Shown: one piece after another, positions 1 through 64,000 of the stretch
Numbering within the stretch: the stretch's first letter is position 1
Layout of the letters: each line of letters starts with the position of its first letter
Position numbers and translations under genes: made by a program
Notes under the pieces: generated by a model
What the model was told of the DNA's origin: nothing
The model's input: only the letters and a program-made list of their open reading frames with translations
Database searches by the model: none
Assembly (NCBI RefSeq): GCF_034480035.2
Contig: NZ_CP118753.2
Coordinates: 1,397,426-1,461,425, forward strand
Direction of reading: 5' to 3'
From: Methanosphaera sp. ISO3-F5
Lineage (GTDB): Archaea; Methanobacteriota; Methanobacteria; Methanobacteriales; Methanobacteriaceae
DNA: 64,000 nucleotides

Positions 1-121
1 ATTAATTGTTTATTGTTCTTTTAATATATGAACATTTTAAAATTAGTATAATTTGGGGTTTACTTATATCAGAGACAATATTCTTTTTACTTCATGACAT
101 AAAAAAAATAAAATAATAGTC

Positions 122-145
122 GTAGAAATTGGTGTATATTTCTAC
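122..145 (-). terminator. Hairpin plus T-tract downstream of the giant adhesin gene
   Basis: A perfect 8-bp inverted repeat (GTAGAAAT / ATTTCTAC, 8-nt loop) lies about 200 nt past the stop codon of the adhesin-like gene. Read on the minus strand it is followed by a T-rich stretch (positions 98-120), which suits archaeal termination at U-rich tracts. The rest of 1-350 is AT-rich and holds no gene that I can see. Confidence 0.4.
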
Positions 146-350
146 TATTTTATGATACATTTCTTCTTGTCAATTTTCTTTACTCACCACAGTAAAAAAA
201 AAAGTGCTTCACTACTAGTCATATTCCTTGACATATACTGTGTACCAAAAAATTATTTTCTTATTATTTTATATGTGAATTTATTTAATTAGTAAAAAAA
301 TAAGAGTATAAGTAATTATACCCCTACTTTACAAAAAAAATATTAATTCC

Positions 351-3300
351 TTAACTTGTTAGGATGTCTGTTGTTGTTAATCTTGCTCCATAGTACGGTT
401 GTCTAGGACCAGTAACAAGAGTTAATGATTTGACTTTCGTACCTTTTGCAAGTTTAATATTTTTCAAATCAACGTTTCCATTTCTTACTGAAACGTAATA
501 TACTTTACCGTTTTGTTTATATGTTTTTCCATTGATCTTCAGACATACTTTATTGGTTCCAACAAGCAATTTGTTCTCGTAATCTGTAAGATTTGCTTTA
601 ACACTTAAAACATTACCTTTTACAGTTACACGTTTAAAGTTAACATTCACTATGCTTCTTTCCACATTATAATACGTTTTGTTCCTAGTGTCAGGGTAGA
701 ATCCAGAGTTAATATATACTGCTTCTACAGTGTAGTTTCTGATTTTTCCATCATTATCTACTGCTCCTGTTCCACTAGGCACGTGGTAGACATAGTTTAC
801 AACTGTACCCTCTACTGGTACAAGAATATTGTTTCCAGATTTATCCTTAAGGGTTACTCCATTAATTTTAAGTAACACACTGGCATTTGTGTATATGCTG
901 GTAGTGTTACGTGCATTACTGGTCACATCCCTTAGTTTTACTGTTATAACAATATCATTGTTTTGTTTAACTTTGCCCGGAAGTACTTTTACAGATAATT
1001 GTGCTGAACGTTTACGTATATTTGCTACTGCAACATTACCTTTTGCACTTTCATACTTGTAGCTTCCACTGTAGGATGCAGTTATGTTCTTACCGGCACG
1101 TAGGTAAAGATCAGCTTTCATTGTATACGTTACAAGTCCATTCACTACTTTGAATTTATATGGACTGGCCGTGTTTGTATCGAAACGTCCATCTAGTCTT
1201 AGTGTTCTACCGTTTAGTTTGAATACTATGTTTCCTCCATTCACTGGGTTTCCTTTTTCATCTACAATATGTGCTGTGAGTGTTATGTCTTCTCCTATAG
1301 TTCCTTTCACGGAGTCTACTGTGAGTTTAACTTTTACTTTAGCAATATTATATGACGTGGTTACCGTTTTTGTTTTGTGTGAGGAGTCTCCATTGTACCT
1401 TGCAGTTACGCTTCCTTTTCCACTTGGAAGGTCTATTGGTACTGTTGCTGTACCAGTTTTTCCTACATTAACGTTTACTTGTGTTCCGTTTGGTAGTGTT
1501 ACTGTTACGGTTCCACTCACTGGTTTTCCGGTTGTGGAATCGTTTAGTGTAACTTTTATCTTGGTAGAGCCTACACTTGAATTATCTATTGTTACAGCCA
1601 TGTTTGTGTCACGTCCATTGACGTTAACATTTCCTATTGTTTTATTTGCTGCTTTGTAGTTGGTTGATGGTTCATAGTTTGCAACTAGTGTGTATTTTCC
1701 GGTATCCTCTATACTGGTTTGTATTGTTGCTTTTCCATCTTTATCTACTTTTGCTCTTCCAACAGTTTTTCCGTCAACTGTAATGTTAGCATATCCCTCT
1801 GTGACAGGTTTTCCTGTTACAGGATCACGTACTTCTACTGTTACTGTCGTGTTACCGGCAGTGTTGTTTGTGACCCTTGCTGTTATGCTGGTGTCTCTTG
1901 GTGTGACATTCACAGGTACCCGTATAGTGGTGCCTTTGTGTTCATCATCACCAGGGTATGTTACTGTTACCGTAGTGTTTCCAACTGGTACATTTACTGG
2001 TACTGTTACTGTACCGTTTACTAGTTTGCCACTAGTTTTTGTACCATTAGGTAGGGTTACTGTTACGTTTCCGTTTAGTCCTTTTCCTGTTGTTGGATCT
2101 TTCACATCTACTTTTATTGTGGTGTTGCCACGGGTACTGTTTGTTACAGTTGCTGTTACCCTTGTATCTCTTGGTGTGACATTCACAGGCACTTGTATGC
2201 TTGTAGCATTGTGTTGGTTGTCACCAGGGTATGTTACTGTTACCGTAGTGTTTCCAACCGGTACGTCTACTGGTACTTTTACACTTCCGTTCTCAGCTTT
2301 TGCTGTTATGTTTGTTCCATTTGGTAGGGTTACAATTACTGTTCCGTTTATTGGTTTTCCAGTTGTTGTGTCCTTAATGGTTACATTTATGGTTGTGTTG
2401 CCAGCAGTGTTGTTGGTTACTTTTGCTGTAACGTTGGTGTTTCTTCCATTTACTTCTATGTTTTGTAGAGTTTTGTTACTGTTTTTGTAGTTTGGTTTTC
2501 CATCATAATTGGCAGTTATCGTGTAGTTTCCTGTACTGTTTATGCCAGTGTTTACTGTTGCAGTTCCATCAGGTCCTACAGGTACTTTACCTGCTGGTTT
2601 ACCGTTTACTACTATTTCAACTGTTCCCTCTGTGACTGGTTCGCCGGTTACTGGGTCATGTACTGTTACTTTTACTGTTGTGTTACCAGCAGTATTGTTG
2701 GATACTATTGCATCTATTGTACTGTCACGTGGGTTTACAACTACTGGTATTGTCTTGTTGTATTCCTCGTAGGTTCCATCAGTAGGGAATGTGACTGTTA
2801 CGTTTCCTCCAGGAACAGGAATATCAACAGGTACAGCTGCACTACCATTAGTTACCTCTACAGGTACTTCAGTACCATTAGGTAAGGTAATAATAACTGT
2901 ACCGTTTAATGGTTCGCCGGTAGATGGGTCTTCTAATGTTATGTTTAATGTTGTGTTACCTTTAGTGTTGTTTAATTCTGTTACTGTTACGTTAATATCA
3001 CGTGGCTCTACAGTTACTGTTATGTTAGTTTCTGTTTCATTGTATGTGTCGTCACCTGGGTATACAACTTTTATTGTGTTGTTACCTACTGGTAAGTCAA
3101 CAGGTACAACAGCACTACCATTTGTTACGTTTACATCCACTTTTGTTCCATTTGGTAATGTTACGATAACAGTACCATTTAATGGTTCTCCAGTAGTTGG
3201 ATCTTCTAAGGTTATGTTTACTTTAGTTTCTCCTCTGGTAGTGTTTGTGATATCTGCACTTACATTGGATGCTTTTGGTTTTACATCAATGTTTCCAAGT

Positions 3301-6300
3301 GATTTGTAACTTGGCGTGTAGTTTTCTGTTCCTTCATAGTTTGCTACGAGTGTGTATCTGCCAGTAGCATTGATATTTGCATTGAGTGTTGCCTTACCGT
3401 TACTATCTACAGGTACACGGTCAACTGTTACTCCGTCAACAGTTAGGTTAACGTATCCTTCAGTAATTGGTTGTCCAGTTACTAGGTCACGTACTTCTAC
3501 TGTTACGGTAGTGTTACCAGCAGTATTGTTTGATACTTCTGCTGTTATACTACTACTTCTTGGTGATACGGTTATTGGTATTGTGATGTTTGTTCCGTTG
3601 TGTACGTCGTCTCCTGGGTAGGTTACTGTTATGTTTCCTCCAGGAACAGGTACGTCAACAGGCACTTCAACACTACCATTTGTAACATTTACAGGCACTA
3701 CAGTACCGTTTGGTAATGTAATGTTAACTGTTCCATTAAATGTTTCATTAATTGTAGGATCAACTAGTGTGATGTTTATGGTTGTGTTTCCATATGTATC
3801 ATTTTCAACAGTTACTGTAATGTTACTAGTTCTACCAAGTACTTCAACATTATCCAATGTTTTACTGCTGCTTGTGTAGTTTTCTGTTGGTTCATAGTTA
3901 GCTACAATTGTGTAATTACCAGTTGTGTCGATGTCAGCATTTAATGTTGCTTTTCCATCTGGTCCTACTGGTACACGGTCTACAAGTTCACCGTTTACAG
4001 TGATGTTCACATATCCTTCAGTGATAGGTTCTCCTGTTACTGGGTCACGTACTTCTACTGTTACTGTAGTGTTTCCAGCAGTATTATTTGAAACTGTAGC
4101 ATTTATACTACTATCACGAGGGTTTACAACAACAGGTATTGTTGTATTGTATCCTTCATATGTACCATCTGTAGGGAATGTGACATTCACATCTCCTCCA
4201 GGAACAGGAATATCAACAGGTACAACTGCACTACCATTAGTTACATCTACAGGAACTTCAGTACCATTAGGTAATGTTACGATAACAGTACCGTTTAATG
4301 GTTCTCCGGTAGATGGGTCTTCTAATGTTATGTTTAATGTTGTGTTACCTTTAGTGTTGTTTAATTCTGTTACTGTTACGTTAATATCACGAGGTTCTAC
4401 AGTTACTGTTATGTTGGTTTCTGTAGCATTGTATGTGTCGTCACCTGGGTATACAACTTTTATTGTGTTGTTACCTACTGGTAAGTCAACAGGTACTTCT
4501 ACTGTACCATTTGTTACATTAGCTTCTACTCTTGTACCGTTAGGTAAAATAACTGTTACTGTACCGTTTAATGGAGTGTCAGTTACAGGATCTACGAGAG
4601 TAATGTTTACTTTTGTTTCTCCTCTGGTAGTGTTTGTGATATCTGCACTTACATTGGATGCTTTTGGTTTTACATCTATGTTTCCAAGTGATTTGTAACT
4701 TGGCGTGTAGTTTTCTGTTCCTTCATAGTTTGCTACGAGTGTGTATCTGCCAGTAGCGTTGATATTAGCATTGAGTGTTGCCTTACCGTTACTATCTACA
4801 GGTACACGGTCAACTGTTACTCCGTCAACAGTTAGGTTAACGTATCCTTCAGTAATTGGTTGTCCAGTTACTGGGTCACGTACTTCTACTGTTACGGTAG
4901 TGTTACCAGCGGTATTGTTTGATACTTCTGCTGTTATACTACTACTTCTTGGTGATACGGTTATTGGTATTGTGATGTTTGTTCCGTTGTGTACGTCGTC
5001 TCCTGGGTAGGTTACTGTTATGTTTCCTCCAGGTACTGGTACATCAATAGGCACTTCAACACTACCATTGGTTATGTTAGCTGTAATATTAGTACCGTTT
5101 GGTAATGTAATGTTAACTGTTCCATTGAATGTTTCATTAGTTGTTGGGTCTACGAGTGTAATGTTTATGGTTGTGTTTCCATATGTATCGTTTTCTACAG
5201 TTACTGTTATGTTACTGCTTCTTCCAACTATTTCCACATTGTCTAATGGGTAGCTGCTACTTGTGTAGTTTTCGGTTCCTTCATAGTTTGCAACAAGACT
5301 GTATGTTCCATTAGTTTGGATGTCTACTGGTATTGTTGCTTTTCCATCAGGTCCTACAGGTACTCGACCAACAGTTTCATCACCAACTGTAACATTCACA
5401 AATCCTTCAGTAATAGGTTCACCAGTTACAGGATCAACAATTTCCACATCAACTGTCACGTTTCCAGCAGTATTATTAGCTACTGATGCTGTAGTTGTAC
5501 TGTTACGTGGTTGTATTGTTATACTGTCTTCAATTATTGTTTTGTTGTAGTTTGTATCTTCTGGGATTACAGTTATGTTATAGTCTCCTCCTGGTACTGG
5601 TATGTCTACTGGTACTGTTACTGTACCATTTTCTATTGGTGTAGTTACGTTTGTACCATTTGGTAGTGTTATAATTACTGTTCCGTTGATTTTTTCTCCA
5701 TCTACTGGGTCAACTACTGTTACATTAATTGTTGTGTTACCAAGAGTATTGTTTGTTACATTGACTTCTACAGTTAATGGTTTTATTAATACATTGTATG
5801 TTGTGCTTGTGTTTATGCTAGTAATGTTTTCATTTCCAGCATAGGTTACGTTAACATTTACTATGCCAACATTGTTTATTATTATGTTGTTTAGTTCATA
5901 TTTTCCATTTATTACTTGTATGTTATCGTATGGAGTGTTGTTAACTGTAATGGTTACTGTTGTGTTTAATCCATTTCCAAGTCCATCATATAATGTTCCC
6001 ATTATTGTATTGTTGTGACCTACATATACTTCTGGTAATGTGGTGTTTACTGTGAGGTTTGCTGTTTGTTTTGTTACATTTATGCTTGTTAATTCTTCAG
6101 CATTTTCTGGATCGTCTATGTGTTGGTTGTAGCTGTCACTGTCAAGTCCGGTACTAGCTTTGTATTCATCATTTTCTATGTAGTTTACATGGATGTTGAA
6201 TGTTCCGTTACCATTGATGTCAAGTTTTATGTAATTGTTTTGGGCATTGATTTGTCCTGTTCCAATTACGTTTCCTTCATCGTCGGTTACGTTTACTAGT

Positions 6301-9300
6301 CCTTTTGTTACAGTGCGTCCTTCATAGTCTTTTACTGTTACATTTAATGTTATGTTTCCGGCTGTGTTGTTTTCTATACTTACAATTGTGGTTGTAGGTA
6401 TTTTGTCAACATTGAAGGTTGTGTTTGCTATTATTTCACTTACGGTTCTGCTTCCAAGGTAGGTTGCATTTACGTAGTATGTTCCATTGTAGTCTGGTGT
6501 GTAAGTTGTTGAATAGTATCCATTATCATCTGTTCTTATTGTTTCACTGTCAGTATTTATGTCAATTATTATCTTGGTACGTTTAACAGGGTTACCACTT
6601 GCATCAAGTAGTGTTCCGTTAATTGTAACTGGTTGACCTATGTATACTTTTTGTGGTGTTGCGTTTACTGTTAATGTGTAAACTATTTCTTCCACATTTA
6701 TTTCAGTGAATTCTTCAGGGTTTGTTGGGTCTTCTTCATAACTTGTTTTGTTCACTCCGGTACTTTCTTCGTATACATCATTTTGCAAGTATTTGACTGT
6801 GATACTTGTTGGTTTTACTGATGTTATGTTTAAAGCAATTGTTGTGTTACTGCTTGTCACATTTACTTGGAAAGTTTTTCCAGGAATTGTTATTTGTAAT
6901 GTACCAGTTGATACATTGTTTTCTCCTTCTGTTATTGTATTGTCAATAACTGCTACGTCTATTGTAACATTTCCACTAGTGCTGTTTAATAAGTCTACGA
7001 GTGTAGTTGTTGGTATTCTGTTTATTGTGTAGTTATCAGTAGCATTGCATGGGTTGATATCATCTGTTCCATTGTATACTGCTTTAACTTCTACAGTGTC
7101 CACGAAGTGTGTGGTTCTGTTGTATTCAAACGTTCCATTTATTACTTCTACTGTGATGTTTTCTACATCATTGAAGGATAATGTTATGTTTGTTGTAATA
7201 CCTTTTCCTAGTCCATCGGTTAGGTTACCCATGATTGTTACGTTACGTCCAACATATCCATAGTCATTTACTACTTCAAGTGTTAGTGTAGCGTTTTGTT
7301 TTTCTAGGTCTACATTGTCGAATGGCTTATATTCTTCTGGGTTTCCAGTTTCATAGCTTTCTCTTGTTATACCTGTACTTGCTTCGTATTTGTCATCTCC
7401 CATGTAATCTACTTGGATATGATATTCTCCGCTTGTACTGTTTATGTCTGCAAGAGTTATACTAGTGTATTTACCAGTTATTGTATGGTTACTGCTGGTA
7501 TCATTTACTGTTACTGTAATGTTTCCTTCAAGTACGTTGTCACCATATTTATCAACAACTTCAACAACTATTGTTACGTTTCCAACAGTATTGTTTTCTG
7601 CGTTTACTATTGTTGTTGTGTTTATTTTATTGATCTTATATGTGTCGTTACTTGTTGCCTTGTTAGCTGTACTGTTTCCGAAGAATGTTCCACGTACAGT
7701 TACATTTCCAGCTAAGTGTGTACTTCTATCAAAGGATACGTGTCCGTTTGTTACTAGTACTTCTTGTTCATCTTCATTATTGAATGTTAATTCCACATAA
7801 CCTGTTATTGGGTTGCCCATTCCATCAGTTAATCTGATGTCTATGGTTATGTGTCTTCCTACATCAACATTGTCTTCTAAAGCATTGATAATTAATGTTA
7901 CATTTTCCTTATCTGCTGTTATTCCTGTGAATTCTTCAGGGTTTCCACTTGCAATACTGTCATTTGTCATTCCAGTACTGTTAAGGTAAGTGTTGTCTTC
8001 TACAAATTCTACTTTAACATCTACATGTTCAGTTGTGTTTAATCCTAATTTAATAGGTGTTACTTCACCACTTACTGGGTATAATGTTGAAGTTCCGTTT
8101 ACTGTTACATTAATTTGTCCACTTGTTACAGGATGATTATATTCATCTGTAACGTTTACTCCAATGGTTACATTTCCAACAGTGTTGTTTATGATTGAAA
8201 CACTTGTCGTTGTAGCAAGTTTTGTTATAGTGAATGTTGTTGAGACTGTCTGATTTGCTACTCTGCTGTTTCCATTGTATGTGGCGTTTGCAGTGTATGT
8301 GCCGTTATGGTCTGCTCTAAAGTGTACAATGTAATGTCCATTGTCATCAGTGTAGTTAGTTAATGTTGTTGCATTACTTATTGTTACACTGATTAATCTG
8401 CCAGTAATAGCTTTGTCTAGTCCGTCTTTAAGGTATCCTTCGATTGTAACTATATGTCCAACTTTGCTGTCACCACTATTGGTTATAGTCATGTTAGCTG
8501 TTTGTTTGATTACTTCAATGTTAGTTAGTTCTTCAGGATTTTCCGGATTTTCTGTGTAACTCTTATTGGTTACTCCCATACTTTCCTGGTAGGTTGCATT
8601 TCCATCATATTTTACACTTAGTGGTGCATATGGTAATGCACTTGTAGTGTTGAGTTTTAGGTTTGTGACCGTGCCTGTGATATTTAATGGTATTTCGTTG
8701 CCATTAAACATTACATTTAATGTTCCATTGGTTAATGATTCATTGGTTAACTTATCTTTAACTACAATGTTTATCTCGGTGTTACCTACTGTGTTGTTTA
8801 TGATGTCTACTATTGTTACGGTAGGTCGTAGGTTTATAATGTATGTTGTTGATGCACTTACAGGGTTGATGTTATCGTTTCCTGCGTATGCTACTGTTAC
8901 ATTTATTTCTCCTACACGTACTGATTGTCTTGTCCAAGTGTATTCACCATTTACAACCGGTACGCTACCATTAAAGTCTACCCTTTCGTCTCCATACATT
9001 ACGGTAATGTTCACTGTACCGTTGAGCTTGTTACCAAGACCATCAGTCAAGTTACCTTTGTAGGTTACGTTACTGTATACGTATACCCTGTTTGGTTCTT
9101 CGACGATGGTGATTGTTGCATTCTGTTTACTGGTTTCAACACCAGTAAATGGCACTTCACCATCCGGGCTCTGGTAGCTCTCACTGGTTATACCAGTACT
9201 GTTTTCATATGTATCATTACCCAGGTATTCAACGCCTATCACGTATGTACTGGTCATATCTGTCACATTCTCTAGTGTAATGTAAGTGTACTTACCAGTA

Positions 9301-12300
9301 ATACTGTGTGTACTGTTGGTTCCGTTTACGGTTACATTGATTGTTCCACTGGTTATTGCATCAGTGTACTTGTCAATTACTTCAACTCTTATGGTTACAT
9401 TACCAATAGTACTGTTTTCCACATTGACAAGTGTATGAGTACTTATCTTGTTAACATGATACACATCAGTGCTGGTAGCCCTGTTGGCTGTGCTGTTTCC
9501 AGAGAACACACCAGTTACTGTTACTAATCCTGCAAGGTGTGTTGCTCGGTCATATGATGTATGACCATTAGTTACTAGTACAGTGTATTCTTCTCCATAA
9601 ACTCCATTAAATGTAAGGTTTACATATCCTGTCACAGGGTTTCCCATTCCATCAGTTAATCTGATGTCAATAGTCATGTGACGTCCAACGTCAACATAAT
9701 CATCTAAAGCATTAACAACTATTGTCACATTTTCACGGTCAGCAGTTATACCAGTGAATTCTTCAGGGTTACCACCTGTTATACTGTCATAGGTCATTCC
9801 AGTACTGTTAAGGTAAGTGTCGTCCTCCATGAATTCCACTTTTACACTTACATGCTCGGTAGTGTTAAGTCCTAATTTGACTGGTGTAACATTTCCTGTT
9901 ACATTGTATATTGTTGATGTTCCGTTTACTGTAACATTTAATTGTCCGCTTGTCACTTGACTGCCATCAATACCTGTTACGTTCACTGCTATTGTTACAT
10001 TGCCCACGGTATTGTTAAGGATGCTTACCACTGTTGTGGTGTTTATCTTGGATACTGTGAATATTGTTTGTCTTGTTGCTCCATCTATGGATGAGTTTCC
10101 ATTGTATGTTGCTATTGCCGTGAATGTTCCGTTATGATCTGCTGTGTAGTATACCATGTAGTGTCCATCACTGTCTGTGTAATTTCTTAGTGTTGTACCG
10201 TTTACTGTAACTGTTATCAGCTTATCAGCTAATGACTTGTTAAGACCGTCCTTGAGGTCTCCTTCTATTGTTACAGGGTATCCTACTAGTGTGTTTCCAC
10301 TGTTTGTGATGTTCATGGCTGGTACTTGTGATTTTACATCAATACCTACGAGTACTTCTCTGGTATCGTTATCTAATCCGTTACTGGATTCATATTTATT
10401 TGTTCCTTTGTAGGTTACTGTTAGTAGTGTGTTTTTGCGTGTTACATTAAGAGGTATTATCATTTCAGTACTGTTTAGTTCTACTTCAAATGTTTTATCT
10501 TCTAATGTAATGCTTAGGTTTCCATTGTTAACGAGTTCGTTATGGTATGTGTCGTTAACCACTACTTTTATGCTTGCATTACCTACTGTATCATTTAATA
10601 TTGTTACGAGGGTTTCTGTTGGTAATTTGTTAATAGTGTAATATGTTATGTTGTTTGAAGCATAGTATGTTTTGTTTTCATTGAATCTTGCTGTTATATT
10701 CTTTATTCCAGAAACAGTTTCACTAATATCTTGTATGGTTAATCCTTCCTCTGGAATGTATACCGTTACTTCTTCTCTGTCATTGATTTTATAGGTTATT
10801 GTACCTGTTATTGCTTCATCATTTGATGTTAGTTTAATCATTACATCAAATGCTTGTCCTATGTAGGATTCATTACGTGAAAGTGTAATGTTAATATCTG
10901 TTGGTAACTTGATTAGGTTACCGCTTGCTGTTGTATTACTTGCATGGTATGTGTCATTTCCAGTGTAGCATATGAGTGCTGTATCATATTCCTCTGTGAG
11001 GTATGATTCTGGTATGGTGTAAATGATTTTACCATCAACAAGGTAATCTCGGATATTGTATTCAGCTACATAGACGTCATTAACTGTTACATTAAATTTA
11101 CCATCATGTATTTCATGAATGTTAATTGTGTCCTCTACTACAATATGTAATGTTACATTGGTTCTTGTGTAATTTAGTACTGTTACACGAGTTTCTGTAG
11201 GTAATTTGTTCACAGTGTAATTAATTGAATTGTTTGTTCCATTAATTGTTGCACCGTTTCCAGCGTATACTACTGTTACGTTCACGTTACCGGTTAGGTG
11301 TGTGTTTCTTGTGTAGGAGTATCTTCCGTTTGCATCTGTAGTGTTATATTCCTCTTCTGGAGTGTTTATTCCATCATTGAATACAAGTTTTACTGTTGCA
11401 TCTGGGATTGCTCTTCCAAGGTCGTCAGTAAGTATACCACTTATTATCACATCTTTTCCTACTCTTATCATTTCAGGATCGGATCCTATTGTGATATGAG
11501 ATTCAAGCATACTTGTCTTTATGGTGTTGAATTCTGTACCGTCACCATTTTTACCAGTACTGTTAATGTACTTGTTGTTATCAAGGTAGGTTACTTTTAC
11601 ACTAAATGTGTCAACACTGCTTATGTCAAGCTTGATAAGTGTTTCTATGCCTGTCACATTATATGTGCTGTTTTGGCCGTTTATTGTTACATTAATTTTA
11701 CCAATATCTGCTTGGCTTCCATCATGACCTGTAACTACTACTTTTATTGTAACATTATCTACTCTACTATCAACTAATTCAACCACTGTATCTGTTTCTA
11801 TCCTGTTTACAGTGAATTCTACGCTCTTAGTTCCACCTACAATGTTTCCAGTACCAGTATATGTTACTGTTGCATTGTATATTCCATCATGGTCAGGGGT
11901 GTACTGGGCAGTGAATTTACCATCTGCATCGGTTGTTGTTCTTATGGTTGTACCGTTCACATGGATACTTATACTGGTATCTGGTAGTGTACGGTTTAAT
12001 CCATCCTTAAGGGTACCGTTGATTGTTACAATTTGACTTACATTTCTTGGACTTGTTGCACTTACATCTATGATAGGTATTTGTCCAACAATTGTAATGT
12101 TTGTAAGTTCTTCTCCGGTACTTCTGTAACCTTTGCTTGACATGTAAACAGGGTTTTCAAGGTATGTTACTGTGAATGCTACGTTTGGTCTTGCATATGT
12201 GGTGTTTACTTTGATTCTTGTAATACCAGTGCTGTTCACATCCACGTATGAGGTTTCATTTCTCAGGAATACCATGAACTGTCCACTAGTTACAGTGTTG

Positions 12301-15300
12301 TTCATATAATCTTTCACTACAACATCTACTGTGAAGTTTTCCACAACATTACTTACTATTGTAACATTTGTTGTAGTTGGAATCTTATCTACAATGAAAC
12401 TAGTGTTTGCTGTTGAATTAGAGATGCTGGTGTTACCATTATAAGTTGCAGTAACTGTAATGTTACCACTTCTTACTGTAATGTTTTCAAGGCTAAATAT
12501 GCCATCTCTTACGCTTGCAAAGTATGATGTTCCATCTATTGTGATGTTCACAATGTCTGTTCCATCTATTGCTTTATTACGATCATCATATAGTGTACCA
12601 GTAATTTTAACTGTTTCTCCTACAATGAGGCTTGTAGTGTTTGCTTGTACAGTTATTACTGATTCTTGTCTTGTTGTATTAAATCCATTAAATGTTGAGT
12701 TTTCTTTTCCTAACGTTCTGGCACCAATACCCGTACTGTTGTCATATACATTGTTACGAACATATTCTACTGTAACGTTTACCATGCCCATATCATTAAT
12801 ATCTGGTAATTCTATGCGTGTTACACTACCAGTTACCTGGGTTAATGGTAATTGTCTGTTGTTTACTGTTACATTCAATTGACCCGTGGTCACGTTTGCT
12901 CCAGTACTGTCAATTACTTTAACATCTAGTGATGCATTACCTACTGTACTGTTTGCGATTTCAACTATTGTTTTGGTTGGAATACGCTCTACTGTGAAAG
13001 TGACTTGTTCTGAGTCAGCTGAATCAACTCTTCCAGGGATTCCCTGGAATGTTGCAATAACATTCTTAGTTCCTATGCTGCTTGTTACATTGGTTATTCT
13101 GTATTCACCATTGTAAAGAGTTGCATAGTATATGTCATCACCTATCACTATTTTAACAAGGTTTTCTCCACTAATTCTGGCATTTAATCCATCAACCACT
13201 GTACCGTTTATTTCAACACTTTCTCCGAGTATTACATTATCATCGGATACTGATATTGTTATTGTTGGTGTCTGGTTAATTACTTCGATTTCGCCTAGTT
13301 TTTCCTTAGTAGTGTTGTCTATTGCAGTACTGTTTAAGTACTTATTGTTTTCCAGGTATTCAGCGGTTATTGTGTGTTTACCTGAACTTGTTATTGGTAT
13401 TATTGTACTGTTACGATTTAATAGGTTTATCTGTGCGATAAGGCCTGTAGCGTTATATATGTTCACATAACCCGTACTGACTCTTGTATTATCAACTGTA
13501 TTTACAACGCTTACTTCTAGTATTACATTACCTGCAGTATTATTTGCTATTACTGCTACTGTATTTGTTGGTATCTTGTATACTGTGTAGTTTGTAGTGT
13601 TTGTAGCACGTGCTACGGTATCGTTTCCTTCATAAACTACGTTTACTGTGAATGTTCCGTTTCCTTTGTAGCTTAGTCCGTCATCAAATACTGTTTCATA
13701 GTAACCATAACCGTTGGTAGTTGTGTGTGCTGTTGTACCATTGATTGTGATTGTTATGTCTTTATAAGCTACACTTCCCAGTGGGTTGTATAGTCTTCCA
13801 CTGATTATTAGCTTATCTCCAAGGTATAATTCCCTCTGATTAAGGGTATTGTTCCTGTTTACGTTCACTGTTATTGTTGCCTTTTGTTGTTCAACGACAA
13901 TGTGTGTGAACTCTTGACTGGTATTTGAACTGTTTACTCCACTACTTGGAAGGTATGAAGGGTTTTCAAGATAGTTTACCGTTACTGGCACGGATGATCC
14001 AGGGTTTTCAATACTTATTGGTATTATTGTTGTACCGGTACTGTTTACCATGATAGTATGTGTTTGTCCATCATAGGTAACTTCCAGTGTACCAGTGTTC
14101 ACTACCTTGTTTCTGTCAGTGTCATTTACGACAACACTTATCTGTAGGTTTCCGGTTGTGCTGCTTGTCACATCTACAAGTGTTTGTGTTGCTAGTTTTT
14201 CTATAGTGAATGTCTTGTTTCCAGTTGCCGGATTCCATCCAGGGCTTCCAGGATAAACTACATTTATTGTGAAGTCTCTTCCTGTTTCGTTCGTGAATGT
14301 TATGTTTAATCCGTTTTCTCGAGAACTCATACGGTTTAGGTATGTTGTGTTGCCTATTGTTATGTTTACTCTTGCATTCTGTCTTTTGTTTTCACTATTT
14401 ACTAGTTCTACAAATACGTTAACTGTTTCGTTAACTTTGAAAGTGTCCTTGTCTAAGCTTATTTTAACTGTTAGGTTTCCCTTATTAGTTAATTCACTTA
14501 TACTATTACTGCTTTCATCATATTTTTCGTTACCATGGTACGTTACAAATACGTATGTTGGTTTACCAGTCTTATCATAATCTTCTGCATCAAAGAATTC
14601 GTTTCCTAAACTTATATAACAATATCCTTCATCGGTTATTATGATAGGGAATTTCTGGTCATCATTTGACTTGTTGAAATAATAATATGAACGATTATTG
14701 TCTGAACCGTTTACTTTAATTTCAAACCATCCTTCCCTTAGAATATTTCCTGATCTTTTATCAGTAAACCATACTTTATATGTAATGTTTCCTTCAGTAT
14801 AGCTTTCACTTGTAATATATGTTCTTGTTGGAAGCTTGTTAATCTTATAACTAACTGAATTGTTACAGCCACTAATAATGTGGTCACTGCTTCCAGCATA
14901 TTTTACAGTGACATTAATTCTTTCACCGGCAAGCTGTGTAATCCTAGTGTATGAGTATCTACCATTACTATCAGTACTTATATCATTTATTGTATGGACT
15001 GTGTTTCCATCATGTACTATGAATGTTAATGGTGCATTTGCTATATTGTTTCCAAGAGAATCCATGAGTCTTCCATTGAATATTACGTCATCACCCACAT
15101 GTGCTTCTAGTGGTAAAACATTTATTGTTATATTGGAAGCTCTGCTTGTTGGAGTAAATGTGATATTAGTTTCACCTGTTACTTCATCACTTGCAAGGCT
15201 TGGATTATAGTATTCACTACCAAGGTATGTGATTTTAATATCAACATCATCAAGGCTTGTGATTTCATCTAATTTTATATAGCTCGTGCTTGTATTGAAT

Positions 15301-18300
15301 GTTTTAGTATAATTATCTGATCCAATACTTATATTTAACTGTCCACTAGTTATTGGAACGTGCTGATAATCAGTTACCACTACTTTTACTGTGATGTTAC
15401 CAACAGTAGTGTTTTCCAGTTTCATCACTGTAATAGTATCCTTCTTATTAGCTGTCACAACTTTATATGCGGAACTGGCATTTATTGTTGTTGTTCCATG
15501 ATAAGTTGCCGTTACATTGTATTGTCCAGCAATTGGTATTGTTTCATTGTATGCGTATTCACCATTATCTCCAACTATGTATGCTGTCCGGCGTACAGTT
15601 GTTCCGGGACCAGCAATTGTTATCTCAATTTCTTCTCCACTTGGTATTGCATGGTTTAATCCATCTTTTACAGTACCTGTTATTTCAAGTTTTTCTCCGA
15701 CAAATAGTGTTGTCTGAGATGATAAGGTAATAGTTGAATTCTGTTTTCCTACAATAATATGGTCAAATGTATCGTTTGTTCCATTAACCTTTCCAGTACT
15801 CATATCATAGTATTCTGTTCCATTAAATAATACGTTAACTGAGTACCTGTTTGAATCTGGAGCATCCAATACGATGTTTGTCACATTACTGTTTATAGTG
15901 TACTCATCTGTAGCACCGTTAAATGTTACGTGTAGCCATCCAGTGGACACGTTCTTATTATTTACTGTATCAATGACTTCCACGTTAATATTTACGCCAC
16001 CATATGTACTGTTAGCTACTGTTACACGAGTTTCTGTTGGAATCTTAATAATAGTATACTCTGTACTGTTACTCTGAGAAGCATATACTTTCTCAACTCC
16101 AGCATAGTTTACTGTAACGTTAACTGTTCCAGTAAAGTGTGTTTGTCTTGTGTAAGTATATTCACCAGTTGTACTGTTAACAGGTAACGGACCTGTTGTT
16201 TCCATATTATTAAATGTTAATGTAACATACTGGTCACCAGGTATAACATTTCCTTTAGCATCAAGTAATTTACCACGAATAGTAACATTACCCAATACAT
16301 AGTTATCTGTTTCCGGTACCACAATTGATAATAATGGACTTTGTAAACCAGTTTCTATAGTGTTAAAATCACTGCCGTCACTGTTTACTCCAATACTTTC
16401 ATTATATGTACCATTACCAAGGTATTTAACACTTACAGTGTAAGTGCCAGCATTAGTTATATCATTTAATTCTATGATTGTAGGACTTCCAGTGGAGTTA
16501 ATAGGAGTTGTTATGGAACCTTCAATTCCAGTGATTGTTACAAGAATATCTCCACCTGTTACAACAAGATGATCATCACCAGTAACAACAACACTTATAG
16601 TCACATTACCTGCCGTACTATTCAATACTTCAACAACTGTTGTTGTATTAATCTTATATACAGTAAAACTAGTATTTTCTGTGACATTACTTACTGTATT
16701 GTTACCCGGATAATATACTGATACATTAACCGTACCATTACGTGTTGCAACATATTGTGTGGAGTATGCTCCACCTGTTACCGGTACTGTTGGCTGTACT
16801 ATTCCATCAACAGTAACTATCACATTTGCATCGGATATATTATATCCCATCCCATCCCTTAGTGTTCCAGTAATTGTTACTGTTTCACCAACAAGATATG
16901 ATGGCTTATCTGTTGTTACTGTTAATGTTGCGGTCTGATTTTCTACAATAATATTTGTTAATGACTTTTCACCACTAGGACTATCAACTGTATTATTATC
17001 AATTCCACGGCTTGATAAGTATTTACTGTTTTCAATATAATTTATTGATACACTGTAAGTTTCTGATGAATCCAGCTTATCAAGCTTTAATACTGTACTT
17101 GCACCTGTAACATCAGAGGTGTAACTTTCACCATTAACTGTTATGTTTAACTTACCAGTAGTTACTGGAGTGTTATGAATGATATCTGTCACATTTACTG
17201 CTACTGTTACGTTGCCAACAGTTTTGTTTAATACGCTTACTACTGTTCTTGTATCTATCTTTTTAACAGTATATTCTACTCTGCTGGTGTTTCCATCTAT
17301 ATTTGTTATTGCGATGAAGGTTGCCGTTGCAGTGTATGTACCGTTTATGCTGGTTGTGTAGTAGTAAATATATTTACCATTGCTGTCAGTGGTGTTTGTA
17401 CCTACTTCTCTTCCATTCACGCTTATGTGAATACTTTGTCCAGCAAGGTATTCTTCTGAGTCTCTGTTGTATAATGTACCGTTTATGACAAGTACATCTC
17501 CAACATATACTGGGCTTGTTGTGCTTATTGTTAGGTTTGTTTTCTGTGAATAGATTGTTATTTGATCAAATTTTTCATTTGTCGTGTTTGCAGTTAGTTT
17601 TTCTATACCATTGCTTGACTGGTAGTAATCGTTCTGATGATAGTTTATATCAATACCAAATTGTCCTGTATAAATTGTTTCTACTGGTACAATTAGGTCT
17701 TGACCATCTAGAGTGTACATATTATTTGTCTGGTTTCTGTTATTGACATATACACTCACGTTACCATAATCAAGCTTCTCGTTAGTAAGAGCATTCACTA
17801 CTTCTATTTTTATCTGTGTATTATTCCATGTGTCATTTAATACACTGACTAATGTTTTAGTAGGTATTCTTACAATTTCAAGTACTTTTGAATCCGTGGT
17901 TGGATCATATAAAGCGTTTGGTCTTAAACTAGCTGTAATATTATAGTTTCCAATCGTGGAGTTTGAATATGGTAAGACTAATTTTGCTACGCCATCATTT
18001 ATGCGTATAGTTCTAGACCATGTTCTGTCCTTGATTGTTACGTCAACATCACCAATAATAGCTTGTCCTTCAGAATCGGTTAATGTAATTATTACATCAA
18101 CACTTTCGTTTACATAGGCTGCTCCTGTCTTGTTTAATTCGACTTTTATTATTGCTGTTCCACGTATACTGCTCACATCATACAATCCTGTACTGGTATT
18201 GTATGCAGGTGTACCCTGATAGTTAGCTGTTAAAATACTTGAAGAATGCACATTATGATCTCTAAGTTCGTCCTCAGTGATTGTGATATAAACATAATTG

Positions 18301-21300
18301 TTATCATAGTATGGCTGGTATTCATAGTCTGATAAGCTTATTGTTTTAACACTGTGTCCGTCAACAACTAATTCAACATTTCCCTCATTAATATAGTCAA
18401 GGGTATCATTCTGTACTCTTACACCAACAATTATATGGTCACCTTCAATGCTTATGGCAACAACGTTTGTCTGTGTAGGAATCTTCACAACATTGAATGA
18501 TGAAGTATTAGTTGTTCCTAGAATCACGCCACTTACTGTGTCAAAGTGTGCAGTTATTGTGGTGTTTCCAAGTTTAAGCGCATCCATTGTGAATGAGAAT
18601 CTTCCATCATCACCTGTGGTTACACTTTCATGTGAATATGTTGTGTCATTAAAAGTAAACCTTACAGTTCCCTTAAATCCTTCGCCTAGACCGTTTACCA
18701 GTTTACCGTTCACAGTTATTGTTTCTGTTAAAACATTTTCTGGTGAAACGGTTAAACTTAGTTGTGCCTGGTCTTCAAGGGCTGTGATACTATGGAATGT
18801 ATTGTCACTACTAATAGCATACTTTTGTGAATCATCAACATATACTAAGCTGACAGATACAAGGTCCGTGCTAGGTATGTTTAGTTTTACTATTGTTTCA
18901 TTACCTGTTACAATGGTTGTCTCAGATTTTCCAAGATAATCCACTACTAGTTTACCCCTTGTAACGTTTTCACTGACACCACTTCTTGCATCAGTTACCC
19001 TTACACTGAGTGTTACATTACCAACTGTACTGTTTAACACACTAACCCTGGTATTTGTTGGAATAAGATTTACATTAACTGTTCTACTTTCAGCTGAACG
19101 GTTAACATATTCATTTCCTTCATATAAGGCATTTACAGTGTAAACTCCATACGGGGCATTTTCCCATAGGTATGTGAATTTTCCATCTGCACCGCTGCGT
19201 ACACGTCCATTATTTGCTAATGCTACAGTGTTTCCATTACTGTCTGTTATTACAAGTTGAATGTCCTGATAGGATAATATGTTACCTAATCCGTCAACGA
19301 GCACTCCAGTAATGTTAACTGTTTCATCAACAAATACGCTGGTGTTAGCCACAAGGTTTAATGATGCCTGCTGGTAATCCACGCTAATATGTTCAAATTC
19401 GGTCAGGTCAGATGCGTCCACTCCCTCACTAGGAGCATAAATTGTTGTACCAAGATATGATACATGTACTCCTATGCTACTTGTTGGAGGAATATTCGTA
19501 TTGACCCTGATTGTAGTGTTACCCGTACCAGCGAGAATGTCCTGGTACTGTGTTGGAAGGTTTCCAATATCAAGTTGTATTCTGCCATCATCAACGACAG
19601 TGTTTTTGCCATCAAGGGTTACTACCACAACATCAAATGATACGTTACCAGTTGTACTGTTTAACACACGTACCTTAGTAATTGTAGGTATTCTTGTAAT
19701 GTTAAATGAAGTAGTGTTACTAGCCGGAGCATAAACTGTGTTTCCAGGATACTCTGCACTTGCAACCACACCAGTTAATGGAGTATTACCAGTGAATTCA
19801 CGTGTAATAACACCATTAATACTAACATCTTCTTCACGTACACCATTAATGGTTAAATTAACCATTCCATTAACAGGATTGCCATCAGCATCACTTAGCT
19901 TAAATGTAACTGTTACCTTATCCCCAACAATTGTTGAAGCAGGATTTGCAGTAACATTCAATACAGTAGCTATCCTCAATATTTTAGTGCTGTCCAGTTC
20001 AGTGTTACTAGTATTTGATGACAGGTAAACAATAGAACCAGCATAGCTGGCATTAATTACAATATCACTATTATTTCTTGGAGTGTAACTTGCCATGTAA
20101 ACATTACCAGTACGGTCATAAGTAGCTGTTACACTCTCACCATTAACCAGTACACTGATACTTTCAGGTGTGCTTCCAGAATTAATACTATTTCTTGTAT
20201 CAGTTAATGACACATTGAAATTGAATGCCTCATTAACACTTACACTACCTGGTACGCTTATAAGCATACTTGTAGGGATACGAACAATAGTATCGGATGG
20301 TATAGTAACTGTATCATTACTTCTTTCATAGGATGAATCACCCATAAACATTGCAAAGACTTCAATATCTGAATTATTCATTGCAGTGTAAGGAATATCC
20401 ACATAACCCTGACTGTTAGTAATAGTGTTACTGTTAGAAACAGTTACATTATCTACTTTAACAAGTAATGGATATCCACTCATAGGAGAGAGCTGATCAT
20501 TAGTTAAGTTAACCCTGATAAAGAACTGCTCTCCAACATTAATAGTCCCCGGATAAGAAATCCCTGTAATTGTAGGATAAGTAGCAGAAATATGTAAAAT
20601 ACCAGTACATGGATTATAAGTACCGTTACCCTGATACTCTGCCTGTTCAAGAAATGCGGAATCCTCAAACTGTACACTTGTCAGTACACTACCAACACCA
20701 TCCACAACAGTAATGTATGGATTAACATGATTAGCTGGGATTGCCTGATCTCTTATACTTATAGGAATATTATGTTCCGGAGTAATACCTTTACCATCCT
20801 GTCCCATTAAGATAATACTTATATTACCCATACCGTTACCATACTTATAAAATACTTCCATACTAGTATTATAACGATATACATTATAACTTGCACTGCC
20901 AGTAGTATCTGCAAAACCAGCACTACTATTAGCATTATAGGAAGCACTTATATCAACTTGTTGAACAGCAGTACCTATACTGAATATGCTAGCACCAGTA
21001 AATCTGGCCTTACCAGCACTATCAGTAGTAACAGTATAAGATGCACCATTAATACTTAATGTAACATCCTGATTCACGGCTGGACTATTATCCTCACCAT
21101 AAGTTAATGAAACATTAACATCAACAGGCTGACCAACGAAAACATCACCAGCAGTGACATTTAACACAGGCCTAACCGGAGAAACAGTACCAACAATACT
21201 ACTACTAGTCTTAGAACTGTTATAAACCTGTTCTGTACCAGTATAATTGAATACTAGACTAGGACTACCACTAGTAGTAAAGGCATAACTAAACCTTGCA

Positions 21301-23141
21301 ATACCATTATCCACAGGCTGAGTATCCTTCACAACCCCATCGATTATCAGATTAACACTACCATCTGTTACAAAATTACCATTAGCATCCTTAACAGTGA
21401 TAATGAAATTCTGAGGCTTATGAGTAACAGTCGTGAAAGAAGACACATCACTTACCGTAGTAGTGTTAAGACGGAAAATAGTATGAGTCAAAGTAGTACT
21501 ACTAGTACCACCATAAATTAACTCCTTTTCTATACCTACAACACCACTACGATTACGTAATACATCACCATAAATATCATCAGTACGTACATTAATAATT
21601 AAATCACCTGCAACATCTGAAATATAATCCTTAATGACTGCATTACCATCATCATCAGTTTCTAAATCAAATGATTCGGAGGTACCGTTTGGATGAGTTA
21701 TTGTTATATGCAAAGTAATATTTTCCATTGCAGTACTAAAACCAGTTTCAATAGCTGATATTACTATATCTTGTGTATTATTAATAGTTGTATTAAAATC
21801 TATATCACTCACTTTAATAGGATACTGGTTTACATTAAAGTATATACCTTGATCGTTTGCATTTACTGGTTTTGCAGTAAGACCATAAGTATCATTTAAA
21901 CAAGTTACATAAACTCCATTTACTTTGTTATTATAACCATAAGCATTAGAAGGATCTTGTGAATTCGTAAAAGTTAATACAACATTATTTTCATAGGTGG
22001 TTCCATTAGGTATGGTAATATAATTATGATTAAAATCACAATCTATAATATTTAATTTAGGACCATCTTCAAAGTATAAAGCTCCACCACCACCTCTTTT
22101 ACCTATATCAGGATTTCTTGCAGTACTGGTTGTATTATTTTTATTATATGCATGGTTTCCTTCAAAAATTGAAGAAGTTATATTAATAACTAATGGGTCA
22201 TTAGAGAATATTGCACCTCCACGTGCACCACTATTATTAATAAAACGACAATCATCAATTAATAAAATACCATTTATATTAGTATTCCATAATACTATAG
22301 CACCACCACCAGATCCCGATCCATCTTCTTGACCTGTTGAAGGGTTAGTATTGTTAATAAAAGAAGTATCAGTTATATTAATTATACCAGGATTATTTCT
22401 GAAAGCCATAGCACTATTTTTACCATTAATAAAATTACATTCAGTAATATTCATGTTTCCACTATAAACATTAAATGCATTACTTCTAGTATTAATCATA
22501 TTTACATTAGATAAATTTAAACTAGGACTACCAACACCATAAACAACATTATAATAATTATCTACTGTTAAATTATATAATGTTATCTTAGAATTACCAT
22601 TAGTTTCTATAAAATTGTAATTATTATTGGCTGTAAATTTTATGGTATGATTATTACCATTAATAATCCAAATTCTATCATCACCATCAAGTAAAGGATT
22701 TGAACCAGAGATATTAATGTCATTTGTTATATTTACATAAGTATTTGTTGCAAATCGTTTGAAATCACTTGCACTTCTTACTGTTACAACATTCCATCCA
22801 CTGGGTACGGTTGGTGCTGTTGCTGTTTTTGTTGTTTGTGTTTTGTTTGTTGTTTTCTTTATTTGTTTTGTTGTATTTGTTTTGTTCGTGATTGTGTTGT
22901 TGTTTGTTTCTATAATATTTTGTTTTTTGTTTTCTATTTTATTGGTTTCCACAGTTTTCTCTTGTGAGATTGTTTTTTGCGTTGAGGTTACTGTTGTTGT
23001 GTTGTCAGTTTTTTCAACGTTTTGTTCTGCGGAAACTACAGACATTCCTAACATTAATAGAATTAATATTATAAATAAACACATATATGATTTTTTGTTT
23101 ATCATATTGTTCACGTAAGCTTTTTTGTCTCCTGTTTTCAT
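351..23141 (-). CDS. Giant adhesin-like surface protein (7,596 aa)
   Basis: Very large secreted protein of the methanogen adhesin-like type, expected to act at the cell surface in attachment or cell-cell contact (inference). Residues 13-38 form a signal peptide, hydrophobic core about 20-36, likely cut after Ala38. A Thr/Asn/Lys-rich linker covers about 40-115. Residues about 130-400 look like a right-handed beta-helix with short N-I-T and G-G-A-I runs, as in polymorphic-membrane-protein or pectate-lyase-like repeats. From about 540 to the end there are dozens of Ig-like repeats of about 90 residues, with recurring N-x-T-x-G-N-x-T and L-x-D-G-L-G signatures and a dense load of N-x-S/T sequons. 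The C terminus is a distinct basic domain (V-N-F-K-R-V...Y-Y-G-A-R-L); I see no C-terminal membrane helix or pseudomurein-binding repeat, so the anchor is unclear. The ATG at 23141 has no ribosome site; AGGAGA (23128-23133) lies inside the frame, so GTG 23114 is an alternative start. Confidence 0.9.
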   Translation of the reverse strand: MKTGDKKAYVNNMINKKSYMCLFIILILLMLGMSVVSAEQNVEKTDNTTTVTSTQKTISQEKTVETNKIENKKQNIIETNNNTITNKTNTTKQIKKTTNKTQTTKTATAPTVPSGWNVVTVRSASDFKRFATNTYVNITNDINISGSNPLLDGDDRIWIINGNNHTIKFTANNNYNFIETNGNSKITLYNLTVDNYYNVVYGVGSPSLNLSNVNMINTRSNAFNVYSGNMNITECNFINGKNSAMAFRNNPGIINITDTSFINNTNPSTGQEDGSGSGGGAIVLWNTNINGILLIDDCRFINNSGARGGAIFSNDPLVINITSSIFEGNHAYNKNNTTSTARNPDIGKRGGGGALYFEDGPKLNIIDCDFNHNYITIPNGTTYENNVVLTFTNSQDPSNAYGYNNKVNGVYVTCLNDTYGLTAKPVNANDQGIYFNVNQYPIKVSDIDFNTTINNTQDIVISAIETGFSTAMENITLHITITHPNGTSESFDLETDDDGNAVIKDYISDVAGDLIINVRTDDIYGDVLRNRSGVVGIEKELIYGGTSSTTLTHTIFRLNTTTVSDVSSFTTVTHKPQNFIITVKDANGNFVTDGSVNLIIDGVVKDTQPVDNGIARFSYAFTTSGSPSLVFNYTGTEQVYNSSKTSSSIVGTVSPVRPVLNVTAGDVFVGQPVDVNVSLTYGEDNSPAVNQDVTLSINGASYTVTTDSAGKARFTGASIFSIGTAVQQVDISASYNANSSAGFADTTGSASYNVYRYNTSMEVFYKYGNGMGNISIILMGQDGKGITPEHNIPISIRDQAIPANHVNPYITVVDGVGSVLTSVQFEDSAFLEQAEYQGNGTYNPCTGILHISATYPTITGISYPGTINVGEQFFIRVNLTNDQLSPMSGYPLLVKVDNVTVSNSNTITNSQGYVDIPYTAMNNSDIEVFAMFMGDSSYERSNDTVTIPSDTIVRIPTSMLISVPGSVSVNEAFNFNVSLTDTRNSINSGSTPESISVLVNGESVTATYDRTGNVYMASYTPRNNSDIVINASYAGSIVYLSSNTSNTELDSTKILRIATVLNVTANPASTIVGDKVTVTFKLSDADGNPVNGMVNLTINGVREEDVSINGVITREFTGNTPLTGVVASAEYPGNTVYAPASNTTSFNITRIPTITKVRVLNSTTGNVSFDVVVVTLDGKNTVVDDGRIQLDIGNLPTQYQDILAGTGNTTIRVNTNIPPTSSIGVHVSYLGTTIYAPSEGVDASDLTEFEHISVDYQQASLNLVANTSVFVDETVNITGVLVDGLGNILSYQDIQLVITDSNGNTVALANNGRVRSGADGKFTYLWENAPYGVYTVNALYEGNEYVNRSAESRTVNVNLIPTNTRVSVLNSTVGNVTLSVRVTDARSGVSENVTRGKLVVDYLGKSETTIVTGNETIVKLNIPSTDLVSVSLVYVDDSQKYAISSDNTFHSITALEDQAQLSLTVSPENVLTETITVNGKLVNGLGEGFKGTVRFTFNDTTYSHESVTTGDDGRFSFTMDALKLGNTTITAHFDTVSGVILGTTNTSSFNVVKIPTQTNVVAISIEGDHIIVGVRVQNDTLDYINEGNVELVVDGHSVKTISLSDYEYQPYYDNNYVYITITEDELRDHNVHSSSILTANYQGTPAYNTSTGLYDVSSIRGTAIIKVELNKTGAAYVNESVDVIITLTDSEGQAIIGDVDVTIKDRTWSRTIRINDGVAKLVLPYSNSTIGNYNITASLRPNALYDPTTDSKVLEIVRIPTKTLVSVLNDTWNNTQIKIEVVNALTNEKLDYGNVSVYVNNRNQTNNMYTLDGQDLIVPVETIYTGQFGIDINYHQNDYYQSSNGIEKLTANTTNEKFDQITIYSQKTNLTISTTSPVYVGDVLVINGTLYNRDSEEYLAGQSIHISVNGREVGTNTTDSNGKYIYYYTTSINGTYTATATFIAITNIDGNTSRVEYTVKKIDTRTVVSVLNKTVGNVTVAVNVTDIIHNTPVTTGKLNITVNGESYTSDVTGASTVLKLDKLDSSETYSVSINYIENSKYLSSRGIDNNTVDSPSGEKSLTNIIVENQTATLTVTTDKPSYLVGETVTITGTLRDGMGYNISDANVIVTVDGIVQPTVPVTGGAYSTQYVATRNGTVNVSVYYPGNNTVSNVTENTSFTVYKINTTTVVEVLNSTAGNVTISVVVTGDDHLVVTGGDILVTITGIEGSITTPINSTGSPTIIELNDITNAGTYTVSVKYLGNGTYNESIGVNSDGSDFNTIETGLQSPLLSIVVPETDNYVLGNVTIRGKLLDAKGNVIPGDQYVTLTFNNMETTGPLPVNSTTGEYTYTRQTHFTGTVNVTVNYAGVEKVYASQSNSTEYTIIKIPTETRVTVANSTYGGVNINVEVIDTVNNKNVSTGWLHVTFNGATDEYTINSNVTNIVLDAPDSNRYSVNVLFNGTEYYDMSTGKVNGTNDTFDHIIVGKQNSTITLSSQTTLFVGEKLEITGTVKDGLNHAIPSGEEIEITIAGPGTTVRRTAYIVGDNGEYAYNETIPIAGQYNVTATYHGTTTINASSAYKVVTANKKDTITVMKLENTTVGNITVKVVVTDYQHVPITSGQLNISIGSDNYTKTFNTSTSYIKLDEITSLDDVDIKITYLGSEYYNPSLASDEVTGETNITFTPTSRASNITINVLPLEAHVGDDVIFNGRLMDSLGNNIANAPLTFIVHDGNTVHTINDISTDSNGRYSYTRITQLAGERINVTVKYAGSSDHIISGCNNSVSYKINKLPTRTYITSESYTEGNITYKVWFTDKRSGNILREGWFEIKVNGSDNNRSYYYFNKSNDDQKFPIIITDEGYCYISLGNEFFDAEDYDKTGKPTYVFVTYHGNEKYDESSNSISELTNKGNLTVKISLDKDTFKVNETVNVFVELVNSENKRQNARVNITIGNTTYLNRMSSRENGLNITFTNETGRDFTINVVYPGSPGWNPATGNKTFTIEKLATQTLVDVTSSTTGNLQISVVVNDTDRNKVVNTGTLEVTYDGQTHTIMVNSTGTTIIPISIENPGSSVPVTVNYLENPSYLPSSGVNSSNTSQEFTHIVVEQQKATITVNVNRNNTLNQRELYLGDKLIISGRLYNPLGSVAYKDITITINGTTAHTTTNGYGYYETVFDDGLSYKGNGTFTVNVVYEGNDTVARATNTTNYTVYKIPTNTVAVIANNTAGNVILEVSVVNTVDNTRVSTGYVNIYNATGLIAQINLLNRNSTIIPITSSGKHTITAEYLENNKYLNSTAIDNTTKEKLGEIEVINQTPTITISVSDDNVILGESVEINGTVVDGLNARISGENLVKIVIGDDIYYATLYNGEYRITNVTSSIGTKNVIATFQGIPGRVDSADSEQVTFTVERIPTKTIVEIANSTVGNASLDVKVIDSTGANVTTGQLNVTVNNRQLPLTQVTGSVTRIELPDINDMGMVNVTVEYVRNNVYDNSTGIGARTLGKENSTFNGFNTTRQESVITVQANTTSLIVGETVKITGTLYDDRNKAIDGTDIVNITIDGTSYFASVRDGIFSLENITVRSGNITVTATYNGNTSISNSTANTSFIVDKIPTTTNVTIVSNVVENFTVDVVVKDYMNNTVTSGQFMVFLRNETSYVDVNSTGITRIKVNTTYARPNVAFTVTYLENPVYMSSKGYRSTGEELTNITIVGQIPIIDVSATSPRNVSQIVTINGTLKDGLNRTLPDTSISIHVNGTTIRTTTDADGKFTAQYTPDHDGIYNATVTYTGTGNIVGGTKSVEFTVNRIETDTVVELVDSRVDNVTIKVVVTGHDGSQADIGKINVTINGQNSTYNVTGIETLIKLDISSVDTFSVKVTYLDNNKYINSTGKNGDGTEFNTIKTSMLESHITIGSDPEMIRVGKDVIISGILTDDLGRAIPDATVKLVFNDGINTPEEEYNTTDANGRYSYTRNTHLTGNVNVTVVYAGNGATINGTNNSINYTVNKLPTETRVTVLNYTRTNVTLHIVVEDTINIHEIHDGKFNVTVNDVYVAEYNIRDYLVDGKIIYTIPESYLTEEYDTALICYTGNDTYHASNTTASGNLIKLPTDINITLSRNESYIGQAFDVMIKLTSNDEAITGTITYKINDREEVTVYIPEEGLTIQDISETVSGIKNITARFNENKTYYASNNITYYTINKLPTETLVTILNDTVGNASIKVVVNDTYHNELVNNGNLSITLEDKTFEVELNSTEMIIPLNVTRKNTLLTVTYKGTNKYESSNGLDNDTREVLVGIDVKSQVPAMNITNSGNTLVGYPVTIEGDLKDGLNKSLADKLITVTVNGTTLRNYTDSDGHYMVYYTADHNGTFTAIATYNGNSSIDGATRQTIFTVSKINTTTVVSILNNTVGNVTIAVNVTGIDGSQVTSGQLNVTVNGTSTIYNVTGNVTPVKLGLNTTEHVSVKVEFMEDDTYLNSTGMTYDSITGGNPEEFTGITADRENVTIVVNALDDYVDVGRHMTIDIRLTDGMGNPVTGYVNLTFNGVYGEEYTVLVTNGHTSYDRATHLAGLVTVTGVFSGNSTANRATSTDVYHVNKISTHTLVNVENSTIGNVTIRVEVIDKYTDAITSGTINVTVNGTNSTHSITGKYTYITLENVTDMTSTYVIGVEYLGNDTYENSTGITSESYQSPDGEVPFTGVETSKQNATITIVEEPNRVYVYSNVTYKGNLTDGLGNKLNGTVNITVMYGDERVDFNGSVPVVNGEYTWTRQSVRVGEINVTVAYAGNDNINPVSASTTYIINLRPTVTIVDIINNTVGNTEINIVVKDKLTNESLTNGTLNVMFNGNEIPLNITGTVTNLKLNTTSALPYAPLSVKYDGNATYQESMGVTNKSYTENPENPEELTNIEVIKQTANMTITNSGDSKVGHIVTIEGYLKDGLDKAITGRLISVTISNATTLTNYTDDNGHYIVHFRADHNGTYTANATYNGNSRVANQTVSTTFTITKLATTTSVSIINNTVGNVTIGVNVTDEYNHPVTSGQINVTVNGTSTLYPVSGEVTPIKLGLNTTEHVDVKVEFVEDNTYLNSTGMTNDSIASGNPEEFTGITADKENVTLIINALEDNVDVGRHITIDIRLTDGMGNPITGYVELTFNNEDEQEVLVTNGHVSFDRSTHLAGNVTVRGTFFGNSTANKATSNDTYKINKINTTTIVNAENNTVGNVTIVVEVVDKYGDNVLEGNITVTVNDTSSNHTITGKYTSITLADINSTSGEYHIQVDYMGDDKYEASTGITRESYETGNPEEYKPFDNVDLEKQNATLTLEVVNDYGYVGRNVTIMGNLTDGLGKGITTNITLSFNDVENITVEVINGTFEYNRTTHFVDTVEVKAVYNGTDDINPCNATDNYTINRIPTTTLVDLLNSTSGNVTIDVAVIDNTITEGENNVSTGTLQITIPGKTFQVNVTSSNTTIALNITSVKPTSITVKYLQNDVYEESTGVNKTSYEEDPTNPEEFTEINVEEIVYTLTVNATPQKVYIGQPVTINGTLLDASGNPVKRTKIIIDINTDSETIRTDDNGYYSTTYTPDYNGTYYVNATYLGSRTVSEIIANTTFNVDKIPTTTIVSIENNTAGNITLNVTVKDYEGRTVTKGLVNVTDDEGNVIGTGQINAQNNYIKLDINGNGTFNIHVNYIENDEYKASTGLDSDSYNQHIDDPENAEELTSINVTKQTANLTVNTTLPEVYVGHNNTIMGTLYDGLGNGLNTTVTITVNNTPYDNIQVINGKYELNNIIINNVGIVNVNVTYAGNENITSINTSTTYNVLIKPLTVEVNVTNNTLGNTTINVTVVDPVDGEKINGTVIITLPNGTNVTTPIENGTVTVPVDIPVPGGDYNITVIPEDTNYNKTIIEDSITIQPRNSTTTASVANNTAGNVTVDVEIVDPVTGEPITEGFVNVTVGDETVGRVPVGPDGKATIPVDIQTNGTYSLVANYEGTENYTSSSYPLDNVEIVGRSSNITVTVENDTYGNTTINITLVDPTTNETFNGTVNITLPNGTNITANITNGSVEVPIDVPVPGGNITVTYPGDDVHNGTNITIPITVSPRSSSITAEVSNNTAGNTTVTVEVRDPVTGQPITEGYVNLTVDGVTVDRVPVDSNGKATLNANINATGRYTLVANYEGTENYTPSYKSLGNIDVKPKASNVSADITNTTRGETKVNITLVDPVTDTPLNGTVTVILPNGTRVEANVTNGTVEVPVDLPVGNNTIKVVYPGDDTYNATETNITVTVEPRDINVTVTELNNTKGNTTLNITLEDPSTGEPLNGTVIVTLPNGTEVPVDVTNGSAVVPVDIPVPGGDVNVTFPTDGTYEGYNTTIPVVVNPRDSSINATVSNNTAGNTTVTVEVRDPVTGEPITEGYVNITVNGELVDRVPVGPDGKATLNADIDTTGNYTIVANYEPTENYTSSSKTLDNVEVLGRTSNITVTVENDTYGNTTINITLVDPTINETFNGTVNITLPNGTVVPVNVTNGSVEVPVDVPVPGGNITVTYPGDDVHNGTNITIPITVSPRSSSITAEVSNNTAGNTTVTVEVRDLVTGQPITEGYVNLTVDGVTVDRVPVDSNGKATLNANINATGRYTLVANYEGTENYTPSYKSLGNIDVKPKASNVSADITNTTRGETKVNITLEDPTTGEPLNGTVIVTLPNGTKVDVNVTNGSAVVPVDLPVGNNTIKVVYPGDDTYNETETNITVTVEPRDINVTVTELNNTKGNTTLNITLEDPSTGEPLNGTVIITLPNGTEVPVEVTNGSAAVPVDIPVPGGNVTVTFPTDGTYEEYNKTIPVVVNPRDSTIDAIVSNNTAGNTTVKVTVHDPVTGEPVTEGTVEIVVNGKPAGKVPVGPDGTATVNTGINSTGNYTITANYDGKPNYKNSNKTLQNIEVNGRNTNVTAKVTNNTAGNTTINVTIKDTTTGKPINGTVIVTLPNGTNITAKAENGSVKVPVDVPVGNTTVTVTYPGDNQHNATSIQVPVNVTPRDTRVTATVTNSTRGNTTIKVDVKDPTTGKGLNGNVTVTLPNGTKTSGKLVNGTVTVPVNVPVGNTTVTVTYPGDDEHKGTTIRVPVNVTPRDTSITARVTNNTAGNTTVTVEVRDPVTGKPVTEGYANITVDGKTVGRAKVDKDGKATIQTSIEDTGKYTLVANYEPSTNYKAANKTIGNVNVNGRDTNMAVTIDNSSVGSTKIKVTLNDSTTGKPVSGTVTVTLPNGTQVNVNVGKTGTATVPIDLPSGKGSVTARYNGDSSHKTKTVTTSYNIAKVKVKLTVDSVKGTIGEDITLTAHIVDEKGNPVNGGNIVFKLNGRTLRLDGRFDTNTASPYKFKVVNGLVTYTMKADLYLRAGKNITASYSGSYKYESAKGNVAVANIRKRSAQLSVKVLPGKVKQNNDIVITVKLRDVTSNARNTTSIYTNASVLLKINGVTLKDKSGNNILVPVEGTVVNYVYHVPSGTGAVDNDGKIRNYTVEAVYINSGFYPDTRNKTYYNVERSIVNVNFKRVTVKGNVLSVKANLTDYENKLLVGTNKVCLKINGKTYKQNGKVYYVSVRNGNVDLKNIKLAKGTKVKSLTLVTGPRQPYYGARLTTTDILTS
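2600..5380 (-). repeat. Tandem 1,389-bp duplication inside the adhesin gene
   Basis: Two consecutive copies of a 1,389-bp (463-codon) unit, each spanning several Ig-like domains. The block at 3225-3640 recurs almost base for base at 4614-5029, exactly 1,389 bp away. Weaker identity at the same offset runs from about 2.6-4.0 kb against 4.0-5.4 kb. The unit is a multiple of three, so gain or loss keeps the frame. Confidence 0.85.
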
Positions 23142-24024
23142 AATTTTAATCTTTTGTAAAAGATTATTGTTATGTTGATAATAATTATTTTTTTGTGTTA
23201 ATTATCACCAATTGTTTTTTTGTATAACATTTTTTTTCTGTTTTTATCTGTTTGTGTGGGTGTTTTTGTATTTTTTTATCCAGTTTTTATTGAGTTTTTG
23301 ATTGTTCAGCGTTTTTGTTTTTTTTTCTTTGTTAATTCGAGTTTTTTTCTTTGTTGAAAACTGATTTTTATTTGTTGGTTTATATTAATATCTTTTTTTG
23401 AGTTTTGTTAGTTTTTTGTTTATTTTTTGGAGTTATGTTATACTTTTTTTATATTGTTTTAGATGTTCTTAGCTTTTTTTATATAAACTTTGAACACTGT
23501 ATAATTAATTAGGAATTAATTACGGTTAGTTTATATGTATTTTCTATTATTTAAATGTTTTTTATTATTCTGTTTGTTTTTTTGTAATATTTTTTTGATT
23601 TGATGTTGTTTTTGTTTTGGTTTTGTTTTGGTTTTGTTGTTTTATTCGTTATTTTGTGTTTTTGAGTTTTTTTGTTTTTATTGTTTATATTATTTTTATT
23701 GTTGTTATACAGTGTTTTGTTTTGTTTTTGTTTGTTGTACATTGAGTAGTTTATTTGTTTTGTGGAATGATTTGTTTTTAGTATTTCCTTTTTTCGGTTG
23801 ATATTTTTGTGTATTATTTTGTCAGGATGTTTTATGTATTTTCATATTTTCATATTCAGTATTTTGATAATTTAATAAGTATTAGGAAATTATTGTTTTT
23901 TGCTTGTTACCTGTATATCATGTTAATATTTTTCCAAGTTTTTCATGGGTTTTGTTTTTGGAAGTAATTTTAATGAGTATCAGATACAATATAATATTAT
24001 ATTAAAATTATTTGGGTGATTATA
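23142..24024. promoter_or_regulatory. Long T-rich upstream region between the adhesin and radical SAM genes
   Basis: About 880 bp with no convincing gene; the plus strand is strongly T/G-rich. Next to the adhesin start a perfect 8-bp inverted repeat with a 2-nt loop (AATCTTTT gt AAAAGATT, 23148-23165) would fold just before the start codon. A good TATA-like element on the minus strand (TTTATATAAA, about 23478-23487) would imply a leader of roughly 300 nt for the adhesin mRNA; other TATA-like runs are present, so the promoter is not fixed. On the plus side an AT-only run at about 23989-24004 could be the TATA box of the radical SAM gene. Confidence 0.35.
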
Positions 24025-24903
24025 TTGCATTATACGGGAACTTTATACAGGAATCCTTATTAGCCTCCTTCTCCATTGCTGGAGATTACGCAGGGCTGTA
24101 CACATAATAAGTGTAAATTCTGTAATATGTACTCTGGGATTACTTTCAGGCCTTCTCCGATTGAATGGATTAGAGAAGATTTGATGGAGATTGCATCAGT
24201 TTATCCTGAAACTAGTCGGTTGCAGTTGGTTGGTGCTGATCCTTTTTGTCTGGATTTTAATAGGTTGAATAATATTTGTGACCTTGTCCATGAGTATTTG
24301 CCTCATGTTGAGATTATGACTATGGCTGCTCGTGTGGATAATATGCGCAATAAGTCTGTTGAACAGTTAGAAATTCTTAAGGATAAGGGTATGAGTGAAG
24401 TTAATATTGGTGTTGAGAGTGGTGATGACAATACATTAAAAAGAATAAATAAGGGCTATAAATCTAAGGACATTTTAGAGCAGTGCGGTAAATTGGATGA
24501 TGCTGGTATCAGTTATTGGTTAACTTTTCTTAATGGTGCTGGTGGTAGAAGTCTCTCGTATGATCATGCCTCTAATAGTGCTGAGATTTTCAGCCAGCTA
24601 CATCCTATTGTTGTTGGTACTGGTGGACTTGTACTCTTTGAGGGTACTGTTCTTAGAAGTGAGTTTGATGCTGGTCTTTTTGATATGTGTAGTGAGCGGG
24701 AGTTGATGGAGGAGTTGTTGTTGTTTGTTGAGAACCTTGACTTTGATGGTCGTTTCATCACTCATCATACCAGTAGTATGAATCTTAACACATTTAATTA
24801 TAAAGAAGATAAAAAGAGAATAGTTGAATCTTTACGTCCGGGTATTGAAAACCTTGATATGAATGTTTTAACAGATATTAGAAATAATAAAATAGGATTA
24901 TGA
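24025..24903 (+). CDS. Radical SAM protein with an in-frame amber codon near the N terminus
   Basis: Radical SAM enzyme of the Elp3/YgiQ-like group; substrate unknown. The cluster motif is C-T-H-N-K-C-K-F-C (C-x4-C-x2-C), followed by G-A-D-P-F and N-I-G-V-E-S-G-D-D signatures typical of the family. GGTGAT at 24015-24020, 4 nt before TTG 24025, marks the likely start. That frame gives 12 codons (M-H-Y-T-G-T-L-Y-R-N-P-Y), then TAG at 24061-24063, then P-P-S-P-L-L-E-I-T-Q-G-C without any shift. Relatives usually read Y-x-x-P-Y-E-A at this point, so the TAG sits where a Glu codon (GAG) is expected. Without readthrough the only nearby start is TTG 24076, which has no ribosome site and would give 275 aa. 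The stop TGA directly abuts the next ATG, so the two genes are co-transcribed. Confidence 0.8.
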
Positions 24904-24915
24904 ATGGGAGTGTTA

Positions 24916-25455
24916 ATGTTTATGAAGATTGTTGCTTTGATGGGTAGTCCGCGTAAGAATTCAAATACTGATGTTTTGGTTGATGAGATGATACGTGGAG
25001 CCGAGGAGAATGGTCATATTGTTACCAAGTATTGTATTGGTGACTTAGTGGTTAGTCCTTGTAGGGCTTGTGGTACTTGTATAAGTGGTCGTGACTGTGT
25101 TTTGGATGATGATGGCCTGCGTGTTACTCATGAGATTGCTGAATCTGATGCATTGGTTCTTGCTACGCCTATTTATTTTGGTCAGATGACTGGTGCATTG
25201 AAGGTTCTTGTGGACAGGTTCTTTGGTATTACTAATAATCCGTTTATTAACTTGGATGGTAAGGTTGCATTGATTTTCACTCATCTTGGTCCTAGGGGTT
25301 ATTATGATAGTTATATTGATTTAACGGTTGTTCAGCCTTTTCGTATGAATATGCATTATGATTTATTGGATATTGTGGATGTTGGAGATTTGGGTAATGT
25401 TTATAATCAGCCAGATAAGTTGGTTGAAGCATATAATGTTGGTAAAAAGTTTTAG
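24916..25455 (+). CDS. NADPH-dependent FMN reductase / iron-sulfur flavoprotein
   Basis: Flavodoxin-fold redox protein. The N terminus K-I-V-A-L-M-G-S-P-R-K-N-S-N-T is the FMN phosphate-binding loop. The cysteine cluster C-R-A-C-G-T-C, followed by a further Cys six residues on (I-S-G-R-D-C), matches the [4Fe-4S]-type iron-sulfur flavoproteins common in methanogens, which pass electrons from ferredoxin to small acceptors. A-T-P-I-Y-F-G-Q-M-T-G-A-L-K is the second FMN-binding signature. The frame is open from ATG 24904, right behind the radical SAM stop, but GGGAG at 24906-24910 points to ATG 24916 (or 24922, which fits family N termini best). Probably an operon with the genes on either side. 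Confidence 0.85.
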   Translation: MFMKIVALMGSPRKNSNTDVLVDEMIRGAEENGHIVTKYCIGDLVVSPCRACGTCISGRDCVLDDDGLRVTHEIAESDALVLATPIYFGQMTGALKVLVDRFFGITNNPFINLDGKVALIFTHLGPRGYYDSYIDLTVVQPFRMNMHYDLLDIVDVGDLGNVYNQPDKLVEAYNVGKKF

Positions 25456-25486
25456 TATAATTAGAGTATATGGAGATTGTTTTTGT

Positions 25487-25870
25487 ATGAATAATTGGAA
25501 TTTTGATAAATTAGAAGAGATGACAAGGTCACAGAATGAGTTTACAAAGACCAGACTTGATTATGTGAAATTAGCAGAATTGTATGAGGATATAGTTGTG
25601 AAAACATACTGTAATGGTGATGTTGTTCCTCTTGCTTTTAAGGATGTTGAAGTTACATATGAGGGTAAGGTTGAAGATGATATAATATTGCCTAGCATTG
25701 ATGATGAGACTAGGGAGTCTATTGATGTTAAGGAACAGGAACGTCATGTTATGCATATTAAGCATTTTTCTCGTAGCATTTCTCATCAGTCATGGTTTGA
25801 TTTCTTGGATGATGAAGTGAAAAGTTTTATAGAAAAGTATCCTGAGTATGAAGAGGTTATACTGGAATAA
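25487..25870 (+). CDS. Hypothetical acidic protein, 127 aa
   Basis: Not recognised. The start was moved to ATG 25487 because GGAGAT (25472-25477) lies 9 nt upstream; the frame is open further upstream only because it shadows the previous gene. The product starts M-N-N-W-N-F-D-K-L-E-E-M, is soluble and acidic, and shows no membrane segment or cysteine cluster. It sits 31 bp after the flavoprotein gene on the same strand, so it is probably the last gene of that operon. Confidence 0.65.
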   Translation: MNNWNFDKLEEMTRSQNEFTKTRLDYVKLAELYEDIVVKTYCNGDVVPLAFKDVEVTYEGKVEDDIILPSIDDETRESIDVKEQERHVMHIKHFSRSISHQSWFDFLDDEVKSFIEKYPEYEEVILE

Positions 25871-25885
25871 TTTAACCCCTTATAC

Positions 25886-25938
25886 CCCCTAAAAACATTT
25901 TTTTAGAAGTCTAAAAATTTTTTTAGGGAGTATCCCTA
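25886..25938 (+). terminator. Nested palindromes ending the radical SAM operon
   Basis: An outer inverted repeat (CCCTAAAAA 25887-25895 / TTTTTAGGG 25919-25927) encloses further T-rich/A-rich arms. It is followed by a small perfect hairpin TAGGGA-gta-TCCCTA (25924-25938) and then a T-rich run. The position, 16-68 bp after the last stop of the plus-strand operon, suits a terminator. The two stems share TAGGG, so they are mutually exclusive. The remaining stretch to 26165 shows no gene. Confidence 0.5.
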
Positions 25939-26165
25939 CACTTTTTTCTTATTTTATGATTTTAATTATTGTTATTAGAAATAATCTTTTACCATTTAAT
26001 TTAAAAGAACTTACATTTTTCTGGGGTGTTGATGAAATTCCCTATTGAATTTTAATATGAAATTGTATAAGATCATTAACCTAAACTATTGTTTAAAATA
26101 ATTAAAACAGAATCTTACACTTATAAAATGCGCATATTAGTACTTTTAAGTATGTGAATCATCCA

Positions 26166-26348
26166 TTATATGGTTATGGCTTTTTTTGGACAAATGTTTG
26201 CACATTCTCCACAGTCAACACAGACGCTTCCTATGATTATCATGTCATTTACATTTCTGATTATTTTTAATGGACAGATTTCTATACATTTTGCTTTTTC
26301 TGGACAGTTATTTGTATTTTCACATTTTTTTCTATCTATTTTGGCCAT
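26166..26348 (-). CDS. Small 2[4Fe-4S] ferredoxin
   Basis: A 60-residue bacterial-type ferredoxin, a cytoplasmic electron carrier. The second cluster motif is canonical: C43-V-D-C46-G-E-C49-A-N-I-C53-P. The first is stretched, with cysteines at 9, 15, 21 and 25 (C-x5-C-x5-C-x3-C-P) instead of C-x2-C-x2-C-x3-C-P; such spread-out first motifs are seen in some methanogen ferredoxins. AAGGTGT (26356-26362) lies 7 nt before the ATG. It is a single gene 47 bp downstream of the MATE gene on the same strand, so it may be on the same transcript. The redox partner cannot be told from context. Confidence 0.85.
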   Translation of the reverse strand: MAKIDRKKCENTNNCPEKAKCIEICPLKIIRNVNDMIIIGSVCVDCGECANICPKKAITI

Positions 26349-26395
26349 AAATATTACACCTTAAATTTTATATATAAAAAAAAGTTTGGAATAGT

Positions 26396-27778
26396 TTATT
26401 CGTCTATTCCATGATAATTGTTTCTTAAACGTCTTAGGTATACATTTGCCCATATGAAGCTTATGATTCCTCCCAGGAATCCTCCTAGTACTACTCCGTA
26501 GTAGATTCCTTGTTCTCCCCATCCGAATAGTACTCCGAATACGTATGAGAACACTACTTCTAGTAGTAATGCTCGTATGAATGTTAGTATGAGTGATGTG
26601 AATCCTTTTCCTACTCCCTGGAACATCATTGCTGATACCATTCCTAGGCATACTGCATATATGAATATTATCATTATCTGTATTAGTTGTGCTATTCTTG
26701 GTGCTAGGCTTGCACTTGATGAGTATGCGAATACCATACTGATTTGTGGTGCAAAGAAGTAGAATACTATTGCCATGATTGTACTTACTATTAGTCCTAG
26801 TTTTAGTGTGTAGAAGAAGGAGTCTTGTAGTTTCTGGTAGTTTCTTGCTCCGTAGCTTGCTCCTGCTACTGTTAGGAGTGCTGTTCCGAATCCCATGAGT
26901 GGTATCATTGATAGTTGTATGAGTCTCATTCCTGCGGTATATGTTGCTACTGCTATTGTTCCTGATACTAGTACTAGGAAGTAGTTTTCTATTATTCCTA
27001 GTGCACTGAATATTAGGTTTTCTGCTGTTGATGGTATTGCTACGTTTAGTATTCCCCATGTTATGCTGTTTTCATAGTGGAAGTTTTTGAATTCTAGGTT
27101 GAGGAATGTGTCTTTTTTTATGTGCATCCAGTATAGGAGTACTAGGCAGCTTATGAATCCGGATAGTACTGTTGCCCATGCTGCTCCCATTATTCCAAAT
27201 CCTAGTATGTATATGAATATTGGGTCTAGTACTATGTTGAATATGGCTGTTATTGCCATTACATACATTGCTCTTTTTACGTCACCTTCTGATCTTAGTA
27301 TTGCGGTTCCTACGTTGCTGTAGATGAATATGATCATGAATGTGAATACTATTCCACCGTAATCTAGTGCTTGTTGTGTTGCTGTGCCTGCTCCCATTAT
27401 TTGTAGTAGTGATGGTAGTATGAAGTACATTACTACTGATCCGAGTATGGATATTATTACTGTTAGTACTAGGCTGTGTAGTGCGGTGTTGTTTGCTTCT
27501 GGTATGTTTTTTGCTCCGACGAATCGTGCTATCATACTGTTTGCTCCTGCTCCTATTCCGTTTCCTAGTCCTACTAGTATCATGAATAGTGGTGTGATGA
27601 ATCCTATTGCTGCTAGTGCGTCGCTTCCTAGTCCGGCTACCCATATGCTGTCTGCTAGGTTGTATGCCATTATTAGGAACATGCTGACCATCATTGGCCA
27701 TGCTAGTTTTTTTATTGCGACTTTGTAGTCGCCTGTTAGTAGTTCTATGTTACTGTTTTTTCCCTTATTTTCTTGCAT
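26396..27778 (-). CDS. MATE family multidrug/cation efflux transporter
   Basis: Integral membrane antiporter of the MATE family, 460 aa, the usual length, with about 12 hydrophobic segments. The first half has the typical W-P-M-M-V-S...D-S-I-W-V-A-G-L-G-S-D-A-L-A-A-I-G run and G-N-G-I-G-A-G-A-N-S-M-I-A-R, and the second half repeats the pattern. Expected to export drugs or other toxic cations at the expense of Na+ or H+; the substrate is unknown. The ATG follows the stop of the marR gene without a gap (TAA-ATG), with GGGGGAT just upstream, so the two are translationally linked and the MarR protein is the likely regulator. Confidence 0.9.
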   Translation of the reverse strand: MQENKGKNSNIELLTGDYKVAIKKLAWPMMVSMFLIMAYNLADSIWVAGLGSDALAAIGFITPLFMILVGLGNGIGAGANSMIARFVGAKNIPEANNTALHSLVLTVIISILGSVVMYFILPSLLQIMGAGTATQQALDYGGIVFTFMIIFIYSNVGTAILRSEGDVKRAMYVMAITAIFNIVLDPIFIYILGFGIMGAAWATVLSGFISCLVLLYWMHIKKDTFLNLEFKNFHYENSITWGILNVAIPSTAENLIFSALGIIENYFLVLVSGTIAVATYTAGMRLIQLSMIPLMGFGTALLTVAGASYGARNYQKLQDSFFYTLKLGLIVSTIMAIVFYFFAPQISMVFAYSSSASLAPRIAQLIQIMIIFIYAVCLGMVSAMMFQGVGKGFTSLILTFIRALLLEVVFSYVFGVLFGWGEQGIYYGVVLGGFLGGIISFIWANVYLRRLRNNYHGIDE

Positions 27779-28237
27779 TTAATCCCCCAATATTTTATTG
27801 TTATATTCTTTTGAATTATCTATTATTTCTAGGAATATTTTTATTAGTTCTTGGCGTGTTATTGTTGTGTTTTTCATTATTTCTTCTTCACGCTGTATTC
27901 CTTTGTCTCTTATTTTTGTTGTGAATTTTCTTCCTTTTGGTGTTAGGCTTATCTTGTTTTGTCTTCTGTTTTCATTATCTTCTTTTCTTGTTACGTATCC
28001 TTGGTCTTCTAGTTTTCGTATGTTTCTTGTTAGTAGTCCGTTGTCTATTTTTAGGTCGTTTGCTATGTCTTTTTGGTATATGTATTCGTGGTTGAGTAGT
28101 TTTAGTAGTACTGGTATTTGTTGTATTGTTATTTCTTGGTCTTTGAGGTAGTGTTTGTAGTATTGGTGTTGTGATTTTAGAAATATTGTGAAAAGGAATG
28201 ATAGTGATATGTTTTCTTCGTCTATTGGACATTTCAT
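27779..28237 (-). CDS. MarR family transcriptional regulator
   Basis: Winged-helix repressor, about 152 aa. The core matches MarR: the helix-turn-helix Y-Q-K-D-I-A-N-D-L-K-I-D-N-G-L-L-T-R-N-I-R-K-L-E-D, then the wing V-T-R-K-E-D-N-E-N-R-R-Q-N-K-I-S-L-T-P-K-G. The frame stays open up to 28321, but ATG 28237 has an AGGT ribosome site close upstream and gives the normal MarR length. It forms an operon with the MATE gene and probably controls it and itself. The palindromes at 28379-28471 are candidate binding sites. Confidence 0.88.
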   Translation of the reverse strand: MKCPIDEENISLSFLFTIFLKSQHQYYKHYLKDQEITIQQIPVLLKLLNHEYIYQKDIANDLKIDNGLLTRNIRKLEDQGYVTRKEDNENRRQNKISLTPKGRKFTTKIRDKGIQREEEIMKNTTITRQELIKIFLEIIDNSKEYNNKILGD

Positions 28238-28378
28238 TGTTTTTACCTGTACGTATTTTGTTTTTTGTAATACATTATAATTTATCAATGTTTGACTATT
28301 TATAATTATTGATAAAGTCAAAAATTAAAATTGACAATAATTTAAAAATACAAAAAATAGTATAGAGTAAACTATTTA

Positions 28379-28471
28379 ATTATTCGTAATTTCGGAACAA
28401 TAAACATATGAAATTATTCGCTATTATAGAATAATAATTAGGTTATATTGTTCGTTATTTTAGAATGATGG
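28379..28471. promoter_or_regulatory. Three 25-bp imperfect palindromes at an exact 34-bp period
   Basis: Three related sites start at 28379, 28413 and 28447. Each has arms ATTATTC / GAATAAT or close variants around a 9-bp AT-rich centre; the middle copy has perfect 7-bp arms. The spacers are 9 bp of unrelated sequence. They lie 142-234 bp upstream of the marR start, in the gap between marR (-) and the metal ATPase operon (+). They look like an operator array for a dimeric regulator; which gene they serve is not shown. Confidence 0.55.
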
Positions 28472-28578
28472 TAGGTTTTTGTATTATGGTTTTTTTCTTG
28501 TGTTTTTTAAGTTTGTTTTGATTGATTTTCTATTGTTTTTTATTGTTTTTTGGGTTATGTTTATATAGTGTGTTTTTT

Positions 28579-28622
28579 AAACTATATAATATACCCATAG
28601 GGGTATAGGTATAACAACCTAT
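28579..28622 (+). promoter_or_regulatory. TATA box with two overlapping CsoR-like inverted repeats
   Basis: A TATA-like run (ACTATATAATATA) is followed by two perfect 6-bp inverted repeats: ATACCC-atag-GGGTAT (28591-28606) and, sharing two bases, ATAGGT-ataaca-ACCTAT (28605-28622). AT-flanked CCC/GGG dyads of the first kind are typical operators of CsoR/RcnR-family metal sensors. Their place near the expected transcription start, upstream of a P1B ATPase operon, fits metal-responsive repression. Between here and 29072 I see no gene, only two AAGGAGT motifs without proper starts. A second TATA-like box (ATTTAAATATAATA, 28967-28980) lies closer to the first gene. Confidence 0.45.
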
Positions 28623-29071
28623 GAAAATATTACCCCTCACAAACAAGGAATGTTTATAAGGAGTAACAAAAACCAACAAATATAAGGAGTAAAATTAGAC
28701 TACAAAATAATTCTCAGAAAAAATGGAATACAATTAAAAAAATAACAATATTTAAAAGAACAATGAACTTTTAAAAAACAAAATGCAAATATTAAAAATA
28801 CTTAAAACAAAGTGTTTAATGAAAACAAGTATCAACAATAACTGAATTTCTAAAAGAAGAAATTATAAAAAAGTAAAAAACAATAGCACTAAGTAATAAA
28901 TAATGTATACCTAAATATTTTTTAGTTATACTTAAAAAAAAGTTCATATCGCCTAAAAAAAGGCACATTTAAATATAATAATCATTAGAAAATTATATAT
29001 CCAAGAATAAAATTTTAAAAATTCTGAGATTAAAAAAAAAATACAATAAAATAATATATAAGGTGATAAAT

Positions 29072-29413
29072 ATGGTATTCAATAGAAACGGCGAAGGAAA
29101 CGGAATAGGACAAACAGCAAGAGACTTCTTCGGAAGCACAAAAGTAAAATACTTCATAGCAGGAGCAGTATGTGCATACGCAGCAAAAAAAATCTGTGAA
29201 ACCGAAGCAGCACACGACTTTGCAGTAAACCTCACAGCAGGAGCACTCGACATAAAAGACTCCGTAGAAGAAAGCATAGAAAACATCAGAGAAGACGCAG
29301 AAGACATCCACACAGAAGCACAAGAAAAACAACAAATCGAAATCTTCGGCCCAGAAGACCTAGAAGACGAAGACGAAGAAGACTTAGAAGACGAAGATGA
29401 AGATAAAGAATAA
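29072..29413 (+). CDS. Small membrane accessory protein of the P1B ATPase (DUF1490/DUF6110-like)
   Basis: 113-residue protein. Residues about 25-45 (K-Y-F-I-A-G-A-V-C-A-Y-A-A-K-K-I) form one short membrane segment. A helical stretch A-L-D-I-K-D-S-V-E-E-S-I-E-N-I-R-E-D-A-E-D-I follows, then a tail made almost only of Asp and Glu. This layout matches small proteins coded next to heavy-metal P-type ATPases (DUF1490 in mycobacteria, DUF6110 elsewhere; family name from memory). The acidic tail could bind cations (inference). AGGTGAT at 29061-29067, 4 nt before ATG 29072, sets the start. It lies 55 bp upstream of the ATPase gene, so the two probably form one operon. Confidence 0.7.
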   Translation: MVFNRNGEGNGIGQTARDFFGSTKVKYFIAGAVCAYAAKKICETEAAHDFAVNLTAGALDIKDSVEESIENIREDAEDIHTEAQEKQQIEIFGPEDLEDEDEEDLEDEDEDKE

Positions 29414-29468
29414 ACACACCTGACCACCCAAATTATTTTTTACACAAAAAAATAGTGGAATTACGAAC

Positions 29469-31589
29469 ATGAAATTTAAAATAGTTTATGATAAAAACAA
29501 TATCCTACGTGTTCGTGCAGGAAAAAACGCATTCACACAAAAACAAGGATATGGAATAGCTAGACTACTAACTAGCAAAAAAGGAATCAAAACTGTTAAA
29601 GTTTCATCAGTCAATGGAAGTATTTACATAGAATACACAACCAAAAAAGTGAAAATTCTAAAATACTTAGCAAACCTTAAAAAAAGTGACTTATTCGAAG
29701 CCGAACCAACACAAGAAGAAATATCCCGTGAAACAGATGGTCGTTACATAAACAAAATACTTAAAAAAATTGCAACAAGATACCTGGCCAAAATGCTACT
29801 ACCACTACCATTACAAGTAGCAAAAATAGTATATGAAGGCTTACCATACATGGCAGCAGGACTGGACAGCCTCATACACCTAAGACTAGATGTAGACCTA
29901 CTTGATGCAACAAGCATATTCGTAACACTATCACAGGGAATGTTTGGACCAGCAGGATCAATCGTATTCCTCCTCGGATTATCAGAAATCCTAGAAGACT
30001 ACACAATAGAAAAAACCAAACACTCACTAGAAAACAGTTTAATGCTAAACATTAACAAAGTATGGATAAAAACAGAAAACGGCGAAGAAGTACAAATACC
30101 ATTCACAGACCTAAGAGAAGGTAACAGTGTAGTGGTAAGAACAGGTACAATCATCCCGGCAGACGGTACAATCATCGAAGGCGAAGCTGCAATAAACGAA
30201 GCAACAATGACTGGAGAATCATTAGCAGTACATAAATCAGAAGGTAAAAAAGTATACGCAGGTACAATCGTAGAAGAAGGAACAATTGTAATACGCGTTG
30301 ATGAACTGAATGAAAAAACAAGAATCAACCAAATTATTGATTTAATCGAAAGTTCAGATAAGGCAAAAGCTGGAATACAGAGTAAGGCAGAAAAACTTGC
30401 AGATTCAATTGTACCATGGAACTTTGCAGTAACAGGACTAACCTACCTCCTCACAGGAAGTACAATAAAAGCAATAGCCGCACTGACAGTAGACTATTCA
30501 TGTGCAATAAAACTTGCTACACCAATCTCAATCATCTCAGCAATGCGTGAAGCATCAGAAAGAGAAATTGTAGTAAAAGGTGGAAGATACCTGGAAGCAT
30601 ACGCAACTGCAGACACAATCATATTCGACAAAACAGGAACATTAACCAAGTCAAGCCCACACGTGGCAAAAACCGTGTCACTAGGAGTACTATCAGATGA
30701 TGAAGTACTAAGAGAAGCAGCATGTCTAGAGGAACACTTCCCACACAGTGTGGCAACAGCAATAGTTAACAAAGCCAAAGAACTAGGACTAAACCACGGA
30801 GAAGAACTACACTCCGAAGTAGAATATGTTGTAGCCCATGGTATAGCAACAACACTAGTCGGTAAAAGAGCAGTTCTTGGTAGCAGACACTTCGTAATAG
30901 AAGATGAAGGAGTGGAAATATCAGAGGAACATCAAGCAATCATCAAGGAAAACGCTGATAAATATTCAATAATTTACTATGCAATTGATGGAAATCTTGA
31001 AGGAATAATCTGTATAGATGATCCACCAAGAGATGAAGCAAAAGAAGTGCTTGATAAGCTCAGAGAACTTGGCATTAATGACATTATCATGCTCACAGGT
31101 GATTCTGAAAATGCTGCTCATACCACTGCAGAACTGTTAGGAATTGATAATTACAGGTCACAGGTATTACCAGAGGATAAGGCTTCCATCGTGGAAGAAA
31201 TTAAGGCTTCAGGTAAGAAAGTTATAATGGTTGGAGACGGTATTAATGATTCACCTGCATTATCAGCTGCTGATGTGAGTGTTGCTATGAAAGATTCATC
31301 AGATCTTGCAAGGGAAGTTGCAGATATTACTTTGCTCAGACCAACATTACATGACCTTGTAACGACACGTTTATTAAGTCAGCAAATGCTGGATATAATC
31401 CAGAGAAACTATAAGTTAATTGTTGTGTTCAACACTTTATTCATGGGTCTTGGATTAACTGGTGTTATTACTCCTTCATTAACATCTGTATTCCATAATG
31501 GTAGTACAATGTTAATTGGTTTAGATAGTGCTAGGTCTTCAAATTATGAACATGTGGACACTTTTGAAACCATAGATGTAGAAGTTTAG
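29469..31589 (+). CDS. Heavy-metal translocating P1B-type ATPase
   Basis: ATP-driven metal pump of the plasma membrane, 706 aa. All main P-type motifs are visible: TGES (248-251) in the actuator domain, the phosphorylation site DKTGT (387-391), and GDGIND (589-594). The transmembrane metal site reads S344-C-A-I-K instead of Cys-Pro-Cys, and the usual His-Pro of the nucleotide domain reads F-P-H-S. The first 75 residues resemble a degenerate HMA domain without the Cys-x-x-Cys pair. The altered site makes simple Cu or Zn/Cd specificity doubtful; relatives with this layout pair with a DUF1490/DUF6110 protein, as here. The metal is unknown. The start ATG has only a weak GTGG upstream. Confidence 0.88.
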   Translation: MKFKIVYDKNNILRVRAGKNAFTQKQGYGIARLLTSKKGIKTVKVSSVNGSIYIEYTTKKVKILKYLANLKKSDLFEAEPTQEEISRETDGRYINKILKKIATRYLAKMLLPLPLQVAKIVYEGLPYMAAGLDSLIHLRLDVDLLDATSIFVTLSQGMFGPAGSIVFLLGLSEILEDYTIEKTKHSLENSLMLNINKVWIKTENGEEVQIPFTDLREGNSVVVRTGTIIPADGTIIEGEAAINEATMTGESLAVHKSEGKKVYAGTIVEEGTIVIRVDELNEKTRINQIIDLIESSDKAKAGIQSKAEKLADSIVPWNFAVTGLTYLLTGSTIKAIAALTVDYSCAIKLATPISIISAMREASEREIVVKGGRYLEAYATADTIIFDKTGTLTKSSPHVAKTVSLGVLSDDEVLREAACLEEHFPHSVATAIVNKAKELGLNHGEELHSEVEYVVAHGIATTLVGKRAVLGSRHFVIEDEGVEISEEHQAIIKENADKYSIIYYAIDGNLEGIICIDDPPRDEAKEVLDKLRELGINDIIMLTGDSENAAHTTAELLGIDNYRSQVLPEDKASIVEEIKASGKKVIMVGDGINDSPALSAADVSVAMKDSSDLAREVADITLLRPTLHDLVTTRLLSQQMLDIIQRNYKLIVVFNTLFMGLGLTGVITPSLTSVFHNGSTMLIGLDSARSSNYEHVDTFETIDVEV

Positions 31590-31830
31590 GTACTTCTACT
31601 GTAATCTTTTTTTTCTAAAACAATTTTTTTATTTTAAATTTATGTATAAATCAGCATTTTATAATATTATTACTCACCACATATACATATAATAATTCAT
31701 TATTTTTACTAAATAAAAAGTTAATACTTTAAATTAAAATAAGCATCAATAAAATAGATAGTGAATACAAAAACAATATGATAAAATAATAGAATTTTAT
31801 AAAAAAAATAGTGTTAAAAAAGGATGGTAA

Positions 31831-33324
31831 TTATCTTTGTATTTTACTCTCAGCCCTATTAATCAGGTATAATACAGCAAGGAATAACGGCCAAACACTA
31901 ATCCTGCCAACCCAGAAATCAATGATTAAAACAATCTTAACCATCACAGGCATACTAGCAGAAATATAACTAATAGTTATACCCGTATTACCAATAGATA
32001 ACGCTGCAACAGTACTAGCCAAAGCAAAGTCATTACAATAAAACAGTATGACAAAAGTACTGAACAAGAATATTAACACATACGAAACAATAAATATCAG
32101 TATCGTTTTAATTGTTTTAGTTGATATTTCCCTATCCTTCTTATCATGATTAATACGTTTAGGCTTAATAACATTTTTTGGAAGCATCATTTCCTCTACT
32201 TCCCACCATATAGATTTAAACAATATGACAATATTATATAATTTAATACCACCACTGGTAGAACATATAGATCCACCCACAAATGTTAAGAGTAACAATA
32301 GGAAGAAACTAAACTGTGGCCAACTAGTAATGTCCTGTGATACAAAACCTGTAGATGACATTACAGAAATTACCTGAAATACCGAGTGCCTGAATATCTG
32401 CACTACATCATGACTATAATAACCCTGAGTATACAATGATAACATGATAAGTAATGTTGCTATTGTAACTATCACTACCATTGCTCTTATTTCTACATCC
32501 TTGAACAGGTTTTTTGTGTTACCCTTCAATATTCTGTAATGTATAACAAAGTTCGTACTACCCAGTATCATGAGGAATATTGTAACCAATTGTATTGCAA
32601 CAGAGTCAAATATATGAGTATCCGCTGAATAAATTGAATATCCCCCAGTTGCGAATGCTGTGAAAGTAAAACATATTGATTCGAAAAGGTTTAATCCCAG
32701 TATCAGGTATAAGCATATACCCATGGCCGTGATTAACAAGTATAGTTTAAGGAATATCATTGTGGTATGTCTTACATTTGGTGTCATTTGTTCTGTTCTT
32801 CCTTCTGCAAAGAACAATCTTTTCAAGCTGACACTTGATGGAACTATTACCAGTAACAATACAATTATTCCCAGTCCACCAAACCATTGTGTTAATGCTT
32901 TCCACATTGCAATTGAGTAGGGGTGTGTTTCTTCGGGTATTAATGAAAATCCTGTTGTGGTAATACCACTCATTGCTTCAAAAAAGGAGTCAAATGGTCC
33001 TAATTGTCCCGAAATCAAGTATGGAAGACCTGAGTATATTGCTATTATTCCCCATATTCCCAGTACAAATATCAGTGATCCTTTGAGTGATAGGTTTGTC
33101 AAATGTTTTCTTCTGAATAATGTGATTAACATTATTCCTGATATGAATGTTATTATTGCTGAGATAATGAATGCGTTTACCAATTTTTGTGTATCATTGT
33201 ATATTATTCCACAGATTATTGGTGCTATCATTAGTATTGACATTATTATGCACACGTATCCGGTGTAGTGTCCTATTGTTTTCAGTTCGTTTGGTTTTAA
33301 TTTATTGAGTTTATACGTATTCAT
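31831..33324 (-). CDS. trkH: TrkH family potassium uptake protein
   Basis: Membrane pore subunit of a Trk/Ktr-type K+ uptake system, about 497 aa. The four pore loops can be followed through their Gly-containing filters: S-G-I-T-T-T-G-F, F-A-T-G-G-Y-S, S-S-T-G-F and S-I-G-N-T-G-I-T. Q-W-F-G-G-L-G-I-I-V and G-G-S-I-C-S-T-S-G-G-I-K are further TrkH hallmarks. ATG 33324 was chosen because GGGAT lies 4 nt before it; the frame extends 8 codons further upstream. No trkA gene is next to it, so the regulatory subunit must come from elsewhere. The 240 bp to the ATPase gene are AT-rich and hold no gene (convergent ends). Confidence 0.9.
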   Translation of the reverse strand: MNTYKLNKLKPNELKTIGHYTGYVCIIMSILMIAPIICGIIYNDTQKLVNAFIISAIITFISGIMLITLFRRKHLTNLSLKGSLIFVLGIWGIIAIYSGLPYLISGQLGPFDSFFEAMSGITTTGFSLIPEETHPYSIAMWKALTQWFGGLGIIVLLLVIVPSSVSLKRLFFAEGRTEQMTPNVRHTTMIFLKLYLLITAMGICLYLILGLNLFESICFTFTAFATGGYSIYSADTHIFDSVAIQLVTIFLMILGSTNFVIHYRILKGNTKNLFKDVEIRAMVVIVTIATLLIMLSLYTQGYYSHDVVQIFRHSVFQVISVMSSTGFVSQDITSWPQFSFFLLLLLTFVGGSICSTSGGIKLYNIVILFKSIWWEVEEMMLPKNVIKPKRINHDKKDREISTKTIKTILIFIVSYVLIFLFSTFVILFYCNDFALASTVAALSIGNTGITISYISASMPVMVKIVLIIDFWVGRISVWPLFLAVLYLINRAESKIQR

Positions 33325-33476
33325 TATAATCCCGTGTATTTTATACATATTTATTTTGTAATTTTAAATATTTAATATTTTAATTAGAAATCATATTATT
33401 GGATAGAAAACTAGTGGTAAAATTGTAATAAAAAAAAATTGTGGAAAAAAAAGTTTTTTGAAAATAATTAATATTA

Positions 33477-33902
33477 TTATTTTTCAGAGGAGACTACTGT
33501 ACATAAATCTCTTAATGTTGATCCTATACTTCCGCCTATGGCTCCAAGTACTAATCCGATTATAACCGTTATTAATAGCACTATCATTATTGATGCAGCT
33601 ATTGATATATCTGTTGTCCCGAATAGGTTTCCTAGTTTAGGAAGGTAATACATTACTAGCATGATACTGAATATTAATGAGAATATAACACTTGCTGCAG
33701 TTCCTCTTAGAGTACCATGATTGTTTTTTTTCTTTTTGGATGGATTGTATAGGAATGCTGTGACGAAAGCTGATAGGACTATGGATAATATTGCTCCTGA
33801 TATTGGTAATCCTATCAGTCTACTTAGTAATAGTACTAGGCTTCCTATGAATATCCCTAATATCATTGATGTTATGTAATTATAGTTTGAATTAAAAATC
33901 AT
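33477..33902 (-). CDS. Small four-helix membrane protein (DUF5518-like)
   Basis: 141-residue membrane protein with about four hydrophobic segments and Gly-rich turns (L-V-L-G-A-I-G-G-S-I-G-S). A short basic loop K-K-K-K-N-N-H separates segments two and three. It resembles small methanogen membrane proteins filed as DUF5518, but I am not sure of the family. Function unknown. There is no clear ribosome site before ATG 33902. It lies 45 bp downstream of the next gene on the same strand, possibly co-transcribed with it. Confidence 0.6.
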   Translation of the reverse strand: MIFNSNYNYITSMILGIFIGSLVLLLSRLIGLPISGAILSIVLSAFVTAFLYNPSKKKKNNHGTLRGTAASVIFSLIFSIMLVMYYLPKLGNLFGTTDISIAASIMIVLLITVIIGLVLGAIGGSIGSTLRDLCTVVSSEK

Positions 33903-33947
33903 TTTTATCTATTCATAGTTTTATTTTACTTAATATTAATTATTTTC

Positions 33948-34418
33948 TTAATTTAATATTTCATAGTATTCAAGATTTGTGTTGATTCCATTATTTTTGA
34001 TAATTATTTTTTCGTAGGGTGTTATTATCATTTTTATGTTTTTTCTTGTATCTTCCACATATATTACGTTGTTTTCTAGTTTTTTTATTATGATGGTATC
34101 TTGATCTATTATTTCTTGCAGGTCTCTTTGTATTGTTGTGTTGTTAAGTATTAACAGGTCTACTATGTGTTTGTAGTTTAGTTTTGTAAGACCTGGCTTT
34201 GTTGATATTGTATTTTCCAGTATGAAATAATCGTCGAATTTTTTTGTGAGTATTGTTTTGTTTTTAAAAATTGAATTGTTTAGATTTTTTAGGTCGATTG
34301 TGTCTATGTATATGTATTCACAATCGTTTATCTCGGAATATTCTTTTGGTATGTTTATTATTTTTTTTACTAGATCTGTTTTTTCGTTGAGTTTAATGTC
34401 ATTGTTTATTTTTTTCAT
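33948..34418 (-). CDS. Hypothetical protein, 156 aa
   Basis: Not recognised. The product is soluble, rich in Ile, Asn and Lys, with no cysteine cluster, signal peptide or membrane segment. The frame is well supported by a strong GGAGGT ribosome site about 6 nt before ATG 34418. Its neighbours (small membrane protein downstream, acidic unknown upstream) give no hint of function. Confidence 0.65.
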   Translation of the reverse strand: MKKINNDIKLNEKTDLVKKIINIPKEYSEINDCEYIYIDTIDLKNLNNSIFKNKTILTKKFDDYFILENTISTKPGLTKLNYKHIVDLLILNNTTIQRDLQEIIDQDTIIIKKLENNVIYVEDTRKNIKMIITPYEKIIIKNNGINTNLEYYEILN

Positions 34419-34615
34419 TTTAGAACCTCCATCAAATATATGTATAAATCACCTTAATTATTCAAATACTATTTAAAGTGATTCAATTAAATAATTTTTA
34501 ATTTATAATATATAAAAGCTTTTATTCATAAAATTAAAGACAGAAAAATAGTTATAAGTTATTTAAAGCTTTTAAAACATATATTTCATATATTGATGAG
34601 GAAAAAAAAATAAAA

Positions 34616-35116
34616 CTAAAAAACCTTATCAATAACACTAGTAATCTTCAAAATATCATTATCAGACTTACCCAAACGCTTCATACTCTTAGCAGCAGCC
34701 TCCACAGGAGAATCCTTATTCTCCATCATAAACTGACTAATATAAGTCATAAACATCCTAAACTCCATCTTATTCTTAAAAGTCTGACGAAGAACCTTAT
34801 CAACATCCTTCTCATCCTCACCAATAGCAACATCATCAGTACTGACACCATCCAACGCAGCATTAATAGTATCCAAATCATGATACTTAAGAAGCTCATC
34901 CAAAAATGCAGCATTCATACGCTTCCTATTATCAGTATGCTTACGTAACTTCTTATCAGTCTGCATACGTTCCAAGAAGGAATCATAAAACACTTCAACC
35001 TCAGGTTCAGTTTTAAAAAGAACCTGAACAGCCTCCAACAAGTTAGTATCAACATTCAAACCAACAAATTCCTCATCCTCTTCCTCTTCCATACGTTTAA
35101 CTTCTTCAGGCTTCAT
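34616..35116 (-). CDS. Conserved-looking acidic hypothetical protein, 166 aa
   Basis: Not recognised. Starts with a charged run (K-P-E-E-V-K-R-M-E-E-E-E-D-E-E) and continues as an all-helical, soluble, acidic protein with no cysteines. The start is set by AGGAGGAGAT shortly before ATG 35116, one of the strongest ribosome sites in the window, which suggests good expression. The 275 bp upstream to the ligase gene hold nothing else that I can see. Possibly a Methanobacteriales-specific protein (inference). Confidence 0.65.
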   Translation of the reverse strand: MKPEEVKRMEEEEDEEFVGLNVDTNLLEAVQVLFKTEPEVEVFYDSFLERMQTDKKLRKHTDNRKRMNAAFLDELLKYHDLDTINAALDGVSTDDVAIGEDEKDVDKVLRQTFKNKMEFRMFMTYISQFMMENKDSPVEAAAKSMKRLGKSDNDILKITSVIDKVF

Positions 35117-35390
35117 AAAATATCTCCTCCTAAATCAAATAATTCCAACAACTTATCCAAAACATTAATAATAATCAATAATACAAAATCTAACAGCAAC
35201 CCTACTGAAAAAAAATATCAAATAATTATTAATCCTGTTAATAGTTTCCTATTTTTCAAATGACTATAAGTTAATAAATATATTCCTACAACAGCAATAA
35301 GTCCTTAATACATATAATAAATATTATGTTTATATTCAAAAATAAAACTTACTACACCAGAAAAAAATATGTAAATAAAAGGAGGTTATC

Positions 35391-36806
35391 TTAATCTATA
35401 CGTCCATATAAATCTATAATTTCTTCTAAGCCAACACCATCTTCCAATAATTCCAACATATGTTTTGCAGGGTTTGTATGATTATAAACTCTTTCATATA
35501 ATGAGTCTAGGAATTTTTCCTCACCATACCCTCTTTTTTCCAGTCCCTCCCTTGAAAGATCCAATACTTGTTCTATTAATGCATACAATTTGTCTTCATC
35601 AACAAAACTTGGAAGTTCACGATACAAAAAGAGTTTACGCAATTCCGTAGCATTGTAGCCATGATGGTATATGACTTCATCAGCTTCAAGCAGTGCGACA
35701 AGTTTTTCAAGGTTATGTTTTAATCCTAACTGAAATGCTCCTACTGTCATAACATCACGTATTGGCTGTGTGCAGGCACTACGATATTCTATTGTCCCCC
35801 TGTATGTTAAATCAAGGAATTTGAATGACCTGAGATACTTGATATCATCCAGTTCTGGTGTGAACTCTACTTCATCATATTTTCCCTTGTCACAGAATTC
35901 ACCATGTATCCGGTCTTGACTGAAATAGTCCATGATATTTATTGTTGGGAAGTTAATATAGTATCCTTCCCTCATTGTACAGTATATGTTTAATGATTCT
36001 ATATATCTTATCAGATCATCCAGGTCTTTTAGTTCTGTTTCATACATTCCAATGTTATGTGGATTGATTCCATGAGTACTGTCCTGCCAGAAGTTATCTC
36101 TACAGCATAATAAGTTTGTATCCTCTTCGAGTAGTACAGAGTTTGAAAATATTACTGCCTTTAATGGTTCTAGTTTGCTGAATGTGTTTATTGTTTTTAT
36201 AAGATTCTTTTTTTCAACATCTAATTGTATCTGGGATGCACTTGAGAACATTCCATATTCCGGGTGATCATGGAAGTATTTTGGTAATTTTGAATATTTT
36301 GAGTATGAGCATAGATGATGATATAACATTTGGTATCTTTCGCTTGGTATTGGGATGTGTTTATTGTATTTCCTATAGGGGTTTATTCCTATGCCTGTTA
36401 GTGTATGGTTGTATTTTTCAAATGTTTCTTTAAAGAATTGGTAGTACGTCTTGAATCTTTCATGTACGTTTATTAGGCTTGTTTCTTTGCCTATTGAAAA
36501 TTCAAGGTTGTTATATGAGCAGTCATAGGATACTATGTCGCCTGTCTGTTTGTCTATCAGTGAGCAGGCGTGCCCGTTATGGTCAATGACATTAAAATTG
36601 AATTGTTGAAATTTTTTAAGAAATTCTGCTGTTACTTTGTGTACTATTGTAAAGTTTACTGCTTTTTTTTCTAAGTTTACTATTGGTATTTCCACTTCTA
36701 CTCCTACAAAGTCCTTGTAACCTTCTGTTGTTGGTTTTATGAATCTGTCATATAAGCGTTTTTTTATAGTTTTTTCACTGATGGTTGAGTGAGTATTCTT
36801 TTGCAT
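35391..36806 (-). CDS. Glutamate-cysteine ligase-like enzyme (GCS2/EgtA-like)
   Basis: ATP-dependent carboxylate-amine ligase of the gamma-glutamylcysteine synthetase superfamily, 471 aa. Signatures: the metal-binding G-V-E-V-E-I-P near residue 35, N-N-L-E-F-S-I, and the late E-Y-R-S-A-C-T-Q-P that is typical for the family. It would join the gamma-carboxyl of glutamate to an amine such as cysteine; the real acceptor is unknown. Its first 32 bp overlap the end of the upstream class II amidohydrolase gene, with GGTGAT as ribosome site inside the overlap, so the two products are made together. The same pairing (EgtA with EgtC) is known from ergothioneine synthesis, but no other egt gene is in this window. 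Confidence 0.75.
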   Translation of the reverse strand: MQKNTHSTISEKTIKKRLYDRFIKPTTEGYKDFVGVEVEIPIVNLEKKAVNFTIVHKVTAEFLKKFQQFNFNVIDHNGHACSLIDKQTGDIVSYDCSYNNLEFSIGKETSLINVHERFKTYYQFFKETFEKYNHTLTGIGINPYRKYNKHIPIPSERYQMLYHHLCSYSKYSKLPKYFHDHPEYGMFSSASQIQLDVEKKNLIKTINTFSKLEPLKAVIFSNSVLLEEDTNLLCCRDNFWQDSTHGINPHNIGMYETELKDLDDLIRYIESLNIYCTMREGYYINFPTINIMDYFSQDRIHGEFCDKGKYDEVEFTPELDDIKYLRSFKFLDLTYRGTIEYRSACTQPIRDVMTVGAFQLGLKHNLEKLVALLEADEVIYHHGYNATELRKLFLYRELPSFVDEDKLYALIEQVLDLSREGLEKRGYGEEKFLDSLYERVYNHTNPAKHMLELLEDGVGLEEIIDLYGRID

Positions 36807-37617
36807 AGTTTAAATCACCAAATTTTTCTATTAATTTATTTTTCATTTCTTCTGACATGTGATCTACTATATAATCGAAATGTTCTCCGGTTATTCTGTA
36901 TTCATGGTTATGTGTTCGGCCTCTTTTGTATATTTCTCCGTTTTTTAATGAGATTACTTTGTTTATTGGAAATTCTTTCCAGTTTTCTTTGCTTAGTGGT
37001 CTGGTTGATATGAATATGCTGTCATGTGCTTGTAGGTAGTATAATGATTGTTTATAGTTTGCATGAACATACATGAATTCTCCATTGAATAGCATTAGGT
37101 TTAATTTGTTTCCTTCTGATAGGTCTCTGATTATTCCTTCGATGAAGTTAAAGCATTCATCACTGTTTAGTGGTGCATTTTTTGCATCTTGTGCTTCGTT
37201 TATTTTGTCTATGATGAATAGTAGTATTCTTTCTGAGTCTGTTTCTCCTAGTTGTTGGGATATGTACCTGTTTAGTGGTTCGTAGTTGAATATTGTTCCG
37301 TTATGTATTAGTGTCCATGTTCTGCCTGAGTTATCAATTTTAGAAAAGGGATGACAATTGAATGAATCCATGTAGCCCATTGTTGCTAGTCGTATGTGTG
37401 CGAATGCATGTTCTACTATGATTGGTTTTTCTAGTATTTGTTGTAGTTCTTTGCTTTGAGATGCTTTAATTGGTTGTTTTTCTATTATTAACTGGTTTTG
37501 TTGCATTATTGCTAATCCCCATCCATGTGGGTGTTGTTCGCAGTGGCTGTAGAATTGGTTTAGGTAGTCGTTTATTCTGATGCATCTTTTTGATGTTATT
37601 CCGAATAATTCACACAT
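36775..37617 (-). CDS. Class II glutamine amidotransferase (EgtC/YafJ-like)
   Basis: N-terminal-nucleophile amidohydrolase, 280 aa. Cys2 directly after the start Met is the nucleophile (M-C-E-L-F-G-I). Further signatures are H-P-H-G-W-G-L-A-I, A-F-A-H-I-R-L-A-T-M-G, H-N-G-T-I-F-N-Y and T-D-S-E-R. There is no synthase domain, so it should act as a stand-alone amidase on gamma-glutamyl amides, as EgtC does, or supply ammonia to a partner. A strong GGAGGTGA ribosome site lies 5 nt before ATG 37617. Its end overlaps the ligase gene, which argues for one pathway. The 290 bp upstream hold no clear gene. Confidence 0.8.
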   Translation of the reverse strand: MCELFGITSKRCIRINDYLNQFYSHCEQHPHGWGLAIMQQNQLIIEKQPIKASQSKELQQILEKPIIVEHAFAHIRLATMGYMDSFNCHPFSKIDNSGRTWTLIHNGTIFNYEPLNRYISQQLGETDSERILLFIIDKINEAQDAKNAPLNSDECFNFIEGIIRDLSEGNKLNLMLFNGEFMYVHANYKQSLYYLQAHDSIFISTRPLSKENWKEFPINKVISLKNGEIYKRGRTHNHEYRITGEHFDYIVDHMSEEMKNKLIEKFGDLNYAKEYSLNHQ

Positions 37618-37904
37618 ATTGTCACCTCCGTTGTTATTTTTTGTATAAATTAATAATTTGGTTTTTTTTATGCTTAAAATGAATAAGTATATTTATGTTT
37701 GTTTTATTACTTAATTCATGGCACTTGTTTTGTTTTTGTTTGGTTTTATTATTAATTTATATTTTTTTCTATTTTTTGATATTTTATGAAAAATTTTTTT
37801 ATTAAAAATATAATATAACATTGTTAATATTATATAAATGTATTACCACCATAACATATAAACATATGCACAAAAAAACAACCACCAAAAAAAGAAAACA
37901 AGGA

Positions 37905-38312
37905 TTAACTTAAAAAATCCTTAACAAAATTAATAAAATCTTGAATATCCCCATCATCAGGCCTGCCAGCATTCATACCAACAAAACTACCCGGACAATG
38001 AAACTCACAATCAGACAAAGAAATACTAGTATTCTCCAAAACATCAGAAATCAGCAAATAATTAGACTCCATAATCCCAGAAGTCGAAAAATTAACAAAA
38101 CTTCCAACACGAACACCAATATTACTAATAAAAGATATGACACCCGGATCCAGTGAAGAACCATAAACACCAGAACCAAAGAATAACACATCAACATCCT
38201 CAGTCAAATCATGAGAAATATCAAGAGCAGGAACATTCAAATAATCCGAAAGAGCATCCGCCAAACGTTTAGTATTACCAGACTTAGAATAATATCTTAT
38301 AGCATACTTCAT
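37905..38312 (-). CDS. Short flavodoxin-like protein
   Basis: 135-residue flavodoxin-fold protein. The FMN phosphate loop Y-Y-S-K-S-G-N-T-K-R-L-A follows the first strand, and F-F-G-S-G-V-Y-G supplies the second FMN contact. It is near the short end for flavodoxins. Its ATG shares a base with the stop of the glutathione-peroxidase-like gene (TAATG), so the two are translationally coupled. It may deliver electrons to the peroxidase or to a thiol reductase (inference). Confidence 0.8.
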   Translation of the reverse strand: MKYAIRYYSKSGNTKRLADALSDYLNVPALDISHDLTEDVDVLFFGSGVYGSSLDPGVISFISNIGVRVGSFVNFSTSGIMESNYLLISDVLENTSISLSDCEFHCPGSFVGMNAGRPDDGDIQDFINFVKDFLS

Positions 38313-38857
38313 TATAATAACTCACGTATTTTCTCTTTAACAATACCTAAATCCTTGGTTGGTTCAAATCTTTCAACAACATTACCCTCACGGTCAACTA
38401 AAAACTTAGTGAAATTCCATTTAATATCACTATTATTCATATAATCAGGGTCAATCTTGGAAACAACATCCTCAATAACACCTGCTAACTCATGATCAGA
38501 ATCAAATCCTTCAAAAGATTTCTCACTCTTCAAGTAAGTGAATAATGGATCTTCATCACTGCCATTGACATTAATCTTCTCAAAGATAGGATACTCAACT
38601 AGAAACTTAAGACGACAGGCCTTCTTAATCTCCTCACCAGTACCTGGAGCCTGGTTACCAAACTGGTTACAAGGAAAATCAAGAATAACAAAACCATCAT
38701 TCTTAAACTCATCATAAATATCTGCTAACTCATTATACTGTGGAGTGAAACCACATTCAGTTGCTGAATTAACAATTAATAAAACATTTCCTTCATAATC
38801 TGATAATGAAACATCATTACCTTCTGTATCTTTAACTGTATAATCATAAATTGACAT
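38312..38857 (-). CDS. Glutathione peroxidase family thiol peroxidase
   Basis: Reduces hydrogen peroxide or organic hydroperoxides with electrons from a thiol donor; members with two working cysteines normally use thioredoxin rather than glutathione. Peroxidatic Cys35 sits in S-A-T-E-C-G-F-T, Gln65 in F-P-C-N-Q-F-G-N-Q, and Trp147-Asn148 in W-N-F-T-K-F, completing the catalytic tetrad. Cys81 is in place for the resolving cysteine. 181 aa is full length. The family is mainly bacterial and eukaryotic, so this copy was probably acquired by transfer (inference). AGGAG lies 11 nt before the ATG. Confidence 0.92.
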   Translation of the reverse strand: MSIYDYTVKDTEGNDVSLSDYEGNVLLIVNSATECGFTPQYNELADIYDEFKNDGFVILDFPCNQFGNQAPGTGEEIKKACRLKFLVEYPIFEKINVNGSDEDPLFTYLKSEKSFEGFDSDHELAGVIEDVVSKIDPDYMNNSDIKWNFTKFLVDREGNVVERFEPTKDLGIVKEKIRELL

Positions 38858-39031
38858 GTTTATTTTATTCTCCTATTGTTTAATTAATAGATTATTATTA
38901 ATCATATATAAAATGTTATGTACAAATTATATGCAAAATAAGGACTATATCAAAAAATATAATAAAAAATAAAAAAGCATAAGTAATAGAATAAAAATTT
39001 CAAAAAAAGGGGTTGTAGATGATTGTGAAAA

Positions 39032-40132
39032 TCAATCACTTATATCATAATCATCCACTATAATAAATTTATATTCAGGGTATTTATCATATAGTTTTTC
39101 AAGAACTTCTTCTTTTATTTGTTCACGATTTGCATTAAAATCAACTATCAAATCAAAACTAACAATATTTTTTTCATCATATACATAGAACCCATGCATT
39201 TGTAATACTTCAGGGTATTCGCTTAACAAAGACTCAAGATAAGAACGAATCTCAGCAAACTCCTCCACAGAATCATTAGTCGCATAAATACCAACAGTCA
39301 AAGCAATACCAAAGTTCTCATAAACCGCCGACCTAATCCTAAAAGTCAAAGCATGAATCTCCTTAGCAGTTAAATAATCATCAATCTCAATATGGACACT
39401 ACCCACAGTATCCTCAGGACCATAATTATGCAAAGCAAGATCATAAGCCCCATAAACACCATCAAAAGACTCAACTTCCTCCTTAATCTTACGAGACAAG
39501 TCCGAATCCACACGAGACCCAATCATACTATTAATAGTTTCCTGCAACATTTCAATACTAGCCTTAATAATAACAAATGAAATGATAACACCAAGAATAC
39601 CCTCCAAACTAATATGCCACACCAAACTAATAATAGCAGCAACCAAAGTTGATAAAGAAAGAATAGAATCAAAGAAAGCATCACTACCAGATGCAACCAA
39701 TGCCTGAGAATTAATATCTTCTCCAACACCCTTCACATAACGACCTAAAACAAACTTAACAACAACTGCTACCGCAACAATAACAAGAGAAACCGTAGTA
39801 TAACTTGTTACATCAGGCACGAAAATCTTAGGAAAAGATTCCTGTAAAGACGTGATACCTGCCCATAAAACTATAACAGCAATAATTACTGATGAAAAAT
39901 ATTCTATCCTACCATAACCATAAGGATGATTCTTATCAGGAGGACGACTAGCAAGCTTAGCCCCAATGATAGTAATAATAGAACTTAATGCATCAGTCAA
40001 GTTATTAACCGCATCCAACGTAATAGCAATAGAATTAACCAAAATTCCAATAGTTGCCTTAAATGCTACAAGTACTAGGTTAACAACAATGCCAACAATA
40101 CTTGTTTGAATAATCTTTTTCTGCCTATCCAT
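39032..40132 (-). CDS. Cation diffusion facilitator (CDF) family metal exporter
   Basis: Membrane antiporter for divalent metal ions, 366 aa, with about six membrane segments and a C-terminal cytoplasmic domain. Helix 2 reads N43-x3-D47 (D-A-V-N-N-L-T-D) and helix 5 D-x3-D (S-D-A-F-F-D). The transport site therefore has no histidine, which in this family speaks for Mn or Fe rather than Zn. R-P-P-D-K-N-H-P-Y-G-Y-G-R-I-E-Y is the CDF loop signature. The tail is extended by a second ferredoxin-like stretch after the first. AGGTGA lies shortly before ATG 40132. It is a single gene 45 bp downstream of the sirtuin gene. Confidence 0.88.
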   Translation of the reverse strand: MDRQKKIIQTSIVGIVVNLVLVAFKATIGILVNSIAITLDAVNNLTDALSSIITIIGAKLASRPPDKNHPYGYGRIEYFSSVIIAVIVLWAGITSLQESFPKIFVPDVTSYTTVSLVIVAVAVVVKFVLGRYVKGVGEDINSQALVASGSDAFFDSILSLSTLVAAIISLVWHISLEGILGVIISFVIIKASIEMLQETINSMIGSRVDSDLSRKIKEEVESFDGVYGAYDLALHNYGPEDTVGSVHIEIDDYLTAKEIHALTFRIRSAVYENFGIALTVGIYATNDSVEEFAEIRSYLESLLSEYPEVLQMHGFYVYDEKNIVSFDLIVDFNANREQIKEEVLEKLYDKYPEYKFIIVDDYDISD

Positions 40133-40177
40133 AAGTTCACCTAATAACTAATATTTATCCAAAGAAATATAATAATT

Positions 40178-41104
40178 TTAAACTTGAATCATTCTAATTA
40201 ATTCATCTAACACTTCCTCCACATCAGCACCGACAGGAATATAACGATTAATAAAATCATTAGGCAAATCATATTCCAATAACTTTTCCGGAGGAACTAA
40301 CCTGTACGTTTTATGAACATTAACCGCCACTTCCAGGAAATCCTTATTAAAACGTACAAGATTCCACTTAGGTAACTGAAATGTCATCGTCTCAAATGGA
40401 AACCTTATTATCCCCGGAGTATTATATCCTATTCCAAACTCCAATAACAAAGTCTTCGAGTCTTTCGCTTTATTGACAAATTCCTGATATGCCTTTTTTT
40501 GTAAATGCCAATGCTTGTCTTCAACAAAATAATTATCTACCCTGAGGTTTGTCTCCTGTGGCTGACCACACACTGGACAGTACGGAACTAATTGGCTTGG
40601 TATCTTCAATTCTTCATCCGTGCTTTCAACCATCTGCTTTACTATTTCAGTATTATCATATAACTTATCATGACATGCTTTACTACACTGAAAATACCTG
40701 TAACTTCCCTGTGTTGCAAATACATTATATGATGGAAATCCTGATTTAATAAACTGGTCATCAACATTAGTTGTAATTACAAAGTATTCCTTGTCTTTAA
40801 CTAATTCATATATTTTCTTGTATAATGGTAATCCTTCTACAAGTTCCTCATTAACGTATATCTGTTTTGCCCAGTACCCCCACTTTTCTTCTAGTGTTTC
40901 AAATGGATAGAATCCACCAGTGTACATGTCTGTCATATCATACTTTTTCATGTATTCACTGAAATATTTTTTAAATCGTTCCCCCGAATATGTTAGTCCA
41001 GCAGCTGTTGATAATCCTGCCCCTGCACCTATTAGTATATATTCTGAGTCTTCCAGTAGTTGTTTAATTTCTTCTATACGTTCTGATAGTTTTTTCATAT
41101 ACAT
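40178..41104 (-). CDS. Class M sirtuin (SirTM), likely protein ADP-ribosyltransferase
   Basis: NAD-dependent Sir2-fold enzyme, about 308 aa. NAD loop G-A-G-A-G-L-S-T-A-A-G at 26-36; T-T-N-V-D-D-Q-F at 111-118 replaces the deacetylase T-Q-N-x-D; Gln132 (A-T-Q-G) stands where deacetylases have the catalytic His. The zinc site is C140-x3-C144 and C176-x2-C179. Asn113, Gln132 and Arg188 match in spacing the Asn/Gln/Arg set described for class M sirtuins, which ADP-ribosylate a lipoyl carrier protein in some bacteria. It overlaps the macrodomain gene by 41 bp, the hallmark gene pair of this system. ATG 41104 was chosen because GATGAT lies 4 nt upstream. No GcvH-like or lipoate ligase gene is in the window. 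Confidence 0.85.
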   Translation of the reverse strand: MYMKKLSERIEEIKQLLEDSEYILIGAGAGLSTAAGLTYSGERFKKYFSEYMKKYDMTDMYTGGFYPFETLEEKWGYWAKQIYVNEELVEGLPLYKKIYELVKDKEYFVITTNVDDQFIKSGFPSYNVFATQGSYRYFQCSKACHDKLYDNTEIVKQMVESTDEELKIPSQLVPYCPVCGQPQETNLRVDNYFVEDKHWHLQKKAYQEFVNKAKDSKTLLLEFGIGYNTPGIIRFPFETMTFQLPKWNLVRFNKDFLEVAVNVHKTYRLVPPEKLLEYDLPNDFINRYIPVGADVEEVLDELIRMIQV

Positions 41105-41888
41105 TTTTATCATCATCTGAATATACGTTGAATACTATTTTTTCAAAGGAACTATCCTGTTCCATGAATTTGTCAACTGTTTTTATTGCTATTTGGCTTG
41201 CCATGTCTTTTGGAAATCGGAATTCCCCCGTGGATATTGAGCAAAATGCCACTGTTTTTATATCGTTTTGTTTTGCCTGATTTAAAACATTAGTGTAACA
41301 GTTTGCTAGTTGTTGTTTCTGTTTTTCTGTTACCTTTGATGTTATGATTGGTCCTACTGTGTGTATTACGTGTTGTGCTGGTAGGTTATATGCTTTGGTT
41401 GTGAATGCTTCTCCTGTTGGCAGGTTGTAATTGATTGTTTTCATGTGTTTGTCACATTCTAGTCTTAGTCTTACTCCCGCATACGTGTTAATCTGATTGT
41501 CTATACAGTTATGGCATGGTACGAAGCATCCTAGTCCCTGTGAGTTTGCTGCATTTACTATTGCCCCTATTTGCAGTGTGGTTATGTCTCCCTGCCATAA
41601 TGCTATTTTGTTCTTGTTTTCTATATTGCACTCAGAGTGTGTTGTAGATACTGTGTCTATTTCGTTTATGCTTGTTGTTTTTTTTGTTTTTTCCAGTACT
41701 TCCTGTAGTAGTTTGTCTTCTTGTTGCAGGTATTCCTGTGTTATGGGCTTTGCTTGTCTGATGTTTGTTAGGCTTCTGTATATTGTGAATTTTTCTTGGA
41801 AGTTTTCTGGTTGTTTTCTTATTTTTATGTCTTGATTTTCATCTAAGAGGTATTTGATTAGGTAGTCTATTGTTTGCATTTTAATCAT
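41064..41888 (-). CDS. Zinc-type macrodomain protein (ADP-ribosyl hydrolase)
   Basis: Macrodomain protein of the type linked to SirTM, 274 aa. An N-terminal helical part of about 90 residues precedes the macro fold. Key stretches: W-Q-G-D-I-T (98-103), V-N-A-A-N (111-115), G-C-F-V-P-C-H-N-C-I-D (120-130, the Cys/His-rich zinc loop of this subclass), T-G-E-A (158-161) and H-V-I-H-T-V-G-P. It is expected to bind ADP-ribose and remove it from the protein modified by the neighbouring sirtuin. The start is ATG 41888 or ATG 41879; neither has a clear ribosome site. The sirtuin gene starts inside its 3' end. Confidence 0.88.
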   Translation of the reverse strand: MIKMQTIDYLIKYLLDENQDIKIRKQPENFQEKFTIYRSLTNIRQAKPITQEYLQQEDKLLQEVLEKTKKTTSINEIDTVSTTHSECNIENKNKIALWQGDITTLQIGAIVNAANSQGLGCFVPCHNCIDNQINTYAGVRLRLECDKHMKTINYNLPTGEAFTTKAYNLPAQHVIHTVGPIITSKVTEKQKQQLANCYTNVLNQAKQNDIKTVAFCSISTGEFRFPKDMASQIAIKTVDKFMEQDSSFEKIVFNVYSDDDKNVYEKTIRTYRRN

Positions 41889-41946
41889 TGGCTTAATTTA
41901 TAATTATAAAAAAATAGGAATTAGTTTAAGTAACTTTTATTGTTAC

Positions 41947-42768
41947 TTATATTAGGGATAACCAGTTTTGTATTACTTCTTCGTTATCATCCATTAGTTG
42001 TCGAACCTTTTTAAAGTAGGTTCCATCGTTTAATGATTCATCTTTTGCTCTTTTTGTTACACAGTCATATTTTTCGTTATCTTCTCGTAGTGGTAGGCTT
42101 ATCATGTTATAATTGTTTACTTGTTCATCGTCCATGTTCTCTTCGTCATAGTCTTGTTCCACGTCTGTTGCTGCTAATCCTACTACTGCGCATAGGTCAA
42201 GATCGTATACTAGTGACATTTTATTGTAACATTTTAGTCCGGTTGTGTCAAAGTCTTCTCTTAATGTTCCTTTCATTACTTCTTCAACAGAAAACATTGG
42301 CACAATGAATGGTATTCTTGATACTAAAAATCTATCATTGAAAACTCGTGCTAACTTAAACTTGATTAAGGATTCTACCATGTCTTTTGTAGGATATTCT
42401 AGGAATATGCTTGACTCGAAGAGTGTTGATGCTTCATCTATCTCCTCGGTTAGGTAGATTTTATCCCTGTATTCTGGTAGAACATAGAAGTATTGCATGA
42501 CAAGTGCATCCTTATTTATGCTGGTGTTTTTGAATGTTGTGAAGCCTACTACTTCGTTATCATATACTACGTCTTTGTAGAAGAAGCATGAATCGTTTGG
42601 TGCAATATAGTATCCTTCATCTTTTATTGCACGGTACAGGTAGATGTAATTTTCTTTGACAAGTTCTAGAATTGGTAGTGTGAATATTTTTCCGTCTTCA
42701 TCTGTTCTGTAGTTATAAACATTTCCTAAACCATTTGGTCTTTTTACTTTCTTATTAGGATTAACCAT
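41947..42768 (-). CDS. Hypothetical protein with GNAT-like middle part
   Basis: 273-residue soluble protein. V-V-G-F-T-T-F...A-L-V-M-Q-Y-F-Y-V-L-P-E-Y-R-D-K (about residues 75-110) looks like the central strands and pyrophosphate-loop region of a GNAT acetyltransferase, but the Q/R-x-x-G-x-G/A signature is not clear, so this stays tentative. The C-terminal third is acidic. GGAG lies 9 nt before ATG 42768, hence the choice over the first in-frame ATG at 42783. It is 58 bp upstream of the macrodomain gene on the same strand and may share its transcript. Confidence 0.6.
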   Translation of the reverse strand: MVNPNKKVKRPNGLGNVYNYRTDEDGKIFTLPILELVKENYIYLYRAIKDEGYYIAPNDSCFFYKDVVYDNEVVGFTTFKNTSINKDALVMQYFYVLPEYRDKIYLTEEIDEASTLFESSIFLEYPTKDMVESLIKFKLARVFNDRFLVSRIPFIVPMFSVEEVMKGTLREDFDTTGLKCYNKMSLVYDLDLCAVVGLAATDVEQDYDEENMDDEQVNNYNMISLPLREDNEKYDCVTKRAKDESLNDGTYFKKVRQLMDDNEEVIQNWLSLI

Positions 42769-42888
42769 AATAATATGCTCCATTGTATTATTTAATTATT
42801 CTAATTATTATTTATCTTTTTTAAGACTAAAAAAAGTTTTTAAAAAATATAATCAATAAATTCTCATTATCTATAAGGAAGGTTTTAA

Positions 42889-43611
42889 TTAAATGTTATC
42901 CGATATAATATCCACTACATCATTCTTTATTTCATCAGTAAATCTGTGTTCTCCTTCTTCATAGATATAAACTACTGAATTTTCATATACCTTATCAGCT
43001 TTTACTATATATTCTATTGGTACTCTTTTATCTTCTACTCCGTGGAATATGAATACCTTGCCCGTGTATCCTTTTATGTCTTCGAATATGTTGATTTTAA
43101 GTGCTGAGTTAATATATTTTTCTCCAAGGTATTCTGGCATAAGGTTTAACACATTCTTTTCTCTTGGGTTGTCACGTTCTTTCATGTCATCAGGTATTAC
43201 ATATGCCGGTGCAAATAGAAATAATCCTCTTATATCATTTCTTGTTGGTGCTACCAGACTACTTACTAGTCCTCCCTGACTATGTCCTCCCAGGTATACA
43301 TTGTTTTCATCTATTAACGGTTCCTGTTTTATGGAGTTGATAACATGGTTTAAATCTTCCTTTTCTGTGTCTATTGTCATGTCACTGATTTTTCCGTCAC
43401 TATGACAATCATATCCTCCTCCCCTGTAGTCAAATATGAATGTTGCTATGTTTTTGTTGTATAGTTTTTCTGCGTATGGTATCATATATGTGTAGTTTAA
43501 TGATAGACCATGAGATAATATTATGATTTTCTGTTTTTCCTTCTTTTCTGGCAGGTATAATTTTCCCCTGATTTTTTGTCCATTTATTTCATATGTTTTA
43601 TCCAGTATCAT
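42889..43611 (-). CDS. Alpha/beta hydrolase (esterase-like)
   Basis: Serine hydrolase, 240 aa, cytoplasmic. Oxyanion region S-H-G-L near residue 35, nucleophile elbow G-H-S-Q-G-G, acid G-V-E-D-K-R-V-P and base E-G-E-H-R-F complete the triad in the usual order. The layout fits small carboxyl- or feruloyl-esterase-like proteins common in gut microbes; the substrate is unknown. ATG 43611 is preceded by AGGTGGAG; the GTG at 43620 lies inside that ribosome site and is unlikely to be the start. Likely a single-gene unit; the 190 bp to the IS element hold nothing else. Confidence 0.88.
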   Translation of the reverse strand: MILDKTYEINGQKIRGKLYLPEKKEKQKIIILSHGLSLNYTYMIPYAEKLYNKNIATFIFDYRGGGYDCHSDGKISDMTIDTEKEDLNHVINSIKQEPLIDENNVYLGGHSQGGLVSSLVAPTRNDIRGLFLFAPAYVIPDDMKERDNPREKNVLNLMPEYLGEKYINSALKINIFEDIKGYTGKVFIFHGVEDKRVPIEYIVKADKVYENSVVYIYEEGEHRFTDEIKNDVVDIISDNI

Positions 43612-43808
43612 GTGCTCCACCTATATCTAGTATATATTTTTCTTTTTACAAGGAATATATTAGTTTTGATATTATATTTAATATTTTTCAACTAACACAC
43701 CTCAAAAAATACTTAAATTAACACACATTTTAAAGAGTAAATTTAATAAGAGATTATAATAACAATTATTAAAGCATATATAATATTATTAAATGATTAT
43801 TTAGGGTT

Positions 43809-44939
43809 CTAGAAATATTTACTTTCAGAAAGCATTTGGAAGTCGTTTTTTGTATCAACACAGTAATGTATGATTAGGCCAGATAATAGTACAATTAATG
43901 AAGTGGCTTTATGCATGGATTCAAATGTATATTTGTGTAAATGTTTAAAACCTAATCCTTCTTTGATGAATTTGAAATAATCTTCAATTATGCTACGTTT
44001 ATACTTTATTACTTTTCTATTTGGTAAATTAGCCATTAATTCGTTCACTAACTTTTTATATTCTCTTTTTAATTTATTTGTATTTCTTTTATTGTAAAAA
44101 TAGTCTAATGGATAACTGAATATTGAATTCATTTTTTTCATGTTGAGTTTTCCTTTAACTAGAATCAATGGTATTATTTTATAGGTTTTTAATGCTATTT
44201 TGTAATTGTAATATGAGTAATAACCTCTATCAAGTAGTATTTTATCTCCAGTACTGATTAATTTTATTCTTTTTAATTCTTTTAGTATTAATGGTACCAT
44301 TTTTGTATCATGAGGTGAACCACTACTTAATAAAAATAAAACAGGCATTTTAGTATCATAATCAAGTACAAGTGTTATTTTAAAACCAAGATACCATCCC
44401 AAAGCAGTTCCCCATGCCCATTTATAGTCTCTATCTTCGATTGATTTCTTGGTGACTTTTTTAGATCCAAAATTAATATCTGTATCAGCAGAAGAACCAT
44501 CAACGATTAAAGTCCTATTTTTACTTTTATAACCTTTATTAATCTTTTTAAGAATACTATTAATGGCATTTTGAAGATTATCCTTATTACAACTAGATAT
44601 CTCCTCATATACTTCTTGGGCAGTTAATAACATTTCAAAATTTAAACCTTCTACAAGCTTAAATTTATTAAATAATTCGTTAACTGTAAAAGATACATCA
44701 TTTTCAAAGAATGATGATAAAAAAATAGTTTTAATTGCTGTTTTGAATCTTTTTATTCTTTTAAATCCATTTCTAGCTAGAATATTGTCAGTTGATCTAT
44801 AATCGATAACATCAAATATTTTGTTCAACAACATGTAATTAGGGTCTTGTTCATCGTAATTTAATCCATGTATCATTAGTATAGCCAATACTATATATAT
44901 ATTATGGGTTATATATAAATAGTACGATGAATAACCCAT
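43809..44939 (-). CDS. IS transposase, DDE (IS4-like) type
   Basis: 376-residue transposase. Catalytic acids are recognisable in L-I-V-D-G-S-S-A-D-T-D (first Asp), K-I-L-L-D-R-G-Y-Y-S (second Asp) and the Y-R-S-I-I-E-D-Y-F-K-F-I-K-E-G helix (Glu), matching the IS4-type order. It cuts and joins the element ends. No frameshift is visible, so the copy may be active. The ATG at 44939 lies in one arm of an 11-bp inverted repeat; a later start near L-M-I-H-G-L-N-Y-D-E-Q-D is also possible and would match the conserved part better. Confidence 0.88.
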   Translation of the reverse strand: MGYSSYYLYITHNIYIVLAILMIHGLNYDEQDPNYMLLNKIFDVIDYRSTDNILARNGFKRIKRFKTAIKTIFLSSFFENDVSFTVNELFNKFKLVEGLNFEMLLTAQEVYEEISSCNKDNLQNAINSILKKINKGYKSKNRTLIVDGSSADTDINFGSKKVTKKSIEDRDYKWAWGTALGWYLGFKITLVLDYDTKMPVLFLLSSGSPHDTKMVPLILKELKRIKLISTGDKILLDRGYYSYYNYKIALKTYKIIPLILVKGKLNMKKMNSIFSYPLDYFYNKRNTNKLKREYKKLVNELMANLPNRKVIKYKRSIIEDYFKFIKEGLGFKHLHKYTFESMHKATSLIVLLSGLIIHYCVDTKNDFQMLSESKYF

Positions 44940-44941
44940 AA
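44902..44941 (-). promoter_or_regulatory. Hairpin over the transposase start codon
   Basis: A perfect 11-bp inverted repeat (TTATGGGTTAT at 44902-44912 and ATAACCCATAA at 44931-44941) with an 18-nt loop includes the transposase ATG (44937-44939). In mRNA it would hide the start, like the inhibitory stems that protect IS elements from outside transcription. Confidence 0.5.
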
Positions 44942-45091
44942 TTTATAAAATAAACTCCAAATAAAATGTACTATTTCTATAGGGTAATTATAAAGTAGTC
45001 CCATGATAAAAAGAAAGGAGATATGGGCTCAAAAATAAGTTGATTTTCTAGAACCCTAAAAAAATTAAAAATAATGGGTGGTTACTACCCA

Positions 45092-45490
45092 TTAAAGTTT
45101 ATCATATTCCTCATCACTTACAGGCTCTAGCCATTCATTTGAAGTGTTTTCTCCGGGAACTTCAATGGCAATATGCGTGAATTCACTGTCTTTAGCAGCT
45201 CCATGCCAATGTTTAACTCCCTCAGGTATTTCAACAACACTACCCGGCACTAACTTTTGGGCAGGTTTTCCTTCTTCCTGATACCAACCTTCACCTTTTG
45301 TAGCTAATAATATTTGTCCACCACCTTTTTCTGCATGATGTATATGCCAATTGTTTCTGCATCCCGGCTCAAATGTAACATTAGCCACCATTACTCCACT
45401 AGTTGCTAGTATGTTAAGATAGCTTTTTCCTACGAAAAATTCACCATAAGGATTTTCTTCACCTTTTCCGAATAATATTTCATCAACCAT
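45092..45490 (-). CDS. Cupin domain protein
   Basis: Single-domain cupin, about 132 aa. Metal ligands are recognisable in W-H-I-H-H-A (first motif) and K-H-W-H-G-A (second motif). The type is often found with carboxymuconolactone-decarboxylase-like proteins, as here, but its reaction is unknown. The frame can also start at ATG 45505, which overlaps the flavodoxin stop (TAATG); ATG 45490 follows an AAGGG motif and matches family N termini better. It is the last gene of the three-gene cassette and lies 31 bp from the IS end. Confidence 0.85.
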   Translation of the reverse strand: MVDEILFGKGEENPYGEFFVGKSYLNILATSGVMVANVTFEPGCRNNWHIHHAEKGGGQILLATKGEGWYQEEGKPAQKLVPGSVVEIPEGVKHWHGAAKDSEFTHIAIEVPGENTSNEWLEPVSDEEYDKL

Positions 45491-45504
45491 TTTATTACCC
45501 TTCA

Positions 45505-46011
45505 TTATTCTACCCAGTTTTCTATTGTAGACTTATTTTCTTTCACATCTGCTCCATGTATTGCAAGTCCTTTTTCAATTTCTGCTCCTTCACACAGTTT
45601 TTTAACATCACTCATTGAAGATCCAAGTCCTGAACCTTCATGTGTGATAACAGTTTTAACCTTCTTACCTGTGAAGTCCAGTTTTTCCAGTTGTGTGAAC
45701 ATAGCCATAGGTAGTGTTCCCCACCAGTTAGGTGATGCAACATATACTATATCATATTCACTGATATCACTTAGTTCCTCTTTTAGTTCTGGTCTTGCAT
45801 CATCATCCTGTTCCTCTTGTGCTACTTCTGTTGTTTGCATATAATCTGCAGGGTATTCCTTCACTGTTTCTACCTGGAACGTATCCGCTCCTGTAAATTC
45901 CTTTATATAATCAACAATTATCTGCGTGTTTCCTACTGGTAGGTCCACTATTTCTCCGTTTACATAGTTTTGTCCAGGTCTTGAATAATATATTACTAAA
46001 CTTTTTGCCAT
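45505..46011 (-). CDS. Flavodoxin
   Basis: Flavodoxin-fold FMN protein, about 168 aa. The phosphate loop is Y-Y-S-R-P-G-Q-N-Y in place of the usual S-x-T-G-N-T, and the isoalloxazine contact is S-P-N-W-W-G-T-L-P, as in the flavodoxin_4 group found in gut bacteria. ATG 46011 has GGAGG about 9 nt upstream; the frame runs nine codons further up but without support. Its stop overlaps the possible cupin start, and the CMD gene ends 17 bp upstream of this start, so the three are one operon. Confidence 0.87.
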   Translation of the reverse strand: MAKSLVIYYSRPGQNYVNGEIVDLPVGNTQIIVDYIKEFTGADTFQVETVKEYPADYMQTTEVAQEEQDDDARPELKEELSDISEYDIVYVASPNWWGTLPMAMFTQLEKLDFTGKKVKTVITHEGSGLGSSMSDVKKLCEGAEIEKGLAIHGADVKENKSTIENWVE

Positions 46012-46028
46012 AAATTTTTTCCTCCTTT

Positions 46029-46787
46029 TTATTGACATATTTCATTTATTATTGCTAATGCATTGAGTGATCTTGGAAAACCAATAAATGGTAATAAAAC
46101 TGTAACTGCACCTATTAAAGTGTCTTTATCATTACCAACTGCAAGATTTCCGGCAGTATGTCCTCTTAACTGATTCTCACAACCACCAAGAGATGCAATT
46201 ATACTGAATGTTATCAGTTCCCTATCCTGGTCATCCAATCCTGTTCTGGTATAGAAGTCACCAAAACAGTATCCTTTAAGGAATTCATTGAAATGTTTTT
46301 GGTCTTTTGGCGTGTTTTCATTCATATCTTCTATAATTTTTCCAAAGTAGTTTAATTGTATTTCATATCCTCTTTCTACCCTGTCCTTACGGGTGGTTGT
46401 TGACTGTCCAGGTATTGGTACATCTATTCCTTTTTCGTCAAATATTTGGTTTGTTACATCCAGGAAGTCATACATCTTTGAAAATCCAACATATGGTGCT
46501 GACTGATATAATCCTTCTTTTATTTCAACTGCTTTTAATCCAATGTTGATTGCTGCTTCTACAGCGATTTCATATTGTTTTGTTGATTGGTTGGTTATGA
46601 GTGTTGCTAGTGTTATGAGCATTTGACTTCTTTCAGGTAGTCTTGTGTTCATTTGCACTTCATCAAATAGGAAATTGTTGAATATTTCCATGAATTCAGG
46701 GTCTGTTTTGTTTAAATCAGATTCATAATATGGTAATACTTTGTCCCTGTTTTCTTTGGCTTTTTCTGTTAACTGCATTAAATTCAT
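46029..46787 (-). CDS. Carboxymuconolactone decarboxylase-like protein, two domains
   Basis: 252-residue protein with two AhpD/CMD-like halves: E-R-S-Q-M-L-I-T-L-A-T-L in the first and D-R-E-L-I-T-F-S-I-I-A-S-L-G-G-C in the second, followed by Q-L-R-G-H-T-A-G-N-L. The peroxidase Cys-x-x-Cys pair of AhpD is absent, so a decarboxylase- or lyase-like role is more likely than peroxide reduction; the substrate is unknown. It is first in the operon with flavodoxin and cupin, a combination often seen in gut Firmicutes and Bacteroidetes, which hints at transfer (inference). Confidence 0.87.
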   Translation of the reverse strand: MNLMQLTEKAKENRDKVLPYYESDLNKTDPEFMEIFNNFLFDEVQMNTRLPERSQMLITLATLITNQSTKQYEIAVEAAINIGLKAVEIKEGLYQSAPYVGFSKMYDFLDVTNQIFDEKGIDVPIPGQSTTTRKDRVERGYEIQLNYFGKIIEDMNENTPKDQKHFNEFLKGYCFGDFYTRTGLDDQDRELITFSIIASLGGCENQLRGHTAGNLAVGNDKDTLIGAVTVLLPFIGFPRSLNALAIINEICQ

Positions 46788-47120
46788 CTCATATATTTTA
46801 TATTTTTTTTTATTTAAAGATTATATTCATAATAAAATAAATACTTTCCTATGGAAAGATAAAATTATGTTAGAAAAAGTAGGAATAAAATAATAAAAGA
46901 CCATTAAAAAATAGTTTAAGATTTATGAACTCAATTTACATCATTAAAATAGATAAAAGAAAATGAAACTAAATACTTATCCTCTAAAACACTAGTAATC
47001 TTATCATCATATTCATTTCCCATAATAATGAACCATCATCAATAATTACATCCTATAATACTTATTTAGATTTAATTTTAAAACTAATTTACCCTATGAA
47101 TTTTAGATGAATACAAAAAA

Positions 47121-47302
47121 CAGTCAAACAAAAACACGAAAAACAGTCAAACAAAAACACGAAAAACAGTCAAACAAAAACACGAAAAACAGTCAAACAA
47201 AAACACGAAAAACAGTCAAACAAAAACACGAAAAACAGTCAAACAAAAACACGAAAAACAGTCAAATATAAATACGAAAAACAGTCAAATAAAATAAAAA
47301 AA
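47121..47302 (+). repeat. Eight-copy 23-bp tandem repeat
   Basis: The unit starts CAGTCAAACAAAAACACG and ends in a run of A. Copies begin at 47121, 47144, 47167, 47190, 47213, 47236, 47259 and 47282. The first six are identical, the seventh has changes and the eighth is degenerate. The array stops 15 bp before the ATG of the ATPase gene. 23 is not a multiple of three, so it is not coding. The stretch 46788-47120 in front holds no gene that I can support. Confidence 0.95.
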
Positions 47303-47317
47303 AATATAGATGATTAC

Positions 47318-48611
47318 ATGAAAAAATATTTAAAACGATTAATTGAACAGGATTTAAAAGATTATTTAGAAATTATAGGAGCTGTTCTACTAGTTGGACC
47401 AAAATGGTGTGGTAAAACAACAACTGCAGAACAATATGCTAATAGCATATTAAAATTACAAGATCCTGATAATAGAAAATCCTATTTACAATTAGCTGAA
47501 ATTAAACCATCCAAATTATTAGAAGGTGAAAAACCAAGATTAATAGACGACTGGCAGTTAGCACCAGTTCTATGGGATGCTGTACGAATTAGTGTAGATA
47601 ATGCAGATTCTAAAAATTTATACATAATGACCGGATCAACAACAGTAAATGAAAAAGAAATAAAGCATTCAGGAACTGGACGAATACATCGTTTATTAAT
47701 GTATCCTATGAGTTTATACGAAAGTGGGGATTCAAATGGTAAAATTTCATTACAAAAATTATTTGAAGATGAAAAATTAGATATTAATGGTATAGAATCA
47801 TTTCTTACTTTAGAAGACTTATTACATGTAGCTTGTCGTGGAGGATGGCCAGAAACGCTAAATATAAACGATAAAAACAAACAGTTAAAAATTGCAACAT
47901 CATATGTTGACCATATATGTCAAACAGATGTATCGGAAATAGATAATGTAAAGAGAGATCCGGATAAAATTAAATTACTACTGCAATCTTATGCTAGGAA
48001 TATATCCACCCTTGCAAAAAATACGAATATTCTTAAAGATGTTAATTCAACATATACTACCCTTGATAAAAGCACTTTCTATTCATATATTACTGTACTG
48101 AAAAATATATATGTTATAGATGATATAAAGGGATGGTCACCAAATATTCGTTCTAAAAATGCTATACGAAAAGGACCTAAAAGACAATTTATAGACCCTT
48201 CAATAGCAACTGCAGTTCTTGATTTAACACCACAAAAATTAATTTATGATTTAAATACCTTCGGATTTATATTTGAAAATCTATGTATACGTGATTTAAA
48301 AATTTATTCACAATCATTAGGTGGAAAAATATATTATTACCATGACAACACAGATTTAGAAGTAGATTGTGTAATACAATTAAAAAAATGGAAATTATGG
48401 ATTAATTGAATTTAAATTAGGCAGTAAAGAAGAAGAAAAAGGAGCTAAAAATCTTTTAAAAATAGATAAATTAATTAAAGAAAAAATAAAAAGCAATGAT
48501 GATGTAGATATACCTGAACCATCCTTTTTAGCAATTATAACTGGGGGCAAATTCGCTTATACAAGAGATGATGGTATAAAAGTAATTCCAATAGGGTGTT
48601 TAAGAAATTAA
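47318..48611 (+). pseudogene. AAA/DUF4143 ATPase gene, frameshifted near the 3' end
   Basis: ATPase of the DUF4143 type, a family common in gut archaea and bacteria, of unclear function. Walker A G-P-K-W-C-G-K-T-T-T lies near residue 27 and the Walker-B-like R-L-I-D-D-W-Q near 75. T-G-S-T follows, then the DUF4143 helix-rich part and the nuclease-like end D-L-E-V-D-C-V-I. The frame stops at 48409 after 363 aa. Dropping one A from the A7 run at 48382-48388 restores N-G-N-Y-G-L-I-E-F-K-L-G and runs on to TAA 48609-48611, about 430 aa, with the family's usual end. This is either decay, a slippage site or a sequence error. The 23-bp array lies directly upstream. Confidence 0.85.
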
Positions 48612-48630
48612 AAGAAGAAGGAAAAAAAAT

Positions 48631-48692
48631 TTATTCTTCATCTTCTTCTTCGCCAGTGAATTCACCGTATTCTTTTCAAGTATGTATAAAAA
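48631..48692 (-). repeat. Duplicated 3' end of the ferritin gene
   Basis: About 62 bp that match the last 20 codons and stop of the ferritin gene (49543-49604) in the same orientation, with few changes and one base missing. It lies 19 bp after the ATPase gene. Together the two copies bracket the MNT/HEPN pair like the direct repeats left by site-specific insertion into the 3' end of a gene. Confidence 0.9.
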
Positions 48693-48761
48693 TTAAATGA
48701 TAATTATAAATAAATAATTCTTCATAATTTATAACAAATAATATATTATAATAGGGATAGT

Positions 48762-49067
48762 ATGTTTAATAGAATTAATATTGCAAGGAAGTTTGCTGAA
48801 AAAATTAAATCAAAGGATATACATCAAATTATTCTTTTTGGATCTGTAGCTCGTGGTGATGATAATGTGGATTCAGATATTGATATATTGATTATATCCC
48901 CAGATATAAAGAAAATTCAAGATGAAATAGATGATGAAGTAGTTGAAATTATCTTAGAAACAAACCAATTCATTTCTGCTCATTTAATGACAACAGACCA
49001 TTTTAATAAAAACAAAAACAATTCCTTTTTAAAAAGTGTTTTTAAGGAGGGTGTTGTGATTGGATGA
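48762..49067 (+). CDS. MNT-type nucleotidyltransferase (antitoxin)
   Basis: 101-residue minimal nucleotidyltransferase. The active site G-S-V-A-R-G-D-D-N-V-D-S-D-I-D-I-L-I shows the G-S-x10-D-x-D pattern with both metal-binding Asp. Such proteins act as antitoxins by AMPylating the HEPN toxin coded next to them (known for MNT-HEPN pairs). The stop overlaps the ATG of the HEPN gene (ATGA). GGGATAG lies just before the ATG. Confidence 0.9.
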   Translation: MFNRINIARKFAEKIKSKDIHQIILFGSVARGDDNVDSDIDILIISPDIKKIQDEIDDEVVEIILETNQFISAHLMTTDHFNKNKNNSFLKSVFKEGVVIG

Positions 49068-49428
49068 AATTAGAAGGTTATGTTAATCTATCTAAAGAAC
49101 ATTTGGAGTCTAGTCTTATATTATTAGAAGCAAAAAAATATCGTAGTTCAATATCTAGTTCATATTATGCAATGTTTTCTATAGCCAAGGCTTTACTTAT
49201 TAAGGAGGGTATTGTAACTTCAAAACATTCTGGAGTCACAAGTTTCTTTGGTAATACTTAGTTAAAGGAAAAGGATTTGATAAAAAAATTTATAAATATT
49301 TAACTAGAGCGAAAACTTCTCGAAAACAAGCAGATTATGATTATGATTTTATATTAGATAAAGAAGATGCAAAAGAAATATATGAACATGCACTATTATT
49401 TATTAATGAAGCTGAAAAATATTTATAA
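49064..49428 (+). pseudogene. HEPN-domain toxin gene, frameshifted
   Basis: HEPN-domain protein, partner of the MNT gene; intact members are RNases. The first frame gives 65 aa and stops at TAG 49259-49261. The missing part continues in another frame as V-K-G-K-G-F-D-K-K-I-Y...A-D-Y-D-Y-D-F and ends I-N-E-A-E-K-Y-L at TAA 49426-49428, which is the usual HEPN C terminus. One base appears to be lost near 49260. The R-x4-6-H RNase motif is not evident in what remains. The toxin is likely inactive unless the shift is bypassed. Confidence 0.85.
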
Positions 49429-49542
49429 TCACTAATTTTAAAGTATTGCTTTTTCAAAAAATTCTATAAAACATAATATATAATAAATTTAAAACAAAAT
49501 GGTAATAATATACTAAAAAGAATATTAATAAAGAGAAGATGA

Positions 49543-50052
49543 TTATTCTTCATCTTCTTCTTCACCAGTGAATTCACCATATTCTTTGTCAAGTAAGTAT
49601 AAAAGTTGTGGTGAATCTACAGACATTCTAACTTTTCTAAGGTCTTCTGCTGCAAGTTCTTCTTCTTCTACTTGTTCTTCTACAAACCATAATAAGAATT
49701 GGTTGGTTGAATGATCCTTAATTTTTATGCTTAAATCTACAAGGTCATGGATTAATGAGGTTACTAATTCTTCGTGTGCTTGGATTTCTTCATATACTTC
49801 TACAACGTTTTTCCAGTCTCTTTTTGGTTCGTCTATTGCTTGTAATACTACACTTCCACCTTTTCTTAGGATGTAGTCATAGAATTTCATTGCATGTTCT
49901 AATTCTTCTTCTGCATGTACTCTTAATGAATTTGCAAAACCTGGTAAATCGTTGTCTTCAAAATAAGTTGCCATTGATAGGTATAAGTATCCTGATTGCA
50001 TTTCAGCATTTAATTGGTCATTTAATGCTTGTTCCATTTTTTTGTCTAACAT
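49543..50052 (-). CDS. ftnA: Ferritin (FtnA type)
   Basis: Iron-storage protein, 169 aa, forming 24-mer shells. The ferroxidase centre is complete as far as can be seen: Glu17, Glu50 and His53 (E-E-E-L-E-H) and Glu94 (A-H-E-E-L), plus the later Gln/Glu-rich helix F-V-E-E-Q-V-E-E-E. No haem-binding Met at the bacterioferritin position was noted. The C terminus is an acidic tail (G-E-E-E-D-E-E); a second copy of the corresponding DNA lies 0.9 kb downstream. AGGAG lies before ATG 50052. Single gene. Confidence 0.93.
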   Translation of the reverse strand: MLDKKMEQALNDQLNAEMQSGYLYLSMATYFEDNDLPGFANSLRVHAEEELEHAMKFYDYILRKGGSVVLQAIDEPKRDWKNVVEVYEEIQAHEELVTSLIHDLVDLSIKIKDHSTNQFLLWFVEEQVEEEELAAEDLRKVRMSVDSPQLLYLLDKEYGEFTGEEEDEE

Positions 50053-50167
50053 AATTATTTATTCTCCTAAAGTTGGATAATATTATTATGTAAGACAAGT
50101 ATTTAAATATATTTTGCAAAATAAATATGTTAAGAAAATAAGTAGGTGGTGGTGAAAAAGAGTTGAT

Positions 50168-51151
50168 TTAAGCTTTTCTTGTGTATACAAAATCAGCTAA
50201 TTTCATTAATGCATCTTTTGCATCAGAATCAGGAATAACAACTAGTGATTCCTTAGCTTTTATAACACAGTCATATGCTAGTGCTCTAGCATATTGTATT
50301 GCACCATACTTTTCAAGTATACTCATTGCTTCAGGGATGATGCTGTCATCATTTGCTTCAAGTAATTCTATGAGTCTGTCATGATCTTCTTTGTTTGCTT
50401 TTTCAAGTGCATATAGTACCATTACTGTTTTTTTGCCTTCTACGAGGTCACTACCTACTGGTTTACCTATTGATTCGTCCCCTGTTAGATCTATGTAATC
50501 ATCTTGTATCTGGAATGCTAATCCGACATTTCGGCCATATTCCTGTAAAGCGTTAATTTGCATTGATGTTGCTCCACCGATTATTGCTCCTGCTCCTGTT
50601 GCACCTGTAATTAATGCTCCTGTTTTTTTGTAGATCATGTTCATGTATTCATCTTGTGTAACTTCGAAGGTGTCCTCGAATGACATGTCTAATGCTTGTC
50701 CTTCACAGATTTTTATACATGAGTCTACAAGTACTTTTAGTGCATCGATTGCTCGTTCGTATCCTACATTGTCGTCTGCTGTTTTTATGATTGTTTCGTA
50801 TGCTTTTGCAAAGAGTGTGTCACCTGCTAGTATTGCTAATGGTTCTCCCCATACTTTATGCACTGCTTTCATTCCTCGTCTTGTATCGTCATTGTCCATG
50901 ATATCATCGTGTATTAGGCTGAAAGTGTGGATTAATTCTAGTGCTGCTGCAGCTTTTAATGCTTTTTCTGTGTTTCCTCCTACTGCTTGACAGCTTAGAA
51001 TTGTTAATGCTGGTCTGAATTTTTTTCCTCCAGCTTTTATTAAGTGTGAAGATACATCTCTTAACTCTTCTGGTTCGAGTGTTTTTAATGCGTCATCTAT
51101 TTCTGTGTCAACTTCTGCTGAGTATGCTTTTAATATTTCCATTACATCCAT
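50168..51151 (-). CDS. idsA: Geranylgeranyl/farnesyl diphosphate synthase
   Basis: Isoprenyl diphosphate synthase, 327 aa, that condenses isopentenyl diphosphate into the C15/C20 chains used for archaeal membrane lipids. First Asp-rich motif D82-D-I-M-D (then N-D-D-T-R-R-G), second Q-I-Q-D-D-Y-I-D; G-G-K-K-F-R-P near residue 43 binds the diphosphate. Full length. AGGTGA overlaps the stop of the RNase J gene and serves this ATG. It is the last gene of the mvk-ipk-fni-rnj-idsA operon. Confidence 0.93.
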   Translation of the reverse strand: MDVMEILKAYSAEVDTEIDDALKTLEPEELRDVSSHLIKAGGKKFRPALTILSCQAVGGNTEKALKAAAALELIHTFSLIHDDIMDNDDTRRGMKAVHKVWGEPLAILAGDTLFAKAYETIIKTADDNVGYERAIDALKVLVDSCIKICEGQALDMSFEDTFEVTQDEYMNMIYKKTGALITGATGAGAIIGGATSMQINALQEYGRNVGLAFQIQDDYIDLTGDESIGKPVGSDLVEGKKTVMVLYALEKANKEDHDRLIELLEANDDSIIPEAMSILEKYGAIQYARALAYDCVIKAKESLVVIPDSDAKDALMKLADFVYTRKA

Positions 51152-51157
51152 TTTTAA

Positions 51158-52501
51158 TCACCTATTAAATACTTGTGCTTGTCCATTTCTTAGTATGTGT
51201 ACATCATTTCCTAGTTTATATCCTTCTTCTTCTGCTAATTCTACGAATGCTGCTAAGTGACTTAAGTCCCCGTGTGATGGGATTAAGTGTTGTGGGTTTA
51301 GCATTCTTATAAAGTCTCTTATATCTTCGGGTCCTGCGTGACCTGATACGTGAACATTATTATATATTCTTGCTCCTCTTTCTTTTAGTCTTCTGTTTAG
51401 TAAGTCCCTGTTTGCTAGGTTTATTGGGTTAGGGATTGTTGTTGCAGAGAATATTACGTTGTCTCCCGGTTTTATTTCGAAGTTTGTTTTGTTGTTTGCT
51501 ATTCTTGGTAGTAGTGCGTCTGGTTCTCCTTGGTGTCCTGTTACTATGAGCATGTATTTTGTTCTGTTTTCGTTTGCTCTTGCCAGTGCTTTGTTGATTG
51601 ATTTTGAGTTTCCGTATATGCTTACATTTCTTGGTAAGTTTAGTATTCCGAGTGATTCTGCTATTGAACAGTATCTTTCCATTGAACGTCCGAGAAGTAG
51701 TACTTTTCTTCTGCTTCTTTCTGCTATTTTTGTTATTGCTTGTATTCTTTCTATGTGACTTGAGAATGTTGTTACTATTAGTCCTTTTCTTTCTTCTAAT
51801 GGTCCTTTAAGCACATCCTTTAAGAGGTCTCTGGCTATTTTTTCGGAGTGTGTTTTGCTTTCTTTTACTTCTTTGATGTTTGTTGTATCCATTATTGCTA
51901 CTTTCACTCCTTTTTTACCTAGTTCTCTGAATCTTCTGTAGTCCGGTGGTGGGGATACCATTTGGTGGTTGTCAAATTTAAAGTCGTTTGCGTATATTAC
52001 TACTCCTTCTGGTGTGTGTAATGCTGCTGTGATTGTCTGTGGTATACTGTGTGTTGTTCTTACAAATTCTAGTGTGAGGTTTGGTGATATTTGTATTTTT
52101 TCTCCAGGGTTTACTGTTTTTAGTGGATTGTTTACTTTGAATTTTCTTTCGCCTTTGATTGTTTTTTCTATTAGTGCTATTGTGTATGGTGTTGCGATGA
52201 TTGGTGCTTCATATCTGTGTGCTAGTTTTGCTATTGCTCCTATGTGGTCAAGGTGACCGTGTGTACATACTATTGCTCTTACTTTTCCATCTACTTCTCT
52301 CATTAATGTGTCGTCTGGTATTACTCCTCTTTCTATAAGGTCGAGACTGTGCATACGTGATATGTCCGTGTCTTCGTGTATGTGAAGTCTATCTAGATGT
52401 ATACCCATATCAAATATTACTACGTCATCATTTACTTTTACAGCAGTCATGTTTTTTCCTATTTGTTCATATCCTCCGACTGCTATTACTTCTATTGTCA
52501 A
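51158..52501 (-). CDS. rnj: Archaeal ribonuclease J
   Basis: Beta-CASP metallo-beta-lactamase nuclease, about 447 aa, with 5'-to-3' exonuclease action in archaeal RNA turnover. The metal motif T-H-G-H-L-D-H (H81, H83, D85, H86) is complete, followed by the beta-CASP domain and the late G-H-A-G-P-E-D and P-S-H-G-D-L motifs. The start is TTG 52501: GGAGGAT (52507-52513) lies 5 nt upstream and T-I-E-V-I-A-V-G-G matches family N termini; the upstream ATG (52534) would lack this signal. It starts 1 nt after the fni stop and overlaps the idsA ribosome site, so it is fully embedded in the isoprenoid operon. Confidence 0.92.
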   Translation of the reverse strand: MTIEVIAVGGYEQIGKNMTAVKVNDDVVIFDMGIHLDRLHIHEDTDISRMHSLDLIERGVIPDDTLMREVDGKVRAIVCTHGHLDHIGAIAKLAHRYEAPIIATPYTIALIEKTIKGERKFKVNNPLKTVNPGEKIQISPNLTLEFVRTTHSIPQTITAALHTPEGVVIYANDFKFDNHQMVSPPPDYRRFRELGKKGVKVAIMDTTNIKEVKESKTHSEKIARDLLKDVLKGPLEERKGLIVTTFSSHIERIQAITKIAERSRRKVLLLGRSMERYCSIAESLGILNLPRNVSIYGNSKSINKALARANENRTKYMLIVTGHQGEPDALLPRIANNKTNFEIKPGDNVIFSATTIPNPINLANRDLLNRRLKERGARIYNNVHVSGHAGPEDIRDFIRMLNPQHLIPSHGDLSHLAAFVELAEEEGYKLGNDVHILRNGQAQVFNR

Positions 52502-52502
52502 A

Positions 52503-53552
52503 TTATATCCTCCTAGCGTATTTTGTTGTATCAATATTTAGTTGTGTTAATATTTCCCTGGTTTTTCCGGTGATTATTAATCTTTTCTGTTTTAATTCTT
52601 CTATATTAGATGCTCCAACTAGGAACATTGCTGTTTTCAGTTCTCTTGTGAATTGGTTTATTTTTTCTTCTACCTTTTCAGGATTTGCATATGCATGTTT
52701 CAGGAAGGGTAATGCCATTCCAGCACAACTTGCTCCCAGGCTTATTGCTTTTGCTGCTTCTAATCCATTGCGTATTCCACCACTGGATATTACGGGTAGT
52801 TGTGTTGCTTCTATTGTTTCGATTGTACTTACTGCTGTTGGTATTCCCCAATCCCAGAATAGGTTTCCTAAGCTTGGATTTTCACTACGGTATGTTTCTA
52901 CTGCAGCCCAGCTTGTTCCTCCCACTCCTTGAACGTCTATTGCATCTACTCCAATTTCTTCAAGTATTTTTGCATCCCTTCCATCTATTCCTGCACCTGT
53001 TTCTTTTGCTATTATTGGAATGTCTGTTGTTTCGCATATGTTTCTTATTGAGTCCACATATCCTTTTGCATCAACATCTCCTTCTGGTTGGATGATTTCC
53101 TGTAATGGATTCAGGTGTATTGCCAGTGCATCACAATCCAGCATTTCTATTGCTTTTGGTGCATATTCTACTTGTGGTGCTCCTATGTTTCCGATTATCA
53201 TGGCTTTTCTTGCATGATCTCGTACTATTGTGAATGTTTCTGTTAGTTCTTCATTTGTTATTCCTGCTCTTTGGCTTCCAACTCCCATTGCAATATTAGT
53301 ATTTTCTATGGCTATTGCAATGTTTTCATTTATTTGTTTGCTTGCTTCGTGTCCACCAGTTATTGCAGAGATTATTAATGGAGTATCTAATGTTTTTCCT
53401 AAGAAATTGATTGATGTGTCTATTTCTTCAAAGTTTACTTCAGGCAGTGTTCTGTGTACTAGTTCTATGTCTTCGAATCCTGTTGTTCGATGGTGTTCTA
53501 CATCCTCGTTTTTACAGATTTCTAGATGTGCTAGTTTTCTGTCTGATATCAC
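52503..53552 (-). CDS. fni: Type 2 isopentenyl-diphosphate delta-isomerase
   Basis: FMN- and NADPH-dependent isomerase, 349 aa, that interconverts IPP and DMAPP. Signatures: R-K-L-A-H-L-E-I near the start, the FMN-binding [18 protein letters not shown], the Q-G-V-G-G-T-S-W loop and the C-terminal S-S-G-G-I-R-N-G phosphate loop. The start codon is GTG 53552 with GGGAGG 8 nt or so upstream. It lies between ipk and rnj in the operon and supplies DMAPP for the synthase coded by idsA. Confidence 0.93.
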
Positions 53553-53598
53553 TATCCTAACCTCCCTTATTACATTTTTTATGTGAATAAAATGAATG

Positions 53599-54387
53599 TT
53601 ATTTTATTAATGTTCCTTTAACTTTTTGGCCGGATACTGCTTTTTTTAGGTTTCCTTCTTTTTCTGCATTTATTATTAATGATTCTATTCCCTCTTCTGC
53701 CAGGCTTAGTAGTTCATTAACTTTTCCTGCCATTCCCCCTGTTACATCGGCTTGGTTTTCATTATTTGTTAAAGTTAGTTTTGTGTCTTTTGTTACTATA
53801 TCTACTAATTTAGCTTCAGGATTTGTTCTTGGATTGTCTGTGTATATTCCATCCACGTCTGAGGATAATATTACTTTGTTTGCTTTTAATTGTTTTGCAA
53901 AGTAGGTTATTATCTGGTCTCCTGAGATTATTGCAAATTTAATATCGTCATTTTTGTCAAGTACTGCATCTCCGTATATTACTGGTACAAATCCTTCTTT
54001 TATGTAACGTTCTATTGTTGATGTGTCACATGTGGTTATTCTCTGATTTTCTGTTACTATGAATGATGATGGTTTTATACCTACTGCGGGGATTCCTTTT
54101 TCTTGTAATTTCTCTACTACAATATAGTTCAATAATTGTACGGATGCCTGTGTTCTAGCTAATCCTTCAATTTTGTACAGGTTTTCTTGAGCATTTGTTA
54201 TTTTTTCTCCGATTGCATACTTTTTTGCATGTATGTGTCCATATGATCCTGCTCCATGTACTATTATCATATCATCATTGTAGTATGATACTTCCTCTGC
54301 TATTCTGTCTAAATTAATTTCATCTATAGTTGGCTTGTTTGCATCTTTTATTGTTAATGCACTTCCACCTATCTTTAATATCATCAT
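53599..54387 (-). CDS. ipk: Isopentenyl phosphate kinase
   Basis: Amino-acid-kinase-fold enzyme, 262 aa, that turns isopentenyl phosphate into IPP, a step of the archaeal mevalonate route. K5-I-G-G-S-A binds ATP, and G-A-G-S-Y-G-H51 carries the His that marks isopentenyl phosphate kinases. [10 protein letters not shown] and D-V-T-G-G-M-A-G-K complete the fold's signatures. Two ATGs lie in a row (54387, 54384). It follows mvk after 15 bp. Confidence 0.92.
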
Positions 54388-54402
54388 AATAATTTTACCT
54401 TA

Positions 54403-55374
54403 TTATTTTTCAATGATTCGTGCAGTTACTCCTTCATCAGATTGTTCGCATTTGAAGGTAGGGTATTTGTTGTTTAGTTGACTGTATATTTCCTCAATAT
54501 TGTCTGGGCAGTATGCGATTATACATCCTCCTCCACCACTACCTGTGAGTTTTGAACCTTTTGCTCCAAATTTTCGGGCCATATAAACCATGTCAGATAA
54601 TTCTTGTGTGTTAACTCCTATTGAGTCCAGTAATCCCTGGTTTAAGTTCATGTAGTCCCCGATTAATTCTGAGTTCCCTTCTTCCAGAGCGTTTTTTGCA
54701 CCTTTTGCAACTTCTTGCATTGCATTAAAAATATTTCCTACAACTTGTGGGTATTTCACATATTTTTGTCTAACAGATTCAACGAGTTTTCCCGTGTTTC
54801 CTGTTAATTCACAGTTTGATATTACTAGTGGTAAATCCATGTCGAAGTTTATTCTTTCTAATTCAAATTCTTCGTTTATATAGATTATTCCACCGTATGT
54901 GCTCATTGATGTATCTATTGGGCTTGCCGCTCCCTGAATTTTTATTTCAATATTTCTTGCTTCATGGGCTATTGTGTTTTTATCCATTTCCTTTCCTGCA
55001 AGGATGGATAGTGCTTTCATACAACTTACTGTTACTGCTGCTGATGATCCTAGTCCTGCTCCCAGATACATTTTTATGTCTACTGTTAGATTAAAGCCTT
55101 TTTCAAATTCAAATAAGTTTATTACTTCGTATATGTAATCGGTTATCATTTTGTTTTGGTCGTCTAATTCGTAGATTAGTTTCTTGTTAACCAGTTTTGA
55201 TTGTGATGAATAATTTATTAGGGGTACGTTTATTTGTACTGTGTTGTCTGTTCGACTTGTTAGTTCTATGTTAACTCCCCTGTTTATTGCTACAGCTATT
55301 GCAGGTTTTTTATGTACTACTGAATGTTCACCAAACAGTATTACTTTTCCTGGTGCAAATGCTTCTATTTTCAT
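54403..55374 (-). CDS. mvk: Mevalonate kinase
   Basis: GHMP kinase, 323 aa, that phosphorylates mevalonate. A-P-G-K-V-I-L-F-G-E-H-S-V-V (7-20), the ATP loop G-L-G-S-S-A-A (107-113) and the late K-L-T-G-S-G-G-G-G are all present. GGAGAAT lies before ATG 55374. As first gene it sets the promoter of the isoprenoid operon, whose end product feeds archaeal ether lipids. The upstream gap (55375-55790) is AT-rich except for the small structured stretch described separately. Confidence 0.93.
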   Translation of the reverse strand: MKIEAFAPGKVILFGEHSVVHKKPAIAVAINRGVNIELTSRTDNTVQINVPLINYSSQSKLVNKKLIYELDDQNKMITDYIYEVINLFEFEKGFNLTVDIKMYLGAGLGSSAAVTVSCMKALSILAGKEMDKNTIAHEARNIEIKIQGAASPIDTSMSTYGGIIYINEEFELERINFDMDLPLVISNCELTGNTGKLVESVRQKYVKYPQVVGNIFNAMQEVAKGAKNALEEGNSELIGDYMNLNQGLLDSIGVNTQELSDMVYMARKFGAKGSKLTGSGGGGCIIAYCPDNIEEIYSQLNNKYPTFKCEQSDEGVTARIIEK

Positions 55375-55608
55375 AAATATTCTCCATTATTATCAAAAAG
55401 TAAGGTGTTTTAGTAAATAAAATTAGTTAAACAAAAAATAGTAAAATAATATTATGTTATATCTTATATTATCCAATATTTACTTAGATAAAGAAAAAAT
55501 GTAGTTGTATCAAATAGATATACTACCATGGTTTATCTAAAATTATTTAATCTAATTCCAATACATTACCTGCTATTTGCAAGTACCCCTTAAAATGATT
55601 CCCGCATA

Positions 55609-55644
55609 GTACAAAAAACCATTTGTACCGTTACACTTAGTAAC
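55609..55644. other. Two adjacent perfect hairpins in an AT-rich gap
   Basis: GTACAAA-aaacca-TTTGTAC (55609-55628) is followed after one base by GTTAC-actta-GTAAC (55630-55644). They lie in a locally more GC-rich stretch (about 55560-55645) between mvk and the DUF4013 gene. This could be a small RNA, a leader element or paired operators; there is no open frame. Confidence 0.3.
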
Positions 55645-55790
55645 AAATAATGATTACATTAATCAATTATCTTATAAGAATCTGTTAATAATATATATTG
55701 AAATCATATATAATAAAGTTAACCATTTTAGCTAAAAATAATCCATTTTTCAGATTAGAAAAAGAAAGAAAAAAAGGAATTTAAGATAAA

Positions 55791-56588
55791 TTATTTGGTC
55801 TCCTGCATTATAATATAAAATGCATTGGTTGCAAAGAATAATAGGAATGCTTCAAGAAAAGCTGAAATAAGCACATCTCTTATCAGAAATTCCAATAACC
55901 ATACTAAATTAAAGGATAATACCAATATTAAAGACATGACCCCTACGAATTTCAAATATCTTTTATAACCTATTCTATAAATGTACCCGTTTATTACTCG
56001 AAAATCTAATGAATTAAATAAATTACCTGACATGTTTAAATTTATTTTTCCAATAAATGAAAATGATAAGAAGAAAACAAAAATTATTATGCTTATCAAT
56101 ACATTTAATTGAATACTACGTGTTAAATCAAGTTGTAATGATACTGGTAATTCAGCAGATAATTCACGTAAAGTAAAAATTGTAGTGTCAATATCCATAC
56201 GGATTATGTACTCATGAATATGTAATAGATTAGAATAAACACCTGTTGGTACAATGAAAAATGATGAAAATAGTGCCGTTAAAAACATGTAATACAATGT
56301 TATGATATATTCTCTTAGTCCTTCGATAAAATTTTCTAAAAAATTATAATAATCAACAGAACTGTTATCTACTACACTGTTTGTTAAACTTATCATTAAT
56401 CCAAAAATTATTAGGGTAACTACGGAATTTAATATGAACAGTAAAATTGTCCATTGTCCTATATGAACTTTATTAAATACTTCTGTTATTACTTCACATA
56501 ATAATGCTAAAAGGAATACTAATATAAAATGTTTATATTCTTTGAATGGTAGTAGAAATGATTCTTTTACAATATGCCTTATCCTCAT
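55791..56588 (-). CDS. DUF4013-like membrane protein
   Basis: 265-residue integral membrane protein with about six hydrophobic segments and the layout of DUF4013 proteins common in Methanobacteriales. Function unknown. AGGTAGGTTAA overlaps the stop of the Nudix gene, which ends 5 bp before this ATG, so both are translated from one mRNA. No catalytic motif is visible. Confidence 0.65.
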   Translation of the reverse strand: MRIRHIVKESFLLPFKEYKHFILVFLLALLCEVITEVFNKVHIGQWTILLFILNSVVTLIIFGLMISLTNSVVDNSSVDYYNFLENFIEGLREYIITLYYMFLTALFSSFFIVPTGVYSNLLHIHEYIIRMDIDTTIFTLRELSAELPVSLQLDLTRSIQLNVLISIIIFVFFLSFSFIGKINLNMSGNLFNSLDFRVINGYIYRIGYKRYLKFVGVMSLILVLSFNLVWLLEFLIRDVLISAFLEAFLLFFATNAFYIIMQETK

Positions 56589-56593
56589 AATAC

Positions 56594-57403
56594 TTAACCT
56601 ACCTCATTACAAAAGTCTTCAATTAATAATGAGTATATGCTAATATCATTATCAACTTTTTCTATTTCTTCCTTTTTAAACCATTTTGCCGTTAATATCT
56701 CATCACCATCCACCTTAATTTCACCTGATTCATAATCTGCCTTGTATGCGCACATTAATGAATTTGGAAAGGGCCATGGTTGACTTCCCATATACTGTAT
56801 GTTACAGATATTTATTCCTACTTCTTCTTTAACTTCTCTTTGAACTGCTTCTTCTATTGTTTCACCCATCTCAACAAATCCTGCTATCAGTGCATAGTTT
56901 ACTGTTGTATTATAACTGTGACGTGCCATGAGCAGCTTATCATCTTTATGTATTGCTATGATTACTGCTGGTTGAATAATTCCGTGCACAACTTTTCCAC
57001 ATTCCAGACACTTAAATGCCATGCTGCCCTTTTTAATTGTGTTTTTTGAACCACATCGTCCACAGTACCTGTTATCCCTGTACCAGTCATTTATTAGTAC
57101 TGCTCTTGTTGCAATTTGATAAATTTCCTTGTCGATTAAATATAAATCTCTTAAATCCATGTAATTTTCTTCATCTGTTACATTTACGACAAAACATTCT
57201 TTTCCCCTGTATTTTCCAATGTATAGTTTGAAGTTTACTTTGAAATTGTTTAAAAAAGAATCTTTTTCTAGGGGAATCTGATAATTCTCTGATAAGTATA
57301 TTTTACGTTCTTGATTAATGATGTAATAATATGCATCATCCTCTGTATTGTATTTCTCATTAAAGTCTATTTCATAATCAGAGTATAAGTATTTATCAAT
57401 CAT
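56594..57403 (-). CDS. nudC: NADH pyrophosphatase (NudC-like Nudix hydrolase)
   Basis: Hydrolyses NAD(H) to NMN and AMP; bacterial NudC also removes NAD caps from RNA. The zinc ribbon is C114-x2-C117...C132-x2-C135. The Nudix box G-x5-E-x7-R-E-V-K-E-E-V-G-I covers about 175-197. The S-Q-P-W-P-F-P-N-S motif (207-215) is diagnostic for NudC. ATG 57403 is taken as start (269 aa); an in-frame TTG at 57448 would add 15 residues. Neither has a ribosome site, so the mRNA may be leaderless. Forms an operon with the DUF4013 gene. Confidence 0.92.
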   Translation of the reverse strand: MIDKYLYSDYEIDFNEKYNTEDDAYYYIINQERKIYLSENYQIPLEKDSFLNNFKVNFKLYIGKYRGKECFVVNVTDEENYMDLRDLYLIDKEIYQIATRAVLINDWYRDNRYCGRCGSKNTIKKGSMAFKCLECGKVVHGIIQPAVIIAIHKDDKLLMARHSYNTTVNYALIAGFVEMGETIEEAVQREVKEEVGINICNIQYMGSQPWPFPNSLMCAYKADYESGEIKVDGDEILTAKWFKKEEIEKVDNDISIYSLLIEDFCNEVG

Positions 57404-57698
57404 GTTAATATATTTAATATTCTTAATTAATCTAACTTTTCTATACAATATTTCGAAGATTATAATGAAGTTATGAAAGGGAATAAAATATTTTATACTT
57501 CATAGCATCATAATTAATTTTAGTTTAAAAAAAGCTTGTTTTTTAAAGTATCTTGGATAGAACTATTATATACTCATTATTTCCATATTAGAGTTATATG
57601 ATATGTTTATATTAACTAATAAGTTATGTTAAACAGAATTTTCAATGATAATTGATAAATCATCTGAAAAATTTACAAAATTTTAATGGAGATAGATT

Positions 57699-59066
57699 AT
57701 GTATTCAACACAAGAGAAATATATTATTGCTGCAGGATCTTTAGCTACAGTTATTGTTGCATTCCTCTTAAATGCAGCTCCTGTAGCCTTGCCTTCCATT
57801 GCCAAATCATTTGCAATGAATAATGTCTTACAAAACTGGGTTGATACTCTTTACTTATTAACAATTGCAGTGTTTTCTATTCCATGTGGAAAGATTTGCC
57901 AGAAGTATGGTTTGAATAAAATATTAAAATATGGAATTATTATTTTCCTCATAGGTACTGTCGGTACTGGTGTTTCATTTAATGCTTATATGTTATTATT
58001 GTTTAGAGTAGTTCTCGGTATAGGTTCTGCCGTACTTAATGTTGCTTCAATAGCTTTAATTGTAGAATCAATGCCTAATGATAAGAAAGGACCGGCCGTG
58101 GGTATTGCGGTGGCTGCCGTGTATATTGGAATTGCCTTGTCACCTATTCTTGGTGGAAGTTTAATTTTTAATTTTGGTTGGCAGAGCTTGTTCTTTGCTA
58201 CGATTCCATTTATTTTGTTAAATTATTATCTTATTTACAAAGTTAATGGTGAATGGAAACATGAGGATATGTACAGATTTGATAGTACTGGTACTGTTCT
58301 TTATAGTATTGGGATAATTTTATTTGTCTATGGTTTTACTAGAATATTAGAAATTACCGGACAGTTGATTACAGTGACTGGTATTGTTTTACTTGTCGGT
58401 TTTGCTTTATGGGAGTTAAGGAGTAATAATCCTGTATTTGATATGAAATTGTTTAAGAATATCCGTTTCACTGCTGCTAATTTAGCTTGTTTATTCAGTT
58501 ATTTTGCTACATTCATGATTACTTATGTTTATAATTATCATTTACAGTACATTATGGGTATGAGTTCACAGACTGCTGGTATGTTTCTTATCATCACGCC
58601 GTTTATTATGATTTTCATGTCGTTACTGTCTGGTTGGCTTATCAAGAAATTCAGGGGTGAAATAATTACTGGTGTCGGTTTAGCTATATTGGCTGTTGCT
58701 TTTATGTTGTTATGTACTTTAAATAGTTCCACGCCTCTTGAATTAATTTTGGTTGCTATGTTTTTACATGGTGTTGGTTATGGATTGTTCTCATCACCGA
58801 ATACTGTTCTTATAACTACTAGTGTTCCTGAGGAGGAGGCTTCTAAGGCTTCGGCTTCATTGTCTGCTATGAGGTTGATTGGTCAGACTGTTAGTTTAGG
58901 TATTTTTACTACTGTGTTTGCTATTATTATGGGAAATGTTGTTATTGAACCTCGGTATTATAATTTATTGATGGATAGTTCTCATGTTGTAGCGATTCTT
59001 GCTGTGGTTTTTGTTGTTATTGGTAGTATTATATCTTTTTATGGTCTTAAGGGAATTAGTGATTAA
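57699..59066 (+). CDS. MFS multidrug exporter, DHA2 (EmrB/QacA-like)
   Basis: Proton-driven exporter with many membrane segments, 455 aa. N-A-A-P-V-A-L-P-S-I-A at helix 1, W-V-D-T-L-Y-L-L at helix 2, G-K-I-C-Q-K-Y-G (motif A-like loop), the motif B helix L-L-F-R-V-V-L-G-I-G-S-A and the motif C helix with G-x4-P-x-x-G-G (A-L-S-P-I-L-G-G) are visible. GGAGAT lies 6 nt before the ATG. The substrate is unknown. It stands divergent to the nudC operon across a 295-bp AT-rich gap with several TATA-like runs. Confidence 0.9.
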   Translation: MYSTQEKYIIAAGSLATVIVAFLLNAAPVALPSIAKSFAMNNVLQNWVDTLYLLTIAVFSIPCGKICQKYGLNKILKYGIIIFLIGTVGTGVSFNAYMLLLFRVVLGIGSAVLNVASIALIVESMPNDKKGPAVGIAVAAVYIGIALSPILGGSLIFNFGWQSLFFATIPFILLNYYLIYKVNGEWKHEDMYRFDSTGTVLYSIGIILFVYGFTRILEITGQLITVTGIVLLVGFALWELRSNNPVFDMKLFKNIRFTAANLACLFSYFATFMITYVYNYHLQYIMGMSSQTAGMFLIITPFIMIFMSLLSGWLIKKFRGEIITGVGLAILAVAFMLLCTLNSSTPLELILVAMFLHGVGYGLFSSPNTVLITTSVPEEEASKASASLSAMRLIGQTVSLGIFTTVFAIIMGNVVIEPRYYNLLMDSSHVVAILAVVFVVIGSIISFYGLKGISD

Positions 59067-59204
59067 TTCCATTATTTTTCTATTTTTTTATTCAAATTGT
59101 TGTTCTTTTTTAGTTAATATTATATACTAATACATCAATAATCATCTATATAGATTAATATAAATATAAATAAATATCTATTTAACAAAAAAAAGGTGAT
59201 GAAA

Positions 59205-60245
59205 ATGAGCCAAAGCACAAAAATTAGCTTCTTTGACAAATACCTGACAATATGGGTAATAATCTGTATGATAATAGGTATACTAATAAGCCAATTCCTG
59301 CCAATAATACCAGAATTCCTAAACCAATTCGAATATGCTCAAATATCAATACCCATGGCAATACTAATATGGATAATGATCTACCCAATGATGCTGAAAA
59401 TAGACTTCAAATCAATAAAAAAAGTAAAAGACAACATACGAGGAATACTACTCACATGGTGCGTAAACTGGTTACTACAACCATTCAGCATGTACCTCAT
59501 ATCATTACTATTCTTCACAATACTATACCAGGGAATAATAACACCAGAACTATCCACACAATACCTCATAGGAGCAGTACTACTAGGAACAGCACCATGT
59601 ACAGCAATGGTATTCGTATGGAGCGAACTAACAAATGGAGACCCAGCATACACACTAGTACAAGTAGCAACCAATGACATCATCATACTATTTGCATATG
59701 TGCCAATAGTAACATACCTGCTCGGAATATCTAATATCAGCATACCCTATGATACACTTATACTATCAGTAATACTTTTTGTAGTAATACCATTCATAGC
59801 AAGTATAATAACAAGAAACTACTTAACAAATAATAAAGGAAAAGAATACCTCGAAGAACAATTTATACCAAAATTCAAAAACATAACAATAATAGGATTA
59901 CTATTAACACTCATATTCATATTCTCATTCCAAGGAAACCTAATACTATCCCACCCACAAGACATAATACTCATAGCAATACCATTTACAATACAAATAT
60001 TCCTAGTATTCACAGTAGGATATCTCTCAGCAAAATTACTGAAAATACCACAAAACATAGCAGCACCCGGATCAATGGTAGGAGCAAGTAACTTCTTCGA
60101 ACTAGCAGTAGCAATAGCAATAGCATTATACGGACTAGGAAGCCCAGTAGCACTAGCAACAACAGTAGGAGTACTCATAGAAGTACCACTAATGCTAACA
60201 CTAGTAAAAATTATCAACAATACAAAAGAATGGTATAAGAGATGA
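59205..60245 (+). CDS. acr3: Arsenite exporter of the ACR3 family
   Basis: Membrane arsenite efflux protein, 346 aa, about ten membrane segments. The ACR3 signature G-T-A-P-C-T-A-M-V-F-V-W-S with its conserved Cys, followed by G-D-P-A-Y-T-L-V-Q-V-A-T-N-D, is clear. AGGTGAT (59194-59200) lies 4 nt before ATG 59205; the GTG and ATG just upstream fall in or next to this site. The sense strand is strongly A/C-rich, unlike the T-rich MFS gene before it. It is followed after 49 bp by arsR. Confidence 0.93.
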   Translation: MSQSTKISFFDKYLTIWVIICMIIGILISQFLPIIPEFLNQFEYAQISIPMAILIWIMIYPMMLKIDFKSIKKVKDNIRGILLTWCVNWLLQPFSMYLISLLFFTILYQGIITPELSTQYLIGAVLLGTAPCTAMVFVWSELTNGDPAYTLVQVATNDIIILFAYVPIVTYLLGISNISIPYDTLILSVILFVVIPFIASIITRNYLTNNKGKEYLEEQFIPKFKNITIIGLLLTLIFIFSFQGNLILSHPQDIILIAIPFTIQIFLVFTVGYLSAKLLKIPQNIAAPGSMVGASNFFELAVAIAIALYGLGSPVALATTVGVLIEVPLMLTLVKIINNTKEWYKR

Positions 60246-60294
60246 AAAATCTCCCAATCATTTATTTTTTCTAACAATACAGGAGTTGTTAAAA

Positions 60295-60603
60295 ATGAAA
60301 ACAGAAAACATAATTTCAATAAGTAAAGCATTAAGTGATAAAAACAGGGTAGAAATAATTAAACTGTTATCTGAAAATGAATTATGTGCATGTCACCTCC
60401 TTGAACATTTTGAAATAACCCAACCAACATTATCTCACCATATGAAACAATTAACAGAATCTGGATTAGTAAACGTAACAAAAAGAGGAACATGGAACCA
60501 TTACTCAATAAATAAAGAAACAATTGACGAATATACGGATTTCTTACAAAGCACCTGTAAAAAAAATAATCAAAATGGAATGTGTACTTGTGATAGTAAA
60601 TAA
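60295..60603 (+). CDS. arsR: ArsR family arsenic-responsive repressor
   Basis: Winged-helix metalloregulator, 102 aa. E-L-C31-A-C33-H-L-L at the start of the recognition region is the arsenic-binding Cys-x-Cys of classical ArsR; the DNA helix is Q-P-T-L-S-H-H-M-K-Q-L. Three more cysteines close the tail (C-K-K-N-N-Q-N-G-M-C-T-C), which may give a further ligand or site. AGGAG lies 9 nt before ATG 60295. It lies behind the exporter gene rather than in front of it, so it probably represses the promoter upstream of acr3, which it shares. Confidence 0.9.
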   Translation: MKTENIISISKALSDKNRVEIIKLLSENELCACHLLEHFEITQPTLSHHMKQLTESGLVNVTKRGTWNHYSINKETIDEYTDFLQSTCKKNNQNGMCTCDSK

Positions 60604-60621
60604 TAAGAATATATCTAAAAA

Positions 60622-61128
60622 TTAACGGAGTAGATACGGTGTTTTATTTTTTGTTATTTCCATTGCTATCTCTGTTAGTTGTTCGGGTGTTTCTTTCATA
60701 TCATTTTCTAACCAGCAAATTAAAAAATTATAAATTCCTCCGATGTGATAATACACATCATATTGTTCAGTTTTATTTTTCAGTAGTAATTTTTGAAAGT
60801 ATTCATGAATTACCTGTTGTATAAGATATGATTGTTTTTGTTGATGAATTATTTTGAGGAATGATTCATATTTTTGGAATATGTTAAATATTATTGTGAA
60901 GTATTGTTTTTTTGTATTTTCCTCTTGATTATCATATGTTTCCAAGTATTCATCCATTATCATGGAAAGTTTGTATTTAATAATATCTTCTTTTGACTCA
61001 AAATTTCTATAATATGTTGACCTGTATATTCCTGCTTTTTCAGAAATCTCTTTTACTGTAATTGTTTCAAATTTTTTTTCTTGCATTAACTTTGTTAAAC
61101 TTACTGTTATTTTTTCTTTAGTTTTCAT
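60622..61128 (-). CDS. TetR family transcriptional regulator
   Basis: 168-residue TetR-type repressor. The N-terminal helix-turn-helix reads I-T-V-K-E-I-S-E-K-A-G-I-Y-R-S-T-Y-Y-R-N-F. The C-terminal ligand domain is of the DhaS/TetR_C group seen in Firmicutes. AGGTG lies 7 nt before ATG 61128. It converges with arsR (18-bp gap). No target gene is adjacent on its own strand; the MFS exporter is a possible target (inference). Confidence 0.88.
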   Translation of the reverse strand: MKTKEKITVSLTKLMQEKKFETITVKEISEKAGIYRSTYYRNFESKEDIIKYKLSMIMDEYLETYDNQEENTKKQYFTIIFNIFQKYESFLKIIHQQKQSYLIQQVIHEYFQKLLLKNKTEQYDVYYHIGGIYNFLICWLENDMKETPEQLTEIAMEITKNKTPYLLR

Positions 61129-61282
61129 TAATGTACACCTTTAAATGTATCTGTTGTTTGGTGTTATTTTCATATTTACTAAGTTTATACTTAGTTTATG
61201 CTTTATTTACTACCTTATATACTATATTAGTGCTTTTGTTTATTAATACTGATTATTTAGAAGTTTAAAGTTCATAGTATTA

Positions 61283-61970
61283 TTATGTTTGTTTAGGATG
61301 TTGTGATTGTATGATTAATGCTTCTGTTATTTCTTCCAATTGATTTGCTGGTATGGATATTATTACTTGGTCTTCTTTCAGTTCTGTTGCCATGTGGGAT
61401 CCCATGCATCCGAAAGATATTTTAGCTTCATTGGTTTTGTAGGTGTTTACTGTTATATCACCACATAATGATTGTGTTCCCCCAACATCACACTCTATTC
61501 GTTCACCATTTGCATATGCATGTGCCCGTATTAAGTCAAATATTTGTCGTGGTTTGGCTATTATTACGATTAAATCTATGTCTTGTGGTGCATTTTCTAG
61601 TGGCATGTATGCTATTGCTTCGACTGGTTTATCCATTTTTGGTATTTTTTTGTAGAATTTTTTTCCTATTTCTTGTGTTTTAAGTACATTCATTTTATTA
61701 AGTGAGATTCCTTCTTTAAATTCATCTTGAAAATTTATTAATCCTAATGTTGCTATTCCAAAGGGGCATCCTAGTTCTTTTTTTTGTTGCGTAAAATGTG
61801 TTTCCTTTTCCTGCTGTTATGATTGCTTGACAATGCATGATATTGTCTTCTATTTTATTAAATGTTTGAGCTTCTTCTTCTTTTTCATATATTTTAATTG
61901 CTGTAGGGCTTGTTTCTAAATTTATTTTTTCTTTAATGATTTCTGCATATTTTTTGTAATGATTTGACAA
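61283..61970 (-). pseudogene. DUF169 family gene, frameshifted in a poly-A run
   Basis: DUF169 protein, function unknown, frequent in methanogens. The start is TTG 61970 with AGTGAT 4 nt upstream. The first frame gives 82 aa (C-Q-A-I-I-T-A-G-K-G-N-T-F-Y-A-T-K) and stops at 61722. The second frame holds the rest (from M-N-V-L-K-T at 61693 to 61283), including the family's G-C-M-G-S-H-M end. Taking one base from the A8 run (61778-61785 on the complement) joins them as K-K-E-L-G-C-P-F-G-I-A-T-L-G-L, which is the expected family sequence. Either it is broken, or both parts are made, or slippage repairs it. Confidence 0.85.
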
Positions 61971-62000
61971 TTATATCACTCTTTATTAAATTTCAAAAAA

Positions 62001-62077
62001 GCTACATATGTAGCATTGTATTAATATTTATGAAAAAGGCAGCATATAAAACTAACAAAAATGCAACATATGTTGCA
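62001..62077 (-). promoter_or_regulatory. Operator region with two perfect CATATG-centred palindromes
   Basis: GCTACATATGTAGC (62001-62014) and TGCAACATATGTTGCA (62062-62077) are perfect palindromes of one pattern (GCwACATATGTwGC). A half site GCAGCATAT begins at 62039. They lie 31-107 bp upstream of the DUF169 start. A TATA-like run on the minus strand (about 62021-62034) falls between the palindromes, so the first site would cover the transcription start and the second lie upstream of the TATA box, a classic repression layout. Confidence 0.6.
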
Positions 62078-62103
62078 AAAAAATAATATTTAAAAAAAAT
62101 AGA

Positions 62104-62928
62104 TTATGGTTTTAATTTACCATAAAAATAGGAAGCAGTAGCACCACCATCAATCAAGAAATCAGAACCAGTAATAAACGCTCCCCCCTCATTTAACATT
62201 AACTCAGCAACATTAGCAACCTCATCAGCAGTTCCCGGCCTTTCAGATGGACAGTTAGCAAACATATTCTTATAGAAATCTCCACGAGGACCATTAAATT
62301 CATCAATAGCCAAAGGCGTAACAATTATACCAGGACTAATAGAATTAATCCTAGCACCTTTTTCACCCCAACGACAAGCTTCATACATTACCCTTTTAAC
62401 ATTACACCTTTTAGCTAACTGATATGCATGAAGCGTATCATCAATATTTTCAGGCTGAAGAACATCCAAACTTAACAACTCATCCGTTGGAGTTGTTGCC
62501 AACTGTTCATCAATTGTTGCACCCAACTGTTTCATCCTATGACCAGACTGAGAAGAAATTATAACACCTGATCCACCCTCTTTTATTACTTTACCTATCT
62601 CTTCCAACAGTACCGCTGTACCATACAAATCTACTTTAAGTATAGTTTCAATTGGTGCTTGTGAAGGTGATACTCCAGCTGCATTAATGAAATTACTAAT
62701 TTGACCATATTCCAGTGCTTTATTAATTAAATCATGTATAGACTGTCTACTAGAAATATCACATTCAGTATATTCCACATCAAAACCAGCATCTGTCATT
62801 ATCTTAGATATTGATTTGGCATTTTCAATGTTTTTATCACCAATAACTATTTTTTTCCCATATCCTATTCTTCTTGCAATTGCCATTCCAATCTGGCCTG
62901 CTCCAGTTAAAATTATTACATCATTCAT
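62104..62928 (-). CDS. Short-chain dehydrogenase/reductase (SDR)
   Basis: NAD(P)-dependent oxidoreductase, about 274 aa. The nucleotide loop is T8-G-A-G-Q-I-G14. The N-A-A-G motif (82-85) and catalytic S-S-Q-S (125-128) with Y169-x3-K173 are present, and I-S-P-G-I-I-V-T-P-L is the late SDR stretch. A longer loop between the Ser and Tyr (about 40 residues) distinguishes it from classical members; this layout is seen in gut-bacterial SDRs. The substrate is unknown. GATGAT lies 4 nt before ATG 62928, which sets the start over the ATG at 62937. Confidence 0.9.
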   Translation of the reverse strand: MNDVIILTGAGQIGMAIARRIGYGKKIVIGDKNIENAKSISKIMTDAGFDVEYTECDISSRQSIHDLINKALEYGQISNFINAAGVSPSQAPIETILKVDLYGTAVLLEEIGKVIKEGGSGVIISSQSGHRMKQLGATIDEQLATTPTDELLSLDVLQPENIDDTLHAYQLAKRCNVKRVMYEACRWGEKGARINSISPGIIVTPLAIDEFNGPRGDFYKNMFANCPSERPGTADEVANVAELMLNEGGAFITGSDFLIDGGATASYFYGKLKP

Positions 62929-63093
62929 AAATATCATCTTATAAGTTTAGACTTAATAAATTATATATAATACATCAATTAAAAAATCTTTTATTTCAAA
63001 AATTAGAATATGAAACAAGTTTATTGTCTGTGTTTCTAATGAATTGAGAACAAATATAAATATTAATTAATTAAAAATAATAATAGTGATAAA

Positions 63094-63942
63094 ATGAGTA
63101 AAGGAGTTAAAATTTTAACGATTCAAGATATTTCTTGTTATGGACAATGCTCAATCACCGTAGCTTTACCAATTATTTCTGCTTTTGGGATAGAAACAGC
63201 AGTACTTCCCTCTGCCATATTATCCACACACACGTCTAGTTTTTCAGGTTACACTTTTAGGGATTTGACTGAAGATTTACCTGCTATTCAAAAACACTGG
63301 GAAAAAGAAGACATATACTTTGATGCTATATACACAGGATTTATCGGTTCAATCAAACAATTAGACTATATAAAAAATATTATTGAATCAAGACTTAAAC
63401 CTGGAGGACAAGTATTTATTGATCCGGCAATGGCTGATTATGGTGAATTTTATAACATATTTGACCAAAAGTTTGCAGATAAAATGGGCGAATTTTGTAA
63501 ACTAGGTGATTTTATTCTACCAAATACTTCAGAAGCATGTTACTTATTACATAAACCTTGGAAACCCGATTTTACAAAGGATGAAATGTTAGACATTGCA
63601 AGGGAATTATCCTCATTCACAAAAAGATATGTGATACTTAAAGGAGATAATCATAAGAAAGATAAGATGGGCATGATTATTCTAGACAAAGAGGATGAAT
63701 CTTTCACTAAATTTGTATACAATGATAAGGTTGAACACATGTCTTTTGGTACGGGGGATGTTTTTGCATCAACTTTTGTTGGTTCTGTTTTGAATGGAAA
63801 ATCTCCTGAGGCTGCGGCTAAAATTGCTGGTGAATTCACTAAAAAATGTATTGAGAACACCATGGATGATCCAAAGCATGATTATGGGGTAAAATTTGAG
63901 GGTGTAATCCCTGAAATGTATGATTTGCTTAAAAAATATTAA
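63094..63942 (+). CDS. pdxY: Pyridoxamine/pyridoxal kinase
   Basis: Ribokinase-like kinase, 282 aa, that phosphorylates B6 vitamers to PLP or PMP as salvage. The N terminus I-Q-D-I-S-C-Y-G-Q-C-S-I-T-V-A-L-P replaces the usual S-H-V-x-x-G-x-x-G; D-P-A-M-A-D-Y-G, L-P-N-T-S-E-A and the anion hole F-G-T-G-D-V-F-A-S-T-F-V-G are family marks. The type with D-I-S-C-x-G is frequent in Firmicutes. AGTGAT lies just before the ATG. Single gene; the last 58 bp of the window are AT-rich and empty. Confidence 0.9.
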   Translation: MSKGVKILTIQDISCYGQCSITVALPIISAFGIETAVLPSAILSTHTSSFSGYTFRDLTEDLPAIQKHWEKEDIYFDAIYTGFIGSIKQLDYIKNIIESRLKPGGQVFIDPAMADYGEFYNIFDQKFADKMGEFCKLGDFILPNTSEACYLLHKPWKPDFTKDEMLDIARELSSFTKRYVILKGDNHKKDKMGMIILDKEDESFTKFVYNDKVEHMSFGTGDVFASTFVGSVLNGKSPEAAAKIAGEFTKKCIENTMDDPKHDYGVKFEGVIPEMYDLLKKY

Positions 63943-64000
63943 ATTAGATTTATCCCCCATTTTTATTCTATTTTTAAAGTTTAAATATTTGAGTTATATT

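Follow-up and report, generated by a model that had tools for sequence, protein, structure and literature searches.

A sirtuin gene of class M (SirTM) overlaps the gene of a zinc-dependent macrodomain (Zn-Macro) in a 64,000-nucleotide stretch of Methanosphaera sp. ISO3-F5 (the window). Lipoylated GcvH-L is the only proven target of SirTM (PMC11490716), and neither a GcvH-like protein nor a lipoate ligase is encoded beside this archaeal pair. The locus therefore raises the question of which protein the two enzymes would modify and demodify.

The SirTM/Zn-Macro pair of the window

The sirtuin gene (40178 to 41116, minus strand) encodes 312 amino acids from its longest start, with codons 5 and 7-8 as further probable starts. 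Its product matched SpySirTM (5a3a) with an E value of 1.5e-53, and its match to the general SIR2 model (E=7e-4) fell below the cut-off. In the alignment with SpySirTM, N117, Q136 (of the QG motif, Q136-G137), and R192 are invariant, as are the zinc-ribbon cysteines C144, C148, C180, and C183. The first three correspond to the class M set that a first-pass annotation of this DNA had read as Asn113, Gln132, and Arg188; its numbers count from a start four codons later than that of the longest open reading frame (ORF), and the residue set itself was borne out. That annotation had also proposed a tree with class M references as a check. In our tree of 83 sirtuins, a branch with 100% SH-aLRT support separated SirTMs, including the window sirtuin, from canonical sirtuins, the canonical side consisting of archaeal, A. 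fulgidus, and T. maritima sequences, with human sirtuins of classes I to IV left out. Membership of the window sirtuin in class M is confirmed, and we predict from its sequence that it is a mono-ADP-ribosyltransferase.

The macrodomain gene (41064 to 41888, minus strand; 274 amino acids) is transcribed first, and the two ORFs overlap, as the annotation had it, by 53 nucleotides if the longest sirtuin start is taken. The macrodomain matched the NCBIfam model NF003163 (protein-ADP-ribose hydrolase) at 305 bits against a cut-off of 272, and all solved Zn-Macros matched it, with E values down to 1e-59 for those labeled Sau, Mor, and Spy (best matches: 5kiv, 8rsl, 8rsi, and 8rsm). Its zinc loop, GCFVPCHNCIDN, reads G-C121-F-V-P-C125-H126-N-C128-I-D-N and contains the C-F-V-P-C-H-N-C loop claimed earlier. 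Alignment with solved Zn-Macros identified C121, H126, and C128 as the zinc ligands (C121-x4-H126-x-C128), while C125 is an additional cysteine absent from other members. The protein thus falls among the Zn-Macros, with a predicted capacity to hydrolyze Asp/Glu-ADP-ribose. Judged by these features, the SirTM/Zn-Macro pair of the window is genuine, well formed, and of the minimal type already known.

That type was described in 2024 as a minimal operon holding only SirTM and Zn-Macro, and the structure of MorMacro from Methanobrevibacter oralis has been solved (PDB 8rsi-8rsk; PMC11490716). MorMacro strips Glu/Asp-ADP-ribose from PARP1 E988Q but leaves GcvH-L modified (PMC11490716). One of our archaeal loci (L054), which holds the same kind of minimal pair, encodes a Zn-Macro 100% identical in sequence to 8rsi. 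Since the minimal archaeal operon is already published and its solved macrodomain is that of L054, the window pair adds another member to a known kind. An archaeal pair without lipoyl partners had been presented as surprising; the pair itself stands, and the surprise is weakened by the published operon, the crystal structure, and the lack of GcvH-L demodification.

The M. oralis and Methanosphaera pairs share a two-gene layout without GcvH-L or LplA, the zinc loop, the gene order, and the archaeal family, with 41% identity between the macrodomains. They differ in their surroundings: a divergent HxlR gene and other flanks adjoin the pair in L054, whereas the Methanosphaera locus lies within a peroxidase/flavodoxin/CDF block. 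The extended operons of Streptococcus pyogenes and Staphylococcus aureus (PMC4518038) have the class M Asn, Gln, and Arg and a zinc macrodomain hydrolase in common with the window. The fungal Mfs1 protein (8rsn) fuses homologues of both domains, whereas the window has a gene for each, the two overlapping. Gut Clostridia, Bacilli, and Treponema (L098 to L176) have minimal pairs of the same make, but these, unlike the window pair, lie in redox operons of various kinds, and some of the operons include an ACGX-repeat peptide with its radical SAM enzyme.

Missing lipoyl system of the host and candidate targets of the pair

The host, a gut methanogen, has a genome of 2.68 Mb in two contigs, described as a chromosome and a megaplasmid (PMC11008217). 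Searches of the whole genome with GcvH and biotin/lipoyl models returned no GcvH above the cut-off. The sole lipoyl-type domain (PF00364) is an EAMKMEN biotin domain at the C terminus of a PycB-type protein, which is detectable with the GcvH model. A single protein of the BPL/LplA family is encoded in the whole genome, with no second LplA-like protein; its domains, including an N-terminal helix-turn-helix, suggest a BirA-like biotin ligase. For lipA (lipoyl synthase), the whole genome gave only a sub-threshold match. The extended operon comprises GcvH-L, LplA2, OYE, and LLM genes; in contrast, this genome lacks GcvH-L, LplA2, and the lipoyl pathway, and its one OYE-type flavoprotein is unlinked to the pair. 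The earlier observation that no GcvH-like, lipoate ligase, or oxidoreductase partner adjoins the pair therefore extends, for the first two, to the genome as a whole, and the search for GcvH-L and LplA2 homologues that had been suggested found neither, nor a GcvH-L/LplA operon elsewhere. With GcvH, LplA, and LipA all missing, GcvH-L is excluded as the target, in agreement with the proposal that the archaeal system acts on something else. Sampled SirTM/Zn-Macro pairs, archaeal ones included, mostly sit among genes other than those of GcvH-L, and a host without the whole lipoyl system is a clean place to seek a second SirTM target.

We regard it as likely that the two genes form a minimal writer/eraser pair that switches the activity of its target under redox or electrophile stress, the target not being GcvH-L and being unlikely to be the GNAT-like neighbor. 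With NAD+ as donor, SirTM would attach ADP-ribose to acidic residues in at least one cellular protein, and the zinc macrodomain encoded by the overlapping gene would hydrolyze the ester and remove the ADP-ribose; the enzyme activities and the zinc dependence are those reported in the literature on homologues. Target activity would thereby respond to redox or electrophile stress. We infer this trigger, as well as a target unlinked to the pair; a housekeeping or redox protein whose gene lies at another place in the genome is the probable candidate. Our own computations contribute family membership, intact catalytic residues, a conserved overlapping gene order, loss and gain as a unit, and the missing lipoyl system.

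In an improbable alternative, the pair would act on pyruvate carboxylase subunit B, whose biotinylated carrier domain would be the counterpart of lipoylated GcvH-L. Its biotin domain is the genome's only PF00364 match and, as noted, is visible to the GcvH model. The PycB gene is unlinked to the pair, however, and the pair is patchily distributed, whereas one would expect pyruvate carboxylase throughout these methanogens. A parallel exists in GcvH-L, which is a carrier of lipoyl type and is modified close to the prosthetic lysine (PMC4518038), but the inactivity of MorMacro on GcvH-L (PMC11490716) speaks against a carrier-domain target.

A little less probable is that the sirtuin is mainly a deacylase and that the macrodomain disposes of the O-acyl-ADP-ribose by-product. 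Deacylation by sirtuins yields O-acyl-ADP-ribose, which macrodomains hydrolyze, and the adjacency of the two genes could be read in this way; no canonical sirtuin was found in the host genome, which leaves the deacylase role vacant. Against this, the window sirtuin has Gln136 in place of the catalytic His and retains Arg192. SpySirTM, which shares both features, is without deacylase activity, and a Q-to-H mutation abolishes its transferase activity (PMC4518038). The class M position of the window sirtuin in the tree likewise opposes a deacylase role.

The GNAT-like neighbor and the Methanosphaera locus

The neighbors named in the first-pass annotation, a CDF exporter and a GNAT-like protein, are both present. 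The CDF cation exporter gene (39032 to 40132, minus strand; PF01545, E=1.5e-37; TIGR01297 above the cut-off) lies downstream of the pair and is optional, being missing beside it in about half of Methanosphaera. The GNAT-like protein (41947 to 42783, minus strand; 278 amino acids) had no Pfam match of its own; its ortholog in L041, with 62% identity, matched PF00583 above the cut-off (1.1e-5). Next in the block are a glutathione-peroxidase-family (GPx) gene (38312 to 38857, minus strand; PF00255, E=8e-41) and, overlapping it, a gene for a short flavodoxin-like protein (37905 to 38312, minus strand), which is conserved in the block and matched PF12724 below the cut-off (E=9.6e-5). The order conserved across Methanosphaera is abhydrolase-GNAT-[ZnMac-SirTM]-(CDF)-GPx-flavodoxin-amidotransferase. 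An IS4/IS5/IS982-like transposase (43809-44939) is encoded just upstream of the abhydrolase-GNAT-pair part. At the other end (35391-37617), near the peroxidase gene, a glutamate-cysteine-ligase-like gene (plant-type GCL; PDB 2gwc, E=1.5e-8) overlaps the gene of an EgtC-like class II amidotransferase; together these genes may possibly represent an unusual thiol pathway in a methanogen.

The GNAT-like protein had also been put forward as a possible target, that is, SirTM would modify the protein encoded directly upstream and the macrodomain would reverse the modification. We consider this quite unlikely. The GNAT-like gene lies on the same strand, 58 nucleotides upstream of the pair; it is syntenic in all pair-bearing Methanosphaera loci save where other genes intervene, and the Pfam match of its ortholog supports a GNAT protein. 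Yet six Methanosphaera genomes without SirTM and the macrodomain (G029, G042, G047, G066, G072, and G087) keep a GNAT ortholog with 53 to 81% identity, and pairs in at least three other genera (g4, g5, and g10) have none alongside. The apparent exception, contig 61 of a MAG labeled Methanobrevibacter olleyae SIG14 (G053; L035 / L126), is a Methanosphaera-type contig with the same layout as G051 and is most likely contamination. Other genes separate GNAT from the pair in L039, L040, and L041. The gene thus belongs to the locus and is no partner of the pair, and we rejected it as a dedicated target and judged it to lie outside the system. With regard to possible co-transcription of GNAT and the pair, several Methanosphaera loci have a short inverted repeat with a T-run between the two, and a related palindrome also occurs in the empty site described below; a terminator scan found nothing.

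In the pair-less genome G066 (L077), the same site reads abhydrolase-GNAT-116 nt-GPx-flavodoxin. This empty site shows the pair to be a unit, gained or lost together from an otherwise conserved locus.

Redox neighbors of the pair in relatives

Better leads to the target come from bacterial and other archaeal relatives than from the GNAT-like neighbor, which is unlikely to be one, although gene neighborhood is weak evidence for the function of the pair. HxlR or Rrf2 regulators, PNPOx-type flavoproteins, and nitroreductases recur beside the pair across relatives. In 73 bacterial loci, we compared the genes lying within 3 kb of SirTM with those at greater distance in each locus. PNPOx-type proteins (25 near versus 1 farther; P = 7e-9) and HxlR (22 versus 7; P = 3e-4) were enriched, with P values that overstate the effect, since the loci are not phylogenetically independent; with the cut made by gene count instead of distance, the HxlR enrichment was not significant (P = 0.11). 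Also enriched were the radical SAM enzyme of the ACGX system (11 versus 0), nitroreductase (11 versus 1), Rrf2 (10 versus 1), and DUF1848 (8 versus 1). Among archaeal loci outside Methanosphaera, an HxlR gene lay within 3 kb of SirTM in 25 of 32 and a PNPOx-type gene in 12 of 32, in several different arrangements, compared to 22 and 24, respectively, of the 73 bacterial loci. The archaeal counts are likewise not independent of phylogeny. No account of SirTM and HxlR together was found in the literature searched.

Methanosphaera loci have neither HxlR nor PNPOx near the pair. Because their peroxidase/flavodoxin block also occurs where the pair is missing, location alone ties the pair to redox functions in this genus. 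The suggestion that the pair serves redox stress is supported indirectly, by the recurrent redox neighbors in relatives and not by HxlR or PNPOx genes near the pair in Methanosphaera itself.

Conserved redox neighbors, above all the ACGX-peptide operons, offer concrete target candidates. An ACGX radical SAM cassette adjoins the pair in 11 of the 73 bacterial loci, with its genes upstream of SirTM (L105, L110, L120, L129, L147, L151, L154, L156, L157, L170, and L187). In 10 of these 11, the radical SAM gene is accompanied, just upstream, by a short ORF that repeats the unit (S/A)CGxACG; representatives exceeded the cut-offs of TIGR04340 (radical SAM, ACGX system) and TIGR04341 (ACGX-repeat peptide). 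A nitroreductase is usual in these operons and a PNPOx-ferredoxin protein frequent. On Roseburia plasmid p_831b, the order is acgA-acgM-nitroreductase-4Fe4S protein-ZnMac-SirTM-DUF1848, and both of the two close acgM matches on plasmids adjoin SirTM. Mapped on the SirTM tree, the ACGX label required seven changes for seven rows, so the association came and went or moved repeatedly. It is the sole lead for which no description was found in the literature searched, the type of pair itself being already known.

The ACGX peptide is a possible target or partner of SirTM, and that SirTM modifies it is speculation. A broader and tentative reading, less likely than not, treats the minimal pair as a portable cassette for regulation, coupled by gut anaerobes to redox carriers that differ but are of thiol or flavin type. 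The cysteine-rich ACGX peptide might, in some bacteria, take the role that lipoylated GcvH-L has in streptococci; in archaea, that role might fall to a flavoprotein of PNPOx type or to a redox protein not linked to the pair.

Hundreds of genomes of gut bacteria carry similar pairs. In the sirtuin tree, the window sequence grouped with other Methanosphaera; the next, looser grouping was with group g10 of Methanobrevibacter and with Clostridia and Bacilli of the gut. Its identity to the closest Clostridia (53 to 57%) exceeds that to group g4, which contains M. oralis (46 to 54%), and this suggests, from sequence comparison, transfer between gut bacteria and archaea; an AU test did not reject a single archaeal SirTM clade (P = 0.33). 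Patterns built from the window protein found no relative in viral contigs. Phages yielded only two weak unannotated records, and we rejected a viral origin of the pair.

Least probable of all is a phage-defense or toxin-antitoxin-like module, with toxic ADP-ribosylation and the macrodomain as antidote, which would suit the patchy distribution, the clean empty site, the plasmid copies of the pair in bacteria, and the overlap of writer and eraser genes as a module, but which is opposed by the redox character of the recurrent neighbors, by the lack of relatives in viral contigs, and by the toleration of an eraser without a writer, of the two on separate contigs, and of an orphan SirTM.

These variants bear on how firmly the two genes are coupled. 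ZnMac lay within four genes of SirTM in 65 of 78 scanned loci. One Methanosphaera genome (G054; L085:8237-9013) has a Zn-Macro without SirTM, adjoining CbiJ and a cation-ATPase-like gene, and another genome (G060) has SirTM and Zn-Macro on different contigs, so the tight coupling is not absolute. In L067 (7028-8994), an orphan SirTM that keeps the catalytic Asn, Gln, and Arg overlaps a TMEM175-like channel gene; Zn-Macro is not adjacent, and HxlR and PNPOx genes are nearby. Some g10 Methanobrevibacter genomes have a tandem second SirTM copy (L044:6662, L048:10603, L049:10009, and L094:1984). These copies are 77 to 95% identical among themselves and have the NAD motif AGGEYLS, Asn in place of Gln136, Thr in place of Arg192, and a deletion of the GxGxNTP stretch; given such degenerate NAD-binding and catalytic motifs, the second copy is probably a pseudo-enzyme and not a transferase.
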